Source: Candidatus Rhodobacter oscarellae (GTDB lineage: Bacteria > Pseudomonadota > Alphaproteobacteria > Rhodobacterales > Rhodobacteraceae). From it: DNA of 64,000 nt. Position 1 is the stretch's first letter, and every line of letters begins with the position of its first letter. The stretch is from positions 1,694,151 through 1,758,150 of the forward strand of contig NZ_LFTY01000002.1 in the NCBI RefSeq assembly GCF_001078595.1, written 5' to 3'. The notes under the pieces are model-generated. The model was given only the letters and a program-made list of their open reading frames with translations. It did no database searches and had not been told where the DNA came from. Below, piece after piece: positions 1 to 64,000 of the stretch. The position numbers and the translations under genes are program-made.

Positions 1-194
1 TGATAACCGAGATCAGTCTGATCACCCCTCCGGTTGGGCTAAACGTCTTTGTTCTGCGCGGCGTTCTGCCCGATGTCAAAACGTCGACGATCTTTCGAGG
101 GGTCACCGCCTTTTGGGTCGCCGACCTGTTTCGATTGGCCCTGATCGCTCTGGTTCCGCTCCTGTCGCTTTGGCTACCGGCATTCGTGAAATGA
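1..194 (+). CDS. TRAP transporter large permease (DctM family), C-terminal end
   Basis: The gene starts outside the window. The frame beginning at base 3 is open for 63 codons to a TGA at 192-194. The visible peptide contains ITPPVGLNVFVL, the pattern seen in the last membrane helices of TRAP DctM-type permeases, and ends in a hydrophobic helix (about the last 20 residues). These proteins import organic acids across the inner membrane using a sodium or proton gradient and a periplasmic binding protein. The dehydratase gene begins 57 bp later on the same strand, so this permease probably supplies the substrate for the downstream enzymes. Confidence 0.8.
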   Translation, partial: ITEISLITPPVGLNVFVLRGVLPDVKTSTIFRGVTAFWVADLFRLALIALVPLLSLWLPAFVK

Positions 195-251
195 CAGGCG
201 GGCAAAAGGCATACCGAACGGCAATCAAGGCATATAACTCAGGAGCCGAAA

Positions 252-1982
252 ATGGGAAATGAGCGTCGCAACACCACGCCCTTAAGGTCGCGCGTTACCA
301 CAGATGGTCTGGACCGCGCGCCGCATCGCGCGTTCATGCGTGGCTCGGGGCTAAGCGAAGAAGACATCGCCAAGCCGATGATTGGCGTCGTCTCGACCCA
401 CGGCGAAACCTCGCCTTGCAATGCCAATCTTGGCGATCAGGCGGCGCATGCGCATGCGGGCGTCAAAGAGGCCGGAGGCACGCCGCGCGCCTTCACCACG
501 ATCTCGGTCTCTGATGGGATCAGCATGAACCATCAGGGGATGAAATGTTCGCTCATGTCCCGTGAGCTCATTGCCGATTCCATCGAGCTTGTTATGCGCG
601 GTCACGCATATGACGGGCTGGTCGGCTTTGGCGGCTGCGACAAGAACCTGCCCGCCATCATCATGGCCATGGTGCGCTGCAATGCGCCGTCGGTTTTCGT
701 GTTTGGTGGCAGCACATTGGTTGGGCAATGGCGCGGAAAGCCCGTGTCGGTGCTGGATACCTACGAGGGCGCTGGCGCCGTGATGACCGGAGCGATGAGC
801 CGTGAAGATCTTGAGGATCTTGAGCGCGCGGCAATGCCAACAATCGGCGCCTGCCCCGGACAGTTCACCGCGAACACGATGGGGATGGTGTCAGAAGTGC
901 TGGGAATCGCGCCCCTGGGCAGCTCAATGATCCCGGCTGTTTATGCCGAAAGAGATTCCGTCGCACGCAAGGCCGGCGGTATGGTCATGGATATTCTCGA
1001 ACGCGGCGGACCGCTGCCGCGTGATCTTATCACGCGAAAATCGCTGGAGAATGCATGTGCCATCGTTGCGGCAACCGGTGGCTCGACCAACGCCGGAATG
1101 CATATCTCGGCCATCGCGCACGAGGCGGGCATTACGTTCACCATGGACGACGTTGGCGCGGTCTTTGAACGCACGCCCCTTATCGGCAACCTCCGTCCCG
1201 GTGGTGCATACTACGCCATAGACGTGCACCGGCTTGGCGGCGTTGCTGTGATCATCAAAGAGCTGATCTCGGGTGGTTTCATGCATGGCGACACCTTGTG
1301 TCTGACCGGGGAAACGCTGGAACAGGCCGTGGCGGATGCCCCTGCCCCAGATGGCGAGGTGATCCGCCCGCTGTCAGATGCCATCGACAGTTCGGGCGGC
1401 GTGATTGTGCTTAAGGGTAACCTCGCCACCGAGGGCGCTTTTATCAAAGTCGCAGGCTTGAAAAAGCGGGTTCACGAGGGGCCTGCCCGCGTCTTTGAAA
1501 GCGAAGAAGACTGTATGAAGGCGATCCGCAAGCAGGACTATGAACCGGGAGACGTTATTATCATCCGCAACGAAGGCCCCAAAGGCGGGCCGGGCATGCG
1601 TGAGATGCTCGGGCCGACGGCTGTTCTTTACGGGCAAGGTATGGGCGAGAAGGTGGCGCTGGTGACGGATGGTCGGTTCTCCGGCGCAACGCGCGGCATG
1701 TGCATCGGGTACCTGTCGCCCGAAGCCGCCGCCGGCGGGTTGCTGGCGCTCGTGCAAAACGGTGACCGGATACGCATTGACACGAATGAGGCGCGGACCA
1801 TGACGCTGCTGGTGGACGAGGACGAACTCGCATCCCGCCGCGCCAGGTTCGAACAAGCAAAGCCGCGTAAATTGGCCGGGGCGCACGAGAAATACGCGGC
1901 CCTTGTGGGCAGCGCTTATGCCGGGGCGGTGACCCATTCCGGCGCGGTGGAATGGCCATATGATGAGGTGCCCAATGACTAA
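252..1982 (+). CDS. IlvD/Edd-family dehydratase (dihydroxy-acid dehydratase-like)
   Basis: A 576-residue member of the IlvD/Edd family, which removes water from 2,3-dihydroxy acids or sugar acids. Length fits the family (about 560-620). The three Fe-S cluster cysteines are present: C56 in PCN, C129 in GCDK and C201 in GACPG. The SDGI and ANTM blocks are also intact. A CAGGAG ribosome-binding site sits 7 bp before the ATG. It lies between a TRAP permease and an HIBADH-like dehydrogenase with a GntR regulator, so a catabolic role on an imported hydroxy or sugar acid is more likely than branched-chain amino acid synthesis. The substrate cannot be read from the sequence; xylonate, arabonate or a branched dihydroxy acid are all possible. 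Confidence 0.85.
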   Translation: MGNERRNTTPLRSRVTTDGLDRAPHRAFMRGSGLSEEDIAKPMIGVVSTHGETSPCNANLGDQAAHAHAGVKEAGGTPRAFTTISVSDGISMNHQGMKCSLMSRELIADSIELVMRGHAYDGLVGFGGCDKNLPAIIMAMVRCNAPSVFVFGGSTLVGQWRGKPVSVLDTYEGAGAVMTGAMSREDLEDLERAAMPTIGACPGQFTANTMGMVSEVLGIAPLGSSMIPAVYAERDSVARKAGGMVMDILERGGPLPRDLITRKSLENACAIVAATGGSTNAGMHISAIAHEAGITFTMDDVGAVFERTPLIGNLRPGGAYYAIDVHRLGGVAVIIKELISGGFMHGDTLCLTGETLEQAVADAPAPDGEVIRPLSDAIDSSGGVIVLKGNLATEGAFIKVAGLKKRVHEGPARVFESEEDCMKAIRKQDYEPGDVIIIRNEGPKGGPGMREMLGPTAVLYGQGMGEKVALVTDGRFSGATRGMCIGYLSPEAAAGGLLALVQNGDRIRIDTNEARTMTLLVDEDELASRRARFEQAKPRKLAGAHEKYAALVGSAYAGAVTHSGAVEWPYDEVPND

Positions 1983-2856
1983 GCCACGCATCGGATATCT
2001 CGGCATGGGCCTTATGGGCTTGCCCATGGCTTTGCGGTTATTGGCCGCCGGATACGAGGTGATCGTCTGGAACCGCTCAACCGAAAAATGCGGCCCGGCG
2101 GTCGATGCGGGCGCACGCCTTGCGACCAACCCAGCAGAGGTCGCGGCACAAAGCGATCTCCTGCTGATGTGTCTGACAAACGCCAAGGCCGTCGAGGCCG
2201 TTTTGTTCGGCCCCTCCGGGGTTGCCTCGGCGGAACATGTGCCAGAAGTACTGATCGACTTTTCATCCATCCACCCAGAGACAACCAAAGCTCTGGCGGA
2301 ACGCCTCGCCTCCGAGACGGGCACGGCATGGCTTGACGCGCCTGTATCCGGCGGCACGCCCGCGGCCAAGGCAGGCACGTTGACCATCATGGTGGGCGGG
2401 CGGCTTGCGGATTTCGATCAGGTGCAACCGGTGCTGAAGCATCTGGCGCAGAACGTCACCCATATGGGTCCGACAGGCACCGGCCAGATGACCAAACTGG
2501 TCAATCAGGTGATTTCGGGCTGCACGATGGTTCTGGTGGCGGAGGCGGTCAATCTTGCGGAAGAGGCCGGCGTTGACGCAACACGGCTTGCGCAGGCGCT
2601 TGGTGGTGGTTTTGCGGATTCCAAGCCCTTCCAGCTGTTGGCCCCGCGCATGTCCGCCCGCGATTTTGAGGACCCTCTGGGGGCGGTGGCCACGATGCAA
2701 AAGGATCTTGTGACTGTCTGCGACGTCGGAGAAACGGTCGGCGCAAGCATGCCGATGACTGAAAACGCCTTGCGGCTGTTAAATGACACCGCAAAAGATG
2801 GGCATGCAGATGCCGACATCTCGACCGTTATCCTGACCTACAAAAGGGATAGATAA
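1975..2856 (+). CDS. NAD(P)-dependent 3-hydroxyisobutyrate dehydrogenase-family oxidoreductase
   Basis: A 293-residue beta-hydroxyacid dehydrogenase. The Rossmann motif GYLGMGLMG is at residues 7-15, the substrate-binding DAPVSGG at 121-127 and the catalytic lysine is K174 in GQMTKLVNQ. I place the start at the ATG at 1975 rather than 1960: a GAGGTG ribosome-binding site precedes it, it overlaps the dehydratase stop by 8 bp (translational coupling), and the dinucleotide-binding fold then begins at residue 5 as usual. It probably oxidises or reduces a hydroxy acid or semialdehyde in the same pathway as the upstream dehydratase. The exact substrate is unknown. Confidence 0.85.
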   Translation: MTKPRIGYLGMGLMGLPMALRLLAAGYEVIVWNRSTEKCGPAVDAGARLATNPAEVAAQSDLLLMCLTNAKAVEAVLFGPSGVASAEHVPEVLIDFSSIHPETTKALAERLASETGTAWLDAPVSGGTPAAKAGTLTIMVGGRLADFDQVQPVLKHLAQNVTHMGPTGTGQMTKLVNQVISGCTMVLVAEAVNLAEEAGVDATRLAQALGGGFADSKPFQLLAPRMSARDFEDPLGAVATMQKDLVTVCDVGETVGASMPMTENALRLLNDTAKDGHADADISTVILTYKRDR

Positions 2857-2861
2857 ACAGG

Positions 2862-3560
2862 ATGGACTACACGGCCCCGTCAATTCCTGAAGACGAAAAG
2901 CTCGCGTCCAAAGCGCGCCGCGCGATCGAGGATGAAATCCTCAGCGGTCGTCTATTGCCGGGCACACGGCTGGACGAGCGTCTTTGGGCCGAACGGCTCG
3001 GTATCTCCCGCACACCGGTAAGGGAGGCCATCCGGGAATTGTCGTCGCAAGGAATGGTGGATGCGCCCCCCCGTCAGCAAGCATATGTCCGCAAGGTTGA
3101 AGGCGCGGAACTGGCCGAGCTCTTCGAAGCCTTGATCGGCCTGGAAACCCTGGTGGCAGAACTCGCCGGGCGCCGCATATCCGACGCAGAGATCGCGACC
3201 TTAGAAGTGCTTCAGGGCCAATTGAGAAACGCCATGAAGAACGAAGATTCGCGAGAGTTTCAGGATCTGAACGTCAAATTCCACTTCGTTATCGCACAGG
3301 CCTCCGCGAACACGACCTTGTTGCAGACGCTTAAGACCGTGCGCCTGCGCGTCTCGCCCTACCGGTCGTGGCTGTTCGAAAAACTGGACCGCATGCCGCG
3401 ATCCATCGAGGAGCATGACAAGATCATCGCGGCGCTTCGAGCACGCGATTCAGTCCTTGTTCGTCGCCTCACGCGGGAACATGAGATGATCGACAGCGAC
3501 CGGCTGTTCGATTTCTTCCTCACCGCGAACAGATGCGACACCAGTGCCGGAGTGAAATAG
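2862..3560 (+). CDS. GntR-family transcriptional regulator, FadR/FCD subgroup
   Basis: A 232-residue DNA-binding regulator. A winged-helix GntR domain covers about residues 12-80, including the recognition-helix region SRTPVREAIREL. An all-helical FCD ligand domain covers about 88-215, with Asp and His residues (for example in DLNVKFH, EEHDK and REHE) in the positions that bind a metal and an organic acid ligand in this family. The gene starts 5 bp after the dehydrogenase stop, so it is co-transcribed with the operon it very likely controls. The effector is probably the transported acid or a pathway intermediate; this is inference from position. Confidence 0.85.
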   Translation: MDYTAPSIPEDEKLASKARRAIEDEILSGRLLPGTRLDERLWAERLGISRTPVREAIRELSSQGMVDAPPRQQAYVRKVEGAELAELFEALIGLETLVAELAGRRISDAEIATLEVLQGQLRNAMKNEDSREFQDLNVKFHFVIAQASANTTLLQTLKTVRLRVSPYRSWLFEKLDRMPRSIEEHDKIIAALRARDSVLVRRLTREHEMIDSDRLFDFFLTANRCDTSAGVK

Positions 3561-3571
3561 CAGACCTCGCG

Positions 3572-4285
3572 ATGCCTCCCTCCCCAGCCACCATTGGAAT
3601 GATCGTCCCCCCGGCCGCCGGAGAGGTGCCCCCGGAACCCCTGGAGCTCTATCCGGACGTCAATTTCCTGGCCACGGGTCTGGCGATAAAGGACGTCTCG
3701 CCCGCAAGTTTTGAAGAGGTTCTCGATCGCATCGCCACCTGTGCCAAAACACTGGCCGTGCAAGGTGCTGACGTGATCTCTCTCATGGGCACCTCATTAA
3801 GCTTCTACCGCGGTCCGGCGTATAATGCGCAGCTGGTTGAGGTCATGAAGGATGCAACGGGCTTGCCTTGCACGACGATGACCAATGCCGTGCTTGATGC
3901 GCTAAGACATGTTGGCGGCGCGCGCATTGCGATTGCAACGGCCTACACGGATGCGCTCAACATCCCATTGGTCCGATACCTGGAGGCCAGCGGGTACTGC
4001 GTCGAAAACCTGGAGTCCCTTAATCTCTCGGAAGTAGAAGACGTCTTAAACGTCACCGACGCACAGCTGAATGAGCTTTGCTTGAAGACCGCAGCCGCAA
4101 GCCCCCAGGCCGATGCCATTTTTCTGTCTTGCGGCGGCTTGCACACCGCAGCGATCACGCAACCATTAGAGGACTTAACCGGCCTGCCGCTTATCTCCAG
4201 CGCCATGGCCGGCACCTGGGGCGTTGTGCGGCTCGCAGAACTGGACACCAGGGTTGCGGGATACGGCCAGCTTTTCGAGACTTAG
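3572..4285 (+). CDS. Arylmalonate decarboxylase-like enzyme of the Asp/Glu racemase superfamily
   Basis: A 237-residue protein that resembles, over its whole length, the Bordetella arylmalonate decarboxylase as I remember it: IGMIVPPAAG near the N terminus, GTSLSFYRG at 73-81, TAYTD around 125, and the catalytic-cysteine block LSCGGL with C187. T74, S75, Y125 and C187 match the residues that form the dioxyanion hole and protonate the enediolate in that enzyme. Maleate isomerases share the fold but have a second catalytic cysteine, whereas the first site here is Gly-Thr-Ser. I chose the ATG at 3572 because the 13 residues upstream do not fit the family, although no strong ribosome-binding site is visible. 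It lies 11 bp after the GntR gene, at the end of the TRAP operon. The natural substrate is unknown; a disubstituted malonate or a related hydroxy acid is possible. Confidence 0.75.
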   Translation: MPPSPATIGMIVPPAAGEVPPEPLELYPDVNFLATGLAIKDVSPASFEEVLDRIATCAKTLAVQGADVISLMGTSLSFYRGPAYNAQLVEVMKDATGLPCTTMTNAVLDALRHVGGARIAIATAYTDALNIPLVRYLEASGYCVENLESLNLSEVEDVLNVTDAQLNELCLKTAAASPQADAIFLSCGGLHTAAITQPLEDLTGLPLISSAMAGTWGVVRLAELDTRVAGYGQLFET

Positions 4286-4783
4286 GGCCCGACCGAAAGC
4301 TGCTGTCACAGGAATTCCAACCAGTCTCAGTTTACCGCAGATCGCCGGAACAAAGCCGACGCCGCTCGGCAAGAACGGCGCTTCGTGACGTAGCTTGGAG
4401 ATCTTCGACACGTCTCAGGGGCAGAGGGAATCGAACGCACATCACGACCGCCAAGCGGATAATCTCAGGACTGGTTCTGAAAAACCTAAATGGAAAGCGT
4501 TTTGTCATCACAGCAGGTCGCGAAGCCGCCCCGCCCGGCTCAGGCCGGTTTTTTTAATTGCGCCTTAACCGGGCCCACCAATTCCTAATCTATTCTTTTA
4601 GCAAGAAAAATTCTTGCATTCGCGTGAGTATGCGTTACTGTCAACACAACCCCAACGCGACGATTACCGTTCCGTAACTCGTTCTAAGGTTCCCAGATAC
4701 GCCTGACGTACTACCTTGTCTCTTACCAGAGCGTCGCAAAATTGACATGCCTCACCCCGGTGAGGCGAACGGTGAGAGACGAG
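4286..4783. other. Intergenic region after the TRAP/decarboxylase operon
   Basis: No convincing gene. One overlapping open frame here lacks family features and runs out of the decarboxylase gene. The stretch holds a terminator hairpin near 4534-4555 and then an AT-richer segment (about 4560-4740) that probably contains the promoter of the next small gene. Confidence 0.6.
4534..4555 (+). terminator. Rho-independent terminator
   Basis: Perfect 5-bp GC stem CCGGC/GCCGG (4535-4539 with 4544-4548), 4-base loop, followed by seven T residues. It is about 250 bp downstream of the decarboxylase stop and probably ends the TRAP operon transcript. Confidence 0.65.
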
Positions 4784-5200
4784 ATGCCGCTCAAATTCTC
4801 TATATCAAAAGACGACAAGCTTGTTTTCACACGCCACGAAAGCTTGGCGAGCATGACGGATGTCCGCGAGACCTATGGTACAATCTTTGCGCAGATAGCC
4901 GACTGGGGAGCGGCGACCGAGATCGCCGATATGACCGCCACCGAGATCACCGGCATAACCCCCGCGGATATGGCCTATGATGCCGAGGAATTATGCACCT
5001 TGTGCAAAAAATTTGGGCTGGAGATGCGCGTTGTATTCGTCGCACCCGATGACGGGGTCTTTGCGCTTATGCGTGTCTTCGCCACCCATGCCTCCTTCAA
5101 AAGCGCGCATTGCCTAAACGTTGTGCGCAACCGACAAGAGGCCGCGGAATGGCTGGAGATCAGCCTGCCCAGAATGGAAGAAAAAATAGACGCCTTATGA
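4784..5200 (+). CDS. Small cytosolic protein of unknown function, possibly STAS/SpoIIAA-like
   Basis: A 138-residue protein without signal peptide or membrane segment. I chose the ATG at 4784, after GGTGAGAG and GACGAG, because the 14 extra residues of the longer frame are arginine-rich and look untranslated. The pattern (a short strand at the N terminus, a helix, a D-MTATEITG segment, then alternating strands and helices) suggests a small alpha/beta fold such as the SpoIIAA-like group, but I see no diagnostic motif. Two cysteines (CTLC) lie in the middle. It is a single gene between the TRAP operon and the peptide ABC transporter. Function unknown. Confidence 0.55.
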   Translation: MPLKFSISKDDKLVFTRHESLASMTDVRETYGTIFAQIADWGAATEIADMTATEITGITPADMAYDAEELCTLCKKFGLEMRVVFVAPDDGVFALMRVFATHASFKSAHCLNVVRNRQEAAEWLEISLPRMEEKIDAL

Positions 5201-5398
5201 GCGGATCCTAGGTTCTCCCTGAGCGGGGAAGATTTTTATTCACTTATTTTCAATGGATTACCGGCCAAACCTCACAAGCTTTCACTGCTTTGTGAACGAC
5301 GCCGTGGACAAAGCCTATAGATAAATCACATGTTGTCATATTCCTTTCATCTACATAGGCTTTGTACGGTTCGAACTTTAACTTTCTTGGGGGACTCC

Positions 5399-7438
5399 AT
5401 GAGAAATATGACACTTACCGCAGGGGCCACGCTTCTGCTGACAACGGCAAGCTATGCCGCTTGCCCGGCGGTTACGCATTCAGATATGGGCGGCGTCGGA
5501 GCCGGCGCTTTCCCGGGCCAGTACGAACTGGCCGAGTTCGAGGCCGCTGCGGGCTGCACGATGGAATTCTCCGCCAACCCGGAGATGGACACCCTCAACG
5601 GTGAGCTGCGCGGCAACCCCGCCTTGCCCGCCCTGGCCGACCGCATCCCGGCCGAGCCGCTGGTCGTGGTCCCTTACGAAGAAGTCGGCGCCTATGGCGG
5701 CACCATGCACGCCCTGTCGAACGCCACCGAGGCCGGCACGTCGGACTTCCTGTCCATCCGCCACGTGAACCTGGTGCGCTACGCTGACGATCTTAACACC
5801 ATCGTGCCTAACATCGCCAAATCCTGGTCGTGGAATGATGACTTCACCCAGCTGACATTTAACCTGCGCGCGGGCCACAAGTGGTCGGACGGTGCGCCGT
5901 TCACCTCGGCCGACGTGAAGTTCTGGTATGACAACCTGGCGCTGGACAGCAAGGTCATCGAGAAGCCCAAGGACTATGTGCTTGTGGGCGGCGAGCCGAT
6001 GACTGTCGACACGCCGGACGCGCTGACCGTGGTCTTCAACCTGCCCGCGCCCAAGCCCGGCCTTCTGGCGCACTTCGCGACCTCGTTTGCGCAGGGCTTC
6101 CAGCCCAAGCACTTCCTGGGTCAATACCACCCCGACATTAACCCCGACGCCGACAAGCTTGCGGCCGAGTGTGGGTTCGAGAACGGCTTGGCGGTTCTGT
6201 CGGCATATTTTGGCAACAGCGACTGGACGGACACGCCATCGCCGATGCTGCGCACGCCCGACCAGGTGGCCTGCCTGCCCGCGGACACCCATCCGACGCT
6301 GGAAAGCCACGTCTATGTCTCGGACACCACCGAGGGTCGTAAGCTGGTTGCCAACCCGTATTTCCACATGGTGGACACGACCGGTCAGCAGCTGCCTTAC
6401 ATCTCGCGTCAGGACGAGCTTTATGCCAACGACAACGAGGTGCGCCTGCTCAAGCTGGTGAACGCCGAGGCCGACTATAAGTCGCAGTCGCTGACACTGG
6501 CCGGTGCCCCCCAGCTGATGGATGGCATGGAGAATGGCGACTACACGGTGCAAATGGCGCCGACCATCGCCATGGATGTGTTCTCGTTCAACCTCACCTC
6601 CGAAGATGAGGGCAAGCGCGAAGTCTTCGGCAACCTGGACTTCCGCAAGGCGATGTCGATTGCCATCAACCGCGACGAGCTGAACGAAGTGGCCTTCTTC
6701 GGTCAGGGCGAAGCCAAGCAGTATATCGGCTTCTCGCCGACGCCTGCCTTTGTTGATCCGGCGCTTCTGTCGTCCAACACCGAGTTCGATCCGGCGGGTG
6801 CGAAGGCCCTGCTCGACGGGATCGGCATGGTTGACACCGATTCTGACGGCTTCCGCGAGCTGCCCAATGGCGAAAAGATCGTGCTGAACATGCAGTTCGC
6901 CACGCAGGGCATCGCCGGCGAGGTTGTCGAGCTTGTGGCGCAGAACTGGGCCGATGTCGGCGTGCAAACCGCCGTCAAAGAGGTCACCCCGGACGAGTAC
7001 CGCTCGGCGCAATCCTCCAACCAGCTTGACGTTGGCATGTGGAAAAAGGGCCAGCCGGTTGGCATCGTCCTTGGCAATAACGAGCTGTGGGTGCCGCCGT
7101 TCGAGAACTACTTCGGCCACCGCACCGGCATGCTCTGGGCGACCTGGTTGGACAGCAACGGCGCAGAGGGCATTGAGCCTCCGCAGTTTGTTAAAGACCT
7201 GATGGCGGATGTGGAGGCGTTCCAATCGGCAGTTCCGGGCTCGGCAGAAGCTGGCGAGATCGGTGCACGCATGGCCGCGGCCATGGCCGAGAACCTGCTC
7301 TTCATCGGCACGGTTCAGGCGCCGAACCTGGTCTACCACCGCAACAGCCTGGTGAACGTGGCCGAGTTCAAAACGCAGAGCTACGAGTACTACCGGACCT
7401 ACCCCTATGTGGCTCCGCAGTGGTTCTTGAAGAACTAA
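5399..7438 (+). CDS. ABC transporter periplasmic substrate-binding protein, family 5 (peptide/opine type)
   Basis: A 679-residue SBP_bac_5-type protein that captures a peptide or similar ligand in the periplasm for the permease pair downstream. The ATG at 5399 follows a GGGGGAC ribosome-binding site and gives a normal Sec signal peptide with cleavage after residues SYA near position 20; the frame extends further upstream but without such signals. Family features include KWSDGAPFTSADVKFWYD (ligand-binding lobe) and FRKAMSIAINRDEL. It is about 100-150 residues longer than DppA/OppA, with an extra N-terminal stretch and several cysteines. Very regular GC-rich codon use suggests high expression. 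A strong terminator follows immediately. Ligand unknown. Confidence 0.85.
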   Translation: MRNMTLTAGATLLLTTASYAACPAVTHSDMGGVGAGAFPGQYELAEFEAAAGCTMEFSANPEMDTLNGELRGNPALPALADRIPAEPLVVVPYEEVGAYGGTMHALSNATEAGTSDFLSIRHVNLVRYADDLNTIVPNIAKSWSWNDDFTQLTFNLRAGHKWSDGAPFTSADVKFWYDNLALDSKVIEKPKDYVLVGGEPMTVDTPDALTVVFNLPAPKPGLLAHFATSFAQGFQPKHFLGQYHPDINPDADKLAAECGFENGLAVLSAYFGNSDWTDTPSPMLRTPDQVACLPADTHPTLESHVYVSDTTEGRKLVANPYFHMVDTTGQQLPYISRQDELYANDNEVRLLKLVNAEADYKSQSLTLAGAPQLMDGMENGDYTVQMAPTIAMDVFSFNLTSEDEGKREVFGNLDFRKAMSIAINRDELNEVAFFGQGEAKQYIGFSPTPAFVDPALLSSNTEFDPAGAKALLDGIGMVDTDSDGFRELPNGEKIVLNMQFATQGIAGEVVELVAQNWADVGVQTAVKEVTPDEYRSAQSSNQLDVGMWKKGQPVGIVLGNNELWVPPFENYFGHRTGMLWATWLDSNGAEGIEPPQFVKDLMADVEAFQSAVPGSAEAGEIGARMAAAMAENLLFIGTVQAPNLVYHRNSLVNVAEFKTQSYEYYRTYPYVAPQWFLKN

Positions 7439-7463
7439 GCGTAACGCGCTGAATTAAAACGGA

Positions 7464-7490
7464 AGCCCCCGAGAGATCGGGGGCTTTTTT
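7464..7490 (+). terminator. Strong Rho-independent terminator after the binding-protein gene
   Basis: A 9-bp perfect stem AGCCCCCGA/TCGGGGGCT (7464-7472 with 7477-7485), GAGA loop and a T-run to 7490. It lies 26 bp after the binding-protein stop and before the permease genes, so it should make the binding protein far more abundant than the membrane components. Confidence 0.9.
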
Positions 7491-7842
7491 CTTGCGGTAC
7501 TCGGTCTTCGGTTAACGCCTTGTCCGCAGGGTTTACCAAAAATTAACCGCCCAGTGTTCCCCCTCCCTACCGCCCTTTATGGTTTGGTGATTCGGTGAAG
7601 ATTTGCTGAATCTGGGCGAGCTTTTTTGGCAGATGTTTACACCCCGCTGCCCCGCATAGACCGGCTATTCGTGCGCGGCCCGACCCCACGCTCATCGCCA
7701 TGCCCAAGAACTGTGCAGCAAATCCACACCACCGTTCGGTTCACGCGCTCTGGCCAAAATCTTCTTTTGCGGTCATGAAGAACCAAGGTTAAAATCCAAA
7801 ACAAGCTCAGGCAGGTATCGCAGCCGAGGGGCACGGGGGACG
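7491..7842. other. Intergenic region before the ABC permease genes
   Basis: About 350 bp without a convincing gene; the one minus-strand frame here has no family features. It probably holds a separate promoter for the permease and ATPase genes, since the binding-protein transcript should end upstream. A GGGGGAC ribosome-binding site ends the region. Confidence 0.5.
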
Positions 7843-8856
7843 ATGTTACAATTTGCTCAATTCGCTGCGGTACGTGCGGCCATGGCTGTGTTCACGCTGC
7901 TGCTGGTCTCGCTGATCGTCTTCACGCTGATGGAGCTGGTGCCGGGCACCTGCGCCGAGCGCTATCTGGCGTTCAAAAACACCCAGGGCTCCGGCATCTC
8001 GGTCGAGGATATCCAGGCTGAAGAGCGCCGCTTGGGGCTGGACCGGCCATTCCTGGTGCGCTGGGGGACCTGGGTCGGCAACGCCTTCCGTGGGCAGTTC
8101 GGCGATAGCTGCATCCTGCGGCTCAACATCAACTCGCTTCTGGCCGATAAGTTCTGGATATCGCTGGGGATCTGCCTGACGGCGCTGTTTTTGGCCTATC
8201 TCATAGCGATACCTGTGGGCATTATCGCGGCCAGCTCCGAGAACGCGACCCTGAACAACAGCTTGCGGTTCATCAGCTATCTTGGGTTGGCGATGCCGAA
8301 CTTCCTTTTGGCGCTGATGATCATGCTGGTGTCGACGGTGGTCTGGGGGGACAGCCTCACGGGGCTCTTCTCGAATGAATTCCGCGACGCGCCGTGGTCT
8401 TGGGACAAGGTGATGGACTTCCTGGGCCGCGCCTGGCTGCCGGTCTTCGTGCTGGGCTGGTCGGCCACGGCCTTTGCGCTGCAGACGGTGCGGGCGCTGA
8501 TGCTGGACGAGCAGTCCAAGCTCTATGTGACCGCCGCCCGGGCGCGCGGGCTCTATGGTCGCCGGCTTTTGTGGCGCTACCCGGCCCGGCATGCCCTGGG
8601 GCCGATCGTGAATTCGCTGGGCTTTGACCTCAACCGCATCTTCAACGAGCTGCCCATCGTGGCGCTGATCCTGACGCTGACCGAGGCGGGCGCGCTCCTG
8701 CTGGGAGCGCTGGCGCAGTCCAACGACCAGCAGCTTGCCGGCGCAATCATCTTTCTGCTGACGGCGACCATCGTCGCAGTGAACTTCTTCACGGACATCC
8801 TGCTGGCGCTGGTCGACCCGCGCGTGCGCAGATCCGTCCTGGGGGCCAACGCATGA
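7843..8856 (+). CDS. ABC transporter permease, DppB/OppB family
   Basis: A 337-residue inner-membrane permease with about six helices. The first helix is at residues 10-32, followed by the family's VPGT turn and a periplasmic stretch (to about 100) that contains a GLDRPFLVRW segment. The cytoplasmic coupling (EAA) region is ARARGLYGRRLLWRYPARHA. The ATG at 7843 follows GGGGGACG. Its stop overlaps the next permease start as ATGA. It forms half of the translocation pore of the importer served by the upstream binding protein. Two periplasmic cysteines (in GTCAER and GDSCIL) are unusual for the family. Confidence 0.85.
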   Translation: MLQFAQFAAVRAAMAVFTLLLVSLIVFTLMELVPGTCAERYLAFKNTQGSGISVEDIQAEERRLGLDRPFLVRWGTWVGNAFRGQFGDSCILRLNINSLLADKFWISLGICLTALFLAYLIAIPVGIIAASSENATLNNSLRFISYLGLAMPNFLLALMIMLVSTVVWGDSLTGLFSNEFRDAPWSWDKVMDFLGRAWLPVFVLGWSATAFALQTVRALMLDEQSKLYVTAARARGLYGRRLLWRYPARHALGPIVNSLGFDLNRIFNELPIVALILTLTEAGALLLGALAQSNDQQLAGAIIFLLTATIVAVNFFTDILLALVDPRVRRSVLGANA

Positions 8857-9997
8857 GCGACATGACCGACCAAGCCAGCCAAGCCAGCATCGACCAGCGC
8901 CGCAAAGAGGCCTACTTCACCGCCTCCCAGCGCCAGCTTATCTGGGCGCGCTTCAAGAAACAGCGCGCCGCCATGGTCGCCGCCACGATCTTGATGGCGC
9001 TGGTCCTGATGGGCGTCTTCGCGCCCTTCCTGTCGCCCTACGACCCCACGATCAAGGGCCGCGACAAGGACTATACCAACGGCGCGCCGCAGATCCCGCA
9101 ATTCTGCGACCACAACGGCTGCAGCATGCGGCCCTTCATCTACGGCGTCAAACGCGAGCGCTCGATCCAGACGAACTTCCGCTGGGTGACCAGCATCGAC
9201 ACCGAGGACCGCCGCTATGTGCAGTGGTTCGTGCGCGGCGACGATTACCGGCTGTTCGGGATCAAGGGGAACATCCACCTGTTTGGCGTGGACAAGGGCT
9301 TTATCCACCTCTTCGGCACCGATGACACAGGCAAGGACATCTTCAGCCGCACGCTGCACGCGATCTATACCTCGCTGGCGGTGGGCACGCTGGGCGTGCT
9401 GATATCCTTCGTGCTGGCGCTGATCATAGGAGGGGTCGCCGGCTATTACGGTGGCTGGATCGACGGGGTGATCCAGATGATCACCGACGCGTTCCGAACG
9501 ATCCCGATCATCCCGCTCTTTATGGCGATCGCCGCCTTCATCCCGGATACGTGGTCATCGGAGACGCGGTTCTTCTTCATCTCGATCATCATTGGCTTCA
9601 TCAACTGGCCGACGCTGGCGCGGCGGGTCAGGACGCATCTGCTGGTCGAGCGCACGCAGGAATACGTGCTGGCGGCGCAGCTTTGCGGCGCCGGGCCGGG
9701 GCATATCATTCGCCGCCACCTGCTGCCCAGCTTCACCAGCTACATCATCGTGGACCTGGTGATCTCGTTCCCCTACATCGTTCTGTCCGAGACGGCGCTT
9801 AGCTTCATCGGGCTGGGGCTGAAGGACCCGGTGAACTCGCTGGGCGTGCTGCTCCAGAACACCACAAGCGCCGACGTGCTGCTGAACTACCAGTGGTACT
9901 TCATCCCGGTCTTCTTCTTCATCGCGCTGGTGATGGCCTTTGTGTTTGTGGGCGACGGGCTGCGCGACGCCGCCGATCCTTACGGGGGGCAGAAGAA

Positions 9998-10001
<4 letters not shown>
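8853..10001 (+). CDS. ABC transporter permease, DppC/OppC family, with long periplasmic insertion
   Basis: A 382-residue permease partner of the preceding gene. Helix 1 is at about 40-60. The family's FGTDDTGKDIFSR segment, which normally follows soon after helix 1, begins only near residue 154, so about 60-70 extra residues, including C85 and C90, protrude into the periplasm. Five further helices follow, with the EAA loop around AAQLCGAGPGHIIRRHLLP. Start and stop overlap both neighbours by 4 bp. The insertion recalls YejE-like or related importers in which the loop contacts the binding protein; that role is inference. Confidence 0.85.
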
Positions 10002-10986
<985 letters not shown>

Positions 10987-10990
<4 letters not shown>

Positions 10991-11829
10991 GTAACCTGGT
11001 CACCGTCACGAACCTGTCGACCCACTACCCGCTGGGCCAGCGCTTCTTTGGCGAGGCGCCGGTGCTGAAGGCCGTGGACCAAGTCAGCCTAGATATCCCC
11101 AAGGGCAGCTTTGTCGGGCTCGTGGGCGAGAGCGGCTCGGGCAAGACTACGCTGGGCCGCGCGATCCTGCGCGCCGCGCCGATCAGCTCGGGCACCGTGC
11201 GCTACAATGATGGCGAGGTGGATTACGACGTGGGCGCCTTGGATAAGGCGCAGCTGAAGGATTACCGCACCCGTGCGCAGCTGATCTTTCAGGACCCCTA
11301 CGCCGCCTTGAGCCCCCGCATGACGGTGCGCGATATCATCGCCGAGCCGCTGGAGGTGATGAAGCTGACCAAGTCCCGCGAGGAGACCGACGAGCGGGTG
11401 CGCGAGATCGCGGCGAAATGCCGGTTGAACCTCGAGCATCTGCGTCGTTTCCCGCATGCCTTCTCCGGCGGGCAGCGCCAGCGGATCTCCATCGCCCGCG
11501 CCCTGGTGACGGGGCCGAAATTCGTGGTGGCGGACGAGGCGGTGGCGGCTCTGGATGTCTCCATCCAGGCCGATATCTTGAACCTTCTCAAAAGCCTGCA
11601 GAACGAACTTGATCTAACCTTCCTGTTCATCAGCCACGACCTGTCGGTGGTGGCCCATGTCTGCGACCACGTCGCGGTGATGTATCACGGGGTGATCATG
11701 GAGCAGAACGAGACCCGGGCGCTCTTTGCCAACCCGCAGCACGCCTATACCAGGTCCTTGCTCTCGGCGATCCCGTCGCTGGACCCCGATGACCGGCATC
11801 GGGCGGTGGTCTACGACCCAACCGCCTAG
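10987..11829 (+). CDS. ABC transporter ATP-binding protein, DppF/OppF family
   Basis: A 280-residue ATPase, the second motor subunit of the importer. Walker A GESGSGKTT, signature FSGGQRQRISIARAL, and Walker B VVADEAVAALD (the common PTSALD replaced by AVAALD) are visible. I chose the ATG at 10987, which overlaps the preceding stop as ATGA. The C terminus (after HAYTRSLLSAIPSLDP) is shorter than in many OppF proteins, without the terminal cysteine segment. Last gene of the cluster; the sensor kinase gene converges on it. Confidence 0.9.
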
Positions 11830-11895
11830 CGGACGCGCGGCGCGCCGCGAAAGCACCGCGCGCTCTGTTAACCATGGCGCGCGGGACGCAGATGC

Positions 11896-11933
11896 CCGAC
11901 AGAAGTCCGACGTTTTGCCGACAAATGTCCGAC
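11896..11933 (+). repeat. CCGAC pentamers at exact 11-bp spacing (four copies)
   Basis: CCGAC occurs at 11896, 11907, 11918 and 11929, each separated by six variable bases. The array lies in the convergent gap between the ABC ATPase and sensor kinase stops. The same 11-bp-phased pentamer occurs five times before fdhD (46452-46500). One helical turn of spacing puts all copies on one face of the DNA, which suggests a protein-binding array, but no function is known to me. Confidence 0.7.
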
Positions 11934-12013
11934 GCCGGATTCTCCAATTAATCAAGGCCTCACGGGCCGATTCGCGCGCCCACGCGCCCTGCGCGTTTAG
12001 ATTTCGGTAAGAC

Positions 12014-13333
12014 TTACCGCGCCAGCACCAGCTCCGCGCGCAATCCGCCCAGGGTCTCGCTCTCTGCCAGCTCCACCGATCCGCCATGCCGATGCGCGAT
12101 GTCATGCGCAATCGCCAGCCCCAGCCCGACCCCGCCGCCGCGGTCCTGGTTGCGCGCCGCATCCAGGCGCACAAAAGGCTTGAGCGCCTCTTCCCGCTGC
12201 GCCTCGGGGATCCCCGGCCCATCATCTTCGACACAGATCCGAAGCTCGGTATCACTCGCCTGCAATGACACCCGCGCGCGGGCGCCGTATTTCAGCGCGT
12301 TGCCGATCAAGTTCTCCACCGCGCGGGCTACCGCCAGCCGGCGCAGCATCGCCTGCACCGGGCGGTCCGGCATGGCCCCGATCTCTACCTGCCCGCCAGA
12401 CATCAGGAATTTATCAACGATATCAACCATAAGCGCGGCGGCATCGACGCTCTCGGGATCGCCCAGGGAATCGCCCCGCGCGAAGGCCAGGAACTCCTCC
12501 ACCAGCCGCTCCATGTCGCGCACGTCGCGCAGCATGGCGCGCGTCTCGTCGCTCTCCTCCTGCATCGACAGCGCAAGCTTCAGCCGCGTCAGCGGCGTGC
12601 GCAGGTCGTGGCTAATGCCCGAGAACATCAGGTTGCGCTGCTCGATCTGCCGCTCGATGCGCGCGCGCATGTTCAGAAAGGCCTGGCCCGCCGCGCGCAC
12701 CTCGGTGGCGCCAGACGGGCGGTAGTGGCGCGTCTGCCCCTTGCCAAAGGCCTCCGCCGCGCGCGACAGCCGCCGGATCGGCCGCAGCTGGTTGCGTAGG
12801 AACACAAAGGCGATCACGGTAAGGAACACGCCGGCAAACACCATAAGAACAAGCAGTTGGTGCGGGTTGCTCGCAGAGACCCGGCGCCGGTCGAACATCG
12901 CCGACAGGGTGCCATGTGACGTCTCAAGCCAGACCCAGACCTGCCGGTTTTTGCTGAGGTCAAAACGCAGCACCTGCGGCAACTCGGCCCGCAGCGTCTC
13001 GGCCATGGAAAGCCCCGAGAGATCGTAGAACGTGATCACGTCTTCGCCCGGTGGCATCGGCATGCGTGCAACCTCAAAGGCCAGCGGCTCCGCCACCGGG
13101 TGCACCCAATCCAAGACAATATCCGATCGCGGCGCGCTCTCAATGATTTCAACCAAATAGCGCAGCTCCAGCGCCACGTTGCGGCTCATCTGCTCGGTCA
13201 CGCCCGAGTAATGCCGCTGGATAAAAACGATCGAGACCACCAGCTGCAAGAGCACCACCGGCAGCAGCAGGATCAGCGCGGCGCGCCCATAAAGCGTGCG
13301 TGGCAGGTAGGCCTTTATTCCGTGACGCGTCAT
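12014..13333 (-). CDS. Membrane sensor histidine kinase (EnvZ-like)
   Basis: A 439-residue kinase. Helix 1 at about 18-38, a periplasmic domain (about 40-155) without cysteines, helix 2 at about 160-180, a HAMP linker (180-235), the phospho-acceptor H242 in SHDLRTPLTR, then N box (NALKYG), G1 (EDDGPGIP) and G2 (GVGLGLAIAHDI) boxes. It would autophosphorylate in response to an envelope signal and pass phosphate to a response regulator. No response regulator gene is adjacent: the neighbours are an ABC ATPase and an MBL-fold hydrolase. Its partner must be encoded elsewhere. Confidence 0.9.
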   Translation of the reverse strand: MTRHGIKAYLPRTLYGRAALILLLPVVLLQLVVSIVFIQRHYSGVTEQMSRNVALELRYLVEIIESAPRSDIVLDWVHPVAEPLAFEVARMPMPPGEDVITFYDLSGLSMAETLRAELPQVLRFDLSKNRQVWVWLETSHGTLSAMFDRRRVSASNPHQLLVLMVFAGVFLTVIAFVFLRNQLRPIRRLSRAAEAFGKGQTRHYRPSGATEVRAAGQAFLNMRARIERQIEQRNLMFSGISHDLRTPLTRLKLALSMQEESDETRAMLRDVRDMERLVEEFLAFARGDSLGDPESVDAAALMVDIVDKFLMSGGQVEIGAMPDRPVQAMLRRLAVARAVENLIGNALKYGARARVSLQASDTELRICVEDDGPGIPEAQREEALKPFVRLDAARNQDRGGGVGLGLAIAHDIAHRHGGSVELAESETLGGLRAELVLAR

Positions 13334-13373
13334 GGTCTAAGCCATAGCGCGGAAGCTCAGGAAAGGCGATTCC

Positions 13374-14279
13374 ATGGACGCGGCATATGATCCGACCCCC
13401 GGCCTTGTCGCGCATCTTGAGCCAGGCCTGCGCCGCGTCCTGGCGCCGAACCCCTCGCCGATGACCTTCCATGGCACCAACACCTATATATTGGGCGAAG
13501 GCGAGGTCGCGGTCATCGACCCGGGCCCCAAGGATGCCAAGCACTTAGCGGCGATCCAGGCAGCGCTAGAGCCCGGCGAGCGGGTCAGCCATATCCTGGT
13601 GACCCATAGCCATCTCGACCATTCCCCCCTCGCCTCAGAGCTCTCAGCGGCCACCGGCGCCCCCATATACGCGTTTGGCGACAGCCTGGCAGGGCGCTCA
13701 GAGGTGATGACCCGCCTGGCCGCGCGCGGCCTGGCCGGTGGCGGCGAGGGCGTGGACCACGCGTTCCGGCCGCATGAGACCCTCGTTGATGGGGCAGAGA
13801 TCACGGTCTCCGGCCTGACCCTTCAGGCCATCTGGACGCCTGGGCACCTCGGGAATCACATGTGCTTTGCCACACAAGACGTTGTTTTCTCGGGCGATCA
13901 CGTCATGGGCTGGGCCAGCACAATGATCTCGCCGCCGGATGGTGACCTTACGGATTTCATGCGGTCCGCCCGCCTGCTCGAGGCGCGTACGGACCGCGTG
14001 TTCTACCCCGGCCACGGCGCGCCGATCCCAGACCCGCAGGCGCGGGTGCGCTGGCTCATCGACCACCGGCTGGCCCGCGAGGCGGCGATTCTGGAGGCAC
14101 TTTCGCGCGCCCCCGCCCGGGTGCCCGCGATGACCCGAGAGATCTACACCGATGCTCCCCCCGCCCTCCTGAGCGCCGCCGAACGCAACGTCTTCGCGCA
14201 TGTGATAGACTTATGCCAGCGAGATCTGGTCTCCGCGCGCCCGACCCTCTCCGCGGACGCAGAATTTGTAAGAAACTGA
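13374..14279 (+). CDS. MBL-fold metallo-hydrolase, LACTB2-like
   Basis: A 301-residue cytosolic metallo-beta-lactamase-fold hydrolase. The metal motif HxHxDH is at residues 78-83 (THSHLDH), with further ligands in GHLGNHM, SGDHVMG and YPGHGAP. A C-terminal winged-helix-like segment (about 230-300) is typical of LACTB2-like proteins, several of which act on RNA or small thioesters. Start is the ATG at 13374, 41 bp from the divergent kinase start. The tRNA-Asn gene follows 62 bp later. Substrate unknown. Confidence 0.8.
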   Translation: MDAAYDPTPGLVAHLEPGLRRVLAPNPSPMTFHGTNTYILGEGEVAVIDPGPKDAKHLAAIQAALEPGERVSHILVTHSHLDHSPLASELSAATGAPIYAFGDSLAGRSEVMTRLAARGLAGGGEGVDHAFRPHETLVDGAEITVSGLTLQAIWTPGHLGNHMCFATQDVVFSGDHVMGWASTMISPPDGDLTDFMRSARLLEARTDRVFYPGHGAPIPDPQARVRWLIDHRLAREAAILEALSRAPARVPAMTREIYTDAPPALLSAAERNVFAHVIDLCQRDLVSARPTLSADAEFVRN

Positions 14280-14341
14280 TGCCAGACCGCAATTTCGCTC
14301 TGGACGCGCAAATTAACGGGGGCTATAGACGGCGCCGGTGA

Positions 14342-14416
14342 TCCGGCGTAGCTCAGCGGTAGAGCAGTTGACTGTTAATCAATTGGTCGTAGGTTCGATC
14401 CCTACCGCCGGAGCCA
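14342..14416 (+). tRNA. tRNA-Asn (anticodon GTT)
   Basis: Acceptor stem TCCGGCG pairs with CGCCGGA (14406-14412), discriminator G14413 and encoded CCA 14414-14416. The anticodon loop CTGTTAA gives GTT (Asn), and the T arm GGTTCGATCCC is standard. Its 3' end is the attachment site of the downstream integrative element: the last 17 bases plus one A are repeated at 22560-22577. Confidence 0.97.
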
Positions 14417-14417
14417 A
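14400..14417 (+). repeat. attL direct repeat of the integrative element
   Basis: CCCTACCGCCGGAGCCAA, the 3' end of tRNA-Asn, is repeated exactly at 22560-22577. An integrase gene begins 119 bp downstream. Confidence 0.92.
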
Positions 14418-14445
14418 AATCCACATAAGGTTTTGGAAATAAACG

Positions 14446-14474
14446 AAAAAGCGCTCCAACTCGGGGCGCTTTTC
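14446..14474 (+). terminator. Terminator inside the element, just after tRNA-Asn
   Basis: Stem of about 11 bp (AAAAGCGC with GCGCTTTT at the outside, one G-T pair, AACTC loop) followed by TTTTC. It now ends the tRNA-Asn transcript, because the original terminator was displaced to about 22585. Confidence 0.8.
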
Positions 14475-14490
14475 GCGTTCTGGGCACATT

Positions 14491-14504
14491 CTCTGACACA
14501 TCCG
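14491..14504 (+). repeat. Possible integrase arm-binding site (left)
   Basis: CTCTGACACATCCG; a copy with one change lies at 22481-22494 near attR. GGAGTCGG also follows shortly after at both ends (14524-14531 and 22494-22501). Paired motifs at about 66-74 bp from each repeat fit integrase or excisionase arm sites. Inference. Confidence 0.45.
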
Positions 14505-14535
14505 ATGACACAAACCCCATGCGGGAGTCGGAGCA

Positions 14536-16554
14536 TTGAGAAGACCAACACCATGCCTGCATCTGGAACGCAGGCCGTCGTCATTTTACTGGCGGCGGCG
14601 CGTCCCAGAGTTTTTTTCAAAAAACGCCTCAAACCGGTTTTTCGTATTTTCCTTGAAGACCGATGTGGTTCGTGAGGCCGAGGTGCTGGCCCGCCGTTTG
14701 ACGTGGCTCAGCTCCCTTGCTTTCGACTACTCGAGAGGCGTTGCGAACATGGAAACAGGTCTGATGGAGCGGGTTTTGACCGAGCTGGTGCGATTTGAAA
14801 TCGCAGCCTCGGATTACGCACGCGCCATTGCACCTGAACGCACCCGTGAAGAGGCGCAGATGGCCGCTCAACGAGAGCTGGCCTTGCAAGACACCCTGCG
14901 TGAAGCGCTGCTGTTGCGCAACCGTGAAGTGGCGCGTGCGCCTGTTCAAGCTGCCGCAGCGCGTCTCGGTGTAAACATCAATGGCAATGAGGAAAATTGG
15001 ATGGTTATTGCTTATGAGGCGATCCGCGTTTTGCTGGATCTCAGTGTTGAGCGGTCAAAGCGCGATCAGGGTGTATTCACTGCGTCCAGTCACTTCTTTG
15101 AGGCGGCTATTAAAGAGGACACTGCCCCCTCAATGCCTGTTTATTGTGTGGAACCTGCGACCACCGCGATGCACGCAGCACCGGTTACTCAAGTGGTAGC
15201 AGAGCCTGCGACCGTAACCACTTCTGCACCTGCCAGCGCGCCACTGGCTACGTCTGAACCGATCCAACCTTCGCCCCCGAAGCCGACGAAGAAGGCGTCT
15301 ATCAAGCTGTCGGAAGCATATGAAAAATACAGTGAGGCGCGTTTGGCGGGCAAAGAGGGCAAGCGACCAGAAGAGCTTGCAGTCAAAGCCAAAGGCGAGT
15401 CTTGGGAGCGGAACTCGTTTTCCAATCTGAAAGCCAACGCCAAGCTGATGATCGACGTCATTGGCGACAAACAGCTATGTGATTTGACGAAAGCGGATTT
15501 CATTGAGGCGTTTTCGATTATCCAGAGGGTTCCAGCGAACCACGGCAAATCCTCCAAGGAGATGCGAACGATCCGTGAAATCGTTGAGGCGACAGATCTT
15601 GACGAGCAGAAAAACAAGGCACGCGTTCATGCGCAATTGAAAAAAGCTGGTGCAAGTCAGGCCAATATCGAAGCCGCTGAGCATCAGGAAAGTATTGCGC
15701 GACTTCGTGTGAACACGGTCTATCGCCATATGCAAGACGCCCAGCGTGTGGTGCGATATATGGAGGCCCTTGGCTACCTCTCAGAGAGCTTCATGGAAAA
15801 TGTGATGTGGTCCAAGAGCGAGTTGGAACGTCTCGAAATTCTGCAAGAAGACAACAGCCGCAAGATCTGGGGAGATGAGTTGCCAAAGCTGTTCCGAACC
15901 CCGCTATTCCAAGGTCAGATTGCCGACATTGGCGATCCCATGTTCTGGGCGGTGATCATTGCGGTTCTCCACGGTCTACGTGAAGAAGAGGTGCTACAGC
16001 TGAGCCTTGATGATATCCGGACTGAAAACGGTGTTGTCTATTTCGATATCAAGGTAGGCGCACCATGGCAGCGTTTGAAATCCAAAGCCGCAACGCGTCG
16101 TGTGCCTCTCCATAACAGTCTGATTGCCCTTGGTTTCCTTGATCTGGTGGCTATGCGGCGGCGCGAAGGTGAGGATCGACTATTTCCGCACCTGACGCGT
16201 GGGAAAAATCGTAAAACCCTGTCTGAGAACTTCACCAAGGATTTCACACGCTTCCGCAAGGCCAACGATGTCTATGAAAAGCGCATCGACTTCCACAGCT
16301 TCCGCACACAGTTCAATGTCGAACAGATCAAGGCCCGCACCGACAGTGAGTTGCGCCATATTCTCATGGGTCACGAGATGGAGACGGTGAACCTCAAGCA
16401 CTACGGAGGCGATGGCCATGATCTTGAATATCTGCACGAGATTGTGCAGCGCGTAGACATCGACGTTTCGATGATCCAAAGCCCCTTTGCCGATGGCAAG
16501 AAGGCGAAAGTGTCTGACTTGGAGGCAACGAGAAAACGCTTGCGTGTGGTGTGA
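14536..16554 (+). CDS. Tyrosine recombinase (integrase) of the element
   Basis: A 672-residue integrase. The N terminus (LERRPSSFYWRRRVPEFF) resembles the DUF6538 arm-binding domain found in many alphaproteobacterial integrases. A SAM-like core-binding region lies about 270-420 and the catalytic domain at about 440-650 has R482 (GLREEE), H587-x-x-R590 (HSFR), H613 (MGHE) and nucleophile Y623 (HYGG). The start appears to be TTG at 14536, with GGGAG 8 bp upstream; no in-frame ATG occurs before the conserved region. It inserts the element into the 3' end of tRNA-Asn. A Pro/Ala/Thr-rich linker lies around residues 195-255. Confidence 0.92.
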   Translation: MRRPTPCLHLERRPSSFYWRRRVPEFFSKNASNRFFVFSLKTDVVREAEVLARRLTWLSSLAFDYSRGVANMETGLMERVLTELVRFEIAASDYARAIAPERTREEAQMAAQRELALQDTLREALLLRNREVARAPVQAAAARLGVNINGNEENWMVIAYEAIRVLLDLSVERSKRDQGVFTASSHFFEAAIKEDTAPSMPVYCVEPATTAMHAAPVTQVVAEPATVTTSAPASAPLATSEPIQPSPPKPTKKASIKLSEAYEKYSEARLAGKEGKRPEELAVKAKGESWERNSFSNLKANAKLMIDVIGDKQLCDLTKADFIEAFSIIQRVPANHGKSSKEMRTIREIVEATDLDEQKNKARVHAQLKKAGASQANIEAAEHQESIARLRVNTVYRHMQDAQRVVRYMEALGYLSESFMENVMWSKSELERLEILQEDNSRKIWGDELPKLFRTPLFQGQIADIGDPMFWAVIIAVLHGLREEEVLQLSLDDIRTENGVVYFDIKVGAPWQRLKSKAATRRVPLHNSLIALGFLDLVAMRRREGEDRLFPHLTRGKNRKTLSENFTKDFTRFRKANDVYEKRIDFHSFRTQFNVEQIKARTDSELRHILMGHEMETVNLKHYGGDGHDLEYLHEIVQRVDIDVSMIQSPFADGKKAKVSDLEATRKRLRVV

Positions 16555-16914
16555 TCTGCGAACCTTCCTTTGCACAGGAAATTTGAGCGGTAGCCACTTG
16601 GAAACAGGTGGTGAGTTTGGGCAGACGGGGCAACCTGTTTGCCCTTAATCACATCAAGGCACTGTCATTTCGTGATTTCTGGATTTCTATGTTTCGCTAT
16701 TTCCGCGTGGGTATTTATGCGCGCAATCAGTCTCTTAAGGGTTCAAAATTGTCACGCATGCAGGTTTTGCATGGGATCTGGCGACTTTCGACATCACTTT
16801 TGCAGGTGTTTTCGCAGGGACGGCGACCACACCTGCATACGCGCAGAAAATCTTAACCGGAATCTTTTTGCCCCAAAGGCCACGTTCCCATGTTCCGCCT
16901 ACCAAGAAAGGAAC
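16555..16914. other. Intergenic region with repeats, candidate origin or operator
   Basis: About 360 bp upstream of the next element gene. The open frame running through it is cysteine-rich and looks untranslated. It contains the TGCAGGT repeats and two inverted repeats described separately, and a T-rich segment (16861-16870) just before the gene's ribosome-binding site. Confidence 0.55.
16757..16837 (+). repeat. TGCAGGT heptamers and inverted repeats
   Basis: TGCAGGT occurs at 16759 and 16801 and inverted (ACCTGCA) at 16831-16837. CATGCA/TGCATG (16757-16773) forms a 6-bp palindrome with 5-base loop, and TGCAGGTGT pairs exactly with ACACCTGCA (16801-16809 with 16829-16837). Such repeats next to a plasmid-type gene suggest iterons or an operator. 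Not proven. Confidence 0.6.
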
Positions 16915-17724
16915 ATGAAAATGCACTACAATCACACCAAATTTCGCATCTCTGCCTATGTGGCTGAGTTCATCAAAATGGCCGGGTTCTCTGCCGTCAC
17001 AGCAAAGCTCTTCCTCGCATTGATCTTCCTGCAAGATCAAACCGAAGAAGGCTGGCCTATGTTCGAGGGAGACGAAGGATCACAGGACCACTTTGTCTTA
17101 GTTGCAGAACTCCGCGAGCTGGGTTTCCCATCCAAAACACGATCAAGCCGCTTTCTTCGAAAACCCGTTGCCGAGCTGGTCACCATTCCCGGGATCTTCG
17201 ACCATCTCGAAATTGCGCCAAATGGTCGTTATCTTACTTGGCGGTTTTCGGCGAATTTCTTTGACGTAATGGCAGACATGGAGGTCTACGGGCTGATCGA
17301 CGCAAGCGAGATCGCTCTGTGTCAGGGCAAATTTGGTGGCTCCCTGCTTGCGCAGATTCCGCTGCATCGCAAAAAGCGAATGTCGGAGTTTCGTTTGATC
17401 GGTCCCAGTAAGGGATATAAAGCTCAACCGGGTTGCGTGCTGCCAAATCTGGCCCCCAGCCAAATTGAACGGCAGTTGCGCCCTCTTTTACAAAGTTGGG
17501 CTGACGCAACCGGGCTTTCCTTCGCTGTCTTGTTTGTTCAGGAAGGCGCACTGCCCGGCTACACCGATGTCGTGATCCGGATGCGGCACAAAGAAACGCA
17601 TTGGCCTGAAGGGCGCTTCACGAAGCGTTCAGTTGCTACCCGGATCTGGACCGTGACACCCACACGGAAAGCCCCGGTTGATGATAGCGCAGCGATAACC
17701 CCCGGAGGGCCCGCCTTTTTCTGA
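16915..17724 (+). CDS. Element protein of unknown function, possible replication initiator
   Basis: A 269-residue basic protein. The ATG at 16915 follows a good GAAAGGA ribosome-binding site; the longer frame upstream has no such signal. I see no catalytic motif. Predicted helices and the pattern around LRELGFPSKTRSSRF and IEVYGL-type strands could form two winged helices as in plasmid Rep proteins, and TGCAGGT repeats lie directly upstream. Both points are weak evidence, so the call is tentative. It is followed 45 bp later by the relaxase gene. A generic DNA-binding accessory protein is the main alternative. Confidence 0.5.
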   Translation: MKMHYNHTKFRISAYVAEFIKMAGFSAVTAKLFLALIFLQDQTEEGWPMFEGDEGSQDHFVLVAELRELGFPSKTRSSRFLRKPVAELVTIPGIFDHLEIAPNGRYLTWRFSANFFDVMADMEVYGLIDASEIALCQGKFGGSLLAQIPLHRKKRMSEFRLIGPSKGYKAQPGCVLPNLAPSQIERQLRPLLQSWADATGLSFAVLFVQEGALPGYTDVVIRMRHKETHWPEGRFTKRSVATRIWTVTPTRKAPVDDSAAITPGGPAFF

Positions 17725-17744
17725 AAAGAAAAAGGGTTAGCGGG

Positions 17745-17769
17745 TTATCCGAAATTTCATTTTGGATAA
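17745..17769 (+). other. Hairpin before the relaxase gene, candidate oriT
   Basis: TTATCCGAAAT pairs with ATTTTGGATAA (11 bp with one G-T pair, TTC loop), ending directly at the relaxase ATG. MobV-type relaxases nick at small inverted repeats next to their own gene. The same site may also act as an operator for the relaxase. Confidence 0.45.
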
Positions 17770-18843
17770 ATGCGGCCCTACTTTCTCGTTATGCGATACG
17801 TTCAAAATGATAATGCTGGTAAAGTCGGCGCCGTCAGGCAGGAGGCGTTGAAACCCTCCGATCTGGCCCGCGCCGAAAAACACGGCAAGCGCGAAGATGA
17901 GAGTAGTCAGAAACGCCGCGTCAGGGATGAAGAGGCTCTTGTCTATGGCACACTTGATCTGGCAGCAGCACGCGCCCAGCATATGGAGGGCGTCAAGCAG
18001 TCAGGCAGAACGGCCTGCATTCACACGTTTGTCCAGTTTCCGTCCAACTTGATAGACGGCACAGACAAAGAACAGCAGCTGCAAATGCTCAACCATGCGG
18101 TGCGCTTTCTTGATGATTTCCACGGGGGCGACGCAGTTTTCGCTGCACGCCTCGACCGTGATGAAACGGGGCGGCATACCGTCGACGTCTTCCTGCTTCC
18201 GAAATACGACTACCGCTACAAAGACGGACGGGTCTTCAAGAAAGCCAGCGTTTCGAAGTTCTCCAAAGAACAGGCCCGCGCAAGATATGTTAAGACGGAC
18301 AAGAAAACGGGCAAGGCGATCATCGACCGCAAGACAGGAAAGCGCATTCCTCGCGACGATACACGAGCGCAGGGATCAGCTCTACAAGACGCCTTCTTTG
18401 AATATCTGCGTGATGAAATGCAGCTATCCGACGTAATGCCGCCGGAACGCAAGAAGTTCACTGCGAAAGACAGGGTGGAACCTGAAGAATACGGCCTGAG
18501 AAAAGACCGCGAACGCCTACACGACAATGCCCGGCAGCTTTCGGAAGCAGATCGCACTGCCCGGGAGCGAAACAAGCAACAGGCGGCTCAGAATAAGGCG
18601 CAGGCACGGTCCTTGGAGCATAGAGAGGCGGAACTGCTTGCGGAGAAGAAAACATTGTCAGAACAGAAATTAGCCTTTGAACAGTCCTCTGCGCGCCGTG
18701 CGGCTACGCTTGACAAGCAAGAGATACGGGTCAAGCGAGATGCCAAAACCGTGCGCAATGTCAGGATCACGAGTGGCCAGGGCGTTTCCCGTAAGCTGAA
18801 TAGAATTCTGGATGAAAGTTTCGAAACGCAGGATGTGAGATGA
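17770..18843 (+). CDS. MobV/Pre-like relaxase
   Basis: A 357-residue protein. The N-terminal part (1-190) resembles MobV/Pre mobilisation proteins: a leading beta strand (YFLVMRY), a KxHGKRE segment near residue 37, and the metal-site-like block DRDETGRHTVDVFLLP at 129-144, comparable to the HxDExxPHxH motif but with the first His replaced. The rest (about 235-335) is a long charged coiled coil, as in MobV proteins. It would nick the element at oriT for transfer by a helper conjugation system. Its stop overlaps the next gene as ATGA. Because the motif is only partial, a related plasmid recombination protein without nicking activity is possible. Confidence 0.6.
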   Translation: MRPYFLVMRYVQNDNAGKVGAVRQEALKPSDLARAEKHGKREDESSQKRRVRDEEALVYGTLDLAAARAQHMEGVKQSGRTACIHTFVQFPSNLIDGTDKEQQLQMLNHAVRFLDDFHGGDAVFAARLDRDETGRHTVDVFLLPKYDYRYKDGRVFKKASVSKFSKEQARARYVKTDKKTGKAIIDRKTGKRIPRDDTRAQGSALQDAFFEYLRDEMQLSDVMPPERKKFTAKDRVEPEEYGLRKDRERLHDNARQLSEADRTARERNKQQAAQNKAQARSLEHREAELLAEKKTLSEQKLAFEQSSARRAATLDKQEIRVKRDAKTVRNVRITSGQGVSRKLNRILDESFETQDVR

Positions 18844-19235
18844 CACCACAACAAAAATTCATGAAAGATCTGGAAGAGCGCGACTACAGCAAATTGGCGG
18901 TGCCTCCGCAGTTTTTGCATTTCATCAAAATGCGCGATAAACTCGCGTACTATTCGCTTCAGCTGAGGCCGTTCTTTTATCAAGATCCGTGGGACCTGCC
19001 GGTGATCGTCGATGGTCGCAGATACACCCCCGCGGATCTAGTTACATTGCAAGGAACGGGGATGTCATCCGTCGAGTTCTTTGACCTTCTCACCGATATT
19101 GAAGTCGCGCTGATCGAAGCTGCCTCGCGGCGCGGGATCAGGCTGCGCAAGCGTCCGAAGGTAGATAAGGAAGACACCCTCGGCTCGATGCCGCAACGGA
19201 CTAGGAAGGCCGGAGGCTACGCCCTGGGCGAATAG
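18840..19235 (+). CDS. Small element protein, function unknown
   Basis: A 131-residue protein, translationally coupled to the relaxase by an ATGA overlap, so probably a mobilisation accessory. It is mostly helical and has a basic C terminus (RLRKRPKVDKE). No signal peptide, membrane helix or recognised motif. It converges on the minus-strand gene 17 bp away. Confidence 0.6.
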   Translation: MTPQQKFMKDLEERDYSKLAVPPQFLHFIKMRDKLAYYSLQLRPFFYQDPWDLPVIVDGRRYTPADLVTLQGTGMSSVEFFDLLTDIEVALIEAASRRGIRLRKRPKVDKEDTLGSMPQRTRKAGGYALGE

Positions 19236-19252
19236 CCCAAGGCGCGGGTGTG

Positions 19253-19690
19253 TCAGCGCCAAAACCGCCACCAGCGCCGGGATTTTAGCCGTTGCACCTC
19301 GGCCATGGCGGCATCGGCACGTTGTTTTTCCGAAGTGGCCATTGCCTCAGCCTCTTCCACGCGGGCACGCAGCCTTGCAATTTCCGCCGCAAACTCTTCG
19401 GGTTCGCCGAATTCTTTCGCCATCGAAAGAACGCTTTTGTGAACCCAATCCTTGACAAGTCCGGCCTCCTTCCGACGCACTGCCAGTGCGCGCTGCCGTT
19501 CTGCGCCTGATTTGGGCTTGTTTTTGCCCTCTGCGGGTTCTGGCTTTGGGGCCAGTAGGTCCTTGGCGTTGAGCGTGAAAACACCGTCTTTCAGCTTCAT
19601 GCGGGCTTCGGTGATTTCAATTTTGGCCAGTTCGCCTGAGTGGATTGCGGCTTGGATTTCTGGGTCGATATTGACGATTTGCGCGGTCAT
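19253..19690 (-). CDS. Element protein with ribbon-helix-helix-like and coiled-coil parts
   Basis: A 145-residue protein on the opposite strand to the rest of the element. An N-terminal strand-rich segment (1-50) is followed by a basic stretch ERQRALAVRRKEAGLVKDW that recalls RHH-type DNA-binding proteins, then a coiled coil (about 100-138) ending in an unusual Trp/Arg tail (RRWWRFWR). AGAACCCC lies just before the ATG. A copy-number or transfer regulator is plausible, but this is inference only. Confidence 0.55.
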   Translation of the reverse strand: MTAQIVNIDPEIQAAIHSGELAKIEITEARMKLKDGVFTLNAKDLLAPKPEPAEGKNKPKSGAERQRALAVRRKEAGLVKDWVHKSVLSMAKEFGEPEEFAAEIARLRARVEEAEAMATSEKQRADAAMAEVQRLKSRRWWRFWR

Positions 19691-19890
19691 ATGGGGTTCT
19701 CCGTTAGTCTAACGGGTTTGACTAACGGAACATGGGGGTAAACCATTATTTTCAAAGCCAATCTGATAGCGGCGGCGCAACTATTCCCGCCGATACTTTG
19801 CTGACCAAACCCCTTGAACTTCTCCTTCATGCCCATGCATACTGCAACGATCTTTGATTGAGTCGAATTTTCCGGCGGGACGAGCATACT

Positions 19891-20697
19891 ATGGGCAAGA
19901 AGAACGTTGTTCCATTCTTGAAATGGGCGGGCGGCAAGCGGTGGCTTGTTGAGCAACAAGACACCCTGTTCGACATATCTTTCGAACGATACATTGAGCC
20001 ATTTCTGGGGAGCGGCTCGGTTTTCTTTTCGATTCAACCGTCAAATGCGATTTTATCAGATGCAAATGCACGATTGATCGAGTGCTACAAGAGCATTCAA
20101 AAAAATTACGCAAGAATTGAAGAGCTATTGCGAGACCACCACAAGAACCATTCAAACGAATACTATTACGAAGTTCGTTCTGCCAGCTTTGGCGACCCTA
20201 CAGAACGAGCAGCACAATTTATCTACCTGAACAGAACATGTTTCAATGGCCTCTATCGGGTTAACCTAAAGGGACAATTTAACGTTCCGATTGGAACGAA
20301 AACCTCCGTAGTCCTTCCGACAGATAAATTCGCCAAGATTTCAGACGTATTGAAGAACATCCAATTGAATACTTGCGACTTCGAGGAAACCATATCCAAA
20401 GCCGGAGCTGGGGATTTGGTTTACTTGGACCCCCCTTATACCGTAAAACATAATTACAATGGATTTTTGAAATATAACGAAAAAATCTTCAGCTGGGATG
20501 ATCAAGTCCGTTTGAAAGACTGTGCCGCGGCGGCTGCCTCTCGGGGGGCGACCGTGATCATTTCGAATGCAGCACATTCAAGCCTACGAGAACTTTATCA
20601 AGATGCCCGATCAGTTAAAACGGTTCGGCGTTCCAGCGTCTTGGCTGCAAGCTCTGCAAAACGAGGCTGCGTTGAAGAGATTTTGGTGGTGTTCTAA
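19891..20697 (+). CDS. DNA adenine N6-methyltransferase, Dam/D12 class
   Basis: A 268-residue class-alpha adenine methyltransferase. The SAM-binding motif X FLKWAGGKR is at 9-17, motif I EPFLGSGSVFF at 36-46, and catalytic motif IV DPPY at 180-183. Dam relatives methylate GATC, but the target here is not readable from the sequence. Start at 19891 gives the standard N terminus; the longer frame starts with a TTG and adds 11 unrelated residues. No restriction endonuclease gene is adjacent. Its TAA overlaps the next ATG by one base. The DNA is clearly more AT-rich than the host genes and the integrase, a sign of separate acquisition. Confidence 0.9.
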   Translation: MGKKNVVPFLKWAGGKRWLVEQQDTLFDISFERYIEPFLGSGSVFFSIQPSNAILSDANARLIECYKSIQKNYARIEELLRDHHKNHSNEYYYEVRSASFGDPTERAAQFIYLNRTCFNGLYRVNLKGQFNVPIGTKTSVVLPTDKFAKISDVLKNIQLNTCDFEETISKAGAGDLVYLDPPYTVKHNYNGFLKYNEKIFSWDDQVRLKDCAAAAASRGATVIISNAAHSSLRELYQDARSVKTVRRSSVLAASSAKRGCVEEILVVF

Positions 20698-21230
20698 TGA
20701 TCAAAAAACTTTCCACCTATATACCGGAAATTATCCCTGCCCGAACTCTACAGTTCATAACCGACTGCTTTATGGTCTTAGTGGAAGCAATAATCGTTCT
20801 TCTAATTGTGCACGTCCCTCTGGTTTTGAGCCTGATTTACAAGAAGATTGGCTCCGAAGGAACGTCCATTGTTGAAACAGTATTTGAAAGCTATCAGGTT
20901 GGTGATGTGCTTGGATACGTTGCTGGCTTGTTGGCTTCATCAACTGCCTACTTTTTCGTCCGCTTCCGATACGCACGATACAAACCCTACACAATGGCCG
21001 TTGTCGCTTTTTCCCCAGTCATTTTGATTTTCTTTGCAGCCCCCGTGTTTTTTCGGGACTTGGATGGCAATATCTCAACAGGAACGTTCACGAATAACTA
21101 CATTATTGGGCTATTGGCTTTTGCAGCTGCGATATGGCTCTTCTCTTTGTATCAGCAGAAAGCCATCTCGAGGATATCCGGAGATTCCGGCGCAGACGAC
21201 CTCATGAAGAGAGTGCATAGGCCGAAATGA
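20697..21230 (+). CDS. Four-helix membrane protein of the methyltransferase-DGQHR cassette
   Basis: A 177-residue inner-membrane protein with hydrophobic helices at about 22-47, 70-90, 98-118 and 133-152 and a short basic C-terminal tail. No family motif recognised. Start overlaps the methyltransferase stop by one base and its own stop overlaps the next start as ATGATGA, so all three genes are translated as a unit. Membrane partners are common in phage-defence modules as effectors that depolarise the membrane; whether this one does is speculation. Confidence 0.75.
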   Translation: MIKKLSTYIPEIIPARTLQFITDCFMVLVEAIIVLLIVHVPLVLSLIYKKIGSEGTSIVETVFESYQVGDVLGYVAGLLASSTAYFFVRFRYARYKPYTMAVVAFSPVILIFFAAPVFFRDLDGNISTGTFTNNYIIGLLAFAAAIWLFSLYQQKAISRISGDSGADDLMKRVHRPK

Positions 21231-22381
21231 TGACCCAGAAAAATACAATCTCGTTTCCAGCCATAAAAATGAAGCAGCCTATTGGCGAGTTTCTTGTTGG
21301 CGCGATGCAAGCTAATGATCTCGTCAAGGTTTCATATGCAGACGTCCGTCGTTTGCACGAAAACGAAATGGACGACTACATCGGGATCCAGAGAAGGCTA
21401 ACACTCCAGCGTTCTAAAGAGCTGAAGGAATACGTGAACTCTTTTGATGCCACATTCCCAACAGCGGTGATCCTCTCAGTAAAAGAAGAAAACGCCGTCT
21501 ATGACGAGGAGAAAAGAGAGCTTACGTTAGTTGGAACTGACGATACACCAATTGATGACGTAGCAAAAATAATCGACGGACAGCATAGAGTAGACGGATT
21601 GTCGGCCTTCAAAGGCGAGACCTTTGAGGTCAATGTGTCTATTTTTGTCGGCGTCGATATTGCCACACAGGCAAACATTTTCGCCACCGTTAATTTGGCC
21701 CAGACAAAGGTCAACAGAAGCCTTGCATATGACTTGCTTGCATATGAGAACTTGCGTAGCCCTCAGAAAGTAGCTCATCATATCGCCGTAGCTCTTGATG
21801 GTTTGGAATACAGCCCGTTTTTCCACCGAGTTAAACGCCTCGGGAGTGCCACTCCCGGCCGAAAGAACGAGACCATTACTCAGGCCGCTATGGTTGAATC
21901 AATCTTGGACCTCACATCAAAGGATCCAATGACTGATCGTAATTCCTTTTTTCATCGTCTGCGAATTTCGCCACCTACCGAGGACGAACTTGAAAGGTTC
22001 CCTTTCCGTCAGATGTTCCTTGAGAAGCAGGATGATAAAATTACACAAATCCTTCTCAACTATTTTACGGCAGTGAAAGTAAAATGGCCCGACTCGTGGG
22101 AAGATCTTGACCGAAAAGGTAATGTTCTTCCGAAGACTAACGGCTTAAAGGCGCTCATGCGGTTTCTAAAAATCGTGTATCCGCTCACCAGCGGAGGCGA
22201 CTATTCAGCCGTTCCCACGAAATCGGCGTTTTCAGCATACTTTGAAAAAGTTGCGCTTAAAGATGCCGACTTTAACACCGATACGTTTAAGCCAGGGACC
22301 TCCGGCGAAGCGACTTTGCTTAAAGTTCTTAGACAGTCATTGGAGGAGAACAGCGAAGTTCAGGATCCCTTGATTTCCTGA
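21227..22381 (+). CDS. DGQHR-motif protein (DndB-like)
   Basis: A 384-residue protein with the diagnostic IIDGQHRVDGL block (DGQHR at 117-121). The surrounding layout matches the DGQHR family: an upstream RRLTLQRSKELKEYV helix, then VSIFVGVD and NIFATVNLAQTKVNRSLAYDLLAYE. DndB, the best-known relative, regulates DNA phosphorothioation genes; other DGQHR proteins occur in mobile islands with unknown roles. Here it is coupled to an adenine methyltransferase and a membrane protein. No DndA, C, D or E gene is present, so this is not a Dnd system. Last gene of the element. Confidence 0.85.
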   Translation: MMTQKNTISFPAIKMKQPIGEFLVGAMQANDLVKVSYADVRRLHENEMDDYIGIQRRLTLQRSKELKEYVNSFDATFPTAVILSVKEENAVYDEEKRELTLVGTDDTPIDDVAKIIDGQHRVDGLSAFKGETFEVNVSIFVGVDIATQANIFATVNLAQTKVNRSLAYDLLAYENLRSPQKVAHHIAVALDGLEYSPFFHRVKRLGSATPGRKNETITQAAMVESILDLTSKDPMTDRNSFFHRLRISPPTEDELERFPFRQMFLEKQDDKITQILLNYFTAVKVKWPDSWEDLDRKGNVLPKTNGLKALMRFLKIVYPLTSGGDYSAVPTKSAFSAYFEKVALKDADFNTDTFKPGTSGEATLLKVLRQSLEENSEVQDPLIS

Positions 22382-22480
22382 TCGCACAGTTCCTGCTCCA
22401 CCGACGCAGTTTCAGCCTATCAATGGTGACAATGAGGCTGTGTGTCATGCTTGACCTTAAGCCACATCCCATGGCACAGA

Positions 22481-22494
22481 CTCTTACACATCCG
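22481..22494 (+). repeat. Possible integrase arm-binding site (right)
   Basis: CTCTTACACATCCG, differing by one base from 14491-14504 near attL and in the same orientation. It lies 66 bp from attR and runs into GGAGTCGG, which also occurs near the left end. Confidence 0.45.
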
Positions 22495-22559
22495 GAGTCG
22501 GTGGAGATACTCGGAGCGAAAAATCGTTTTTTTCAGTGGTGTTGATCGTGCATTGCGCG

Positions 22560-22577
22560 CCCTACCGCCGGAGCCAA
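22560..22577 (+). repeat. attR direct repeat of the integrative element
   Basis: Exact 18-base copy of the tRNA-Asn 3' end (14400-14417). The base before and the base after differ from the left copy, which fixes the repeat at 18 bp. Confidence 0.92.
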
Positions 22578-22584
22578 CAAAAAC

Positions 22585-22625
22585 AAGGCCTTAGCGGGAA
22601 ATCGCTAAGGCCTTGATCGTTTTTA
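22585..22625 (+). terminator. Original tRNA-Asn terminator, displaced by the element
   Basis: Perfect 12-bp stem AAGGCCTTAGCG/CGCTAAGGCCTT (22585-22596 with 22603-22614), 6-base loop, then GATCGTTTTT. It lies 8 bp after attR, the place where a tRNA terminator would be before insertion. Confidence 0.85.
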
Positions 22626-22824
22626 GTCTCAGAATAGGCTCAGAAATCACGATATTTTGAGGAGGACTTCTATGTTCAGCGATGATCAGGCGACAAGTTG
22701 CGTGACAGCTAAACCAACGCAAAGTGGCGCAGGCCGACATAGATAAGAAATGCAGCGAATGCCTAAAGTGAGCCCAGATCGGGCATTGCGCCGCTTCCGT
22801 CAGCGGTTATTTGGGCGCCATGTT

Positions 22825-23472
22825 TTACAATAATGCCAGCACAAGCTTGGGGTCTTGCCTTTGACGGTAGTCAGGCCCGCAATCAGCGAGCAAGATGCGC
22901 TGATCTTGCCCAATCAAAAAGGTCGCCGTGACTGGCACGTCCCATTTCCCATTGCTATTTCGGCTACCGACGTCTGTTCTTAATTCGACAAGTTTTTCGC
23001 GAACATTTTTTGGCAACGAAAAAGTGAGGCCATATGCATCACCAACAGAATTGTCAGCATCGCAAAGAAGCTCATAGCTTAGCCCCGTGGCCTTCCTAAA
23101 TTTGCGACCGTTTTCGGATGACTCGGGCGAAATCGCGTAAAGCGTCGCTCCTTTGGCAGTGATTTCAGGCACGTAGCTCTGCCAAACTTTGAGGGTTACA
23201 TCGCAAAAGTTGCACCAACTACCACGATAAAACGTCAAGATGACCGGGCCATGAAGTAGGGTCTCTTTCAGAGAAATCGTCTGATCTGTAGAAGCTAGGA
23301 GCGAAAAATCAGGAGCCATATCGCCCGCTTGAAGAGGAGTCACCGTTGCCAAATGCGATATAGCCTTCGAAATCTGAGCATCGAACAGCACACGAATTTC
23401 CTCGCCACGTCGGCCAATAATTTCTTTCTCTACTTCGGCCAGTTCTTGATTAATTGATGTGTTTTCAGCCAT
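22825..23472 (-). CDS. Peroxiredoxin (AhpC/TSA, AhpE/BCP-like)
   Basis: A 215-residue thioredoxin-fold peroxidase. The active-site block FYRGSWCNFC places the peroxidatic Cys in the first helix with a CxxC neighbour; thioredoxin-fold strands follow to the conserved VPVTATFLIG near residue 180. I chose the ATG at 23472 (N-terminal MAENTSINQEL, with TTGGAA upstream) because the 45-residue extension in the longer frame has no family match or ribosome-binding site. It would reduce peroxides in the cytoplasm. It stands alone between attR and tRNA-Ser and is somewhat AT-richer than other host genes, so it might be a leftover of an older insertion. Confidence 0.85.
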   Translation of the reverse strand: MAENTSINQELAEVEKEIIGRRGEEIRVLFDAQISKAISHLATVTPLQAGDMAPDFSLLASTDQTISLKETLLHGPVILTFYRGSWCNFCDVTLKVWQSYVPEITAKGATLYAISPESSENGRKFRKATGLSYELLCDADNSVGDAYGLTFSLPKNVREKLVELRTDVGSRNSNGKWDVPVTATFLIGQDQRILLADCGPDYRQRQDPKLVLALL

Positions 23473-23723
23473 TTCCAAGTCAAGCCTTTCATGAAATATT
23501 GTGGCTTTGGTGTTTCGCAACACTCTAACAGGGCTTGAGAAAGAAGAAAGTGTGAGGTTTGAGGGCGTCGCGATGACGGCTCTGTCCGCTTCTTCCTCTA
23601 TTGCCAAATAGGCGAACCGGATTAATTAGAACCCAACCGGAGGACAGTTTGTTTTCAATGCGAGTAAAGTACTGAAAAATATGTCCCAAATTGGGAAATC
23701 TCATACTTCCTCAGAGGTTTGGG

Positions 23724-23811
23724 TGGCGGAGAAGGAGGGATTCGAACCCCCGGAGGCTTTCACCTCAACGGTTTTCAAGACCGCCGCATTCGACCACTCT
23801 GCCACTTCTCC
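23724..23811 (-). tRNA. tRNA-Ser (anticodon TGA)
   Basis: On the minus strand, GGAGAAG pairs with CTTCTCC as acceptor stem, discriminator G and encoded CCA follow. Anticodon loop CTTGAAA gives TGA (Ser). A long variable arm (class II) is present and the T arm GGGTTCGAATCCC is standard. Confidence 0.96.
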
Positions 23812-24169
23812 GTTGCGGGACACATAGGCCCGATTGCCGACTGAGCGCAAGACGCGCTCGCACTAAGACAGGCGGCCACGATGCCGCATTTTTGCGGCGC
23901 GGCGGTGCATAAGATCACCGATCGCGCGGGCCTCACACAGCGAGCCATCCAGCAGGGCTAGCGCGGCCATGCCCGCGCCGGGATCCGCGCGCGCTGCTTG
24001 CGGGCCGGCACGCGCGGCAATGTCACAACAAGCGCTGAAAAGCGCCCACCGCCCATTGGACTCTTTCCAAAATCGAACATCTGGGCTATCTTGGCAGTGG
24101 TCGCGTGCAGCCCGCGCGCGGCATCGAGCAATAAAAGCCTGGCAATGATCGGGCATTAGGGGGCACGGC
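23812..24169. other. Intergenic region between tRNA-Ser and the SPOR lipoprotein gene
   Basis: About 360 bp without a gene I can support. A minus-strand frame crosses it and the SPOR start but is rich in Arg, Ala and Cys and shows no family features. The promoters of tRNA-Ser and of the SPOR gene should lie here. Confidence 0.55.
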
Positions 24170-25081
24170 ATGGCAAGAACGCGGACAGGGCGCATAGCCC
24201 TTATACTGTGTAGTGTGAGCATCTTAGCAGCCTGCGAAAAGGGCGGCGGCTTCGCTTTCACCAAAGACAAAGGCTCCGCCGGAGCGGAGGTCAACAGCCT
24301 AGAGACGCCAAACGCGTCCTCGGTGAAGCTGATCGAACGCGACGTCGAAGCCCCCGAGGCCTTCCAGGCCAGCGATCAGGGCCTGTGGGACGGGCGCCCG
24401 TCGCTGGGCGGCGTTTGGGTCGCACACCCGGACGTGAAGGCACCCGAGCGGGTGATCATCCGCAATGAAGAGAACGGCAAGTTCGTGATCGGTGCGCTGT
24501 TCAAGCGCGAGCGCGACAATCCCGGCCCACGCATCCAGGTCAGCTCTGACGCCGCTTCGGCGCTGGGCATGCTGGCGGGCGCGCCCGACGCCCTAAACGT
24601 CACCGCGTTGCGGCGCCAAGAGGTGCCTGTGAACGACGGTCCTGCCGCGCCCGTGGCAACCGGGCCCGAGGCCCTACCGCCGCCGGAGGCGATCCAGACC
24701 GCATCGCTTGATCCTATCGCCGCGGCCAGCGCCGCGCTCGACGAGGTTGAGGCCTCAGTCGCCGCCGCGAAGCCCGCCGTGAAGCCCGTGCAAACGGCAT
24801 CGCTGGCCCCAACGCCCACGCCAAAGCCTGCACCCGCGGCCTCCAAGCTCAGAGAGCCCATCATCCAGATCGGCCTCTTCAGCGAAGAGCAGAACGCGAC
24901 AAACACCGGCGCCGCCCTGCGCAACGCCGGGATCCTGCCCACGATCAAGACCCATAAAAGCAAGGGCAAGACCTACTACCGCGTGACGATCGGCCCTGCG
25001 CCGAATTCTGCCGAACGCGCGGCAATGCTGAAAAAAGTGAAGGACTTGGGCTATTCCGACGCCTATTTTGTGACTAATTAG
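24170..25081 (+). CDS. SPOR-domain lipoprotein
   Basis: A 303-residue envelope protein. The N terminus is a lipoprotein signal with lipobox LAAC (lipidated Cys at about residue 22). A conserved globular part (about 60-145; GVWVAHPDV, ERVIIRN) is followed by a Pro/Ala/Thr-rich linker (150-225) and a C-terminal SPOR domain (about 230-303; IQIGLFSEEQNA to DAYFV), which binds denuded glycan strands at the septum. The D,D-carboxypeptidase gene starts 76 bp downstream, in keeping with a cell-wall or division role. Confidence 0.88.
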   Translation: MARTRTGRIALILCSVSILAACEKGGGFAFTKDKGSAGAEVNSLETPNASSVKLIERDVEAPEAFQASDQGLWDGRPSLGGVWVAHPDVKAPERVIIRNEENGKFVIGALFKRERDNPGPRIQVSSDAASALGMLAGAPDALNVTALRRQEVPVNDGPAAPVATGPEALPPPEAIQTASLDPIAAASAALDEVEASVAAAKPAVKPVQTASLAPTPTPKPAPAASKLREPIIQIGLFSEEQNATNTGAALRNAGILPTIKTHKSKGKTYYRVTIGPAPNSAERAAMLKKVKDLGYSDAYFVTN

Positions 25082-25156
25082 GTCTAGCCTGGGCGCGCAT
25101 CAACGGCCCCCGCCGGTGCGCGCCAACCAAAACACAAAAGGACCCGCTGTCACGCC

Positions 25157-26314
25157 ATGCGCTCTGCCCCTCTGCTCGCCGCACTTGTCCTATCGTTTCT
25201 GACCACGCTGCCCGGCTGGGCCTTCGACACATCCGCGCGCGCGGCCTATGTCTATGACGTGAACACCGAAACCGTGCTGATGGCCAAGGACATCGACCAG
25301 CCCCTGCCCCCGGCCTCGATGTCCAAGCTGATGACGCTGAACATGCTCTTTGAGGCGCTGCGCGACGGGCGCGTCTCGCTGGACACGCGCTTCACGGTGT
25401 CGACCAAGGCCCGGAACATGGGCGGCTCGACCATGTTCCTGACCGAGCAGGACCGGCCCACCGTGGAAGAGCTGATCAAGGGCATCATCGTGCTGTCGGG
25501 CAACGACGCCTGCGTCGCCGTGGCCGAGGGGCTTGCCGGCACGGAAGAGGCCTTTGCCCAGCTCATGAACCAACGCGCCAAAGCGCTTGGCATGAACAAC
25601 TCCACCTTCGCAAATTCAAGCGGCTGGCCGCACCCAAACCAGCGCATGTCGATGCGCGACCTCGGCACGCTCGCGACCCGGTTAATCCAGGAGTTCCCGG
25701 AATATTACGGCTACTTCGCCATGACCGAGTTCGAATGGGACGGGCGGGCGCCGCAGAACCGCTTTAATCGCAACCCTCTGTTGAAGCTTGGGATCGGCGC
25801 GGACGGGCTTAAAACCGGCCACACGTCCGAGGCGGGCTATGGCCTGGTAGGCTCGGCCCTGCAGGCCAACCGCCGGGTGATCTTTGTGCTGAGCGGGCTC
25901 GACAGCCAGCAGGCCCGCGCGCAGGAATCCGAGCGCGTGGTCAACTGGGCCTTCCGCCAATTCGTCGAGCGCACCATCGTGGAAAAGGACGAACGCGTGG
26001 CCGAGATCCCTGTTTGGCTGGGCGAGGCAGAGAAGGTCGGCGTGCTGATCTCTGACGAGGTGCGGATGCTGATCCCCGCGCTGGTGCAGGGCGAGATCCC
26101 CGGCGAGATGACCTATCGCACCCCGCTTGAGGCGCCAATCACCAAGGGGCAGGTCATCGGAGAGCTGATCGTGCGCGTGCCGGATATGCCTGAGGCGCGG
26201 GTTGATCTGATCGCCGACCGGGACGTGGCCCGTGGCGGTTTCATGCCGCGGGTGCGCACCGCCGCACGGCTGCTTTTTGCGCGCATCGCTGGAACGGCAG
26301 CCGAGCTGCTGTGA
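25157..26314 (+). CDS. D-alanyl-D-alanine carboxypeptidase (PBP5/6-like)
   Basis: A 385-residue periplasmic penicillin-binding protein that removes the terminal D-Ala of peptidoglycan stem peptides. Signal peptide with cleavage near WAFDTSA (about 22). The serine triad motifs are S54xxK57 (SMSK), S114-G-N116 and K219-T-G. The C-terminal PBP5 domain covers about 270-360, and the last 30 residues form an amphipathic anchor (LLFARIAGTAAELL). Together with the SPOR lipoprotein upstream it forms a cell-wall pair. Confidence 0.92.
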   Translation: MRSAPLLAALVLSFLTTLPGWAFDTSARAAYVYDVNTETVLMAKDIDQPLPPASMSKLMTLNMLFEALRDGRVSLDTRFTVSTKARNMGGSTMFLTEQDRPTVEELIKGIIVLSGNDACVAVAEGLAGTEEAFAQLMNQRAKALGMNNSTFANSSGWPHPNQRMSMRDLGTLATRLIQEFPEYYGYFAMTEFEWDGRAPQNRFNRNPLLKLGIGADGLKTGHTSEAGYGLVGSALQANRRVIFVLSGLDSQQARAQESERVVNWAFRQFVERTIVEKDERVAEIPVWLGEAEKVGVLISDEVRMLIPALVQGEIPGEMTYRTPLEAPITKGQVIGELIVRVPDMPEARVDLIADRDVARGGFMPRVRTAARLLFARIAGTAAELL

Positions 26315-26798
26315 CATGCTTCGGCACTTGGCCGAAAAGGGCCTGGAGCTGGCGTTGAAGATCTGCCGCCCCGGACTTGATCCAGGGCCTCCACCTTGAA
26401 CCGAGCGCAACATGGGCAGCGGCCGACCTGGAGGTCGCCTGCGCATCATCTCCGAAGGTCGCCCGGTTCTGATAAACGCAATCGCTTCTTTGGTATGCGA
26501 CGTGGCAAAAGCGGCCTCCTGGGGGAGGTCGGCCGCTGCCCGAGGCAAGCTCGGGCGGTTGCACTGCTTGAGTAGCCATGCGTCTGGTGTCGGCAAGCGC
26601 CGCTAGAGCGTTGTATGCTGTGCTCAGCGTCCGCTCCAGACCAAAACTGACCAAACGCACGGGGCTTCGAATTCAACTGTGAGACCTGGCCGGCGCGCTG
26701 ATCACGCAGAGATACCGACATACTGTAAATGCTCGACACCCCACGCATGATTTCCTACTAAGCCAATTCCATGTCCCATTGGAGCGACTGCAACACAG
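26315..26798. other. Intergenic region holding one copy of a dispersed repeat
   Basis: About 480 bp between the carboxypeptidase and tmk. The centre (26360-26600) is a hairpin-rich repeat; short open frames here are by-products of it. The last 190 bp should hold the tmk promoter. Confidence 0.7.
26360..26600 (+). repeat. Dispersed intergenic repeat, copy 1
   Basis: About 240 bp similar to the reverse complement of 31157-31397. Its most conserved block (26509-26565; begins AAAAGCGGCCTCC) is identical in both copies over more than 50 bp. It contains several hairpins: a CCCCGGxCTTGA-type arm at the left end, GACCTGGAGGTC in the middle, the GCGGCC...GGCCGC arm, and GCCCGA/TCGGGC. The variable middle shows the copies are not recent duplicates. 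Confidence 0.85.
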
Positions 26799-27419
26799 AT
26801 GGCCGGACATTTCATCACCTTCGAGGGCATTGACGGCTCGGGCAAGTCGACGCAGGCGCGTCTTTTGGCCGACGCGTTGCGGGCCGAGGGCCGTGATGTC
26901 GTGCTTACCCGCGAGCCGGGTGGCTCCAAGGGCGCCGACGAGATCCGGCGTCTGTTGCTTGAGGGCGACCCCGACCGCTGGTCCGCCGAGACCGAGATCC
27001 TGCTCTTCACCGCCGCGCGGCGCGACCATCTGGAGCGCCTCATCGAGCCGGCCTTGGCCGCGGGCAAGATCGTCATCTGTGACCGCTTCGCCGACAGCAC
27101 CCGCATGTATCAGGGGCTCTCGCGCGGGAACCTGCGCGCCAAGGTGGACGCGCTGCACGCGCTTATGATCGGGCGCGAGCCGGACCTGACCGTGCTGATC
27201 GACATGGACCCCGCAACCGGCCTGACCCGCGCCAAAGGGCGCAACGGCCACGAAGAACGCTTTGAGGATTTCGGCGTCGAGCTGCAGGCGCAGATGCGCG
27301 CGGGCTTCCTTGCGCTTGCCGAGGAATTCGCCCCGCGGTTCCGCTTGATCGACGGCGCGCGCGATATGGAGAGCGTGGCGCGGGACGTGATGGCCTGCCT
27401 GCGCGAGGCCTTGGCATGA
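26799..27419 (+). CDS. tmk: Thymidylate kinase
   Basis: A 206-residue dTMP kinase that makes dTDP for DNA synthesis. P-loop GIDGSGKST at 10-18, DRFADST (the DRX motif that contacts dTMP) near 91, and a LID segment around RNGHEERFEDFG. Length is normal for the family. Its stop overlaps the holB start as ATGA, the usual tmk-holB arrangement of alphaproteobacteria. Confidence 0.95.
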   Translation: MAGHFITFEGIDGSGKSTQARLLADALRAEGRDVVLTREPGGSKGADEIRRLLLEGDPDRWSAETEILLFTAARRDHLERLIEPALAAGKIVICDRFADSTRMYQGLSRGNLRAKVDALHALMIGREPDLTVLIDMDPATGLTRAKGRNGHEERFEDFGVELQAQMRAGFLALAEEFAPRFRLIDGARDMESVARDVMACLREALA

Positions 27420-28537
27420 TCGACCCCGAGGATATCCCCCAGCCCGACTGCGCCCCCGGCGCGCCGCATCCGCGCGAGGCGCAGCACCTGATCGGTCAGG
27501 AGGCCGCCGAGCGCGACTTTCTTGCCGCCTATAACGGGCAGCGCCTGCACCACGCCTGGCTGATCACCGGCCCCCGCGGCGCGGGCAAGGCAACGCTGGC
27601 CTGGCGCCTGGCGCGGTTCCTGCTGGCGACACCGATTGACGATGGCGGGCTCTTTGGAGCGCCCGAGCCCCCCGAGACGCTTGATATCGCCCCGGATCAT
27701 CCGGTCAATGCCCGCGTCCTGGCCCTGTCAGAACCGCGGCAGGCCCTTCTGCGCCGCCCCTGGGACGACAAGACCGAGCGCCTGCGCGCCGAGATCACCG
27801 TGGACGAGGTGCGCAAGCTCAAGGCGTTCTTCTCGCTCTCGGCCACCGATGGCGGGCGCCGCGTTGTGATCGTGGACGCCGCCGACGAGATGAACGTGAA
27901 CGCGGCAAACGCGCTTCTGAAGTTGCTGGAGGAGCCGCCCGCTGACACCGTGCTGCTGCTGGTCTGCCACCAGCCCGCGCGGCTCTTGCCCACGATCCGC
28001 AGCCGCTGCCGGGTTCTGCGCTGCGAACCCCTGTCACCGCAAGACATCGCCACGGTCCTGACGAATTCCGACGCCCCGGAGACCGACGACCCAGAGGCGC
28101 TCGCCGCGCTTTCGGGCGGCTCACCCGGCGCGGCGCTGCGGCTTTTGAACCAGGACGGGCTGGCGCTTTATAAGAGCTTGGTCGAGGTCTTCTCGCAGCC
28201 CCGCGACCGCCAGGCGGCGCTGACGCTGTCCAACGCGATGGTTGGGCGGCAGAACGCCGAGAAACTCGCCCTGCTCTTGGAATTGCTCGACCACTTCATG
28301 GCCCGCCTGGCCTGCGCGGGCGTCACCGGGCCCCCTGCCCCAGAGGCCGCGCCCGGCGAGGCTGCCCTTTTTGCACAGCTCTGCCCAAGCCCCGCCCATG
28401 CCCGCCGCTGGGCCAGCCTACAGCAAGAGATTAGCGCCCGCGCCCGCCACGCTGTTGCGGTCAATCTTGACCCCGCCGCGCTGATCCTTGATATCGTCAT
28501 TAAGTTCCACGAGACCGCGGCAGACATGGCCGCCTAA
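27416..28537 (+). CDS. holB: DNA polymerase III, delta' subunit
   Basis: A 373-residue clamp-loader subunit of the AAA+ type. The P-loop-like GPRGAGKATLAWRLA lies near residue 51, a sensor-like block DAADEMNVNAANALLKLLEEPP near 157, and TIRSRCRVLR (the SRC motif of clamp loaders) near 198. Zinc-binding cysteines typical of gamma/tau are absent, as usual for delta'. It helps load the beta clamp. Coupled to tmk upstream; tatD starts 13 bp downstream. Confidence 0.92.
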   Translation: MIDPEDIPQPDCAPGAPHPREAQHLIGQEAAERDFLAAYNGQRLHHAWLITGPRGAGKATLAWRLARFLLATPIDDGGLFGAPEPPETLDIAPDHPVNARVLALSEPRQALLRRPWDDKTERLRAEITVDEVRKLKAFFSLSATDGGRRVVIVDAADEMNVNAANALLKLLEEPPADTVLLLVCHQPARLLPTIRSRCRVLRCEPLSPQDIATVLTNSDAPETDDPEALAALSGGSPGAALRLLNQDGLALYKSLVEVFSQPRDRQAALTLSNAMVGRQNAEKLALLLELLDHFMARLACAGVTGPPAPEAAPGEAALFAQLCPSPAHARRWASLQQEISARARHAVAVNLDPAALILDIVIKFHETAADMAA

Positions 28538-28550
28538 GCGAGCCCTGCGG

Positions 28551-29354
28551 ATGCCCGAACCCGAGATCACTGACAGCCATTGCCATTTGGACTTCGACTC
28601 CTTCGACGAGGACCGCGACGCCGTGGTGGCCCGCGCCCTAGAGGCCGGGGTGACGCGGATGGTGACGATCTGCACCAAGCTGCGGCTGGAGCCGCAGGTC
28701 CGCGCCCTGGCCGAGCAATACGCGCCGGTCTTCTACGCCGCGGGCACCCACCCGATGAGCGCCGCCGAGGAGCCCCTGGCCACGCTGGACGACCTGACCG
28801 CCCTGGCCGCGCATCCGAAATTCGTGGGCATCGGCGAGACCGGGCTGGACTATCACTACACCGCCGACAGCAAGGCCATCCAGCAAGAGAGCCTACGCAT
28901 CCATATCGAGGCCGCACGCCAGACCGGGCTGCCGCTGATCATCCACTCCCGCGATGCGGATGAGGACATGACCCGCATCCTGACCGAGGAGCACCGCGCC
29001 GGCGCCTATGGTTGCGTGATGCATTGCTTCTCTTCCGGCCGCGCCCTGGCCGAGGCGATGCTGGGCTTGGGCTTTTATCTCTCGATGCCAGGAATCGCCG
29101 CCTTCCCGAAATCCACCGAGCTGCGCAGCATCTTCGCCGACGCGCCGGTGGACCGCATCCTGGTGGAGACCGACTCGCCCTATCTGGCGCCACCGCCCTA
29201 TCGCGGCAAGCGCAACGAGCCGTCCTACACCGTGCACACCGCCAAGGTCGGCGCCGAGCTCTTCGGGATGGAGTATCCCGCGTTTGCCGCCCAGACCCAG
29301 GCCAATTTCGACGCGCTCTTTACCAAGGCCGCCGCGCATAGGCAGGCCGCCTGA
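28551..29354 (+). CDS. TatD-family metal-dependent deoxyribonuclease
   Basis: A 267-residue TIM-barrel hydrolase. Metal ligands are visible in order: H10 and H12 in DSHCHLD, Glu in GIGETGLDY, His in IIHSRDA, His in MHCFSS, and Asp in ETDSPYLAP. I chose the ATG at 28551 since the family's N-terminal strand begins immediately after it. TatD proteins are 3'-5' exonucleases linked to DNA repair. Its stop overlaps the next start. Confidence 0.92.
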   Translation: MPEPEITDSHCHLDFDSFDEDRDAVVARALEAGVTRMVTICTKLRLEPQVRALAEQYAPVFYAAGTHPMSAAEEPLATLDDLTALAAHPKFVGIGETGLDYHYTADSKAIQQESLRIHIEAARQTGLPLIIHSRDADEDMTRILTEEHRAGAYGCVMHCFSSGRALAEAMLGLGFYLSMPGIAAFPKSTELRSIFADAPVDRILVETDSPYLAPPPYRGKRNEPSYTVHTAKVGAELFGMEYPAFAAQTQANFDALFTKAAAHRQAA

Positions 29355-30151
29355 TGGCGGAGCTGCGCTTTACCATCCTGGGCTGCGGCTCCTCTGGGGG
29401 CGTGCCGCGTCTGGGCGGGCATTGGGGCGACTGCGATCCCAGCAACCCCAAGAACACGCGGCGGCGCTGCTCGATGCTGGTGGAGCGCGAGACTGAGGAC
29501 GGCGTGACCGCGGTGCTGATCGACACCTCTCCGGACCTGCGCGCGCAGCTGCTGGATGCAGAGGTCGGGCGGCTCGACGGGGTGGTCTATACGCATTCCC
29601 ACGCCGACCACGTGCATGGGATCGACGACCTGCGCATGATCGTCTTCAACATGCGCCAGAGGGTGCGGGTCTGGGCCGATGGGCCAACGCAGGACGCGCT
29701 GCTCAGCCGGTTCGGCTATGCGTTTGTGCAGCCCGAGGGCTCGCCCTACCCGCCCATTCTCGATCTGAAGACCATCGACGGGGACGTGACCATCGACGGG
29801 CCCGGCGGGCCCATCACCTTGACGCCCTTCGAGGTCGGGCACGGCGCCATCGACAGCCTAGGGTTCCGGGTCGGCGATCTGGCCTATCTGCCGGATGCGG
29901 CCGAGATGTACGCCCCCGCCTGGGACGCCCTGAGGGACCTGGATTGCTGGGTGGTGGACGCGCTGCGCCGCACCCCGCACCCGACGCATTCGCATCTGGA
30001 GAACACCCTGGCCTGGATCGAGCGCGCGGCCCCGCGCCGCGCCGTGCTGACGAATATGCATATCGATCTGGACTACGCGACCCTGGCCGCCGAGACACCC
30101 GAGCACATCACCCCCGCCTATGACGGCATGGTGATCCGCTACACGGTCTAG
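29354..30151 (+). CDS. MBL-fold metallo-hydrolase, PhnP-like
   Basis: A 265-residue metallo-beta-lactamase-fold hydrolase. The N terminus FTILGCGSSGGVPRLGG is the pattern of PhnP and related cyclic phosphodiesterases; metal residues are in THSHADHVHG near 78 and later in GHGAID and HPTHSH. PhnP itself works in phosphonate breakdown, but no phosphonate genes are nearby. The constant tatD-MBL pairing suggests a nucleic-acid or cyclic phosphate substrate. Start overlaps the tatD stop by one base. Confidence 0.85.
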   Translation: MAELRFTILGCGSSGGVPRLGGHWGDCDPSNPKNTRRRCSMLVERETEDGVTAVLIDTSPDLRAQLLDAEVGRLDGVVYTHSHADHVHGIDDLRMIVFNMRQRVRVWADGPTQDALLSRFGYAFVQPEGSPYPPILDLKTIDGDVTIDGPGGPITLTPFEVGHGAIDSLGFRVGDLAYLPDAAEMYAPAWDALRDLDCWVVDALRRTPHPTHSHLENTLAWIERAAPRRAVLTNMHIDLDYATLAAETPEHITPAYDGMVIRYTV

Positions 30152-30158
30152 GGCGCCC

Positions 30159-31088
30159 ATGGCCGCACTCCTGAGCGTCATCCTTCCCGTCTTCCTGGTG
30201 GTGGGCTTTGGCTACGTTTCGGTCTGGCGCAGCTGGCTGAGCGACGAGCACATCAGCGGCCTGATGAAGTTCGCGCAAAACTTCGCCATTCCCTGCCTTC
30301 TGTTTGTGGCCATCGCGCGGCTTGACCTTGGGCAGACCTTCAGCACGGGGCTTATCTTTAGCTTCTACGCAGGTTCCACCACGGGGTTCTTGGCGGGCCT
30401 TCTGGGCGCGCGCTTCCTCTTTGGGCGCCCATGGGAGGATTGCGTAGCCATTGGGTTCGCGACGCTTTTCTCGAATTCAGTGCTGATGGGCCTGGCGATC
30501 ACAGAGCGCGCCTATGGGGCGGACGCGCTGGGGCCGAACTATGCCATCGTGGCGATCCACGCGCCCTATTGCTACATCCTGGGCTTCGTGGTGATGGAGC
30601 TGGTGCGCGCGCGCGGCGCGGGCGCGCGGCAGGCGGCGCGGGCCATTGGCGGCGCCATCATAAAGAACGCCCTGATGATCGGCATCGCGCTGGGTTTCCT
30701 GGTCAACATCACGGGGATCCCCCTGCCCGACTTCGCCTGGGACGGCGTGGAGCTCATGGCCCGCGCGGGCCTGCCGGCGGCGCTTTTTGGGCTGGGGGGC
30801 GTCCTGTTCCGCTACCGCCCCGAAGGCGACATGGCGACCATCGCCTATGTCTGCGCGGTGTCGCTCTTGATGCACCCATTGATCGTCTGGGTGCTGGGCC
30901 GGACGGTGGAGCTGTCGACCGGCGAGTTCCGCTCGGCCGTTTTGACCGCGGCAATGGCGCCGGGGGTGAACGCATACATCTTCGCGAACATGTATGGGGT
31001 TGCGCGCAGGGTGGTCGCGTCCAGCGTGTTGATCGGCACGGGGCTTACGGTGATCTCGGCCTCCATTTGGTTGTCTTTTTTGCCTTGA
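30159..31088 (+). CDS. AEC-family transporter (auxin efflux carrier-like)
   Basis: A 309-residue inner-membrane protein with about ten hydrophobic helices in two halves, as in the AEC family. Recognisable blocks: MKFAQNFAIPCLLF near 45 and the second-half counterpart ending APGVNAYIFANMYG near 270. Family members export malate, malonate or related acids; the substrate here is unknown. It begins 7 bp after the MBL gene and is probably the last gene of the tmk operon. Confidence 0.85.
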   Translation: MAALLSVILPVFLVVGFGYVSVWRSWLSDEHISGLMKFAQNFAIPCLLFVAIARLDLGQTFSTGLIFSFYAGSTTGFLAGLLGARFLFGRPWEDCVAIGFATLFSNSVLMGLAITERAYGADALGPNYAIVAIHAPYCYILGFVVMELVRARGAGARQAARAIGGAIIKNALMIGIALGFLVNITGIPLPDFAWDGVELMARAGLPAALFGLGGVLFRYRPEGDMATIAYVCAVSLLMHPLIVWVLGRTVELSTGEFRSAVLTAAMAPGVNAYIFANMYGVARRVVASSVLIGTGLTVISASIWLSFLP

Positions 31089-31591
31089 GTGACCGTCGGT
31101 ATGACGGTGGCGCTTGGCCTAGAGGGAGCGTTGCCAACAGGCGCACTGCTTAGACAACGCTTCCCGATACCAGACGCTACGGAATCCAAACAGCGCAACC
31201 GCCCGAGCTTGCCTCGGGCAGCGGCCGACCTCCCCCAGGAGGCCGCTTTTGCAACGTCACAACCCATTGGAACGCTGGCCTTCTCGAAGATCGCTCGCAA
31301 GACAGAACTGTAGCGCAAGCGACCTCCAGGTCGGCCGCTACCCGGGTCGCGTTTGGTTCAAGGTGGAGGCCCGGGGTCAAGCCCGGGGCGGCGGATTTCT
31401 AATGACGGCCCCAGGCCACCAACGGACCATCACAAAACGCCGTCATGGCCCTGCGCGTTGGAATAGGGACCGCTTAAGATCAAGTTTTCTCGGTCGATCC
31501 ACCCAAGATCGCGCGCCCGCATCCCCTAGTTTCCTTGAAAGCTGCCGCCCTCGGCCCCATAAGACCCCTGTAGAAAAGGATGACAAGCGCT
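31089..31591. other. Intergenic region holding the second copy of the dispersed repeat
   Basis: About 500 bp. The repeat occupies 31157-31397. The remaining 190 bp before the next gene contains no supported gene and should carry its promoter. Confidence 0.7.
31157..31397 (-). repeat. Dispersed intergenic repeat, copy 2 (inverted relative to copy 1)
   Basis: Reverse-complement relative of 26360-26600. The conserved block near 31194-31250 matches copy 1 without a mismatch, the outer parts with several, and the centre (about 31250-31310) is largely unrelated. The two copies flank the tmk-holB-tatD-MBL-AEC operon in inverted orientation. Confidence 0.85.
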
Positions 31592-32896
31592 ATGGACGAC
31601 CCCTCGCCAATTCTTGATGCAGCTTTCTGGATCAGTGCCGCGGCCATCGCCGGGCTGCTGGTGCTCTCGGCGTTCTTTTCGGGGTCCGAGACCGCGCTGA
31701 CCGCCGCAAGCCGGGGCAAGCTGCGCAGCCAGGCAGACCGTGGGAATCGTGGCGCCGCGCGGGCCTTGCAGATCACGGAGGACAACGAGCGGCTGATCGG
31801 GTCGGTCCTTTTGGGCAACAACCTTGTGAACATCTTGGCGGCGTCGCTCGCCACGGCGCTGTTCACCCGGCTCTTTGGCGAAAGCGGCGTGGCGCTGGCG
31901 ACGCTGGTCATGACGCTCTTGGTGCTGGTCTTTGCCGAGGTGCTGCCCAAGACCTATGCGATTACGAATTCCGAGCGCGCCGCGGCGCTGGTCTCGCCGG
32001 TCATCCGCTGGGTTATTGTGGTCTTTGCCCCCGTCGTGGCAGCGGTGCGGGCGCTGGTGCGCGGCATCCTGGCGCTCTTTGGCGTCGAGGTCGACCCGGC
32101 CAATCAGCTCTCCGCCGTGCGCGAGGAGATCGCGGGCGCCATCGCGCTTGGCCATTCCGAGGGCGCCGTGGAGAAAGAGGACCGCGACCGCATTCTGGGC
32201 GCGCTGGACCTGGGCGACCGCACCGTGGACGAGATCATGCGCCACCGCAGCGACATCGAGATGATCGACGCGGGCCTAACCCCCGAGGAGGTGCTGGAGC
32301 GATGCCTTGGCTCGTCGCACACGCGCCTGCCCGTCTACAAGAACGACCCCGAGAACATTGTGGGCGTCATCCACGCCAAGGATCTGCTGCGCTCGATGTT
32401 CGCCCATGGGCGCGACGCCACCGGGGACGACCCGTTCCAGGATTTCGACATCCAGGCGGTCTCCAGGACGCCCTATTTCGTGCCCGAGACGACCTCGCTT
32501 GACGACCAGATGCGGGAATTCTTGCGCCTGCATACGCATTTCGCCTTGGTTGTGGACGAATACGGCGCGTTGCAGGGGCTCATTACGCTCGAGGACATCC
32601 TTGAGGAGATCGTCGGCGAGATCACTGACGAGTTTGACCTGGGCGACGACCCCGAGCTGCTGCGCTCGGATGACGGGCATTTCCTGATCGACGGCGCGAT
32701 GACGATCCGCGACCTGAACCGCGCGGCCGATTGGTCGCTGCCGGACGAAGAGGCCAACACCGTGGCCGGGCTGGTGATCCACGAGGCGCAGATGATCCCA
32801 ACCAAGGGCCAGGTCTTTTCCTTCCACGGCTTCCGTTTCGAGGTGGCCGAGCGCGAGGCCAACCGCATCACCCGGCTCAAGATCAGGCCGCTTTAG
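31592..32896 (+). CDS. CNNM/CorC-type membrane protein with CBS domains (hemolysin family)
   Basis: A 434-residue protein. A DUF21 membrane domain (about 10-190, four helices, SAFFSGSETALTAAS motif) is followed by two CBS domains (about 210-335; DEYGALQGLITLEDILEEIVG is typical of the second) and a CorC_HlyC domain at the C terminus. Proteins of this kind are implicated in magnesium or cobalt export. The ATG at 31592 is chosen because AAAGGA lies 11 bp before it; an in-frame ATG at 31580 directly abuts that site and would add four residues. Confidence 0.85.
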   Translation: MDDPSPILDAAFWISAAAIAGLLVLSAFFSGSETALTAASRGKLRSQADRGNRGAARALQITEDNERLIGSVLLGNNLVNILAASLATALFTRLFGESGVALATLVMTLLVLVFAEVLPKTYAITNSERAAALVSPVIRWVIVVFAPVVAAVRALVRGILALFGVEVDPANQLSAVREEIAGAIALGHSEGAVEKEDRDRILGALDLGDRTVDEIMRHRSDIEMIDAGLTPEEVLERCLGSSHTRLPVYKNDPENIVGVIHAKDLLRSMFAHGRDATGDDPFQDFDIQAVSRTPYFVPETTSLDDQMREFLRLHTHFALVVDEYGALQGLITLEDILEEIVGEITDEFDLGDDPELLRSDDGHFLIDGAMTIRDLNRAADWSLPDEEANTVAGLVIHEAQMIPTKGQVFSFHGFRFEVAEREANRITRLKIRPL

Positions 32897-33231
32897 GTAC
32901 ATCTGCCCTGTGCCGCGCCTGGTGCGGTGTACCGAATGGGCCCCCTGCTTGGACCGGCCATACATCGAACCCGTCGTTACCGGGGGAAACAGTGCGCCGG
33001 TCCGCAAGCGCGGCTTTGGTAAGGACCTGCTGCTGCGCGTCACCGAGGACCGGGCGAACTTCCTGGGCCACTATATCCGCGTGACCGTGCCAAAGGTCTA
33101 CCGATACTGAGCGCGCCGGGTCCGGCCCACCCAGGTCCATTGTCGTCCGATTCGGATGAAGGTATGCTTAACCAAAATGGACCTGGGCCCGCGCCCATTT
33201 GAAGCGGCCCCGCGATGCAAGCGAGCGCCAT
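32897..33231. other. Intergenic region with an inverted repeat
   Basis: About 335 bp. A 66-codon frame (32910-33110) has the look of coding sequence in its second half (basic and hydrophobic residues mixed) but no family match I can name; it could be a gene remnant. A 12-bp inverted repeat lies at 33130-33187. Confidence 0.5.
33130..33187. repeat. 12-bp perfect inverted repeat
   Basis: CCCAGGTCCATT (33130-33141) is exactly complementary to AATGGACCTGGG (33176-33187) with a 34-base loop. It lies 45 bp before the hydrolase start. It could end the upstream transcript, act as an operator, or mark the ends of a small lost insertion. Confidence 0.7.
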
Positions 33232-34014
33232 ATGCATGTCGAGATCGCAGATACCGGCAGCGGCCTACCGATCCTTTTCGTGCCAGGCTCGTTCAGCACG
33301 CCCGCCGCGTGGCGGCCCATCCAAGCGCAGCTGCCGCAGGGGTTCCGCCGTGTCTCAATCGCGCTTTGCGGCTATGGGCGCACAGAGGACACCCGCAGCC
33401 TGCACGATTGCGGCTTTGAGCATCACGTCTTGGCGCTCGCGACCGCTGCGCGTCAGATCGGAGAGCCGGTGCACCTGGTCGGCCATTCCATGGGGGGCAC
33501 GGTGGCGCTCTTGGCGCTGCTCCAGGGCGCGGTTGAGGCGCTGACCCTCACCACGTTTGAGGCCAATATCTTCCCAATTCTGCGCGGCACCTCTGAACAG
33601 GCGCTCTATGACGAAACCCTTGCGATGAGCACCGCCTTCGAGGCGGCCTATTTCGCCGGTGAGGTCGACGCGGCGGGGCGGATCATCGACTTCTGGGGCG
33701 GCGACGGCGCCTTTGCTGCCATGCCCGAGCCGGTCCGGGAATACTGCCGCCAAACCTGCCTGGCCAACGTGCTGGACTGGCGCGGGGTGCATTCGATCAC
33801 CGCCCGGGCGGAGGATTTCGCGCAGCTCGCTCTCCCAACGCGGCTTGTGACCGGCGCCAAGGCGCATCCCGTGATGCATGCTCTGACGGCGCGTCTGTTA
33901 GGCGCGATGCCGCATGCCGATGCCGCCCAGGTCAACGGCGCCAACCATTCCTTGATCACCACCCATCCCCAGGACTGCGCGCGGCATCTCGTGGAAACGC
34001 TTGCACGCGTTTGA
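33232..34014 (+). CDS. Alpha/beta-fold hydrolase
   Basis: A 260-residue serine hydrolase. The oxyanion block FVPGSFSTPAAW is near 16, the nucleophile elbow GHSMGG gives S86, and the catalytic His is probably in NGANHSL near 243. I chose the ATG at 33232 since the conserved strand begins just after it; the longer TTG frame is basic and without family features. The P450 gene follows 49 bp downstream on the same strand, so the two may act together. Substrate unknown. Confidence 0.8.
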   Translation: MHVEIADTGSGLPILFVPGSFSTPAAWRPIQAQLPQGFRRVSIALCGYGRTEDTRSLHDCGFEHHVLALATAARQIGEPVHLVGHSMGGTVALLALLQGAVEALTLTTFEANIFPILRGTSEQALYDETLAMSTAFEAAYFAGEVDAAGRIIDFWGGDGAFAAMPEPVREYCRQTCLANVLDWRGVHSITARAEDFAQLALPTRLVTGAKAHPVMHALTARLLGAMPHADAAQVNGANHSLITTHPQDCARHLVETLARV

Positions 34015-34063
34015 CTTTTCAGTCGTCGGTTGTACCGTCGCACGAACCACTCGAGGACTAAGC

Positions 34064-35236
34064 ATGCCGCTGGCACCATCAAACGAAGAGATCACCATCG
34101 CGGAGCTCACCCGCGACCCCTACCCGATCTACAGGCGCCTGCGCGCTGAGACCCCCGTGTTGCGCGTGAAGTCGGTTGGGCGCACGATGCTCACCAAGGC
34201 CGCGGATACCAGATATGTGAAGGAGAACCCCGAGCTCTATAGTTCCGACGACCCGAATACGCCGATGCAGCGCGCCTTCCGCGCGCACACCTTGATGCGC
34301 AAGGACGGCGAGACCCACCGGGCCGAGCGCATGGCGATGGCGCCGACCTTTGCTCCGAAGGTGATCAAAGAGCATTGGACCCCGCTCTACCAAAAGACCG
34401 CAGAGGCGTATGTTGACAGGCTGCCGCGCGGCGAGGTGGTCGACCTCTTCCCGGCGCTGGCCGCGCCCTACGCGTCCCGGGGTCTGGCCTATCTTCTGGG
34501 GCTGGACGAGGCGAGCGACGCCGACATGGCCCGCTGGAGCCAGGTTCTGATCGACGGGGCAGGCAATTTCGGCTGGCGCGAGGAGCCCTTCGCGGTCTCG
34601 GACGCGGCCAATGACGAGATGGACGCGCTCTTTGAAAGCCTCAATGACCGCCATAGGGCCGAACCGAACCCCTCTGCGCTCTCGGTCATGCTGAATGCGG
34701 AAAACCCGATCCCCAAGAGCCAGGTTTACGCCAACATCAAGATCGCCATCGGTGGCGGGATAAACGAGCCGCGCGACGCGCTCTGCACGGTGCTATACGG
34801 GCTTCTCAGTAACCCCGAACAACTGCGCCACGCGAAAGAAAGCAATGACTGGACCACGGCTTTTGAGGAGGCGGTGCGTTGGGTCGCGCCAATACAGGTC
34901 AGCTCGCGCCTGGTGACCCAAGACACCGAGATCCGCGGCTTTACGATCCCCAAGGGCGACACGGTTATGACGATCCAGGCCAGCGCGTGCCGCGACGAAG
35001 ACATCTACGGTGAGGATGGCGAGGACTATAATATGTTGCGTCCCAAGGCCCCGCATCAGGCCTTCGGCAATGGGCCGCATTTCTGCCAGGGCACCCATGT
35101 GGCGCGCCGCGCGGTGGCCGAGGTGATGCTGCCGCTGCTGTTTGACCGCTTCCCGCAGATGGAGCTGGCCGGCGATGTCGTGTGGCAGGGCTTTGGGTTT
35201 CGCGGCCCGATCACGCTGCCAGTGCGGCTGCAATAG
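34064..35236 (+). CDS. Cytochrome P450
   Basis: A 390-residue soluble bacterial P450. Heme-binding FGNGPHFCQG places the axial Cys at C341; the ExxR pair is E269/R272, and the WxxxR-like helix C region contains HRAERM. The I helix reads AIGGGINEPRDAL (about 228-240), in which the usual acid-Thr oxygen-activation pair is replaced by Glu-Pro. ATG at 34064 follows GAGGACT. It needs separate ferredoxin and reductase partners, none of which is in this window. The adjacent hydrolase may work with it. Substrate unknown. Confidence 0.9.
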   Translation: MPLAPSNEEITIAELTRDPYPIYRRLRAETPVLRVKSVGRTMLTKAADTRYVKENPELYSSDDPNTPMQRAFRAHTLMRKDGETHRAERMAMAPTFAPKVIKEHWTPLYQKTAEAYVDRLPRGEVVDLFPALAAPYASRGLAYLLGLDEASDADMARWSQVLIDGAGNFGWREEPFAVSDAANDEMDALFESLNDRHRAEPNPSALSVMLNAENPIPKSQVYANIKIAIGGGINEPRDALCTVLYGLLSNPEQLRHAKESNDWTTAFEEAVRWVAPIQVSSRLVTQDTEIRGFTIPKGDTVMTIQASACRDEDIYGEDGEDYNMLRPKAPHQAFGNGPHFCQGTHVARRAVAEVMLPLLFDRFPQMELAGDVVWQGFGFRGPITLPVRLQ

Positions 35237-35329
35237 GCGCTTTCCGCTTCACCTTGTTCCAAATACGCATCGCTGCCCGTGCAACCCGCGCCGCCCCCCC
35301 TGTGTTCCGCGTCGCCTCGCAACACGCAT

Positions 35330-35353
35330 AAAAAAGAGCGTGCGGTAGCACAC
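35330..35353 (-). terminator. Probable terminator of the HerA-like gene
   Basis: On the minus strand: six-pair stem GTGTGC/GCACGC (one G-T pair) with TACC loop, then TCTTTTTT. It lies 14 bp after the stop of the gene at 35367-36935. Confidence 0.65.
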
Positions 35354-35366
35354 ATTTTGGTAACAG

Positions 35367-36935
35367 CTACCGCCCCTTAAAGAGCCCGCCCAGGATGCCG
35401 CGCACGATGCGCCGCCCGGTTGTGCCCTTCAACTCCTTGATAACGGCGGATTGCAGCGCAGAGCCGAATGTCTCGGGCGCACCCCGCGCCCGCGAACGGC
35501 TGCCGCCATAGCTGCGCGACGAAGATCGCGGCTGCCCGCCACCTGAATAGCGCCGCGCCGTCTGGTATTCGCGCTCCTCCTCTTGCTCCAATCGCTCGGC
35601 CGCCTCCTCCGCCCTGCGGGCGTCCTCGGCAGCTTTATCTGCCCGCGCACGCAGCTTCTCAAAGGCGCTTTCGCGGTCCACCTTCGCCTCGTATTTCCCC
35701 GCTAAGGGCGAGGCCTCTACAACGCGCCCGCGCTCGGCCTTGCTGATCGGTCCAAGCTGCGAGGATGGCGGGCGGATCAGCGTCCGCTCGGCCACGCCAG
35801 GCACGCCCTTGTCCTCAAGCATAGAGGTCACCGCCTCGCCCACGCCGACCTCGCGGATCGCGGCCTCGATGTCAAAGCGCGGGTTCTCGCGATAGGTCTG
35901 CGCCGCACGCGAGAGCGCCTGCTTGTCGCGCGCCGTAAACGCACGCAAAGCGTGCTGGATGCGGTTGCCCAGCTGGCCCAATATGTCCTCGGGCACATCC
36001 GCAGGGTTCTGCGTGATGAAGTAGACGCCCACGCCCTTAGACCGGATCAGCCGCGCCACCTGCTCGACCTTGTCGATCAGCGCCTTGGGCGCGTCGTCAA
36101 ACAGCAGATGCGCCTCGTCAAAGAAGAAGACCAGCTTTGGCTTGTCTGGGTCGCCAACCTCCGGCATCTCCTCGAAAAGCTCCGAGAGCAGCCAAAGCAG
36201 GAAGGTGGCATAAAGCTTGGGCGACTGCATCAGCTTGTCGGCGGCCAGGATGTTGATGCGCCCGCGCCCGTCCGGGTCAACCGCCATAAGATCATCCAGC
36301 GCCAAGGCGGGCTCGCCAAAGAGCCCGGCCCCGCCCTGGTTCTCTAGCACCAAGAGCTGGCGCTGGATCGCGCCGATGGAGGCGTTCGAGATATGCCCGT
36401 ACATCAGCGACAGATCCGGCGCGTTCTCGCCCACAAACACCAGCAGCGCGCGCAGGTCCTTGAGGTCGAGCAGCGCCAGCCCCTCTTCATCGGCCAGGCG
36501 GAAGGCGATGTTCAACACGCCCTCCTGCGCCTCCGAGAGGTCCAAGAGCCGCGCCAGCAGCAGCGGTCCCATCTCGGCCACGGTGGTGCGGATCGGGTGG
36601 CCTTGATCGCCGAACAGGTCCCAGAAGGTCACCGGGAAGGCCTCGTAGGCATAATCCGCAAAGCCGATCGTGCCCGCGCGCTTCATGAAGGCGTCGTGCA
36701 ATTTGAAGCTCTCCGAGCCCGACGCCGCCAGACCGGACAAATCGCCCTTAACGTCGGACAAGAACACCGGGACGCCCGCCTTCGAGAAGCCCTCGGCCAG
36801 GATCTGAAGCGTCACTGTTTTGCCGGTGCCCGTGGCCCCCGCGATCAGCCCATGCCGGTTTGCATATTGCAGCGATAACCCTTGTTGAGTGCCATATCCG
36901 TCGTCGCCGCTGCCAACAAAAATGTGATCGTCCAT
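35367..36935 (-). CDS. HerA/FtsK-like ATPase of the DUF853 (YjgR) family
   Basis: A 522-residue P-loop ATPase. Walker [11 protein letters not shown] is near residue 33 and Walker [12 protein letters not shown] near 270; [25 protein letters not shown] is characteristic of the family. A charged coiled coil (about 425-465) and a Ser/Arg/Gly-rich linker precede a conserved C-terminal helix pair. The ATG at 36935 ([10 protein letters not shown]) follows GGGGACGG; the longer frame adds 24 residues without a ribosome-binding site. Function of YjgR-type proteins is unknown; a DNA- or protein-translocating role is assumed from the fold. Confidence 0.85.
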
Positions 36936-37009
36936 ACTCGCAACCGTCCCCAAAATTTTTTCCACAGCACGAACATACATTCTTAACCTTTCTGCGCCAG
37001 TCTGCATCG

Positions 37010-37086
37010 CGTCCAGAGGGCTCTATGGCCACCTGGATTGACTTCCTCCCTGTCAGACTTGCCGCGCCCACGGGCGCGGCTTTTTT
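37010..37086 (+). ncRNA. Candidate small RNA ending at an intrinsic terminator
   Basis: A GCCGCGCC/GGCGCGGC stem of 8-9 bp (37061-37080) is followed by six T residues. No protein gene precedes it on this strand; the HerA-like gene starts 126 bp away in the other direction. The unpaired part before the stem includes CTTCCTCCCTG, a CCUCC-type anti-Shine-Dalgarno stretch found in many alphaproteobacterial small RNAs. The 5' end is a guess. Confidence 0.5.
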
Positions 37087-37124
37087 ATTTCCGACCGACG
37101 AACAAATTTGTGAATTATTGCCTG

Positions 37125-37238
37125 TTGACGTGACTTGGCAAAGGCCGTAGCGTTCCCAACATAATTCGTCGGCCAGTCCGGCAGGGAGAGAAACGATTGA
37201 AGAAGGACCCGTTTAACGCGGGTCCTTCTTCTCTTTCT
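37125..37238 (+). ncRNA. Candidate small RNA or attenuated leader with its promoter
   Basis: TTGACG (37125-37130), 17-bp spacer and TAGCGT (37148-37153) look like a promoter. The transcript would start near 37160 and end at a 13-bp perfect stem GAAGAAGGACCCG/CGGGTCCTTCTTC (37199-37211 with 37219-37231) plus a T-rich tail. A GGGAG followed by an in-frame TTG at 37197 could also encode a leader peptide running into the stem, so regulation of the IalB gene by attenuation is the alternative. Confidence 0.5.
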
Positions 37239-37355
37239 AACCCGCCCAGCCACTGAGCAAAACGACGCTCATCGGGCGCGATTTCGGCGCTGACAGTCCG
37301 TTCGGGCCATGCTAAATCCACCACCACGACGCAGTTAACAAAAACCGGACCCCGA

Positions 37356-38003
37356 ATGACGCAGCTTATCAGATCCTTTTTTGTCGCGGCGCTGCTTGCT
37401 GGCGCCGCCCCGGCATTTGCGCAGACCACAGACACCACCGCGGCCGAGAACGCCGAGGAGGGCGCGACCCCGAACCCGCTTGAGCTTTCGATGGGCGAGC
37501 CAGACATCAATGTCGGCGACATCTACTTGGAAGAGCAATTCACGGATTGGGAGGTCCGCTGCATTAAGTCCGAGAACGGCAACGATCCGTGCCAGCTCTA
37601 TCAGCTGATCCGCGACGGCCAAGGCGAGAACGGTGGCACCCCCGTCGCCGAGATCAACATCTTCCCCATCGGGGGAGAGGGTCAGCCCGCTGCGGGCGCC
37701 ACGATCATCACTCCGCTGGAGACGCTGCTGACGCAACAGCTTGGTCTGTCGATTGATGGCGGCCAGGTGCGCAAATACCCCTTCAGCTGGTGCAGCCAGA
37801 TCGGATGCTTCGCGCGCGTTGGCTTCTCAGATGAGGACGTGAACGCCTTTCGGCGCGGGGTGAATGCGAATGTGATCATCGTGCCTGTCGCCGATCCGAG
37901 TCAAAAGATCGGCCTTCGGGTCTCGCTGGCCGGTTTCACCGCTGGTTTCAAATCCTTGGTTGACCGCGCTGCCGCCGCCGCGGCTGCGGCACCCGCAGAG
38001 TAA
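37356..38003 (+). CDS. Invasion-associated locus B (IalB) family periplasmic protein
   Basis: A 215-residue secreted protein. Signal peptide with cleavage after AFA near residue 22. The IalB domain (about 55-200) shows the family pattern FTDWEVRC...DPCQLYQL near the start and PFSWCSQIGCFARVGF in the middle; the four cysteines probably form two disulfides. An Ala-rich tail closes the protein. Only 4 bp separate its stop from the convergent FabF-like gene. Named from Bartonella but widespread in free-living Rhodobacterales; the envelope function is unclear. Confidence 0.85.
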   Translation: MTQLIRSFFVAALLAGAAPAFAQTTDTTAAENAEEGATPNPLELSMGEPDINVGDIYLEEQFTDWEVRCIKSENGNDPCQLYQLIRDGQGENGGTPVAEINIFPIGGEGQPAAGATIITPLETLLTQQLGLSIDGGQVRKYPFSWCSQIGCFARVGFSDEDVNAFRRGVNANVIIVPVADPSQKIGLRVSLAGFTAGFKSLVDRAAAAAAAAPAE

Positions 38004-38007
38004 GATC

Positions 38008-39219
38008 CTAAGCCGCGCGGAGCGCCAGCACCGCGTTCAGGCCCCCAAACGCGAACGCATTTGAAAGCGCGACGTCCACCTTGGCGTCGCGCGCTTCGTT
38101 CGGGACGACGTCTAGCGCGCATTCCGGGTCGGGCTCTTCATAGCCAATGGTCGGCGCGACCACGCCGTCTCGCAGCGCCATGACGCAGGCCAAGAGCTCT
38201 ACCGCGCCGGTGCCGCCGATCAGATGCCCGTGCATGGATTTTGTCGACGAGATCAGCAGGTTATCCGCGTGCGTCCCAAAGGCATCGGCCACCGCGGCGC
38301 ATTCGGTTTTGTCATTCGCGGCGGTCCCGGTGCCGTGGGCATTGATATAGCCCACCTCCTCGCGGTTCAGCCCGGCATCCTTCAGCGCGCCGGTGATGGC
38401 GCGCTCTGCGCCCTGGCGCGAGGGCATCACGATATCGGCCGCGTCCGAGCTCATCGCAAAGCCCACCACCTCGGCCAGGATCTCGGCCCCGCGCTTCCTG
38501 GCGTGCTCGCGCTCTTCGAACACAAAGACGCCGGCGCCCTCGCCCTGCACCATGCCGTTTCGTGTGGCCGAGAACGGGCGGCAGGCGTCCTTGGACATCA
38601 CGCGCAAGCCCTCCCAGGCCTTCACCCCGCCAAAGCACAGCATCGCCTCGGAGCCGCCGGTGACCATCGCCGTGGTCATGCCCGAGCGGATCATATGGAA
38701 CGCCTGCCCCATCGCGTGGTTCGACGAGGCACAGGCCGTGGCCACGGTAAAGCTCGGCCCCTTGAGGTTCCAATGCATCGAGACATGGCTGGTGGCGGCG
38801 TTGTTCATAAGCTTGGGCACGATGAAGGGATGCACCCGGTTCTTGCCCGCCTCATAAACGGCGCGATAATTCTCGTCCTGCGTCGACAGCCCGCCGCCAG
38901 AGGTGCCCAGAATGACCCCAGAGCGCGCCGCCAGCGCGCCCGAGAACTCTAGGCCTGACTGGGCGATCGCCTGCTCGGCCGAGAGCATCGCGAACTGCGT
39001 GAACCGGTCATAAAGCGATATCTGCTGGCGGTTGAAATGCGTGTGCTCGTCATAGCCGGTCACCTGCCCGCCGATCTTGACCATAAGCCGGTCCACGTCC
39101 GGGATATCCAGGGGACCGATGCCGCAATGACCTTCGCGCATGGCCCGCAGCGTGCTGGGCACGTCCTGCCCCAACGCGTTGATCGTGCCCGCGCCGGTGA
39201 TCACGACGCGCTTGGTCAT
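38008..39219 (-). CDS. FabF-like beta-ketoacyl-ACP synthase
   Basis: A 403-residue condensing enzyme. Active-site triad: C163 in TACASSNHA, H295 in NAHGTGT and H332 in SMHGHLIGGTGA. It elongates acyl chains on ACP. It is coupled by an ATGA overlap to an AcpXL-like carrier protein and lies downstream of lpxD, so I infer a specialised lipid A or very-long-chain acyl role rather than bulk fatty acid synthesis. A housekeeping fabF should exist elsewhere in the genome. Confidence 0.88.
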   Translation of the reverse strand: MTKRVVITGAGTINALGQDVPSTLRAMREGHCGIGPLDIPDVDRLMVKIGGQVTGYDEHTHFNRQQISLYDRFTQFAMLSAEQAIAQSGLEFSGALAARSGVILGTSGGGLSTQDENYRAVYEAGKNRVHPFIVPKLMNNAATSHVSMHWNLKGPSFTVATACASSNHAMGQAFHMIRSGMTTAMVTGGSEAMLCFGGVKAWEGLRVMSKDACRPFSATRNGMVQGEGAGVFVFEEREHARKRGAEILAEVVGFAMSSDAADIVMPSRQGAERAITGALKDAGLNREEVGYINAHGTGTAANDKTECAAVADAFGTHADNLLISSTKSMHGHLIGGTGAVELLACVMALRDGVVAPTIGYEEPDPECALDVVPNEARDAKVDVALSNAFAFGGLNAVLALRAA

Positions 39220-39476
39220 GACGCCTGATCTTTGACCAATGTCTCCACCGCCGTGACGATCGCTGCCACCGAGGAGATGTCGAACTCGCTTTTCTCCGGC
39301 TCGTTGGCGTTGAACGGCACCTGGATGTCGAACTCCTCTTCGATGGCGAAGATCGATTCCACCAGCCCCAGACTATCGATTCCAAGCGACGCTAGATTGT
39401 CGTCGAGATTTACATCCCCGACGTCCAAAAGCGCCTGATTGGCCAAAATCTCTATGACCTTCTCGCCGACCGCCAT
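39216..39476 (-). CDS. Specialised acyl carrier protein, AcpXL-like
   Basis: An 86-residue acidic ACP. The phosphopantetheine site is S35 in LGIDSLGL. The segments FAIEEEFDIQVPF and the following acidic stretch are closer to AcpXL, the rhizobial carrier of very long acyl chains for lipid A, than to the housekeeping AcpP, though it lacks AcpXL's full length (about 92). Coupled to the FabF-like gene and 29 bp after lpxD. Confidence 0.8.
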   Translation of the reverse strand: MAVGEKVIEILANQALLDVGDVNLDDNLASLGIDSLGLVESIFAIEEEFDIQVPFNANEPEKSEFDISSVAAIVTAVETLVKDQAS

Positions 39477-39505
39477 ATTACCCCACCTTGCGTCTTGGCG
39501 CTGAT

Positions 39506-40603
39506 TTAGTCATTGCCGCCCGGTTTGGGAACCGCTTTCTGCAACTGCGCCACCTGAGCGGCCAGCCGCGGCAGGCGGCGCAACGCCTTATATGTCTCGA
39601 CATGGGTTTCCATCTTGACCGCCGGGTAGCCCAACAGCACCCGCCCTGCGGGCGCGTTGGACAGGATCACTGTGCCGCCGCCCGCCACCACGCCGTCGCC
39701 GATAAAGATGTTGTCCACAACGCCCACCTGCCCGCCGAGGATCACGTTGTTGCCGATCTTCACGCTGCCGGCGATGCCCACCTGGCCCGCAAAGAGACAG
39801 TCCTTACCCACCTCGCAATTATGCGCCACATGCACCTGGTTATCTATCTTGCAGCCGTTCCCGATCCGCGTGGGCCGGATCGTGCCCGCATCAACGCAGG
39901 CATTACAGCCGATCTCTACGTCGTCCCCGATGATCACCGAGCCCAGCGAGTGAATGCGCGTCCAGGGCTGCGCGGCCTTCACCCCCTCAACCTCACCGAG
40001 CGTCTCGCGCGCCGCCTCGGCGCGGGACTTCTCTGGCGTGACGAACGAAAACCCGTCCGCGCCGATGGTCGCCCCGGGCTGGCCGATGAAGCGGTCTCCG
40101 ATCTTGACATTGCGCCCGATCCGGCAGCCGGGATGCAAGAGCGCATCTGCGCCTATCTCACTGCCCTCGGCGACGCTGACCTGGTGGGCGATGCGCGCGC
40201 CCGCGCCGATCCGCACGCCAGGCCCGATGACGGTGAAGGGCCCAATCGCGGCGCCCGGTCCGATCTCGGCACTGGGATCAATCGCCGCGCGCGGGTCGAT
40301 GCCGGGCGCGATATACGGGCCGGGGTCCAGCAAGGCGGTGAGCCCCGCCATCCCCACACGCGGTCGCCCTACGAGGATCGCGGCCTGCAACCCCAGCGCC
40401 TGCCAATCCGCGCCCTCCCAGAGGGCGGCAACCCGCGCCGCGCCCTTGGCCAGCCCGTCGGCGTATTTTGGGTCCATTGCCAGGGCGAGATCGCTTGGGC
40501 CCGCGTCTGCGGGCTCAGCGGCGCCGGTGATCTTTAGATCAGTGTCGCCCACGACCTCGGCGTCCAGCGCCGCGCCGATCTCTGATACACTAAATGCCTG
40601 CAT
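39506..40603 (-). CDS. lpxD: UDP-3-O-acylglucosamine N-acyltransferase
   Basis: A 365-residue LpxD. An N-terminal uridine-binding domain (about 1-100) is followed by a left-handed beta helix of hexapeptide repeats (100-320; for example [17 protein letters not shown]). The catalytic His is H261 in VHVAHN. An insert of about 35 residues (189-222) between repeats is typical of alphaproteobacterial forms. It adds the N-linked hydroxyacyl chain of lipid A. It is not in the usual bamA-lpxD-fabZ-lpxA setting but next to a special ACP, which suggests it uses an unusual acyl donor or is a second copy. Confidence 0.92.
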
Positions 40604-40656
40604 TTGGCCTCCGCACCCTGACCCTGACGCCCAGCCCGCAGCAGGGTGCGCGAGGT

Positions 40657-42273
40657 TTAGCCCCGAAGCGCGCGCAGTTCCACCCCGGCCTTGCGTAAAG
40701 CGTTAAAGATCTTGGCGTCGCGCCCATACACATCGCGCCGGTAATGCACCCGGCCCTTCGCATCGGTGAAGGCGGTCCGATAGACCAGATGCACCGGCAC
40801 ATGCTCGTCCAGCGGCACGCGGGTGTTGCGGCCGGATTTCAGGATGCTCTGGAAGTAGTTGACCGGGTCACTTTCCTGCTTGGCCAGCAGCTTATAGGCA
40901 AAATCGAACGGGTCGTTCAGGCGGATGCAGCCATGGCTAAAGGCGCGCACTTCCCGCGCAAACAGGTTCTTTGCGGGGGTGTCGTGCAGGTAGATGTTGT
41001 GACGGTTCGGGAACATGAACTTCACCAGGCCCAGAGCGTTGCCACGGCTCGGCGGCTGACGCAGGTCGTAGGGGAAGTTGCGCGCCGAATAGGCCGCCCA
41101 ATTCACGCTAGAGCGGCTCACCACCCGGCCCCGGCCATCGATAAGCTGCAGATGCCCCGCAGACCCACCGCCCGAGGCAATCATGCCCGGCAGATACTCT
41201 TTCACTGAGATCGACCGCGGCACGTTCCAGTTCGGGTTGATCTCCATGTATTCCATGATGTCCGAGAACTCGGGCGAGCGACGATCCGCGGTGTTCTTGC
41301 CGATCACGGACCGCGTGCGGAAGGTCACCTTCTCGTTGTCGACAACAGTTGCGGTGAAATCCGTCAGGTTCACCCAGATATGGCGCTTGCCGCGGGGGAG
41401 GTTCATCCAACGCTCGCGCTCGATGGCCACCAGGACGCTGGGCAGCCGCTCTTCAATCTGGCGGTTGATCTCGGTCATCGTGCCCGCACCGGCCACACCG
41501 TCCGCCGCCAATCCATGCGCCAGCTGGAACTGCTGCACGGCGGCCTGCATCGCGGCGTCGTAGCTCTGGCTTGCCGAGCGCTTCATATAGCCCATGGCAA
41601 TCAGCCGATTGCGCAGCGCCACCACCGTGGAACCGCTTTGCCCCGGTTTCAGCGACCTCGCGGGAACCGTCGGCCCCCAGCCGCCGCGCCCAAGCTGCTT
41701 TTCCATCGCGACCTTTGCCTTGAGCAGGCGGGCATATTCCGGTGCCTTAGGAGGCAGCCCGCGCAGGAACTTTGTCGGGTTGGACTTTGTGAACGCCATC
41801 AATAGCTTGGTGCGGTCGCGCAGCGGCACCGCGCGGACGATCTCGCTATCCACGCGCGACGGCGTCAGGATACCGGTCTGCAGATCACGGGCGTATTTGA
41901 GGAAGATGCGGGACATCTCGACCTCGGCCTTGCCCGGCTCCCGCTTGGATGTGATCCGGCGCAGGTTCGCCTTCAGCAGCTCGGTGTTGTAGGACGCGAC
42001 CGGCAGCGCGTGGTCATCGGCGTTCTTAAGCGCCTTCAGCAGCGCCGAGCGGCGGTTGCGGTCCTTGTTACCCTTGCCGGTCCAAATGGGCTTGTACCCA
42101 TTCGCCCTATAGAACGCCGCGATCCCCGGATCCGAGGCAGCGGCCTCGGCCACGGCCTGCATAAACGGCGTGACCTGCGCCTTGGCGGGCACAGACAGCA
42201 AAAAAACCGCGGCGAGCACGGTCATGACACGAACAAAATGAAGCTTGGTAGGCAGCAGCAGCGCAGCGGACAT
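40657..42273 (-). CDS. L,D-transpeptidase, YcbB-like
   Basis: A 538-residue periplasmic enzyme that forms 3-3 cross-links in peptidoglycan. N-terminal hydrophobic signal ending AKAQ near residue 33, a scaffold domain, a PG_binding_1 domain (about 215-270; [15 protein letters not shown]), and the YkuD catalytic domain with SHGCIRL near residue 455 (nucleophile Cys). The ATG at 42273 is chosen because GAAGGG lies 8 bp before it; the upstream ATG at 42297 overlaps that site. It is followed on the same strand by lpxD, 53 bp away. Confidence 0.88.
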
Positions 42274-42598
42274 CAATAAGACCCTTCGAATGAGCAAACG
42301 ACTCAGGTGTACCCGATGATGGCACGTTATCGGAGACCAATAGGCATGAAACGATCACAAATTCGTAAGCGGGGAAACTGTCATATTCCGGCAACGAAAC
42401 CGAAAAACTGGCGTGTTAACCAAATTCGAACACGTGTTTGGCAATATTTCGCCGATTTTGGCGGATAGCTGCAGGAATGACACAGATGCACTTGGTAAAT
42501 CGACTCTGCTGTGCAATAACCGGGATGCGCCTGGGGATGGGCACTGTAACCCGCTGTAAAAGCGGAACAAATACAAGCGACGGGACGCGCTAACCACG
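42274..42598. other. Divergent intergenic region, L,D-transpeptidase and DUF882 genes
   Basis: About 325 bp of AT-richer sequence with the two divergent promoters. I see no gene, strong hairpin or repeat in it. Confidence 0.55.
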
Positions 42599-43168
42599 AT
42601 GTATGAGACAGGTAAGACGGCATTTACGCGCCGAGCAATCCTTGGGGCCTTCGCAGCGACCACCGTGGTTGCGGCGCCCACATTCACCAATGCCGCCGGA
42701 CTTTTGCGCGGGGCGGGCGATATTCGCCGCATTCGCATGTATTCCAGCCGCACGGGCGAATCGATGGACTCGATCTATTGGATCGAAGGCGAGTACATCA
42801 AAGAGGTCATCAAAGAGATCAACTTTTTCATGCGGGACTGGCGTTCGGATCGCACCACGTCGATGGACATCCGCACGGTGGACATCATGGCCGCGTCCCA
42901 CAACCTGATGGACATTTCTGAGCCTTACATGCTGCTCTCGGGCTACCGCACGCCGCAGACCAATGCGATGCTGCGCTCGCGCTCGCGCGGGGTTGCCAAA
43001 AACTCGTTGCATATGAAGGGCATGGCGGCCGACCTTCGCCTGAAATCCCGTAGCGTTGGCCAGATGGCGAAAGCCGCAGTAGCCTGTAACGCAGGCGGTG
43101 TCGGGCGCTACAGCCGTTCGAACTTCGTGCATATGGATTGCGGCACGGTCCGCTCTTGGGGCCGCTAA
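42599..43168 (+). CDS. DUF882/YcbK-like peptidase (M15 type), Tat-exported
   Basis: A 189-residue cell-wall hydrolase candidate. The N terminus has TRRAILG followed by a hydrophobic stretch, a plausible twin-arginine signal. The catalytic part (about 60-189) has the zinc residues of M15-type enzymes: His and Asp in HMKGMAADLR and the C-terminal His in FVHMDCG. Such proteins cut peptide cross-links. It diverges from the L,D-transpeptidase gene, in keeping with joint cell-wall remodelling. Confidence 0.85.
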   Translation: MYETGKTAFTRRAILGAFAATTVVAAPTFTNAAGLLRGAGDIRRIRMYSSRTGESMDSIYWIEGEYIKEVIKEINFFMRDWRSDRTTSMDIRTVDIMAASHNLMDISEPYMLLSGYRTPQTNAMLRSRSRGVAKNSLHMKGMAADLRLKSRSVGQMAKAAVACNAGGVGRYSRSNFVHMDCGTVRSWGR

Positions 43169-43190
43169 GCGTCCTAAATCCGCAGACATG

Positions 43191-43210
43191 GCCGCCCTTG
43201 GGCGGCTTTT
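43191..43210 (+). terminator. Rho-independent terminator after the DUF882 gene
   Basis: GCCGCC/GGCGGC stem (43191-43206, CTTG at the tip) then TTTT. It lies in the 45-bp convergent gap before the moeA stop. Confidence 0.75.
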
Positions 43211-43213
43211 GCG

Positions 43214-44467
43214 TTACAGGGTGAAGTCCGAGAAGGCGATATAGCGCACCGGGTCGCCCTGCCCCACATCTACGGCGCCGTCCGGCAGCTCTACCAAGCC
43301 CTCCGCCCAGCTCAGCCCAGAGATACGCCCCGACCCCTCCGAGGCAAAGACCGCTGCCGCGCCGTCCACCAGCCGCGCCCGCAGGTATTCTCGCCGCCCG
43401 GGCTTCTTGTTCTTCGAGAACGCCGCCGGAACCATCACGCCCGATGGCACGCGCCAGCGACCGCCAGCGAGCAAGCGGAACGCAGGCGCGCCGAACACCA
43501 GTGTGCAGACAAAGGCCGCCACGGGGTTGCCCGGCAGGCCAAAGACCGGCACACCGCGCCACATGCCCATCGCCAAGGGGCGGCCCGGCTTCACTGCAAT
43601 CCGCCAAAGCCCCATCGAGCCGGTCTCGGACAAGAGCGCGGAGACATGGTCCTCGTCGCCTGCCGACGCCCCACCCGAGGTCAAGATCACATCCACCTGC
43701 GCCGCGCCCGCGTCCAGCTGTGCGCTGAGGGCGGCGGCGTCATCGCGAGCATGCCCCAAATCCACCGGAACACAGCCCATTTCCGCCAGCAACGACAGCA
43801 GCATGGGACGGTTGGCGTCGAATATCTGTCCGGTCGCGGCGGCCCCTGACACATCCACCACCTCGTCGCCGGTCGACAACACGCCGACGCGCAGGGCGCG
43901 ATGGGCCACGACCTCACCCACGCCGACCGAGGCCAGCAAACCCAGCTCTTGTGCGCGCAGACGGTGCCCGGCCGGGACGGCCACCGCGCCTTCGTGGATG
44001 TCCTCGCCCGCCTTGCGCGCGTTGGCGCCGGGTTTCAGCCCGCCATGAAAGGCGATGCGTCCATCCTCGGCGGTCACGTCTTCCTCCAACACCACAGTGT
44101 CGACACCCTCTGGCAGGATCGCGCCGGTCAGGATGCGGATCGCCATACCCGCAAGCACCGCGCCCGTGAAAGGCGCTCCCGCCGCGGCGCGGCCCTCGAC
44201 CAGCGGCAAGATCTGCACGCCCTGCCCCGTTGCCGCATGGGCAAAGCCGTAGCCGTCCACCGCCGAGTTTGCCGCGGGCGGATGCGCGCGGCGCGCGATG
44301 GCGTCCTCGGCCAGAAACAACCCCGCGGCACCCGCCAGCGCGACTGTCGAGACCTCTGTCACGGGCTGCAGCGCCTCGCGCAGATGCCCAAGCGCGTCGT
44401 CCACCGGGGTCCAGTCCACCCCGGGCGGCAGCGCGAAACAGTCGTTCTTTAAACGCGGCGGCTGCAT
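43214..44467 (-). CDS. moeA: Molybdopterin molybdenumtransferase
   Basis: A 417-residue MoeA that inserts molybdate into adenylated molybdopterin. Family blocks: AVDGYGFA near 65, ILTGAILPEGVDTVV near 112, the central MPT-binding DVILTSGGASAGDEDHV near 255, and PGRPLAMG...VFGLPGNPVA near 290. Domain IV forms the C-terminal 75 residues. Its start overlaps the mobB stop by one base, and it is the last gene of the fdhD-mobA-mobB-moeA operon. Confidence 0.93.
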   Translation of the reverse strand: MQPPRLKNDCFALPPGVDWTPVDDALGHLREALQPVTEVSTVALAGAAGLFLAEDAIARRAHPPAANSAVDGYGFAHAATGQGVQILPLVEGRAAAGAPFTGAVLAGMAIRILTGAILPEGVDTVVLEEDVTAEDGRIAFHGGLKPGANARKAGEDIHEGAVAVPAGHRLRAQELGLLASVGVGEVVAHRALRVGVLSTGDEVVDVSGAAATGQIFDANRPMLLSLLAEMGCVPVDLGHARDDAAALSAQLDAGAAQVDVILTSGGASAGDEDHVSALLSETGSMGLWRIAVKPGRPLAMGMWRGVPVFGLPGNPVAAFVCTLVFGAPAFRLLAGGRWRVPSGVMVPAAFSKNKKPGRREYLRARLVDGAAAVFASEGSGRISGLSWAEGLVELPDGAVDVGQGDPVRYIAFSDFTL

Positions 44468-44979
44468 CAGGCGGTTTTCGACAGAGCGGCTAGCCCGGTC
44501 TCTGCCAGGATGAAATCCGCAATCTCGGCCGTGGCATCCAGGTGGAACACCGGGCGGTCCAAGTCAGGTGCCGCATCGCTGGCCACGGCCAGCACGCTTG
44601 CGTCACCCGGCGCGATCAACGGCTGACCGGTGGCCGCGCGATGCGCCTCGACCTTGGGATGGGCGTCGCGCTTGTAGCCCTCGACCAGGACCAGGTCGAC
44701 CTCTGCAAGCTGCGCCAAAAGCGCTGCAAGCGGCGGCTCTTCCGCGCCGCGATGCTCTGTCATCAGCGCCCAGCGGTTGCGCGAGCTCAACAGGACCTGA
44801 TGCGCCCCGGCCTCGCGATGCCGATAGCTGTCCTTGCCCGGGTGGTCGACATCAAAGCTGTGATGGGCGTGCTTGACCGTCGACACACGAAGACCCCGAC
44901 CGGCGATCTCGGCCACCAGGCGCTCCATGAGGCCGGTCTTGCCCGAGTTCTTCCACCCGACGACGCCGAATATTTTCAT
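44467..44979 (-). CDS. mobB: Molybdopterin-guanine dinucleotide biosynthesis protein B
   Basis: A 170-residue P-loop GTPase. Walker A GWKNSGKTGL near residue 8, the HAHHSFDVDHPGKDSYRH segment typical of MobB near 37, and LVEGYKRDAHPKVEAHR near 98. It assists MobA in making the bis-MGD cofactor. Overlaps mobA by 4 bp and moeA by one base. Confidence 0.93.
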   Translation of the reverse strand: MKIFGVVGWKNSGKTGLMERLVAEIAGRGLRVSTVKHAHHSFDVDHPGKDSYRHREAGAHQVLLSSRNRWALMTEHRGAEEPPLAALLAQLAEVDLVLVEGYKRDAHPKVEAHRAATGQPLIAPGDASVLAVASDAAPDLDRPVFHLDATAEIADFILAETGLAALSKTA

Positions 44980-45587
44980 GGTGCGTGGTCCCTTAGGATC
45001 GTTTCAGCCGCCAGCATATCCTCGGGCGTGTTGATGTTAAAGAACGGGTCGAAAGGCTCGGCGGGAAAGGCGGCAGTGGCTGCGTTGTGCTGATCGGTCC
45101 AGGCGACGATCTTGCGCAGCCCCCCGCGCAGGGCGCCGCGCAGGTCCTCGCGCAATGCCACAGGCCAGAGCCCAAAGGTCGGGTGGCGCATCATGCCCTT
45201 TTCTGGGTGAGGCGTGGCCGCCAGCACGATCCCGTCGCCGGCATTGGCCAGCTGCGCCACCAGATCGGTCGGAAAGAAGGGCGTGTCAGCGGCCACGGTC
45301 ACAATGCGCTGCGCGCCCTGACCCGCGGCCCAATCGAGCCCCGCCAGCACCCCGGCCAAGGGGCCCGGATGGTCCGGCTCGCTGTCGGGCAGCACCGGCA
45401 GGCCGAACCCGGCAAATCTTTCCGGGTCCCCGTTTGCGTTCAGGGCGAGCGCGCCGACCTGCGGCGTCAGGCGTTCCAACACACGCTCCAGAACGGGCCG
45501 TGCGCCCAGTGTTTTCAGGGACTTGTCCCCGCCGCCCATGCGCCGCGCCAACCCGCCCGCAAGGATCACGCCCAGGATCTCAGCCAT
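44976..45587 (-). CDS. mobA: Molybdenum cofactor guanylyltransferase
   Basis: A 203-residue nucleotidyltransferase. The GTP-binding LAGGLARRMGGGDK is at 9-22 and the metal-binding segment TVAADTPFFPTDL near 98. It joins GMP to molybdopterin to give MGD, the cofactor form used by formate dehydrogenases and DMSO reductase-type enzymes. It overlaps fdhD by 8 bp. Confidence 0.93.
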   Translation of the reverse strand: MAEILGVILAGGLARRMGGGDKSLKTLGARPVLERVLERLTPQVGALALNANGDPERFAGFGLPVLPDSEPDHPGPLAGVLAGLDWAAGQGAQRIVTVAADTPFFPTDLVAQLANAGDGIVLAATPHPEKGMMRHPTFGLWPVALREDLRGALRGGLRKIVAWTDQHNAATAAFPAEPFDPFFNINTPEDMLAAETILRDHAP

Positions 45588-46449
45588 CAGCGCTCTTCCT
45601 GCGATGCTTCTTACCTTCGTCGGGGATGGCGTCCAGATCCGCGTCCCAGACCAGCCGCTCGGCGCCCGAGAGGCAGACGAACCGCTTGCCGCGCATCCGC
45701 CCGATCAGCGTCAGCCCGATCTCGCGGGCGATCTCCACGCCCCAGGCCGTGAACCCCGACCGCGACGCCAAGGCCGGGATCCCCATCTGCGCGCATTTAA
45801 TCACCATCTCCGAGGTCAGCCGCCCGGTGGTGTAGAGGATCTTGTCGCCCGCCTCGGCGCCTGTTTGGAACATCCAGCCCGCGATCTTGTCGACGGCGTT
45901 GTGACGGCCCACATCCTCCATATAAACCAGCGGCTTATCCTGCTGGCAGAGCACGGTGCCATGGATGGCACCCGCCTCAAGATAGAGGCTCGGCGCGGTG
46001 TTGATTTGCTGCGCCAGGGCATAAAGCCAGGAGGTGCGCAGCTCTGCCTTGGGCAGCACAATTCCCTCCAGCCCCTCCATCATATCGCCAAAAACCGTGC
46101 CCACAGCGCAGCCGGAGGTGCGCGTCTTGCGCTTGAGCTTCTCCTCGTAATCCGTTGATCTTGCAGTGCGAACCACGACCGTCTCTAACTCGTCATCATA
46201 GTCGATCCCGGTGACGTCATCCGAGCGCTGCAGCATGCCCTGGTTCAGCAGGAACCCCACCGCCAGGTAGTCGGGGTAGTCGCCGATGGTCATCGCCGTG
46301 ACGATCTCTTGGCTGTTGAGATAGATCGTCAACGGGCGCTCGGTCACCACGTTCAGAGGCACTTTCGCCCCGGTATGGTCCATCCCCTCGACCGCGCGGG
46401 TCAGGCGCGGATCGGCTGGGTTGGGGGCAATCAAAAGCGGCGATCTCAT
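45580..46449 (-). CDS. fdhD: Formate dehydrogenase accessory sulfurtransferase FdhD
   Basis: A 289-residue protein. FdhD passes sulfur to the molybdenum cofactor of formate dehydrogenase. I chose the ATG at 46449, with GGAAAG 7-12 bp upstream; the longer frame runs through the 11-bp repeats of the leader. The active-site loop reads TSGCAVG (C114), so the second cysteine of the CxxC motif known from E. coli is replaced by glycine. MEDVGRHNAVDKI near 200 and the C-terminal GFTAWGVEIA are conserved. No formate dehydrogenase genes are in the window. Confidence 0.9.
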   Translation of the reverse strand: MRSPLLIAPNPADPRLTRAVEGMDHTGAKVPLNVVTERPLTIYLNSQEIVTAMTIGDYPDYLAVGFLLNQGMLQRSDDVTGIDYDDELETVVVRTARSTDYEEKLKRKTRTSGCAVGTVFGDMMEGLEGIVLPKAELRTSWLYALAQQINTAPSLYLEAGAIHGTVLCQQDKPLVYMEDVGRHNAVDKIAGWMFQTGAEAGDKILYTTGRLTSEMVIKCAQMGIPALASRSGFTAWGVEIAREIGLTLIGRMRGKRFVCLSGAERLVWDADLDAIPDEGKKHRRKSADG

Positions 46450-46451
46450 GC

Positions 46452-46500
46452 GTCGGCTTTCCGTCGGACCTGTGTCGGGCATATGTCGGGCATATGTCGG
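46452..46500 (-). repeat. Five CCGAC pentamers at exact 11-bp spacing in the fdhD leader
   Basis: On the fdhD strand, CCGAC recurs five times with six bases between copies (plus-strand GTCGG at 46452, 46463, 46474, 46485 and 46496; a degenerate sixth at 46507). Three units also share ATATGC spacers. The array ends two bases before the fdhD ATG and includes its ribosome-binding region. The same phasing occurs at 11896-11933. Confidence 0.85.
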
Positions 46501-46640
46501 GCATGCGTGGGACCGGCGCCCGGCCCCGCCCGCAGCACAGAGTTTCTCAGCCACGCGGGCATTGCAAGGAAATTCCTATGCAAAACGCGCCGATATGCCG
46601 AGACGCATTTGTGAGGCGCGCCGTTGTTGCTGAAACCGGG

Positions 46641-47978
46641 CTAACGCCCCTTTACCCGGATCGAGTAGCTGCGCTGCGCGCCCGGTGGCGGCTTTGGGCA
46701 GGGCCCCGCGCGGCGGATGGCGCGCATGGCGGCATTGTCCAGCGCCGCCGAGCCCGAGCTGCGCGCCACAAACACCACGGCCACGCCGCCGCCGTCGCTG
46801 ATCTTGAACCCGATCTCCGCCGTGCCGCGGAAGTTGCCCTTGGCCCGCGCCGCGCGAGACACGCAGCGCAGTAACTTACCGGGGTAATTCGACACGGCAG
46901 CGTTGCCTGGTTTTGCGGGGTTGGTGGTGGTGCTCCTCCCGGCGGAGGTGTTCTTGCTCTCGGCGCTGCCGGTCGAGGACCCCGCGACGGCACGGGTGGC
47001 GCTGTTGCCGGCGGGCGCGGGTTTTGGTTTGCTTTTGGGCTTGGGCGGTGCTTTTGCGACCTCTGGGGCCTCGACCCTCTGCGGACGGACCGACGGCTTG
47101 GGAGAACGCAAGACGGCGGCCTCGGTATCGTCCTCGGCAACCGATGTCTCGGTGACGGTGCTGGACGCGGCGACATCTTCTGGCTGGACCGGTGACGTCT
47201 GCGAGACCGGCTTGGCGACGGTCACAGGCACAGGAGAGGCGGCGGCGACCACGGCGGGTGCGGCCAAGGCAGGCGTTACAGAAGCGGTTGTGACCTGCTT
47301 GGGAGAGGCCTCTTGCAGCTTAGCCGTGACGGTCTCTGTTGGTAGCGCGACAGCGGTTGCGGCGGCCGTTATGGTAGCGCTTGGCGACACACTGACCGTG
47401 GTCGCGGCACTGCGGGCAAGGGCGACGCCAGCGTCCACGCTTGTGGTGCTTACTTCAACGGGCACGGACACTTGGCTGGCATATGTGGTGTCGGCGTCGG
47501 TCGGGACGGGCTCGACGGGCTCCACAGGTTCGACGGGCGCAGCAGGGATCGCCTCGGGGCTTGGGGTCTGCGCAGGATCGGGCGGATTGGCGGCCGCGTT
47601 CTCGACTGCCTCCCGAGCGGTGGTTTCGTCAACCTGCGCGCGATGTTTGACGCTTTCGTCGGTTGTCGCGCGCGTCGTTTCCGTGGGGACGATCGGCGCC
47701 GGTTCGGTGACCTCTGGAGCGTCAGCGGTTTCGGTCTCGGTTCTGGGCTCGAGCGGTTCCGGTTTCTCAACGGTCTCCGCCACGTCGTCTACCGCAACAG
47801 GGGTCGGCACGCCCTCGACCAAATCCGCGAATGCATTGCCAAGCCGCGCCACGGCGCCCGCGCCGCCGCCCTGGATCTGTATCGGCTCGGGCTCGAAGAA
47901 GGCATAGATGCCCCCCAGGTGCAGCCCGGCCGCGGCGGTGAGGGCGAGGCAGGCAACGCTGCGCGACGCGGCGATCAC
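46641..47978 (-). CDS. tonB: TonB-family energy transducer
   Basis: A 445-residue protein. An N-terminal membrane helix (about 8-27) is followed by a very long periplasmic Pro/Val/Thr/Glu-rich region (about 50-355) and a C-terminal TonB domain (about 365-445: YPGKLLRC, AEIGFKISDGGG, AIRRAGPCPKPP). It carries the ExbB-ExbD proton-driven force to the outer-membrane receptor. The linker is longer than in E. coli TonB (239 residues in total). It follows exbB-exbD-exbD with 4-bp overlap. Confidence 0.85.
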   Translation of the reverse strand: MIAASRSVACLALTAAAGLHLGGIYAFFEPEPIQIQGGGAGAVARLGNAFADLVEGVPTPVAVDDVAETVEKPEPLEPRTETETADAPEVTEPAPIVPTETTRATTDESVKHRAQVDETTAREAVENAAANPPDPAQTPSPEAIPAAPVEPVEPVEPVPTDADTTYASQVSVPVEVSTTSVDAGVALARSAATTVSVSPSATITAAATAVALPTETVTAKLQEASPKQVTTASVTPALAAPAVVAAASPVPVTVAKPVSQTSPVQPEDVAASSTVTETSVAEDDTEAAVLRSPKPSVRPQRVEAPEVAKAPPKPKSKPKPAPAGNSATRAVAGSSTGSAESKNTSAGRSTTTNPAKPGNAAVSNYPGKLLRCVSRAARAKGNFRGTAEIGFKISDGGGVAVVFVARSSGSAALDNAAMRAIRRAGPCPKPPPGAQRSYSIRVKGR

Positions 47979-48361
47979 TGCAGCGCCCTTTCGGTGACGA
48001 TCATGACCGAGCCCGCGCCGCTGCGACGCAGGTCTTGCGCGACACGCAGCAGATCGGCAGCGGGCAGCGCGCGGTCGGGCACGATGCGCACGGCGGCGCC
48101 GTTAAGTCCGGGGCGGGACGCGAGGAATTCGGACGCATCCCTCACCGCGGCGCCCCGATAGGTCAGGCGCATATCCGCATGCACGACCAGAGCGTCCGGC
48201 GGCTCGCGCCCCTCCAGGTCCTGCGTCTCCACCAGCGCCAACTCAGAATCCAGCGGCGGCGCGATTGTGCCCACCACCATGAAGAACACTAGCATCAGAA
48301 AGACCACGTTGATCAGGGCAATTGTGGGCTCGCGCTTGGGCTTTGTCGCGGCTTGTCTCAA
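47975..48361 (-). CDS. ExbD/TolR-family protein with Asn in place of the membrane Asp
   Basis: A 128-residue ExbD-like protein with one N-terminal membrane helix (about 15-35) and a periplasmic domain. The helix reads ALINVVFLMLVFFMV: N18 sits where ExbD/TolR proteins have the essential proton-carrying Asp, which the neighbouring ExbD keeps. It overlaps both neighbours by 4 bp and so is made together with the other ExbD, probably as the second monomer of the dimer inside the ExbB pentamer. Confidence 0.85.
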   Translation of the reverse strand: MRQAATKPKREPTIALINVVFLMLVFFMVVGTIAPPLDSELALVETQDLEGREPPDALVVHADMRLTYRGAAVRDASEFLASRPGLNGAAVRIVPDRALPAADLLRVAQDLRRSGAGSVMIVTERALQ

Positions 48362-48750
48362 GTCGGCGCCATAACGTTGACGAGCAGCCCATCGATCTTG
48401 CGCAGCGCGACAAGGAGGTCGGTTAGGCGCTGCGCGGTCGCGGCCTGGCTGACCTGCACCAGCACCAGCGTCGGCTCCGCGGCGCGCTCGTTCAGGGTTA
48501 CCGCGACCTGCGCCAGCGCCAGCTCTTGCCCGTCGAGGCGCAGCCGCGCCTCGTCCAGCTCAAGGAATGCGATCTTGGGCGCTTCCCCCTCTGCCGCCCC
48601 GCCCGCGCTTGCCGCCGCAAGCTCGACCTCGGCGAATTTCGAGAAGGTCGAGCTGAGCATGAAGAAGAGCAGCAGCAAAAAGATGACATCGATCAGCGAT
48701 GTCATCGAAAGCGCGCGGCGCCGGGCCGGGCGGCTAAGCCGCACGGGCAT
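48358..48750 (-). CDS. exbD: ExbD/TolR-family biopolymer transporter
   Basis: A 130-residue protein with a basic N terminus, membrane helix SLIDVIFLLLLFFML (conserved Asp D21) and a periplasmic domain. With ExbB it uses the proton gradient to energise TonB. Its start lies 17 bp inside the end of exbB. Confidence 0.9.
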   Translation of the reverse strand: MPVRLSRPARRRALSMTSLIDVIFLLLLFFMLSSTFSKFAEVELAAASAGGAAEGEAPKIAFLELDEARLRLDGQELALAQVAVTLNERAAEPTLVLVQVSQAATAQRLTDLLVALRKIDGLLVNVMAPT

Positions 48751-49387
48751 CGCCCACCGAGGCGGGGCGCAAAGCGACGGCGATCAGACGGTCGCCCAGC
48801 ACGCGCTCGGCCTGCATCCGGCTTTCGAGCCAAGACAGCACCAGCGATGTCGGCATCGCGACCGCCAGCCCGACGGCGGTGGTCAAGAGCGCCACCCAGA
48901 TGCCGCCCGCAAGGATCGACGGGTCGACCTGTGCGCCCGCGCCTTGCAGCGATTGGAACGCCTCGATCATGCCCAGAACGGTGCCGAACAGGCCCAGCAA
49001 GGGCGCAAGCTGCGCCACCGAATCGAGGAAGCGAAAGCTGCGCTCGAGCTTGGCAAAGCGGGTGTCCGCCTCGGCCATAAGGCGATCCGAGAGCCCCTCG
49101 GGCGCCGCGCTCTGGGCGATGGCCAGAGCGAAGACCGGCGCGAGGTAGCTGCGGCTCTTGGCCAATGCGGCCTTGGCCGCGTCGGCCTCGCCGCGGTCCC
49201 AATGCTCCAACGCCAGGGTCAGCGCTCTATGCCGGCCCACCGCCGCGCGCTGGAACTGCCAGAGCTTGTAGAGGACCACCGCCAGCGTCAGCACGGACAC
49301 CGCCGCGAGCACCGCCACCACCGGGCCGCCCAAATCCACGAGCTGCAAGAGCGGCCCGATGAGCGATTGCCAATCGACATTCCCCAT
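48734..49387 (-). CDS. exbB: ExbB/TolQ-family proton channel protein
   Basis: A 217-residue inner-membrane protein with three hydrophobic helices (about 20-42, 118-140 and 155-180). The second and third are LLGLFGTVLGMIEAF and GIWVALLTTAVGLAVAMP, the pore-lining segments of the family with the conserved Thr residues. It forms the pentameric stator around the ExbD pair. First gene of the exbB-exbD-exbD-tonB set, 5 bp after a small secreted-protein gene. Confidence 0.9.
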   Translation of the reverse strand: MGNVDWQSLIGPLLQLVDLGGPVVAVLAAVSVLTLAVVLYKLWQFQRAAVGRHRALTLALEHWDRGEADAAKAALAKSRSYLAPVFALAIAQSAAPEGLSDRLMAEADTRFAKLERSFRFLDSVAQLAPLLGLFGTVLGMIEAFQSLQGAGAQVDPSILAGGIWVALLTTAVGLAVAMPTSLVLSWLESRMQAERVLGDRLIAVALRPASVGDARAA

Positions 49388-49391
49388 TGGC

Positions 49392-49814
49392 TCAGCCGAT
49401 CAATTCAGCGTCGGTGCGGCTGCCGAGCTTCAATGGCCCGGTGCAGATCATGGGGTCCACGCCCGCGCCGTCGCATGCGCTGGGGCCGTTGATCAGCACC
49501 CGGCCGATATTGCCGCAGTCCAGCCCGGGGATGTCGAACTGGCGCACCCGCGGCGGCCCGCTGGGCACCGCGCCGAAGTCAAAAAGTGTCAGCCGCTCCA
49601 CGCGGCCCGACGCGTCAAAGAGCACGGTTTCATAAACCAGCTTATCCAGCGGCGTCTCGTGGCTGTTCACAACCACGAAGGTCAGGCGGCAGGAGCCCTC
49701 GCCCGGGTCCAGCGCGTTCAGTTCCAGCTCGATTTGCGCTTGCGTGTCATCGGCCTTGGCGGCGAGGGGCGCAAGCATCATAGCTGCGATAAGGACGGAG
49801 GGTCTCAGGCGCAT
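49392..49814 (-). CDS. Small secreted protein of the heme/TonB locus, unknown function
   Basis: A 140-residue protein with a Sec signal peptide (cleavage after AKA near residue 21). The mature part is strand-rich with four cysteines (CRL, LDCG, SACDG, MICTG), probably two disulfides. No family recognised. It lies between the heme receptor gene and exbB with 5 bp to exbB, so it is likely part of the TonB operon and may work at the receptor or TonB complex. Confidence 0.7.
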   Translation of the reverse strand: MRLRPSVLIAAMMLAPLAAKADDTQAQIELELNALDPGEGSCRLTFVVVNSHETPLDKLVYETVLFDASGRVERLTLFDFGAVPSGPPRVRQFDIPGLDCGNIGRVLINGPSACDGAGVDPMICTGPLKLGSRTDAELIG

Positions 49815-49850
49815 GGCGGCTTCATTCCGTTGCTAGGGTTGGAAGACAAA

Positions 49851-49874
49851 GGCAGCGAGGTTTCCCCCGCTGCC
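49851..49874 (-). terminator. Probable terminator of the heme receptor gene
   Basis: On the minus strand: GGCAGCG/CGCTGCC stem of 7 bp, 10-base loop, then TTTGTCTT. Weak T-run; read-through to the next genes is likely. Confidence 0.5.
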
Positions 49875-49879
49875 AAGTT

Positions 49880-49921
49880 GACCATGAGAAGGTTCTTCGA
49901 GAGGGAACTCATGGTCTTTTT
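49880..49921 (+). terminator. Hairpin with T-run on the plus strand, antisense to the receptor gene end
   Basis: GACCATGAG/CTCATGGTC (49880-49888 with 49908-49916), then TTTTT on the plus strand. Flanking genes are on the minus strand. It could stop antisense transcripts or protect the 3' end of the receptor mRNA. Confidence 0.5.
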
Positions 49922-49927
49922 CGACGC

Positions 49928-51898
49928 TTAGAACGTCTTCATTACGGTGACTACGAAGGTACGGCCCGGCGCGTTGCGCGAGGAAAGCCCAGGCCTGTAA
50001 TCGCGGTCCAACACATTCTCGATGCCAAAGCGGAACTCGGCGCCTTCAAGCGGCCCCTCCTGCGGTGCCCAGGTGGTGCGCAGGTTGTGCACCGAATAGC
50101 CTGGAATATGGTCGCGACCGAAGTCGATCGAAGCGGCGACCACCGCCTCCCAGCTGGCATCCCAGCCGTTCTCGAACTTGCGGCCCAAGGTCAGCTGCAC
50201 GCTGTCGGCCGGGCTTTGCCTCCAGCGACGTTCTACTGAGGCTCGCGTGGTCTCGGCGCCGTTCGAGAAGTTGGCGTTCAGGTCGACATATGTGCCACTA
50301 TCCGCGGCATAGGAGACTTCCACTTCGACGCCGCGCATGTCGACCTCTTGGATATGCTGAGCGACGGAAAAGCCGCGATAAGAGGTGACGTCCCAGAGCC
50401 GTGTGTCATAGGCGTTGACCTTGGCGGCCAAGCCGTTGCCGTTATCAAAGGAGAAGCCCAACTCAACGGACCGGGATTTCTCGCTTTGCTCCATCAGCTG
50501 CACGTTGCCCAGGTCATCGATGATCGGCAGGTTCTCGGTATAGGCGGCAGAGCCGAAGACCGAGAAGCCACTCGCAAAGTTGTACTTGGCCGAGATGCCA
50601 CCCACCAGCGCGTCGTTCTCAAACGTGCCGTCGTTGGGCGCGGTGGAGCCCACGATCCGCGACGTCTCGTAGCGCAGGGCGGGCGTCAGCTCGAAATTGC
50701 CAAAGCTCATATCGTCCACGGCAAAGACCGCAAAACGGTTATCCGTACCGCCGGGGGCCGAGCTGGCGTCCAGCCGCACCTTGCGGATCGCCTCGGCACC
50801 GATCCGCAGATCGTGATCCACATTGCCCGTGGTGAAGAACATGTTGTTCTTCACGGTCAGCTTGGTGGTCCGGTAGCGGTGATCCGCGTTCACCAGCGGG
50901 ACAACCCGGGGCGACGTCTGACCGCTGACGCCGATGCTGTCTATCTGTTGATCCGCGTGGGTCAGGTCCACCTCAAGGTCGATCAGGTCGTTATCCGCCG
51001 GGTTGTAGCGATAGCTCAGCACCGCCGTTTTGGTCTGCGTGTCCCGGTCGACATTTCCGAAAACACCCGCCGTGGTCATGAACGTATCATAGGGCACATC
51101 GCGGTCCTGCGCGGAGGTGTCGGAGTAGCTGAACACTAGCCGGTGCGCGTCCCCGTCCCCGAAAGTGTAGGCGCCCTTCACCAGGTAGGACGGCAGCGCC
51201 ACGGAGCTGTTGCCAATCGTGTTGCCGCCGCCATCGGTCGCATCGTTGCTCTCGCGGTAGGCGTAGTTGGCCAGGAACTCTAGGTTATTGTCAGGCTGCC
51301 AAGCGATGATCGAGGACGTTGCGGCGCCCTGGTCGTTGGTGTCGTATTGCAGGGTCTGGTTGAAGCGGAACCCGATCTCGCCCCCGGTGAAGTCAGAGGC
51401 GTCCTTGGTCTCCAACTGAACGAGCCCGCCGATCACGCCCGTGCCATACTCAAAGCCGCCGACGGAGCCGCGCGTCACGGTCACGGATTTGTAAAGCGCG
51501 GGGTCGGTGAATAGCTGCGTTCCGATCCGGTAGATTTCCTCGGCGCCAGTTGTGGCCCCGTCCACCAGGATAAGGACCTTCTGGTCCGATCCGAACGTGC
51601 TATTCGCCCCAAAGCCGCGGATGTTGATGCCCGAGCCCTGCGGAGTGGAACCATTCACCAGGGTGACCCCCGGAACCGAATCCACCAGCTCGGCGATGGT
51701 GTCTGCTTGCCTGTCGTTCAGCTCTTTCTGGTCGACCACGGTCACCGGCACGGCGGTGTCGGTTTGCACATCCCGCCGGCTTTCGCCCAGTATGATCGTG
51801 CCAAGGTCAACGCTCTGCGCCGACACAAGCGGCGCAGCCGCAACGAGCGCCACAACGGACGCTCCGGACAGCCAGGCTGCCCTTCCTAGTTTAGTCAT
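49928..51898 (-). CDS. TonB-dependent outer-membrane heme receptor
   Basis: A 656-residue receptor. Signal peptide ends near VSAQ (about 27), plug domain follows (about 45-150; VPVTVVDQKELNDRQADTIAELV, then INIRGFG), and the beta barrel ends in a C-terminal Phe (VVTVMKTF). ATG at 51898 is chosen because GGGGAA lies just upstream; two in-frame ATGs further upstream lack that. It is divergent from hemS-hmuTUV and next to the TonB energising genes, so heme or hemoproteins are the likely ligand. The TonB box should be near DLGTIILGE. Confidence 0.88.
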   Translation of the reverse strand: MTKLGRAAWLSGASVVALVAAAPLVSAQSVDLGTIILGESRRDVQTDTAVPVTVVDQKELNDRQADTIAELVDSVPGVTLVNGSTPQGSGINIRGFGANSTFGSDQKVLILVDGATTGAEEIYRIGTQLFTDPALYKSVTVTRGSVGGFEYGTGVIGGLVQLETKDASDFTGGEIGFRFNQTLQYDTNDQGAATSSIIAWQPDNNLEFLANYAYRESNDATDGGGNTIGNSSVALPSYLVKGAYTFGDGDAHRLVFSYSDTSAQDRDVPYDTFMTTAGVFGNVDRDTQTKTAVLSYRYNPADNDLIDLEVDLTHADQQIDSIGVSGQTSPRVVPLVNADHRYRTTKLTVKNNMFFTTGNVDHDLRIGAEAIRKVRLDASSAPGGTDNRFAVFAVDDMSFGNFELTPALRYETSRIVGSTAPNDGTFENDALVGGISAKYNFASGFSVFGSAAYTENLPIIDDLGNVQLMEQSEKSRSVELGFSFDNGNGLAAKVNAYDTRLWDVTSYRGFSVAQHIQEVDMRGVEVEVSYAADSGTYVDLNANFSNGAETTRASVERRWRQSPADSVQLTLGRKFENGWDASWEAVVAASIDFGRDHIPGYSVHNLRTTWAPQEGPLEGAEFRFGIENVLDRDYRPGLSSRNAPGRTFVVTVMKTF

Positions 51899-52096
51899 CT
51901 GTTTCCCCATCCAAGATGAATGCGCCAAGAGCTTGCTTCAGGCTTGCGACGGCGAGTTTTTTTGAGTGTTGCCTCCTTGCGCGGAGGGCCGAATGCTGCG
52001 ATAGGGTACCCGACCAAAACAGTCAAGATAATTTTGCCCACGCAGCCAGCCACTTAGATGGCAGCCACGGTCCGGCCCAAACTCGGAAATGCAGCC

Positions 52097-53140
52097 ATGA
52101 AACTGACCGCGGCAGACATACGCGCCCTGCGCGCAGACGATCCGAAATCCCGAGAGCGGGACTTCGCAGAGAAGCACAAACTTAGCGAGGCGCAGCTTCT
52201 GGCGGCCTATACCGGGCACGGCGTGACCCGCATTAAGTCCGATATCGACAAGCTGATGGCCGTGGCCGAGGGGCTTGGCGAGGTCATGGCCCTGACCCGC
52301 AACGCGTCCTGCGTGCACGAGAAGGTCGGGCGCTATGGCAACTACCGCGGCGGCGGCCATGCGGCGATGGTGTTCAATCGCGAGATCGACCTGCGCATGT
52401 TCCCCAGCCATTGGCAGCACGCCTTCATGGTGGAAAAACAGCTCGACAACGGGATGCGCCGCTCGATCCAGGTCTTCGATGCCGCCGGCGACGCGGTGCA
52501 CAAGATCTTCCTGCGCGAGAGCTCGGATCTCAATGTATGGAAAAGCGCCCAGGTGGCCCTGTCCACGGACGTGCAGAGCCCCGAGCTGTCCGTCGAGCCC
52601 CGCGTTCCCACCGAGCCCGCCAAATACGCCCCCGAGAATGTCGAGAACCTGCGCGAGCGCTGGTCGCGGATGACCGACTCGCATCAGTTCATGATGTTCT
52701 CCAAGAAGCTGGGCATGAACCGGCTCGGCGCCTACCGCTGCGTGGGCGAGCCCTGGACGCGGCGCCTGCGGCCCGAGGCGATAAACCAGGCCCTGACCCT
52801 TGCGGCCCAGGACGGGATCCAGGTGATGGTCTTCGTCGGCAACCGCGGCTGCATCCAGATCCACTCTGGCCCGGTGCAGAACCTGCGCAGCATGGGGCCC
52901 TGGCAGAACGTGCTGGATCCGGGGTTCGATTTGCACCTGCGGCTGGATCACATCGCCGAGGTCTGGTCCGCCACCAAGCCATCCGCCAAGGGCGATGTCG
53001 TCTCGGTCGAGGCCTTCGACAAGGACGGCATGCTGATCGCGATGATGTTCGGCACCGGCCCCGAATGGGACGTCAACGATCGCCCGCGCTGGGACGCGAT
53101 GGTGGCTGAGCTTCCCGGCCTGCAAGAGGAGATGGCCTGA
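52097..53140 (+). CDS. hmuS: Heme-degrading/heme-trafficking protein HemS/HmuS
   Basis: A 347-residue cytoplasmic protein built of two similar halves (about 20-170 and 195-340), as in HemS/ChuS/PhuS. The blocks GHGVTRIK, NREIDLRMFPSHWQHAF and, in the second half, GCIQIHSGPVQNL...DPGFDLHLRLDHIAEVW are typical. It receives heme from the ABC importer and degrades or delivers it. The ATG at 52097 is chosen since the family N terminus (DIRALR) begins there. It overlaps hmuT by one base. Confidence 0.9.
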   Translation: MKLTAADIRALRADDPKSRERDFAEKHKLSEAQLLAAYTGHGVTRIKSDIDKLMAVAEGLGEVMALTRNASCVHEKVGRYGNYRGGGHAAMVFNREIDLRMFPSHWQHAFMVEKQLDNGMRRSIQVFDAAGDAVHKIFLRESSDLNVWKSAQVALSTDVQSPELSVEPRVPTEPAKYAPENVENLRERWSRMTDSHQFMMFSKKLGMNRLGAYRCVGEPWTRRLRPEAINQALTLAAQDGIQVMVFVGNRGCIQIHSGPVQNLRSMGPWQNVLDPGFDLHLRLDHIAEVWSATKPSAKGDVVSVEAFDKDGMLIAMMFGTGPEWDVNDRPRWDAMVAELPGLQEEMA

Positions 53141-53976
53141 TGCGGGGCGCCTTCCTTGCGGGCCTGGCGGCCCTGCTGGTCACGCCCGCCCTTGCCGAGG
53201 GTGAACGGATCGTAAGCGTCGGCGGCTCGCTGACCGAGATCATCTATGCCCTGGGCGCAGGCGACCGGGTGATCGCGCGCGACACCACATCCAGCTACCC
53301 CGCCGAGGTGGCCGACCTGCCAAATGTGGGCTACATCCGCAATGTCGCCGCCGAGGGCGTCCTGTCGGTGAACCCCGACATGATCATCGCCGAGCACGAC
53401 CTGGGCCCCAAGGAAACGGTGGCGCTGCTCGAGGCCGCCGAAATCCCCCTGATCATCATCCCCGAGTCGCCAACCGCGCAGGGCCTGGCCGATAAGATCA
53501 ACGCCGTCGGCCTGGCCCTGGGCGAAGAGGAAAAGGCCGCCGCCATGGCCGCCGACGCGCAGGCGCGCGTTGAGGCCGCCTTTGAAAAGGCGACCAGCCA
53601 CGGACAAGCGCCCAAGCGGGTGATGTTCATCCTTTCCCTGCAGAACGGGCGGGCCTTCGCCTCGGGGGCCGACACGACTGCGGACGCGATGATCAAGCTC
53701 GCGGGCGGGATCAACGCCCTGGGCAGCTTCACCGGATACAAGCCGCTGAACAGCGAAGCGATCAGCCAAGCCAAGCCCGATGCGATTCTGATGATCTCGC
53801 GCGACAATAACCACGGCGCCAGCAACGAAGAGCTTTTTGCGGTGCCGGGCATGACGCTGACGCCAGCCTTCGACACCGGCAGCGTGATCCGCATGGATGG
53901 GCTCTACCTTCTTGGCTTTGGTCCGCGCACGCCTGACGCGATCGAGGACCTCGCCGACGCGCTGTATGGCGGCTGA
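53140..53976 (+). CDS. hmuT: Heme ABC transporter periplasmic binding protein
   Basis: A 278-residue type III binding protein. Signal peptide cleaved after LAE near residue 19. The heme-ligand tyrosine is probably Y65 in VGYIRNVAAEGVL, the position known from ShuT and PhuT. The two lobes are linked by a long helix. It hands heme from the outer-membrane receptor to the HmuUV importer. Confidence 0.92.
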   Translation: MRGAFLAGLAALLVTPALAEGERIVSVGGSLTEIIYALGAGDRVIARDTTSSYPAEVADLPNVGYIRNVAAEGVLSVNPDMIIAEHDLGPKETVALLEAAEIPLIIIPESPTAQGLADKINAVGLALGEEEKAAAMAADAQARVEAAFEKATSHGQAPKRVMFILSLQNGRAFASGADTTADAMIKLAGGINALGSFTGYKPLNSEAISQAKPDAILMISRDNNHGASNEELFAVPGMTLTPAFDTGSVIRMDGLYLLGFGPRTPDAIEDLADALYGG

Positions 53977-53977
53977 C

Positions 53978-55057
53978 ATGGCGGCGTCCGATCAAATGCG
54001 AGCGGCGGTTGGCCTGGCCTCGCCGCGCCGCAGCAAGGCGCTGGCCCTGCGGTCGGTGCTGCTTGTGATCCTCGGCGTTGCGGTGGTGGCGAGCCTCACC
54101 ATCGGGGCAACGGGCATCTCTTTGTGGGAGGTGCTGTGGAAGCTGCTGACGGGCCAAGAGCTAAGCCGCTTAGAGCGCACGGTGCTTTGGGACATCCGCG
54201 CGCCGCGCACCTTCATGGGGATGCTGGTCGGCGCTTCGTTGGCGGTGTCCGGCGCGGTGATGCAGGGCCTCTTTCGCAACCCATTGGCGGATCCCGGGCT
54301 ATTGGGCGTAAGCTCTGGGGCCGGGCTTGGCGCGATCTTTGTGATCGTCGTCTCCGGGGCGGTGCTGCCGCCCGCGGTGCTCGAGTTCTTCGGCTATGCC
54401 ATGCTGCCCTTGGCGGCGTTTGTGGGCGCCTGGGCGGTGATGATCGCGCTTTACGCGTTGGCGACCCGCGCGGGGCGCACCTCGGTGGCCACAATGCTGC
54501 TGGGCGGGATCGGGATCGCAGCACTTTCGGGCGCGTTGTCGGGGATCATGGTCTATATGGCCGATGACATCCAACTGCGAGAGCTGACCTTCTGGGGCAT
54601 GGGCGCCTTGACGGGGGCGACCTGGTCCAAGCTCTTGGTCGCCGCCCCGGTCATGGGGCTTGCGACGCTGGCGGCCCTGTCGCTGGGCCAGGGGCTGAAC
54701 GGTCTGAGCATGGGCGAGGCCACGGCGCATCACATCGGTATCGACGTGCAGCGCCTAAAGCGCAGGTCGATTCTGTCGGTCTCGGCCATGACCGGCGCCG
54801 CGGTGGCGGTCTCTGGAGGCATTGGTTTTGTCGGAATCATCGTGCCGCATCTCTTGCGCCTGGCGGTGGGGCCGGATCACCGCACGCTGTTGCTGAACGC
54901 GGCGATCATGGGCGCGGCGCTGCTGCTGTTCGCCGATATCGTGTCCCGCGTCATCGTGGCCCCGTCGGAGCTGCCCATCGGCATCGTGATGGCGGTGATC
55001 GGCGGGCCGGTCTTCCTGTGGATCCTGCTGCGGCGCCGCGGGGTGGTGGACCTATGA
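53978..55057 (+). CDS. hmuU: Heme ABC transporter permease
   Basis: A 359-residue FecCD-type permease with about ten helices. Family blocks: RAPRTFMGMLVGASLAVSG near 70, QGLFRNPLADPGLLGVSSGAGLGA near 95, and GFVGIIVPHLLRL near 285. The start is uncertain: ATG at 53978 (1 bp after the hmuT stop) and ATG at 53966 (overlapping hmuT) are both possible; I chose the former. Stop overlaps hmuV as ATGA. Confidence 0.9.
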   Translation: MAASDQMRAAVGLASPRRSKALALRSVLLVILGVAVVASLTIGATGISLWEVLWKLLTGQELSRLERTVLWDIRAPRTFMGMLVGASLAVSGAVMQGLFRNPLADPGLLGVSSGAGLGAIFVIVVSGAVLPPAVLEFFGYAMLPLAAFVGAWAVMIALYALATRAGRTSVATMLLGGIGIAALSGALSGIMVYMADDIQLRELTFWGMGALTGATWSKLLVAAPVMGLATLAALSLGQGLNGLSMGEATAHHIGIDVQRLKRRSILSVSAMTGAAVAVSGGIGFVGIIVPHLLRLAVGPDHRTLLLNAAIMGAALLLFADIVSRVIVAPSELPIGIVMAVIGGPVFLWILLRRRGVVDL

Positions 55058-55827
55058 GCTTTATGGCGAGTGGCATTCGCGTCTCCTACGGTCGCAAGGA
55101 GGTCCTGCACGGCGTGGATTTCGTCGCGCAGCCCGGCGAGGTGACGGCTATCATTGGCCCCAACGGGTCTGGCAAGTCTACTTTGATGAAGGCGCTGACG
55201 GCAGAGCTGCGCTACACCGGGCAGGTCACTCTGGAGGGCGACGACATCCAGGACGTCCCTGCCCCGCTGCTGGCGGGGCGCCGGGCGGTGCTGCCACAAT
55301 CGGTGTCGCTAACCTTCCCCTTCACCGCGCGCGAGGTGGTCGAGATCGGCCTGAGCGCGGGCATCTCCGGCGATCGCAGCGAGGTGGTTCTGCAGGCGCT
55401 GGCCCGCGTGGGCCTGGCCGATCACGCCGACAGCTTCTATCAAGAGCTCTCGGGCGGTCAGCAGCAGCGCGTGCAATGCGCGCGCGTGCTGGCGCAGGTC
55501 TGGCAGCCGGTGGTGAATGGCGTGCCGCGATGGCTGTTGCTAGACGAGCCGGTCTCGAGCCTGGATATCGCGCACCAGGTGGCGATCATGGATATCGCCG
55601 CGCAATACGCATCCGAGGGCGGCGGCGTGATCGCGGTGATGCATGACCTGAACCTCACCGCGCATTACGCCAATGCCGCCTGCCTCATTCACCAGGGGCG
55701 CGTGGTGCGGCGCGGCAAGATCGCGGATGTCTTGGAACCGGACCTGCTGTCCGAGATTTATCACTGCACCCTGCGCGCGGTCCCGAACGGAGGCTCCGCG
55801 CCGCTGTTGAGCCCTGTGCTCAGCTAG
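55054..55827 (+). CDS. hmuV: Heme ABC transporter ATP-binding protein
   Basis: A 257-residue ATPase. Walker A GPNGSGKST, signature LSGGQQQRVQ, and Walker B WLLLDEPVSSLD are intact; it matches HmuV by length and by the inserted segment QVWQPVVNGVPRW before Walker B. It powers heme import through HmuU. ATG at 55054 overlaps the hmuU stop. Confidence 0.92.
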   Translation: MSFMASGIRVSYGRKEVLHGVDFVAQPGEVTAIIGPNGSGKSTLMKALTAELRYTGQVTLEGDDIQDVPAPLLAGRRAVLPQSVSLTFPFTAREVVEIGLSAGISGDRSEVVLQALARVGLADHADSFYQELSGGQQQRVQCARVLAQVWQPVVNGVPRWLLLDEPVSSLDIAHQVAIMDIAAQYASEGGGVIAVMHDLNLTAHYANAACLIHQGRVVRRGKIADVLEPDLLSEIYHCTLRAVPNGGSAPLLSPVLS

Positions 55828-55889
55828 GGGCCCGCAACCGACGGCGCGGTCTTGCCGGCGCGATGGATGGGGTGATGCAGCAATCTTCG

Positions 55890-55918
55890 GAGGGGTTTGG
55901 GCGCAACCCAAGCCCCTC
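55890..55918. terminator. Hairpin between convergent hmuV and EamA genes
   Basis: A 12-bp stem with one G-T pair (GAGGGGTTTGGG with CCCAAGCCCCTC), 5-base loop, no T-run on either side. In the 96-bp convergent gap it probably ends transcripts from both sides, possibly with Rho. Confidence 0.55.
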
Positions 55919-55923
55919 TCCGC

Positions 55924-56820
55924 TCATGCTGGTCGGGTTGGGCTTCGCGTCTTCTCTGCCGCCGCCGTGAACGCGCCTAGCATGATCAAAGGCAGCGCCA
56001 GCAGGAAACTTGTTGAAAGCGAGAGCCGGAAGATCAAAAGGTCCGCCAGGATCGGCCAAAGCAAGGCTATGTATTCGAACGGGGCCAGCCGGGTGGCCTC
56101 GGCGTAGCGGAACGCCAGGGTCATGGCGATATGCGCAAAGCCCCCGAAGAGACCCGCGAACACCAGCAAAAGAAGCGTCCCGCTGCTTGGCATGACCCAG
56201 CCCCATGGCAGCGTCGCAAGCGCGCCGAGCATTGACGCAAGAACGAAGTAAAGCGCAATCGCGCCCGGGCTTTCGGTGCGGTTGAGGCTGCGCACCATGA
56301 TCAGCGCAAGCGCCGTCAGCGCGGCAGAGAGCAACCCCAGCAAGAGGCCAGCAAAGCGCATGCCCGAGGCGCCATCCGCGCCCAGTTCGGGCCAGACCAT
56401 GACCACGACCCCGGCAAAGCCCAAGGCCAGCCCGCCAACGCGCCAGACCGTCAGACGCTCGCCCAGCAACGCGACCGCGGCGATGGCCATCAGGATGGGA
56501 GAGAGCTGCGCGATCAAGATCGCCTCTGCCAAGTTCAGACGCGCGATGGCGGCGAATGAGGCGAAAAGCGCCAGCGCCCCAAAGCTCGCGCGGAGCAGGT
56601 GGCCCATCGGGCGTTTGGTGGCCAGCCCCTGCGGGAACTCCCCGCGGAGCCAAAGGAAAAGGATCAGCGGGATCACGGCGAAGGCCGATCTGAAAAAGAC
56701 GATCTCGCCCAGAGGTACGTCCGCACTCACGGCCTTGACGCAAACCAACATCGACGCCATCAGCACGCCGGACAGGACGCGCAACCCGATGCCAAGGCCT
56801 GGACGATCCATGGCGGTCAT
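55924..56820 (-). CDS. EamA/DMT-family permease
   Basis: A 298-residue inner-membrane protein with ten hydrophobic helices in two EamA repeats (about 10-140 and 150-285). Typical block: LNLAEAILIAQLSPILMAIAAVALLGERL near 90. It is the last gene of the COG0523-ABC operon, overlapping the preceding permease as ATGA. EamA permeases often export small metabolites; in Pseudomonas the pseudopaline zincophore exporter CntI belongs to this group, which makes a metallophore-related role conceivable here. Inference only. Confidence 0.85.
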   Translation of the reverse strand: MTAMDRPGLGIGLRVLSGVLMASMLVCVKAVSADVPLGEIVFFRSAFAVIPLILFLWLRGEFPQGLATKRPMGHLLRASFGALALFASFAAIARLNLAEAILIAQLSPILMAIAAVALLGERLTVWRVGGLALGFAGVVVMVWPELGADGASGMRFAGLLLGLLSAALTALALIMVRSLNRTESPGAIALYFVLASMLGALATLPWGWVMPSSGTLLLLVFAGLFGGFAHIAMTLAFRYAEATRLAPFEYIALLWPILADLLIFRLSLSTSFLLALPLIMLGAFTAAAEKTRSPTRPA

Positions 56821-57611
56821 CCCCGGTCCTCCTGCTTAGCCAGGGCATCGCGCAGGGCGTCCCCGGACAGATTGATGGCCAGCACGCAGATGACAATCGC
56901 CAGGCCCGGCCAGATCATCTGAAGCGGCGTCGAGCGCATATGGATGCGCGCATCCAGCAGCATCGTGCCCCATTCCGGCATGGGGGGCTGCACGCCAAAG
57001 CCAAGAAACCCCAGCGCGGATATGCCAAGGATGGCCCGCGCGAACATGCCCGTCCACACAACGGTCAGCGAGGGCAGCAGGGACGGCAGGTAGTGCCAGC
57101 GCGCGATGGCCCATGGCGATAGGCCCGCCAGACGCGCCTGGATGACATAGCCGCGCGTCTTGAGCGACAGCCCGATCCCCCGCGCCACCCGGGCATAGCG
57201 CATCCAGCTTGTCACGGTCAGCGCGAAGATCAGGCTGCCGGTGCTGGCCCCCAGCAATCCGGCAATCACAACCGAGGCGACAAGCTCTGGGAAGGCCAGG
57301 AATGTGTCCGTGACACGCATCACGGCCCAATCGGTCGCCCTGCCCCCAAGCGCGGCGAGCAGGCCCACCAAACTGCCGATCACCAACCCGGTGACCGAGA
57401 TCAAGAAGGCGAGCCCCAGCGACCAGCGCGCGCCGTGCAGGAGCCGTGACAGGATATCGCGCCCTATTGCGTCGGTCCCCAGCCAATGCGCGGCGCTAGG
57501 TGCGCTCAGCCGGTTCGGGATGTCGATCTGCGTGGGATCATAGGGGGCGAGCATCGGCCCCAGCGTGGCCAGTCCGACAAAGACGCATATCAGGGTGATG
57601 ACGCTACGCAT
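56817..57611 (-). CDS. ABC transporter permease, DppC/NikC family
   Basis: A 264-residue permease with about six helices. DPTQIDIPNRL...HWLGTDAIGRDILSRLLHGAR (about 25-65) is the family's N-terminal pattern, and the EAA loop is near QARLAGLSPWAIARWHYLP. The periplasmic part is of normal size, unlike the long-insert permease at 8853-10001. It overlaps both neighbours. Confidence 0.9.
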   Translation of the reverse strand: MRSVITLICVFVGLATLGPMLAPYDPTQIDIPNRLSAPSAAHWLGTDAIGRDILSRLLHGARWSLGLAFLISVTGLVIGSLVGLLAALGGRATDWAVMRVTDTFLAFPELVASVVIAGLLGASTGSLIFALTVTSWMRYARVARGIGLSLKTRGYVIQARLAGLSPWAIARWHYLPSLLPSLTVVWTGMFARAILGISALGFLGFGVQPPMPEWGTMLLDARIHMRSTPLQMIWPGLAIVICVLAINLSGDALRDALAKQEDRG

Positions 57612-58542
57612 CGCGCTCTCCGATCCGGGGGTCGAGGAGGCGATAGAACAGGTCGATCAGCAGGTTGACCACGACGAACACCCCAGCCGTGACCAACACC
57701 ACCGCCTGCACCTTGGGGAAGTCGCGCGCGCCGATGGCGCTCACCAGAAAGCTGGCAAGGCCGGGGCGCGCAAAGATCACCTCGACCACGACGATGCCTT
57801 CGAGCAGGAAGGCCAGTTCAAGGCCAAACACCGTCACAAAGGGCACGGCGGCATGCGGTGCGACATGGTCGCGCTCGATGTCACGGCCCGCCACGCCGCG
57901 CCGGCGGAACGCGGGCAGGAAAGGCTGCTCGCGCGCCTCCAGAATGCCCGACCGCAGGATACGGGTCAGCGAGGCCGCAACCCCCAATCCCAGCGTCAGC
58001 GCCGGCAGAATGATATGCGCATGGGTTCGCGCCCCCATGGCCGGCAGCCAGCCCAGCTGAACCGCGAAGAGCAGGATCAGCAAGAGACCCAGCCAGAACG
58101 CCGGAATAGCAACCCCGATGGACGCCAAAGCCACGGCGCCGCGATCCAACCAACTGCCCGGGCGGCGCGTGGCCACAAGCGCAAGGGGCACGGACAGCAA
58201 CACGCCGACAAGCAGAGCCGACAGCGCCAGCGGAACCGTGTAAGATATCGCCGTCAAGAGTTCCGGCCAGACGTCCCGCCCGGTGACTGATGACCGCCCA
58301 AAATCGCCCATCAGCAGCGGCGTGATCCATGCCTTGAACGCGGGCCAAAACCCTGCGTCCAGCCCCGCCTCGGCCCGCACCACATCGATCACATCCGCGG
58401 GAACCACCGCATTGTAGCGGGCCATGGCGATGGCCAGCGCGGGATCGCCGGGCGCGTGCCAGAGCAGGACAAAGGTCACCAGCGCGGCCCCGACCAGCAC
58501 GACAACCGCGCGCAGCAGCAGGTTCGCAAGGATGCCGATCAC
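57604..58542 (-). CDS. ABC transporter permease, DppB/NikB family
   Basis: A 312-residue permease with about six helices. The APGDPA turn follows helix 1, and the EAA region reads PAFRRRGVAGRDIERDHVAPHA. It pairs with the next gene to form the pore. Overlaps both neighbours by 4-8 bp. Confidence 0.9.
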   Translation of the reverse strand: MIGILANLLLRAVVVLVGAALVTFVLLWHAPGDPALAIAMARYNAVVPADVIDVVRAEAGLDAGFWPAFKAWITPLLMGDFGRSSVTGRDVWPELLTAISYTVPLALSALLVGVLLSVPLALVATRRPGSWLDRGAVALASIGVAIPAFWLGLLLILLFAVQLGWLPAMGARTHAHIILPALTLGLGVAASLTRILRSGILEAREQPFLPAFRRRGVAGRDIERDHVAPHAAVPFVTVFGLELAFLLEGIVVVEVIFARPGLASFLVSAIGARDFPKVQAVVLVTAGVFVVVNLLIDLFYRLLDPRIGERDA

Positions 58543-59264
58543 GAGACGCGCTCCAATGCGCCAAGAGCGAAGGCCGCATCGCGCAGCGTTTGGCCATATT
58601 CGGATTGCGGGGCGTCAACAACGTCGCGCGCCGGCCCCAGCTCTTCGATCCGTCCGGCGCGCAGCACGGCGATGTCGTCCGCGAATGCGGCGGCGTAGCC
58701 CAGGTCATGGGTCACGATCAACGCGGCAAAGCCTTCCTCGCGCTGCAACTGCGCAATCAGGCGGGCGGTGTGTTTTTGTGTGACCGCGTCCAGCGCCGAC
58801 AAGGGCTCGTCAAACAGAACCAATGGCGGGGCGGCGATCAAGGCCCGCAGAATGCCCGCGCGCTGCGCTTGGCCAACGGAGACGTCCTGCGGCCGGCGGT
58901 CCAGCATATCGGGCGCGATCTCAAGACCGGCGCAAAGCGTGTTTAGGCGGTCATGGTCAAGGCCTGCGCCGCGCGCCGCCAGCGGCTCCAACACCGAGCG
59001 GCGCAGGGCCAGGCGCGGATTGAAGGCGCTGCGCGGCTCTTGCATCACAAGCGCGGGCCTGCACTGACGCACAGGCGCACCCTTCCATGTCACCTCTCCG
59101 GCATGACAGGGCACCAGCCCAAGGATCGCATTAATAAGCGTCGATTTCCCCGCCCCGCTTTCGCCGACGACGGCAAGCGTTTTGCCCGCTGCCAGCGAGA
59201 GCGACACATCATCCAGGGTCACGGCAGAACCGCGCCTAACAGTCACGTGATCCACCCTCAGCAT
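58539..59264 (-). CDS. ABC transporter ATP-binding protein (NikE/DppF-like, short form)
   Basis: A 241-residue ATPase with Walker A GESGAGKST near 36, signature VSVGQAQRAG and Walker B VLFDEPLSALD. It lacks the C-terminal extension of OppF, as in nickel- and metallophore-type importers. The signature SVGQ replaces the common SGGQ. Confidence 0.9.
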   Translation of the reverse strand: MLRVDHVTVRRGSAVTLDDVSLSLAAGKTLAVVGESGAGKSTLINAILGLVPCHAGEVTWKGAPVRQCRPALVMQEPRSAFNPRLALRRSVLEPLAARGAGLDHDRLNTLCAGLEIAPDMLDRRPQDVSVGQAQRAGILRALIAAPPLVLFDEPLSALDAVTQKHTARLIAQLQREEGFAALIVTHDLGYAAAFADDIAVLRAGRIEELGPARDVVDAPQSEYGQTLRDAAFALGALERVS

Positions 59265-59941
59265 GGCAGTTCCAACCAGCTGCGATGCGCGCAGAGCGCC
59301 TTGGCGGCCGGGGTTGCCGGTGCCGAAAGGAACTGCTCGGTTGGCGCGTCCTCGACGATGCGGCCTTCATCCATGACCAGCAGGCGCCCCACACGGCGGG
59401 CCGCGAGGCCAAGGTCGTGGGTGATCAGCAAAAGCGCGGTGTCCCGGTCGGCAAGGTAGGCCTCCAGCAGCTCCATCGTGCCCGCCGCGACCACCGGGTC
59501 CAGCGCCGAGGTCGGCTCGTCCATCACCAGAAGATCTGGGGTGCCAATCAGAGCCATCGCAATGACAAAGCGCTGCTGCATACCGCGGCTCCAGCCCCAG
59601 GGGCGTTTGCGCAGATCCCCGCCTGAGATGTGCAGGGCCCGGAAGAGCGATTGCTGGCGATCAGGGTCTGGCGATAGGTCCAGCGCCCGCTCGGCCTCGT
59701 GCCAATGAAACGCCATGGACCGAAGCGGATCGAGCGCCTCGTCCGGGCTTTGCGGGACATGGGCCACGCTTTGGCCCTGGGCGCGCAGCGCATCTATCAG
59801 CACATGGCCGAGCGTCGATTTGCCGGAGCCTGACGCACCAACAAGCCCGACGCGTTCGCCGGGCCTGATCTCAACATCAGTCGAGTGTAGTATGGTGCGG
59901 CCTGAGCGTGTCGCGCTCAGGCCGTTCGCGAAGATCGTCAC
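59258..59941 (-). CDS. ABC transporter ATP-binding protein (NikD-like, short form)
   Basis: A 227-residue ATPase with Walker A GASGSGKST near 36, signature WSRGMQQRFVIAMAL and Walker B LLVMDEPTSALD. Like its partner it is shorter than the oligopeptide-type subunits. Overlaps the binding-protein gene by 4 bp and the next ATPase by 7 bp. Confidence 0.9.
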   Translation of the reverse strand: MTIFANGLSATRSGRTILHSTDVEIRPGERVGLVGASGSGKSTLGHVLIDALRAQGQSVAHVPQSPDEALDPLRSMAFHWHEAERALDLSPDPDRQQSLFRALHISGGDLRKRPWGWSRGMQQRFVIAMALIGTPDLLVMDEPTSALDPVVAAGTMELLEAYLADRDTALLLITHDLGLAARRVGRLLVMDEGRIVEDAPTEQFLSAPATPAAKALCAHRSWLELPC

Positions 59942-61461
59942 TCGGTCATTTTCGTCTCATGGGTGAGCCAATAGGTCTCGGTCGGATGCACTGCATAGCC
60001 GGTCAAGCCCGCCCGTGCCACATTCGTCTGACTGACATGGAAGACCGGGATCATGGCCGCGTCCGCCGCGATGATCTCTTGCACGCGATCATAGATCGCC
60101 TCGCGCCCGCTTTGCTCAAAGGTCGTGCGACCGTCCGCCAGCAGCTGGTCCAGCTCTGGGTTCGAGTAGCCGCCCGTGTTGGATCCGCCGGTGGATTTCA
60201 GCAGCGTCTCCAAGACCGCGCCGGGGTCGCCCTGTGGGGTGGTCACCCACGCCTGCAGGAACATATCAGCATCCCCCGCCGCAATGGCGTCGTTGCTGGC
60301 CCCGTATTCGCCAACGCTGACATTGGCCTTCACGCCGATGGCTTGCAAGAACGCCTGGGTCAGTTCGGCCGTGGGCGGCAGGGCAGCGCGCGAAGAATAT
60401 GTCACGATGTCAATCTCAAGCGGCGCGCCGTTCAGCATCCACGTGCCACCTTCTTTGACGGCACCTGCTTGGGCGAGCAACTCCTCGGCCAGAGCGGGGT
60501 CATAGACCGGAGCAATATCCGCAGCCCAGCCCATGCCAGCAGGATACACCGTACCAGCCGGTACGCCGCCCACACCGGACAGTGCCGCTTGCACGATGCC
60601 GTCGCGATCAATGGCGGCGGATACCGCGCGCCGGATCAGCGGATTTGCCATCGGGCCGCTGGCTGCGTTGACCGTGTAGAAATAGAGCCGCGCCGTTGGG
60701 GCCGCAAAGCCAATCGCTCCGGTTTCCTGAATGCGCGCGAAATCCGTCTCTGGGTAGTTGATCACCATATCAACCTCGCCCGCCTCAAACGCCAGCGCAG
60801 ATGCGCCGGGATCGGGGATGCCGACAACGCGGACCTCTTCGAACCCGGGGGCGCCGAGGCGGTATTCGGTGTTCGCGGCGACCCGGTAGAGCTGGTCCGG
60901 GATCGCCTCTTGGAACATGTAGGGCCCGGTTCCGTTGATCGGGAAGTCATCCGATGCGGCCCCCAGAATGGCAATGCCCGGCTCTGACAGCGTCCATGGG
61001 AAGGCGGCGTTGGGCGCGTTCGTCGAGAACACCACAACCCGGTCGCCATCCGCCGATACGGAGGCCAGGTCGAGCAGGTTCGCGATGCGGGCGTTGTAGC
61101 CGGGGTGGCCCTCAACAGAGATCGGCGTGATCGCGTCCACCACGGCCTGCGCCGTCACCGGCGCCCCATCGTGAAAGCTCAGCCCCTCACGCAATGTCAC
61201 CCGCCAGGTGGTGGGAGCGGCCTGGTCGATACTTGCGGCCAGACGGGGGTAGAGGTTCAGCTCGTAGTCGATCCCCATCAGGGTCTCGGTTACGCCGGTC
61301 TGGTTCAACATCCAGCCGTTATAGCCTGCCCGCGGGTCCGGGATGGGATCACTGGAGATAAAGCCCACAGAGATATTGAGCGTGCCGTCCTGCGCCGCAG
61401 CAGGCAGCGCGGTGGAAAACGAAAGCATAGCGGCAGCCGCGAACCGTGTCATGAATGACAT
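59938..61461 (-). CDS. ABC transporter substrate-binding protein, SBP_bac_5/NikA-like
   Basis: A 507-residue periplasmic binding protein. Signal peptide with cleavage after AAA near residue 23. Family blocks: WRVTLREGLSFHDGAPVTAQAVVDAI near 85 and NPLIRRAVSAAIDRDGIV near 275. NikA-like proteins bind metal chelates or peptides. It lies 10 bp after a DUF6525-like gene that is coupled to a COG0523 metal GTPase, which supports a metal-chelate ligand. No ligand residues can be assigned with confidence. Confidence 0.88.
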   Translation of the reverse strand: MSFMTRFAAAAMLSFSTALPAAAQDGTLNISVGFISSDPIPDPRAGYNGWMLNQTGVTETLMGIDYELNLYPRLAASIDQAAPTTWRVTLREGLSFHDGAPVTAQAVVDAITPISVEGHPGYNARIANLLDLASVSADGDRVVVFSTNAPNAAFPWTLSEPGIAILGAASDDFPINGTGPYMFQEAIPDQLYRVAANTEYRLGAPGFEEVRVVGIPDPGASALAFEAGEVDMVINYPETDFARIQETGAIGFAAPTARLYFYTVNAASGPMANPLIRRAVSAAIDRDGIVQAALSGVGGVPAGTVYPAGMGWAADIAPVYDPALAEELLAQAGAVKEGGTWMLNGAPLEIDIVTYSSRAALPPTAELTQAFLQAIGVKANVSVGEYGASNDAIAAGDADMFLQAWVTTPQGDPGAVLETLLKSTGGSNTGGYSNPELDQLLADGRTTFEQSGREAIYDRVQEIIAADAAMIPVFHVSQTNVARAGLTGYAVHPTETYWLTHETKMTE

Positions 61462-61471
61462 GGGATAGTCC

Positions 61472-61744
61472 TTATTTTGTTGGGTGGGTAGATTGGCCCT
61501 TCGCGCGCTTGTCGCGCGCGAGCGCGTTGGTTTCGGCGCGGCTTAACAGGGCGAGCGCCTCGTCGTGGTCGAGGCCTTTTGCCTGCGCCCGCGCCCAGAT
61601 CTTGCGGGCAGAGGTAGGCGACCATGGCAAGGCGGCCTGCGACAACCACCGGCGCAGCGGCGTCGGCAGAGCATCATAGGTCCGCATAGGGTCAGCGGCC
61701 CGGCGTTTGCGGCGCAGCCTGATTTCACCAAGATTATGGGTCAC
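61472..61744 (-). CDS. DUF6525-like small basic protein
   Basis: A 90-residue basic protein. It starts at a GTG that overlaps the GTPase stop as GTGA. The sequence [22 protein letters not shown] and the following SARKIWARA segment match, as I remember it, a small family (DUF6525) found after COG0523 genes in Rhodobacterales. No catalytic motif, signal peptide or membrane helix. The frame continues open upstream in the GTPase gene, but that part has no family features. Confidence 0.7.
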
Positions 61745-62967
61745 GCCGCGTTCTCCACCTGCCGCCAGCCGGGGAACGGGTCGGGCAGGTCCAGCGGCAG
61801 CGCCTCCGGCCCGGCGGCCAGAGCGGCGGGCACAAGGCAGCCGTCCAGCGTGGATCTCAGCGCAGCCCAGTCGATCCCGGCACCGATAAAGACCAGCTCC
61901 TGGCGCCGGTCGCCCCATGGCTCTGACCAATGCTGTTTGATGTAGTCAGATTCCAGCACATGCTGTGGCCAGCGCTCCTGGGGGACATTCGCCCACCATG
62001 TCCCGATGGGCTTGACGCTGGACAGCGCGCCGGCAAGCGAGAACTCCGCCACCCATTCGGGGCGCGTCGCCAGCCAGAAATGCCCCTTGGCCCGGATGAC
62101 GCCCGGCAGGTCGCCGTTCAGGACCTCTTGGATTCTCTCGGGGATGAACGGCTGCCGCGCGCGGTAGACATATGAGGCGACGCCGTATTCCTCGGTCTCG
62201 GGCACGTGGTCGGCGAAGCCGTAAAGCTCCTTGGCCCACATCGGGTGCTCATGCGCCTGGTAGAAGTCAAAAAGCCCGGTGTCGAGGATCTTGTCCGCCG
62301 CGACCGCGGAGTGGTTGGTCTCGATGATCTCGGCATCGGCGTTCAGGCTGCGGATGATCTTGCGCGCCGAGTCGACCTTGTCCGGCCCGGCGGCCGCGAC
62401 CTTGTTCAGGATCACCACGTCGGCGAACTCGATCTGGTCGGTCAGCAGGTGCACCAGGGTGCGCTCGTCCTCGTCGCCCATGGTCTCGCCCCGGTCGCGC
62501 AGGAAGTCGTGAGAGGCGTAGTCGTTCAGCAGGTTCGCCGCGTCCACGACGGTGACCATGGTGTCCAGCCGCGCCACATCGGACAGGCTGTCACCGAACT
62601 CGTCGCGGAAATCGAACGTCGCCGCCACGGGGAGCGGCTCTGAGATGCCGGTGGATTCGATCAGCAAGTAGTCAAAGCGCCGCTCCGTGGCCAGCCGGCG
62701 CACCTCGTCCAGCAGGTCGTCGCGCAGGGTGCAGCAGATGCAGCCGTTGGACATCTCGACCAGGGTCTCATCGGTGCGGCTCAGCTCGGTATCCGCCCGC
62801 ACCAGATCCGCGTCGATATTCACCTCGGACATGTCGTTGACGATCACCGCAACGCGACGCCCGTCGCGGTTGTTCAGCACCCTGTTGAGCAGCGTGGTCT
62901 TCCCCGCGCCCAAAAACCCAGAGAGGACGGTAACAGGAAGGCGTGTGTCTGACACGGTTTGTTCCAC
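61741..62967 (-). CDS. COG0523/CobW-family metal-chaperone GTPase (ZigA-like)
   Basis: A 408-residue G3E GTPase. Walker [10 protein letters not shown] at 17-25, metal-binding CxCC in GCICC (C76, C78, C79), VDAANLL near 143, NKVA for guanine recognition near 188, and a C-terminal CobW domain (about 290-395). The start is the GTG at 62967. ZigA-type members deliver zinc to client enzymes under zinc shortage. It heads an eight-gene operon with an ABC importer and faces an Rrf2 regulator. Cobalt (CobW) or nitrile hydratase activation are less likely, since no such genes are nearby. Confidence 0.88.
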
Positions 62968-63011
62968 TCGTTGCTCTGCAAGTCAGGTAACTTACTCGGT
63001 TACTAGATTGA

Positions 63012-63030
63012 TGCAACATGAAATGTTACA
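63012..63030. promoter_or_regulatory. Candidate operator between the GTPase operon and the Rrf2 gene
   Basis: TGCAACATGAAATGTTACA, a 19-bp near-perfect palindrome (one mismatched pair, three-base centre). It lies 45 bp upstream of the GTPase start and 30 bp upstream of the Rrf2 start. GTAAC-N7-GTTAC at about 62988-63004 is a second, shorter inverted repeat. Either could bind the Rrf2 protein or a Fur-family regulator. Confidence 0.55.
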
Positions 63031-63059
63031 CATGCCTCCAACTTGGAGAATACTTGCCT

Positions 63060-63530
63060 ATGAAACGCAACTCGCGCCTGTCGCTTGCCCTCCACACCCT
63101 TGGCCATATGGCGGGCGACCCAGACCGCATTCGCACATCGGCGGATATTGCGGAGCATGCCGGGACGAACCCGGTCGTCGTCAGGCGCGTCTTGGGCAAG
63201 CTGCGGGAGGCTGGGTTGCTGATCTCTGAGAAAGGACATGCCGGCGGCTGGCGGCTGGCGCGCGGGCCCGAGCAGATTACGCTGGCGGATGTCTATCTCG
63301 CCCTTGATGAGCGCCTGGTCGCCGGCGGCGCGGAAGAGGAAGATGCGCCCTCCTGCTCAATCGAGCACGCCTTGCAAAGAAAGGTCGCATCCGTTCTGGA
63401 GGAGGTCGAGCGCGGCTTGATAGAGCGGCTCGCCGTCACGACAATCGCCGAAGTGCGCGAAGCCAACGACATGGCGCACAGCCCAGAGCGGGTCGCGCCG
63501 CTCATCAGCAAGCCGTCGCGACCCTTGTAG
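63060..63530 (+). CDS. Rrf2-family transcriptional regulator
   Basis: A 156-residue regulator. A winged helix covers about 1-80 (SLALHTLGHMA, TSADIAEHAGTNPVVVRRVLGKLREAGLL, GGWRLAR). The second half has a single cysteine (SCSIEHAL, near 115), not the three-cysteine cluster of IscR or NsrR, so a Fe-S cluster is unlikely; redox or metal sensing by one Cys is possible. The ATG at 63060 is chosen because the family N terminus MKRNSRLSLALH begins there. It is divergent from the COG0523 operon, its likely target. Confidence 0.85.
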   Translation: MKRNSRLSLALHTLGHMAGDPDRIRTSADIAEHAGTNPVVVRRVLGKLREAGLLISEKGHAGGWRLARGPEQITLADVYLALDERLVAGGAEEEDAPSCSIEHALQRKVASVLEEVERGLIERLAVTTIAEVREANDMAHSPERVAPLISKPSRPL

Positions 63531-63582
63531 CGGCAACTCCTCTAGCGCGCCCTTTAGGCGGTCAACGAGTGCCCGTGCTTGG

Positions 63583-63804
63583 CTAGGATGCACGCCGCAA
63601 TGCGGCCGTCTCGGTTTCCACATGGTAATAGGTGAAGCCATCCAGCGGCATCTTGGCGACTTGCGTAATCGTGGTGCCGTTGTCCAAAGCCATCGCGTTG
63701 ATCAGCACCCCGTCGATCTCAACCGCGTGGTCAGGAGAGACGTAAAGGTCGCGCGACGGCACTTTCAAGAAGTGTCTATCCACCATCTGAATCCAGAACT
63801 TCAT
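63583..63804 (-). pseudogene. Hint (Hedgehog/intein-type) domain remnant
   Basis: A 73-codon frame with the C-terminal Hint pattern: RDLYVSPDHAVEIDGVLINA, a TTITQV strand and FTYYHVETE. Complete members are several hundred residues long and continue after YYHVET with HALI-type residues; here the frame changes to unrelated residues (AALRRAS) and stops. The N-terminal half of the Hint domain is also missing. I take it as a decayed fragment. Confidence 0.65.
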
Positions 63805-63872
63805 GCGCCTGTCACGCGCACGTCACAGACGCCTCCCAATCATTCGGATGAATTTCAATGAGGGAGAATACC

Positions 63873-64000
63873 ATGAAGTTCCGTTCGATCATCGCCGCCG
63901 CTGCGGTATTGCTTTCCGCCGCCGCCTCGCAGGCCGAAACCTGGAGGCTCGCCGTGACCGACGTTGAGGGCATGGAGCGCCTGCAACTTGAGTGGGGGCC
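63873..64000 (+). CDS. Secreted binding protein, N-terminal part (possibly PhnD-like)
   Basis: Runs off the window end. AGGGAG precedes the ATG at 63873. The first 42 residues are visible: a clear Sec signal peptide with cleavage after SQA near residue 20, then ETWRLAVTDVEGMERLQLEWG. That start recalls substrate-binding proteins of the phosphate/phosphite/phosphonate (PhnD) family, but it is too short to be certain. Confidence 0.6.
   Translation, partial: MKFRSIIAAAAVLLSAAASQAETWRLAVTDVEGMERLQLEWG

Follow-up and report, generated by a model that had tools for sequence, protein, structure and literature searches.

Five CCGAC pentamers, each exactly 11 bp from the next, stand against the start codon of fdhD and belong to a genome-wide class of phased arrays that lies almost entirely between genes, carries in its larger form TTAA and GANTC motifs at fixed distances, and recurs in part of the Rhodobacteraceae. 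We lean slightly towards reading these CCGAC-N6 arrays as docking sites on double-stranded DNA, where three to five protein monomers would line up along one face of the helix in an extragenic role. In the open literature, judged by titles and the openings of abstracts (most subscription journals lay outside this scope), we found no description of arrays of this kind in Rhodobacteraceae.

The fdhD array and its genome-wide class

Read on the minus strand from 46500 to 46452, the array is CCGAC-ATATGC-CCGAC-ATATGC-CCGAC-ACAGGT-CCGAC-GGAAAG-CCGAC-GC-ATG. The exact units announced by the original prediction are all present: each of the four unit-to-unit spacings is exactly 11, and the array spans -51 to -3 from the fdhD ATG (46449..46447), ending 2 bp short of it. 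The gene was identified by Pfam FdhD-NarQ (E 4.2e-75) and is followed, on the same strand, by mobA-, mobB- and moeA-type genes. An open frame extends upstream beyond the ATG; we rejected it as coding because the alignments of 29 FdhD relatives begin at query residue 3–8 of the ATG-start reading, which places the array in the fdhD leader. A simple scan for a sigma-70 promoter or an intrinsic terminator at fdhD gave none. Upstream of the array an imperfect inverted repeat, TTGCAAGGAAATTCCTATGCAA (window 46562–46583), was noticed by eye and is a possible operator of a different regulator.

Table 1. Features of the two arrays in the window, that is, the whole 64,000-nt stretch of DNA analysed
Feature	Position	Strand	Description
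fdhD array	46452..46500	-	five exact CCGAC units, 11-bp spacing; unframed type, against fdhD start codon
fdhD	45580..46449	-	289 aa, FdhD-NarQ family
sister array	11896..11933	+	four exact CCGAC units; framed type, convergent gap
left frame motif of sister element, TTAACCAT	11868..11875	+	same letters as the CtrA half-site printed in PMC3692519
right frame motif of sister element, GATTC (GANTC)	11969..11973	+	offset +35, as in 43 of the 94 arrays

A sister array lies elsewhere in the window, in a gap that by eye separates the ends of an ABC-transporter-like gene and a histidine-kinase-like gene; the right TTAA of this element is degenerate (TCAC at 11960), and a search of a plasmid collection gave no match to it. 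The two arrays supply all seven CCGAC-N6-CCGAC pairs in the window, where 0.29 were expected and the maximum in 100 shuffles was two, bearing out the original claim that they share a repeated pattern of one-helical-turn spacing. The genome-wide search suggested at the time showed the pattern to be much larger than the window: a search of the 5.04-Mb genome for CCGAC three times over at 11-bp steps gives 172 matches, its reversed control none, and part of the family carries the pattern as well. Overlapping matches within an array are counted separately here, and the 172 correspond to approximately 100–110 arrays. Distances between same-strand CCGAC words, counted over 800 kb of contig C1, show peaks at 11, 22 and 33 bp. 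When every pentamer was scanned at periods 6–23 over 400 kb of the genome (masked N runs set aside), CCGAC was the top word at period 11, with 18 hits against 4 for the next. The top words at periods 10 and 13 had one hit each, and period 12 was led by other words (CCGCC 11, CGCCG 7).

The frame, the spacers and placement between genes

To describe the class we used 94 arrays, all of which have, by selection, three to five exact consecutive units. Alignment of 22 elements resolves a larger module consisting of GCGCG, GTTAACC, about 30 bp, the array, ATTT, GTTAA and GATTC, with a mean column identity of 72% and runs of invariant columns; TTAACCAT is the left frame motif in nine of these 22. With the end of the final exact unit taken as the zero point in all 94 arrays, a left TTAA at -66/-67 was found in 62 (random intergenic points, 2.2%), a right TTAA at +26 in 61 (24–28 allowed, 57 at exactly +26; background 1.4%), and GANTC at +35/36 in 58 (33–39 allowed; background 1.7%). 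All three parts are present in 49 arrays and one or more in 68, and these fixed distances suggest a composite with other proteins. Seventeen arrays, that of fdhD among them, lie no more than 30 bp from a gene, and none of the 17 has the TTAA frame. C1 has 100 GTTAAC sites, and for 33 of them an array is no more than 150 bp away. Within the arrays the spacers follow the rule R-N-W-W-N-N: positions 3 and 4 are A/T in 94% and 98% of cases in a genome of about 63% G+C, in 89% and 95% in the related genome G081, and in 69% and 94% in the other genera sampled. Three of the four fdhD spacers fit W at both positions.

Placement relative to genes was scored with a simple codon-usage gene caller of our own. 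The sample comprised C1 up to 2.2 kb from its end, some 218 kb of contig C2 in which the window lies, and a further 60 stretches chosen around arrays in a list for C2; that list omits arrays with C at a fixed following place (e.g. C2 185870, 786242 and 1481567), and six listed sites near the C2 end fall outside the sample. All but one of the 94 arrays were intergenic, the exception lying in a called gene just ahead of the next start. The 93 divided into 29 convergent, 29 tandem sense, 27 tandem antisense and 8 divergent, with no strand preference in the tandem gaps. The sampled 1.26 Mb supplied 458 control gaps of 100 bp or more, of which 83 were convergent, 245 tandem and 130 divergent. Arrays are depleted from divergent gaps (8/93 vs 130/458, p = 2e-5) and enriched in convergent ones (29/93 vs 83/458, p = 0.007) in a comparison where some arrays sit in gaps shorter than the control's, genes are called approximately and some of the long gaps probably contain genes that the caller missed. 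The depletion argues against ordinary promoter operators. It was not seen in the small G081 sample (22 arrays: 12 tandem, 4 divergent, 2 convergent, 2 inside genes, 2 at an edge); 64 array records from other genera, including a few duplicates, were tandem in 34 cases, convergent in 13, divergent in 3, inside in 5 and at an edge in 9. Close to start codons (30 bp or less), arrays mostly run in the sense orientation in the host genome (9 vs 1) and less clearly so in other genera (6 vs 4), and may have a sense-strand role there. The ten array-neighbour proteins that we identified with Pfam are of mixed kinds; neighbours include lpd and ABC transporter, aldolase, aldehyde dehydrogenase, cold-shock and carboxyltransferase genes, and no recurring regulator gene stood out by eye from the cross-genome neighbour list. 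A 68-aa cold-shock (CSD) gene adjoins arrays both in the host genome (L351) and in G081 (L367), in gaps called divergent.

Distribution among relatives and sites kept between genera

In a survey of 394 genomes of the family, 52 had any match, some plainly to simple repeats (e.g. G149); at least eight matches were found in 23 genomes and fewer than eight in 371. The reversed control gave 0–3 matches per genome except in G228, G365 and G393 (L377–L400), which carry CAGCC arrays at 11-bp spacing, with 74, 22 and 34 matches, respectively. TTAA flanks these CAGCC arrays on both sides at 8/8 loci in G393 and 6/8 in G365, a likeness to the CCGAC elements, and at 2/8 in G228, whose eight loci overlap and cover four sites. 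Among the GTDB matches listed, array carriers include Roseovarius, Shimia, Salinihabitans, Pseudooceanicola, Celeribacter, Sulfitobacter, Litoreibacter and Sedimentitalea; unrelated taxa are listed as well, and many of their matches look like simple or coding repeats. At 46 Rhodobacteraceae loci of other genera among the matches listed, TTAA was present on the left in 21, TTAA on the right in 21 and GANTC in 17 (raw counts without background, in looser windows than those used for the host genome). The strict frame GTTAAC-N4-GATTCG occurs 19 times in the host genome, seven times in G081 and at most twice in each of 118 other genomes.

Four-unit CCGAC arrays at 11 bp also appear, among the matches listed, in Bacteroidales/Paludibacteraceae MAGs (L122, L125, L127, L128, L132, L144) and in Chitinophaga skermanii (L047, L101, L133); several of the Bacteroidota MAG arrays have AGTCA/GGTCA-type spacers, and the arrays of this phylum are possibly an independent system or a coincidence. 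We rejected the idea of a universal array with other words on the basis of two scans: no period-11 array was found in 200 kb of G062, and 400 kb of G004 (partly masked) gave a single period-11 hit of another word. The same 400 kb of G004 contains a 12-bp-period repeat rich in AGCCT/CAGGC words, with 76 hits each (L401–L420).

Shared sites were found by comparing array-neighbour proteins across genomes. An array at the tail of an ABC-ATPase gene lies 16 bp from it in both the host genome (L328) and G081 (L359). Others occur at the tail of a gene that we take to be of livG type (C1:373315 and Litoreibacter L082, 9 and 8 bp), in the lpd leader (L331 and L048, 28 and 27 bp), in the leader of a presumably SoeB-like gene (L324 and Salinihabitans L072, 9 bp in both) and in the gap between DeoC and aldehyde dehydrogenase (Aldedh) genes (L319 and G081 L357). 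A further array, in a carboxyltransferase gap, is shared by three genomes other than the host, two of which are near relatives. At the shared sites the strand relation is kept and the distance to the gene is similar. The two versions of the ATPase-site array, ACCGACGCAATACCGAC... and CCCGACGCAAGTCCGAC..., one from each genome, have their units in register and differ in their spacers. Since these orthologous pairs were found through the CCGAC pattern, the identity of their units is biased, and position, strand and distance are the freer evidence. Of 39 array-neighbour proteins in G081, six match neighbours of host arrays, five of them at more than 65% identity, at three sites; the other G081 array sites are not shared with the host.

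A freer test set gene coordinates against listed array coordinates, a procedure that misses arrays with fewer than three exact units. The ATPase-tail array was present in 3 of 11 scored genomes: G081, which had served to pick the site, and G382 and G286, which had not and in which the array is antisense to the gene, as in the host. It was absent from the other eight (G001, where the gene is in two pieces, G168, G227, G234, G136, G197, G303, and G351, where the gene copy is partial). The SoeB-like leader array was present in 2 of 12, namely G227 and G299, the latter having served to pick the site, and absent from G001, G142, G168, G193, G197, G286, G311, G351, G358 and G382. Some array sites are kept across genera, though patchily.

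The fdhD site is not among them. No array was seen at any of 29 other fdhD loci read directly, leaving the host genome as the only carrier among 30, or in any of 13 further genomes that bear arrays and have an FdhD at 72% identity or more (G001, G052, G072, G142, G168, G193, G227, G234, G286, G303, G311, G351, G358). For scoring, the array listing of the genome or the locus itself had to cover the place; G052 and G072 belong to both sets and were read directly. Conservation in close relatives, which together with an effect on expression was to decide the original prediction, is found for the class of arrays, at some cross-genus sites, and not for the array at fdhD, whose absence elsewhere points to a recent gain here or to frequent loss.

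A proposed docked protein and the alternatives

The exact helical-turn spacing, the strictness of the word, the A/T-rich middle of the spacers and the indifference to orientation together favour a signal read at the level of DNA. The candidate reader would be one sequence-specific protein, or a small set of paralogues, whose DNA-binding domain would enter the major groove at every helical turn to read CCGAC, with the A/T-rich middle of the spacer (positions 3–4) turned toward the minor groove. Three to five monomers could then sit side by side on the same helix face. Across the genome at large the arrays are extragenic elements, frequently near gene ends, and their likely role is that of a boundary, a roadblock or a chromosome-organising site. 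GANTC is the target of CcrM, and proteins bound at the frame might build a composite assembly for which CtrA and CcrM are the obvious candidates. The fdhD array is of the smaller, unframed type found at gene boundaries. A protein bound there would cover the DNA 3–51 bp upstream of the ATG, including the ribosome-binding region, and the simplest effect would be less or blocked transcription into fdhD, by repression or as a roadblock.

Known systems offer partial parallels. In PMC3798270, most ArcA sites consist of three to five direct repeats, mostly 11 bp centre to centre, and the CCGAC arrays resemble these ArcA/OmpR-PhoB sites in being direct repeats of that spacing. They differ from them in number and place (about 100 extragenic sites, few in divergent gaps) and in their fixed TTAA/GANTC frame; the word is given as different, with the ArcA word itself outside the comparison. 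CarH, according to PMC9304148, binds three or four tandem 11-bp direct repeats along one DNA face, its repeat being nnnnTnnACAn and its known operators promoter sites; by eye, CCGAC-RNWWNN units do not match that repeat as given there. TTAACCAT is a CtrA half-site, the full site being TTAA-N7-TTAA (PMC3692519 and PMC6180460). The left frame of the CCGAC element resembles such sites in nine of 22 elements. Compared with CtrA sites as given in these papers, however, its TTAA pair is about 92 bp apart (-66/-67 and +26), its central array is unrelated, and it mostly lies away from divergent promoter gaps. A likeness to the GANTC sites of Alphaproteobacteria lies in the GANTC at a fixed place. OmpR-type sites are usually found at promoters, and such placement is not what the gap classes of the host genome (which are not mapped promoters) indicate, divergent gaps being depleted and convergent ones enriched.

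The dispersed, extragenic copies could instead be selfish. REP and BIME sequences are dispersed extragenic repeats with a palindromic stem-loop, and the CCGAC arrays resemble them in having about 100 dispersed copies, 93/94 of them intergenic and few in divergent gaps. The framed element might accordingly be a MITE/REP-like mobile or gene-converted repeat tolerated near gene ends, and arrays of the fdhD type decayed or partial copies; its patchiness among genera, its lineage-specific sequence and the fact that most sites are not common to different genera would fit. We nevertheless regard this as rather unlikely, since diverged copies keep their motif blocks at fixed spacing (mean column identity, invariant runs and frame offsets as above), some cross-genus sites keep their strand relation and similar gene distance, and the elements have phased direct repeats where REP/BIME have a palindrome or hairpin. 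Action in the mRNA, raised by the original prediction, fares worse. C-rich words at 11-nt spacing and the predominance of sense arrays near start codons in the host would suit an RNA-level signal, e.g. an mRNA leader or a Rho loading site with pyrimidine-C at steps of about 11 nt. But the sense bias at starts is slight in other genera, and tandem-gap arrays occur in both orientations, whereas Rho rut sites would lie in the sense orientation downstream of genes. No conserved structure was detected either: RNAalifold predicted 0 conserved pairs in the 22 framed elements, the predicted fold of the fdhD leader is no more stable than those of shuffled sequences (z 0.50; sister array, -0.34 and -0.38), and Rfam at the gathering score finds two tRNAs only in the window, the arrays being without match. 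We consider an RNA signal improbable.

We hold it equally improbable that the arrays simply bend DNA through phased A/T steps with no specific reader. The A/T at spacer positions 3–4 recurs every 11 bp as bending would have it, but bending needs neither a strict CCGAC nor the CAGCC of other genera, and the pentamer stays the same where A-runs and T-runs replace each other. Least probable of all is the operator for a regulator of formate or molybdenum metabolism that was originally proposed at fdhD. The array does cover the fdhD leader, ahead of molybdenum-cofactor genes, and another unframed site precedes the 4Fe-4S SoeB-like subunit, which from its name we assume to be a molybdoenzyme partner. 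Against this stand the mixed kinds of the other array neighbours and the lack of an array in the 13 array-bearing genomes and at the 29 directly read fdhD loci.

The docking reading can be extended, although we would sooner doubt the extension than assert it. A dedicated DNA-binding system of some roseobacters might use one-turn arrays, joined with CtrA-like and GANTC sites in a fixed composite, to mark extragenic sites, from several dozen to about 100 in each genome. Its word would drift between lineages (CAGCC in some, CCGAC with spacers of several types in others), with the 11-bp ruler and a good part of the frame retained. The system would be chromosome-organising or cell-cycle-linked, the code co-evolving with its reader. 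If so, some members of a widespread marine group would mark their chromosomes with a phased element built from several proteins; the arrays would be ready bait for finding the reader protein, and the lineage-specific words a natural experiment in the joint change of a DNA code and its reader.

Finally, we looked at the arrangement of arrays along chromosomes. Replication-strand polarity was not significant in an adjacent-array test in any of eight sets (p 0.12–0.61). By eye, array strand on contig C1 of G227 appears replichore-like, with 10/11 arrays minus before 1.3 Mb and 8/10 plus after; the adjacent-array permutation test there was not significant (p 0.22). Spacing was no more regular than random in G286 (fraction of simulations as regular, 0.36) and G227 (0.55), and regular spacing is not claimed. 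In G000 it was more even than random: the fraction as regular was 0.009 for the first 2.34 Mb of C2, 0.020 for C1 and 0.006 for the 75 listed C2 sites.
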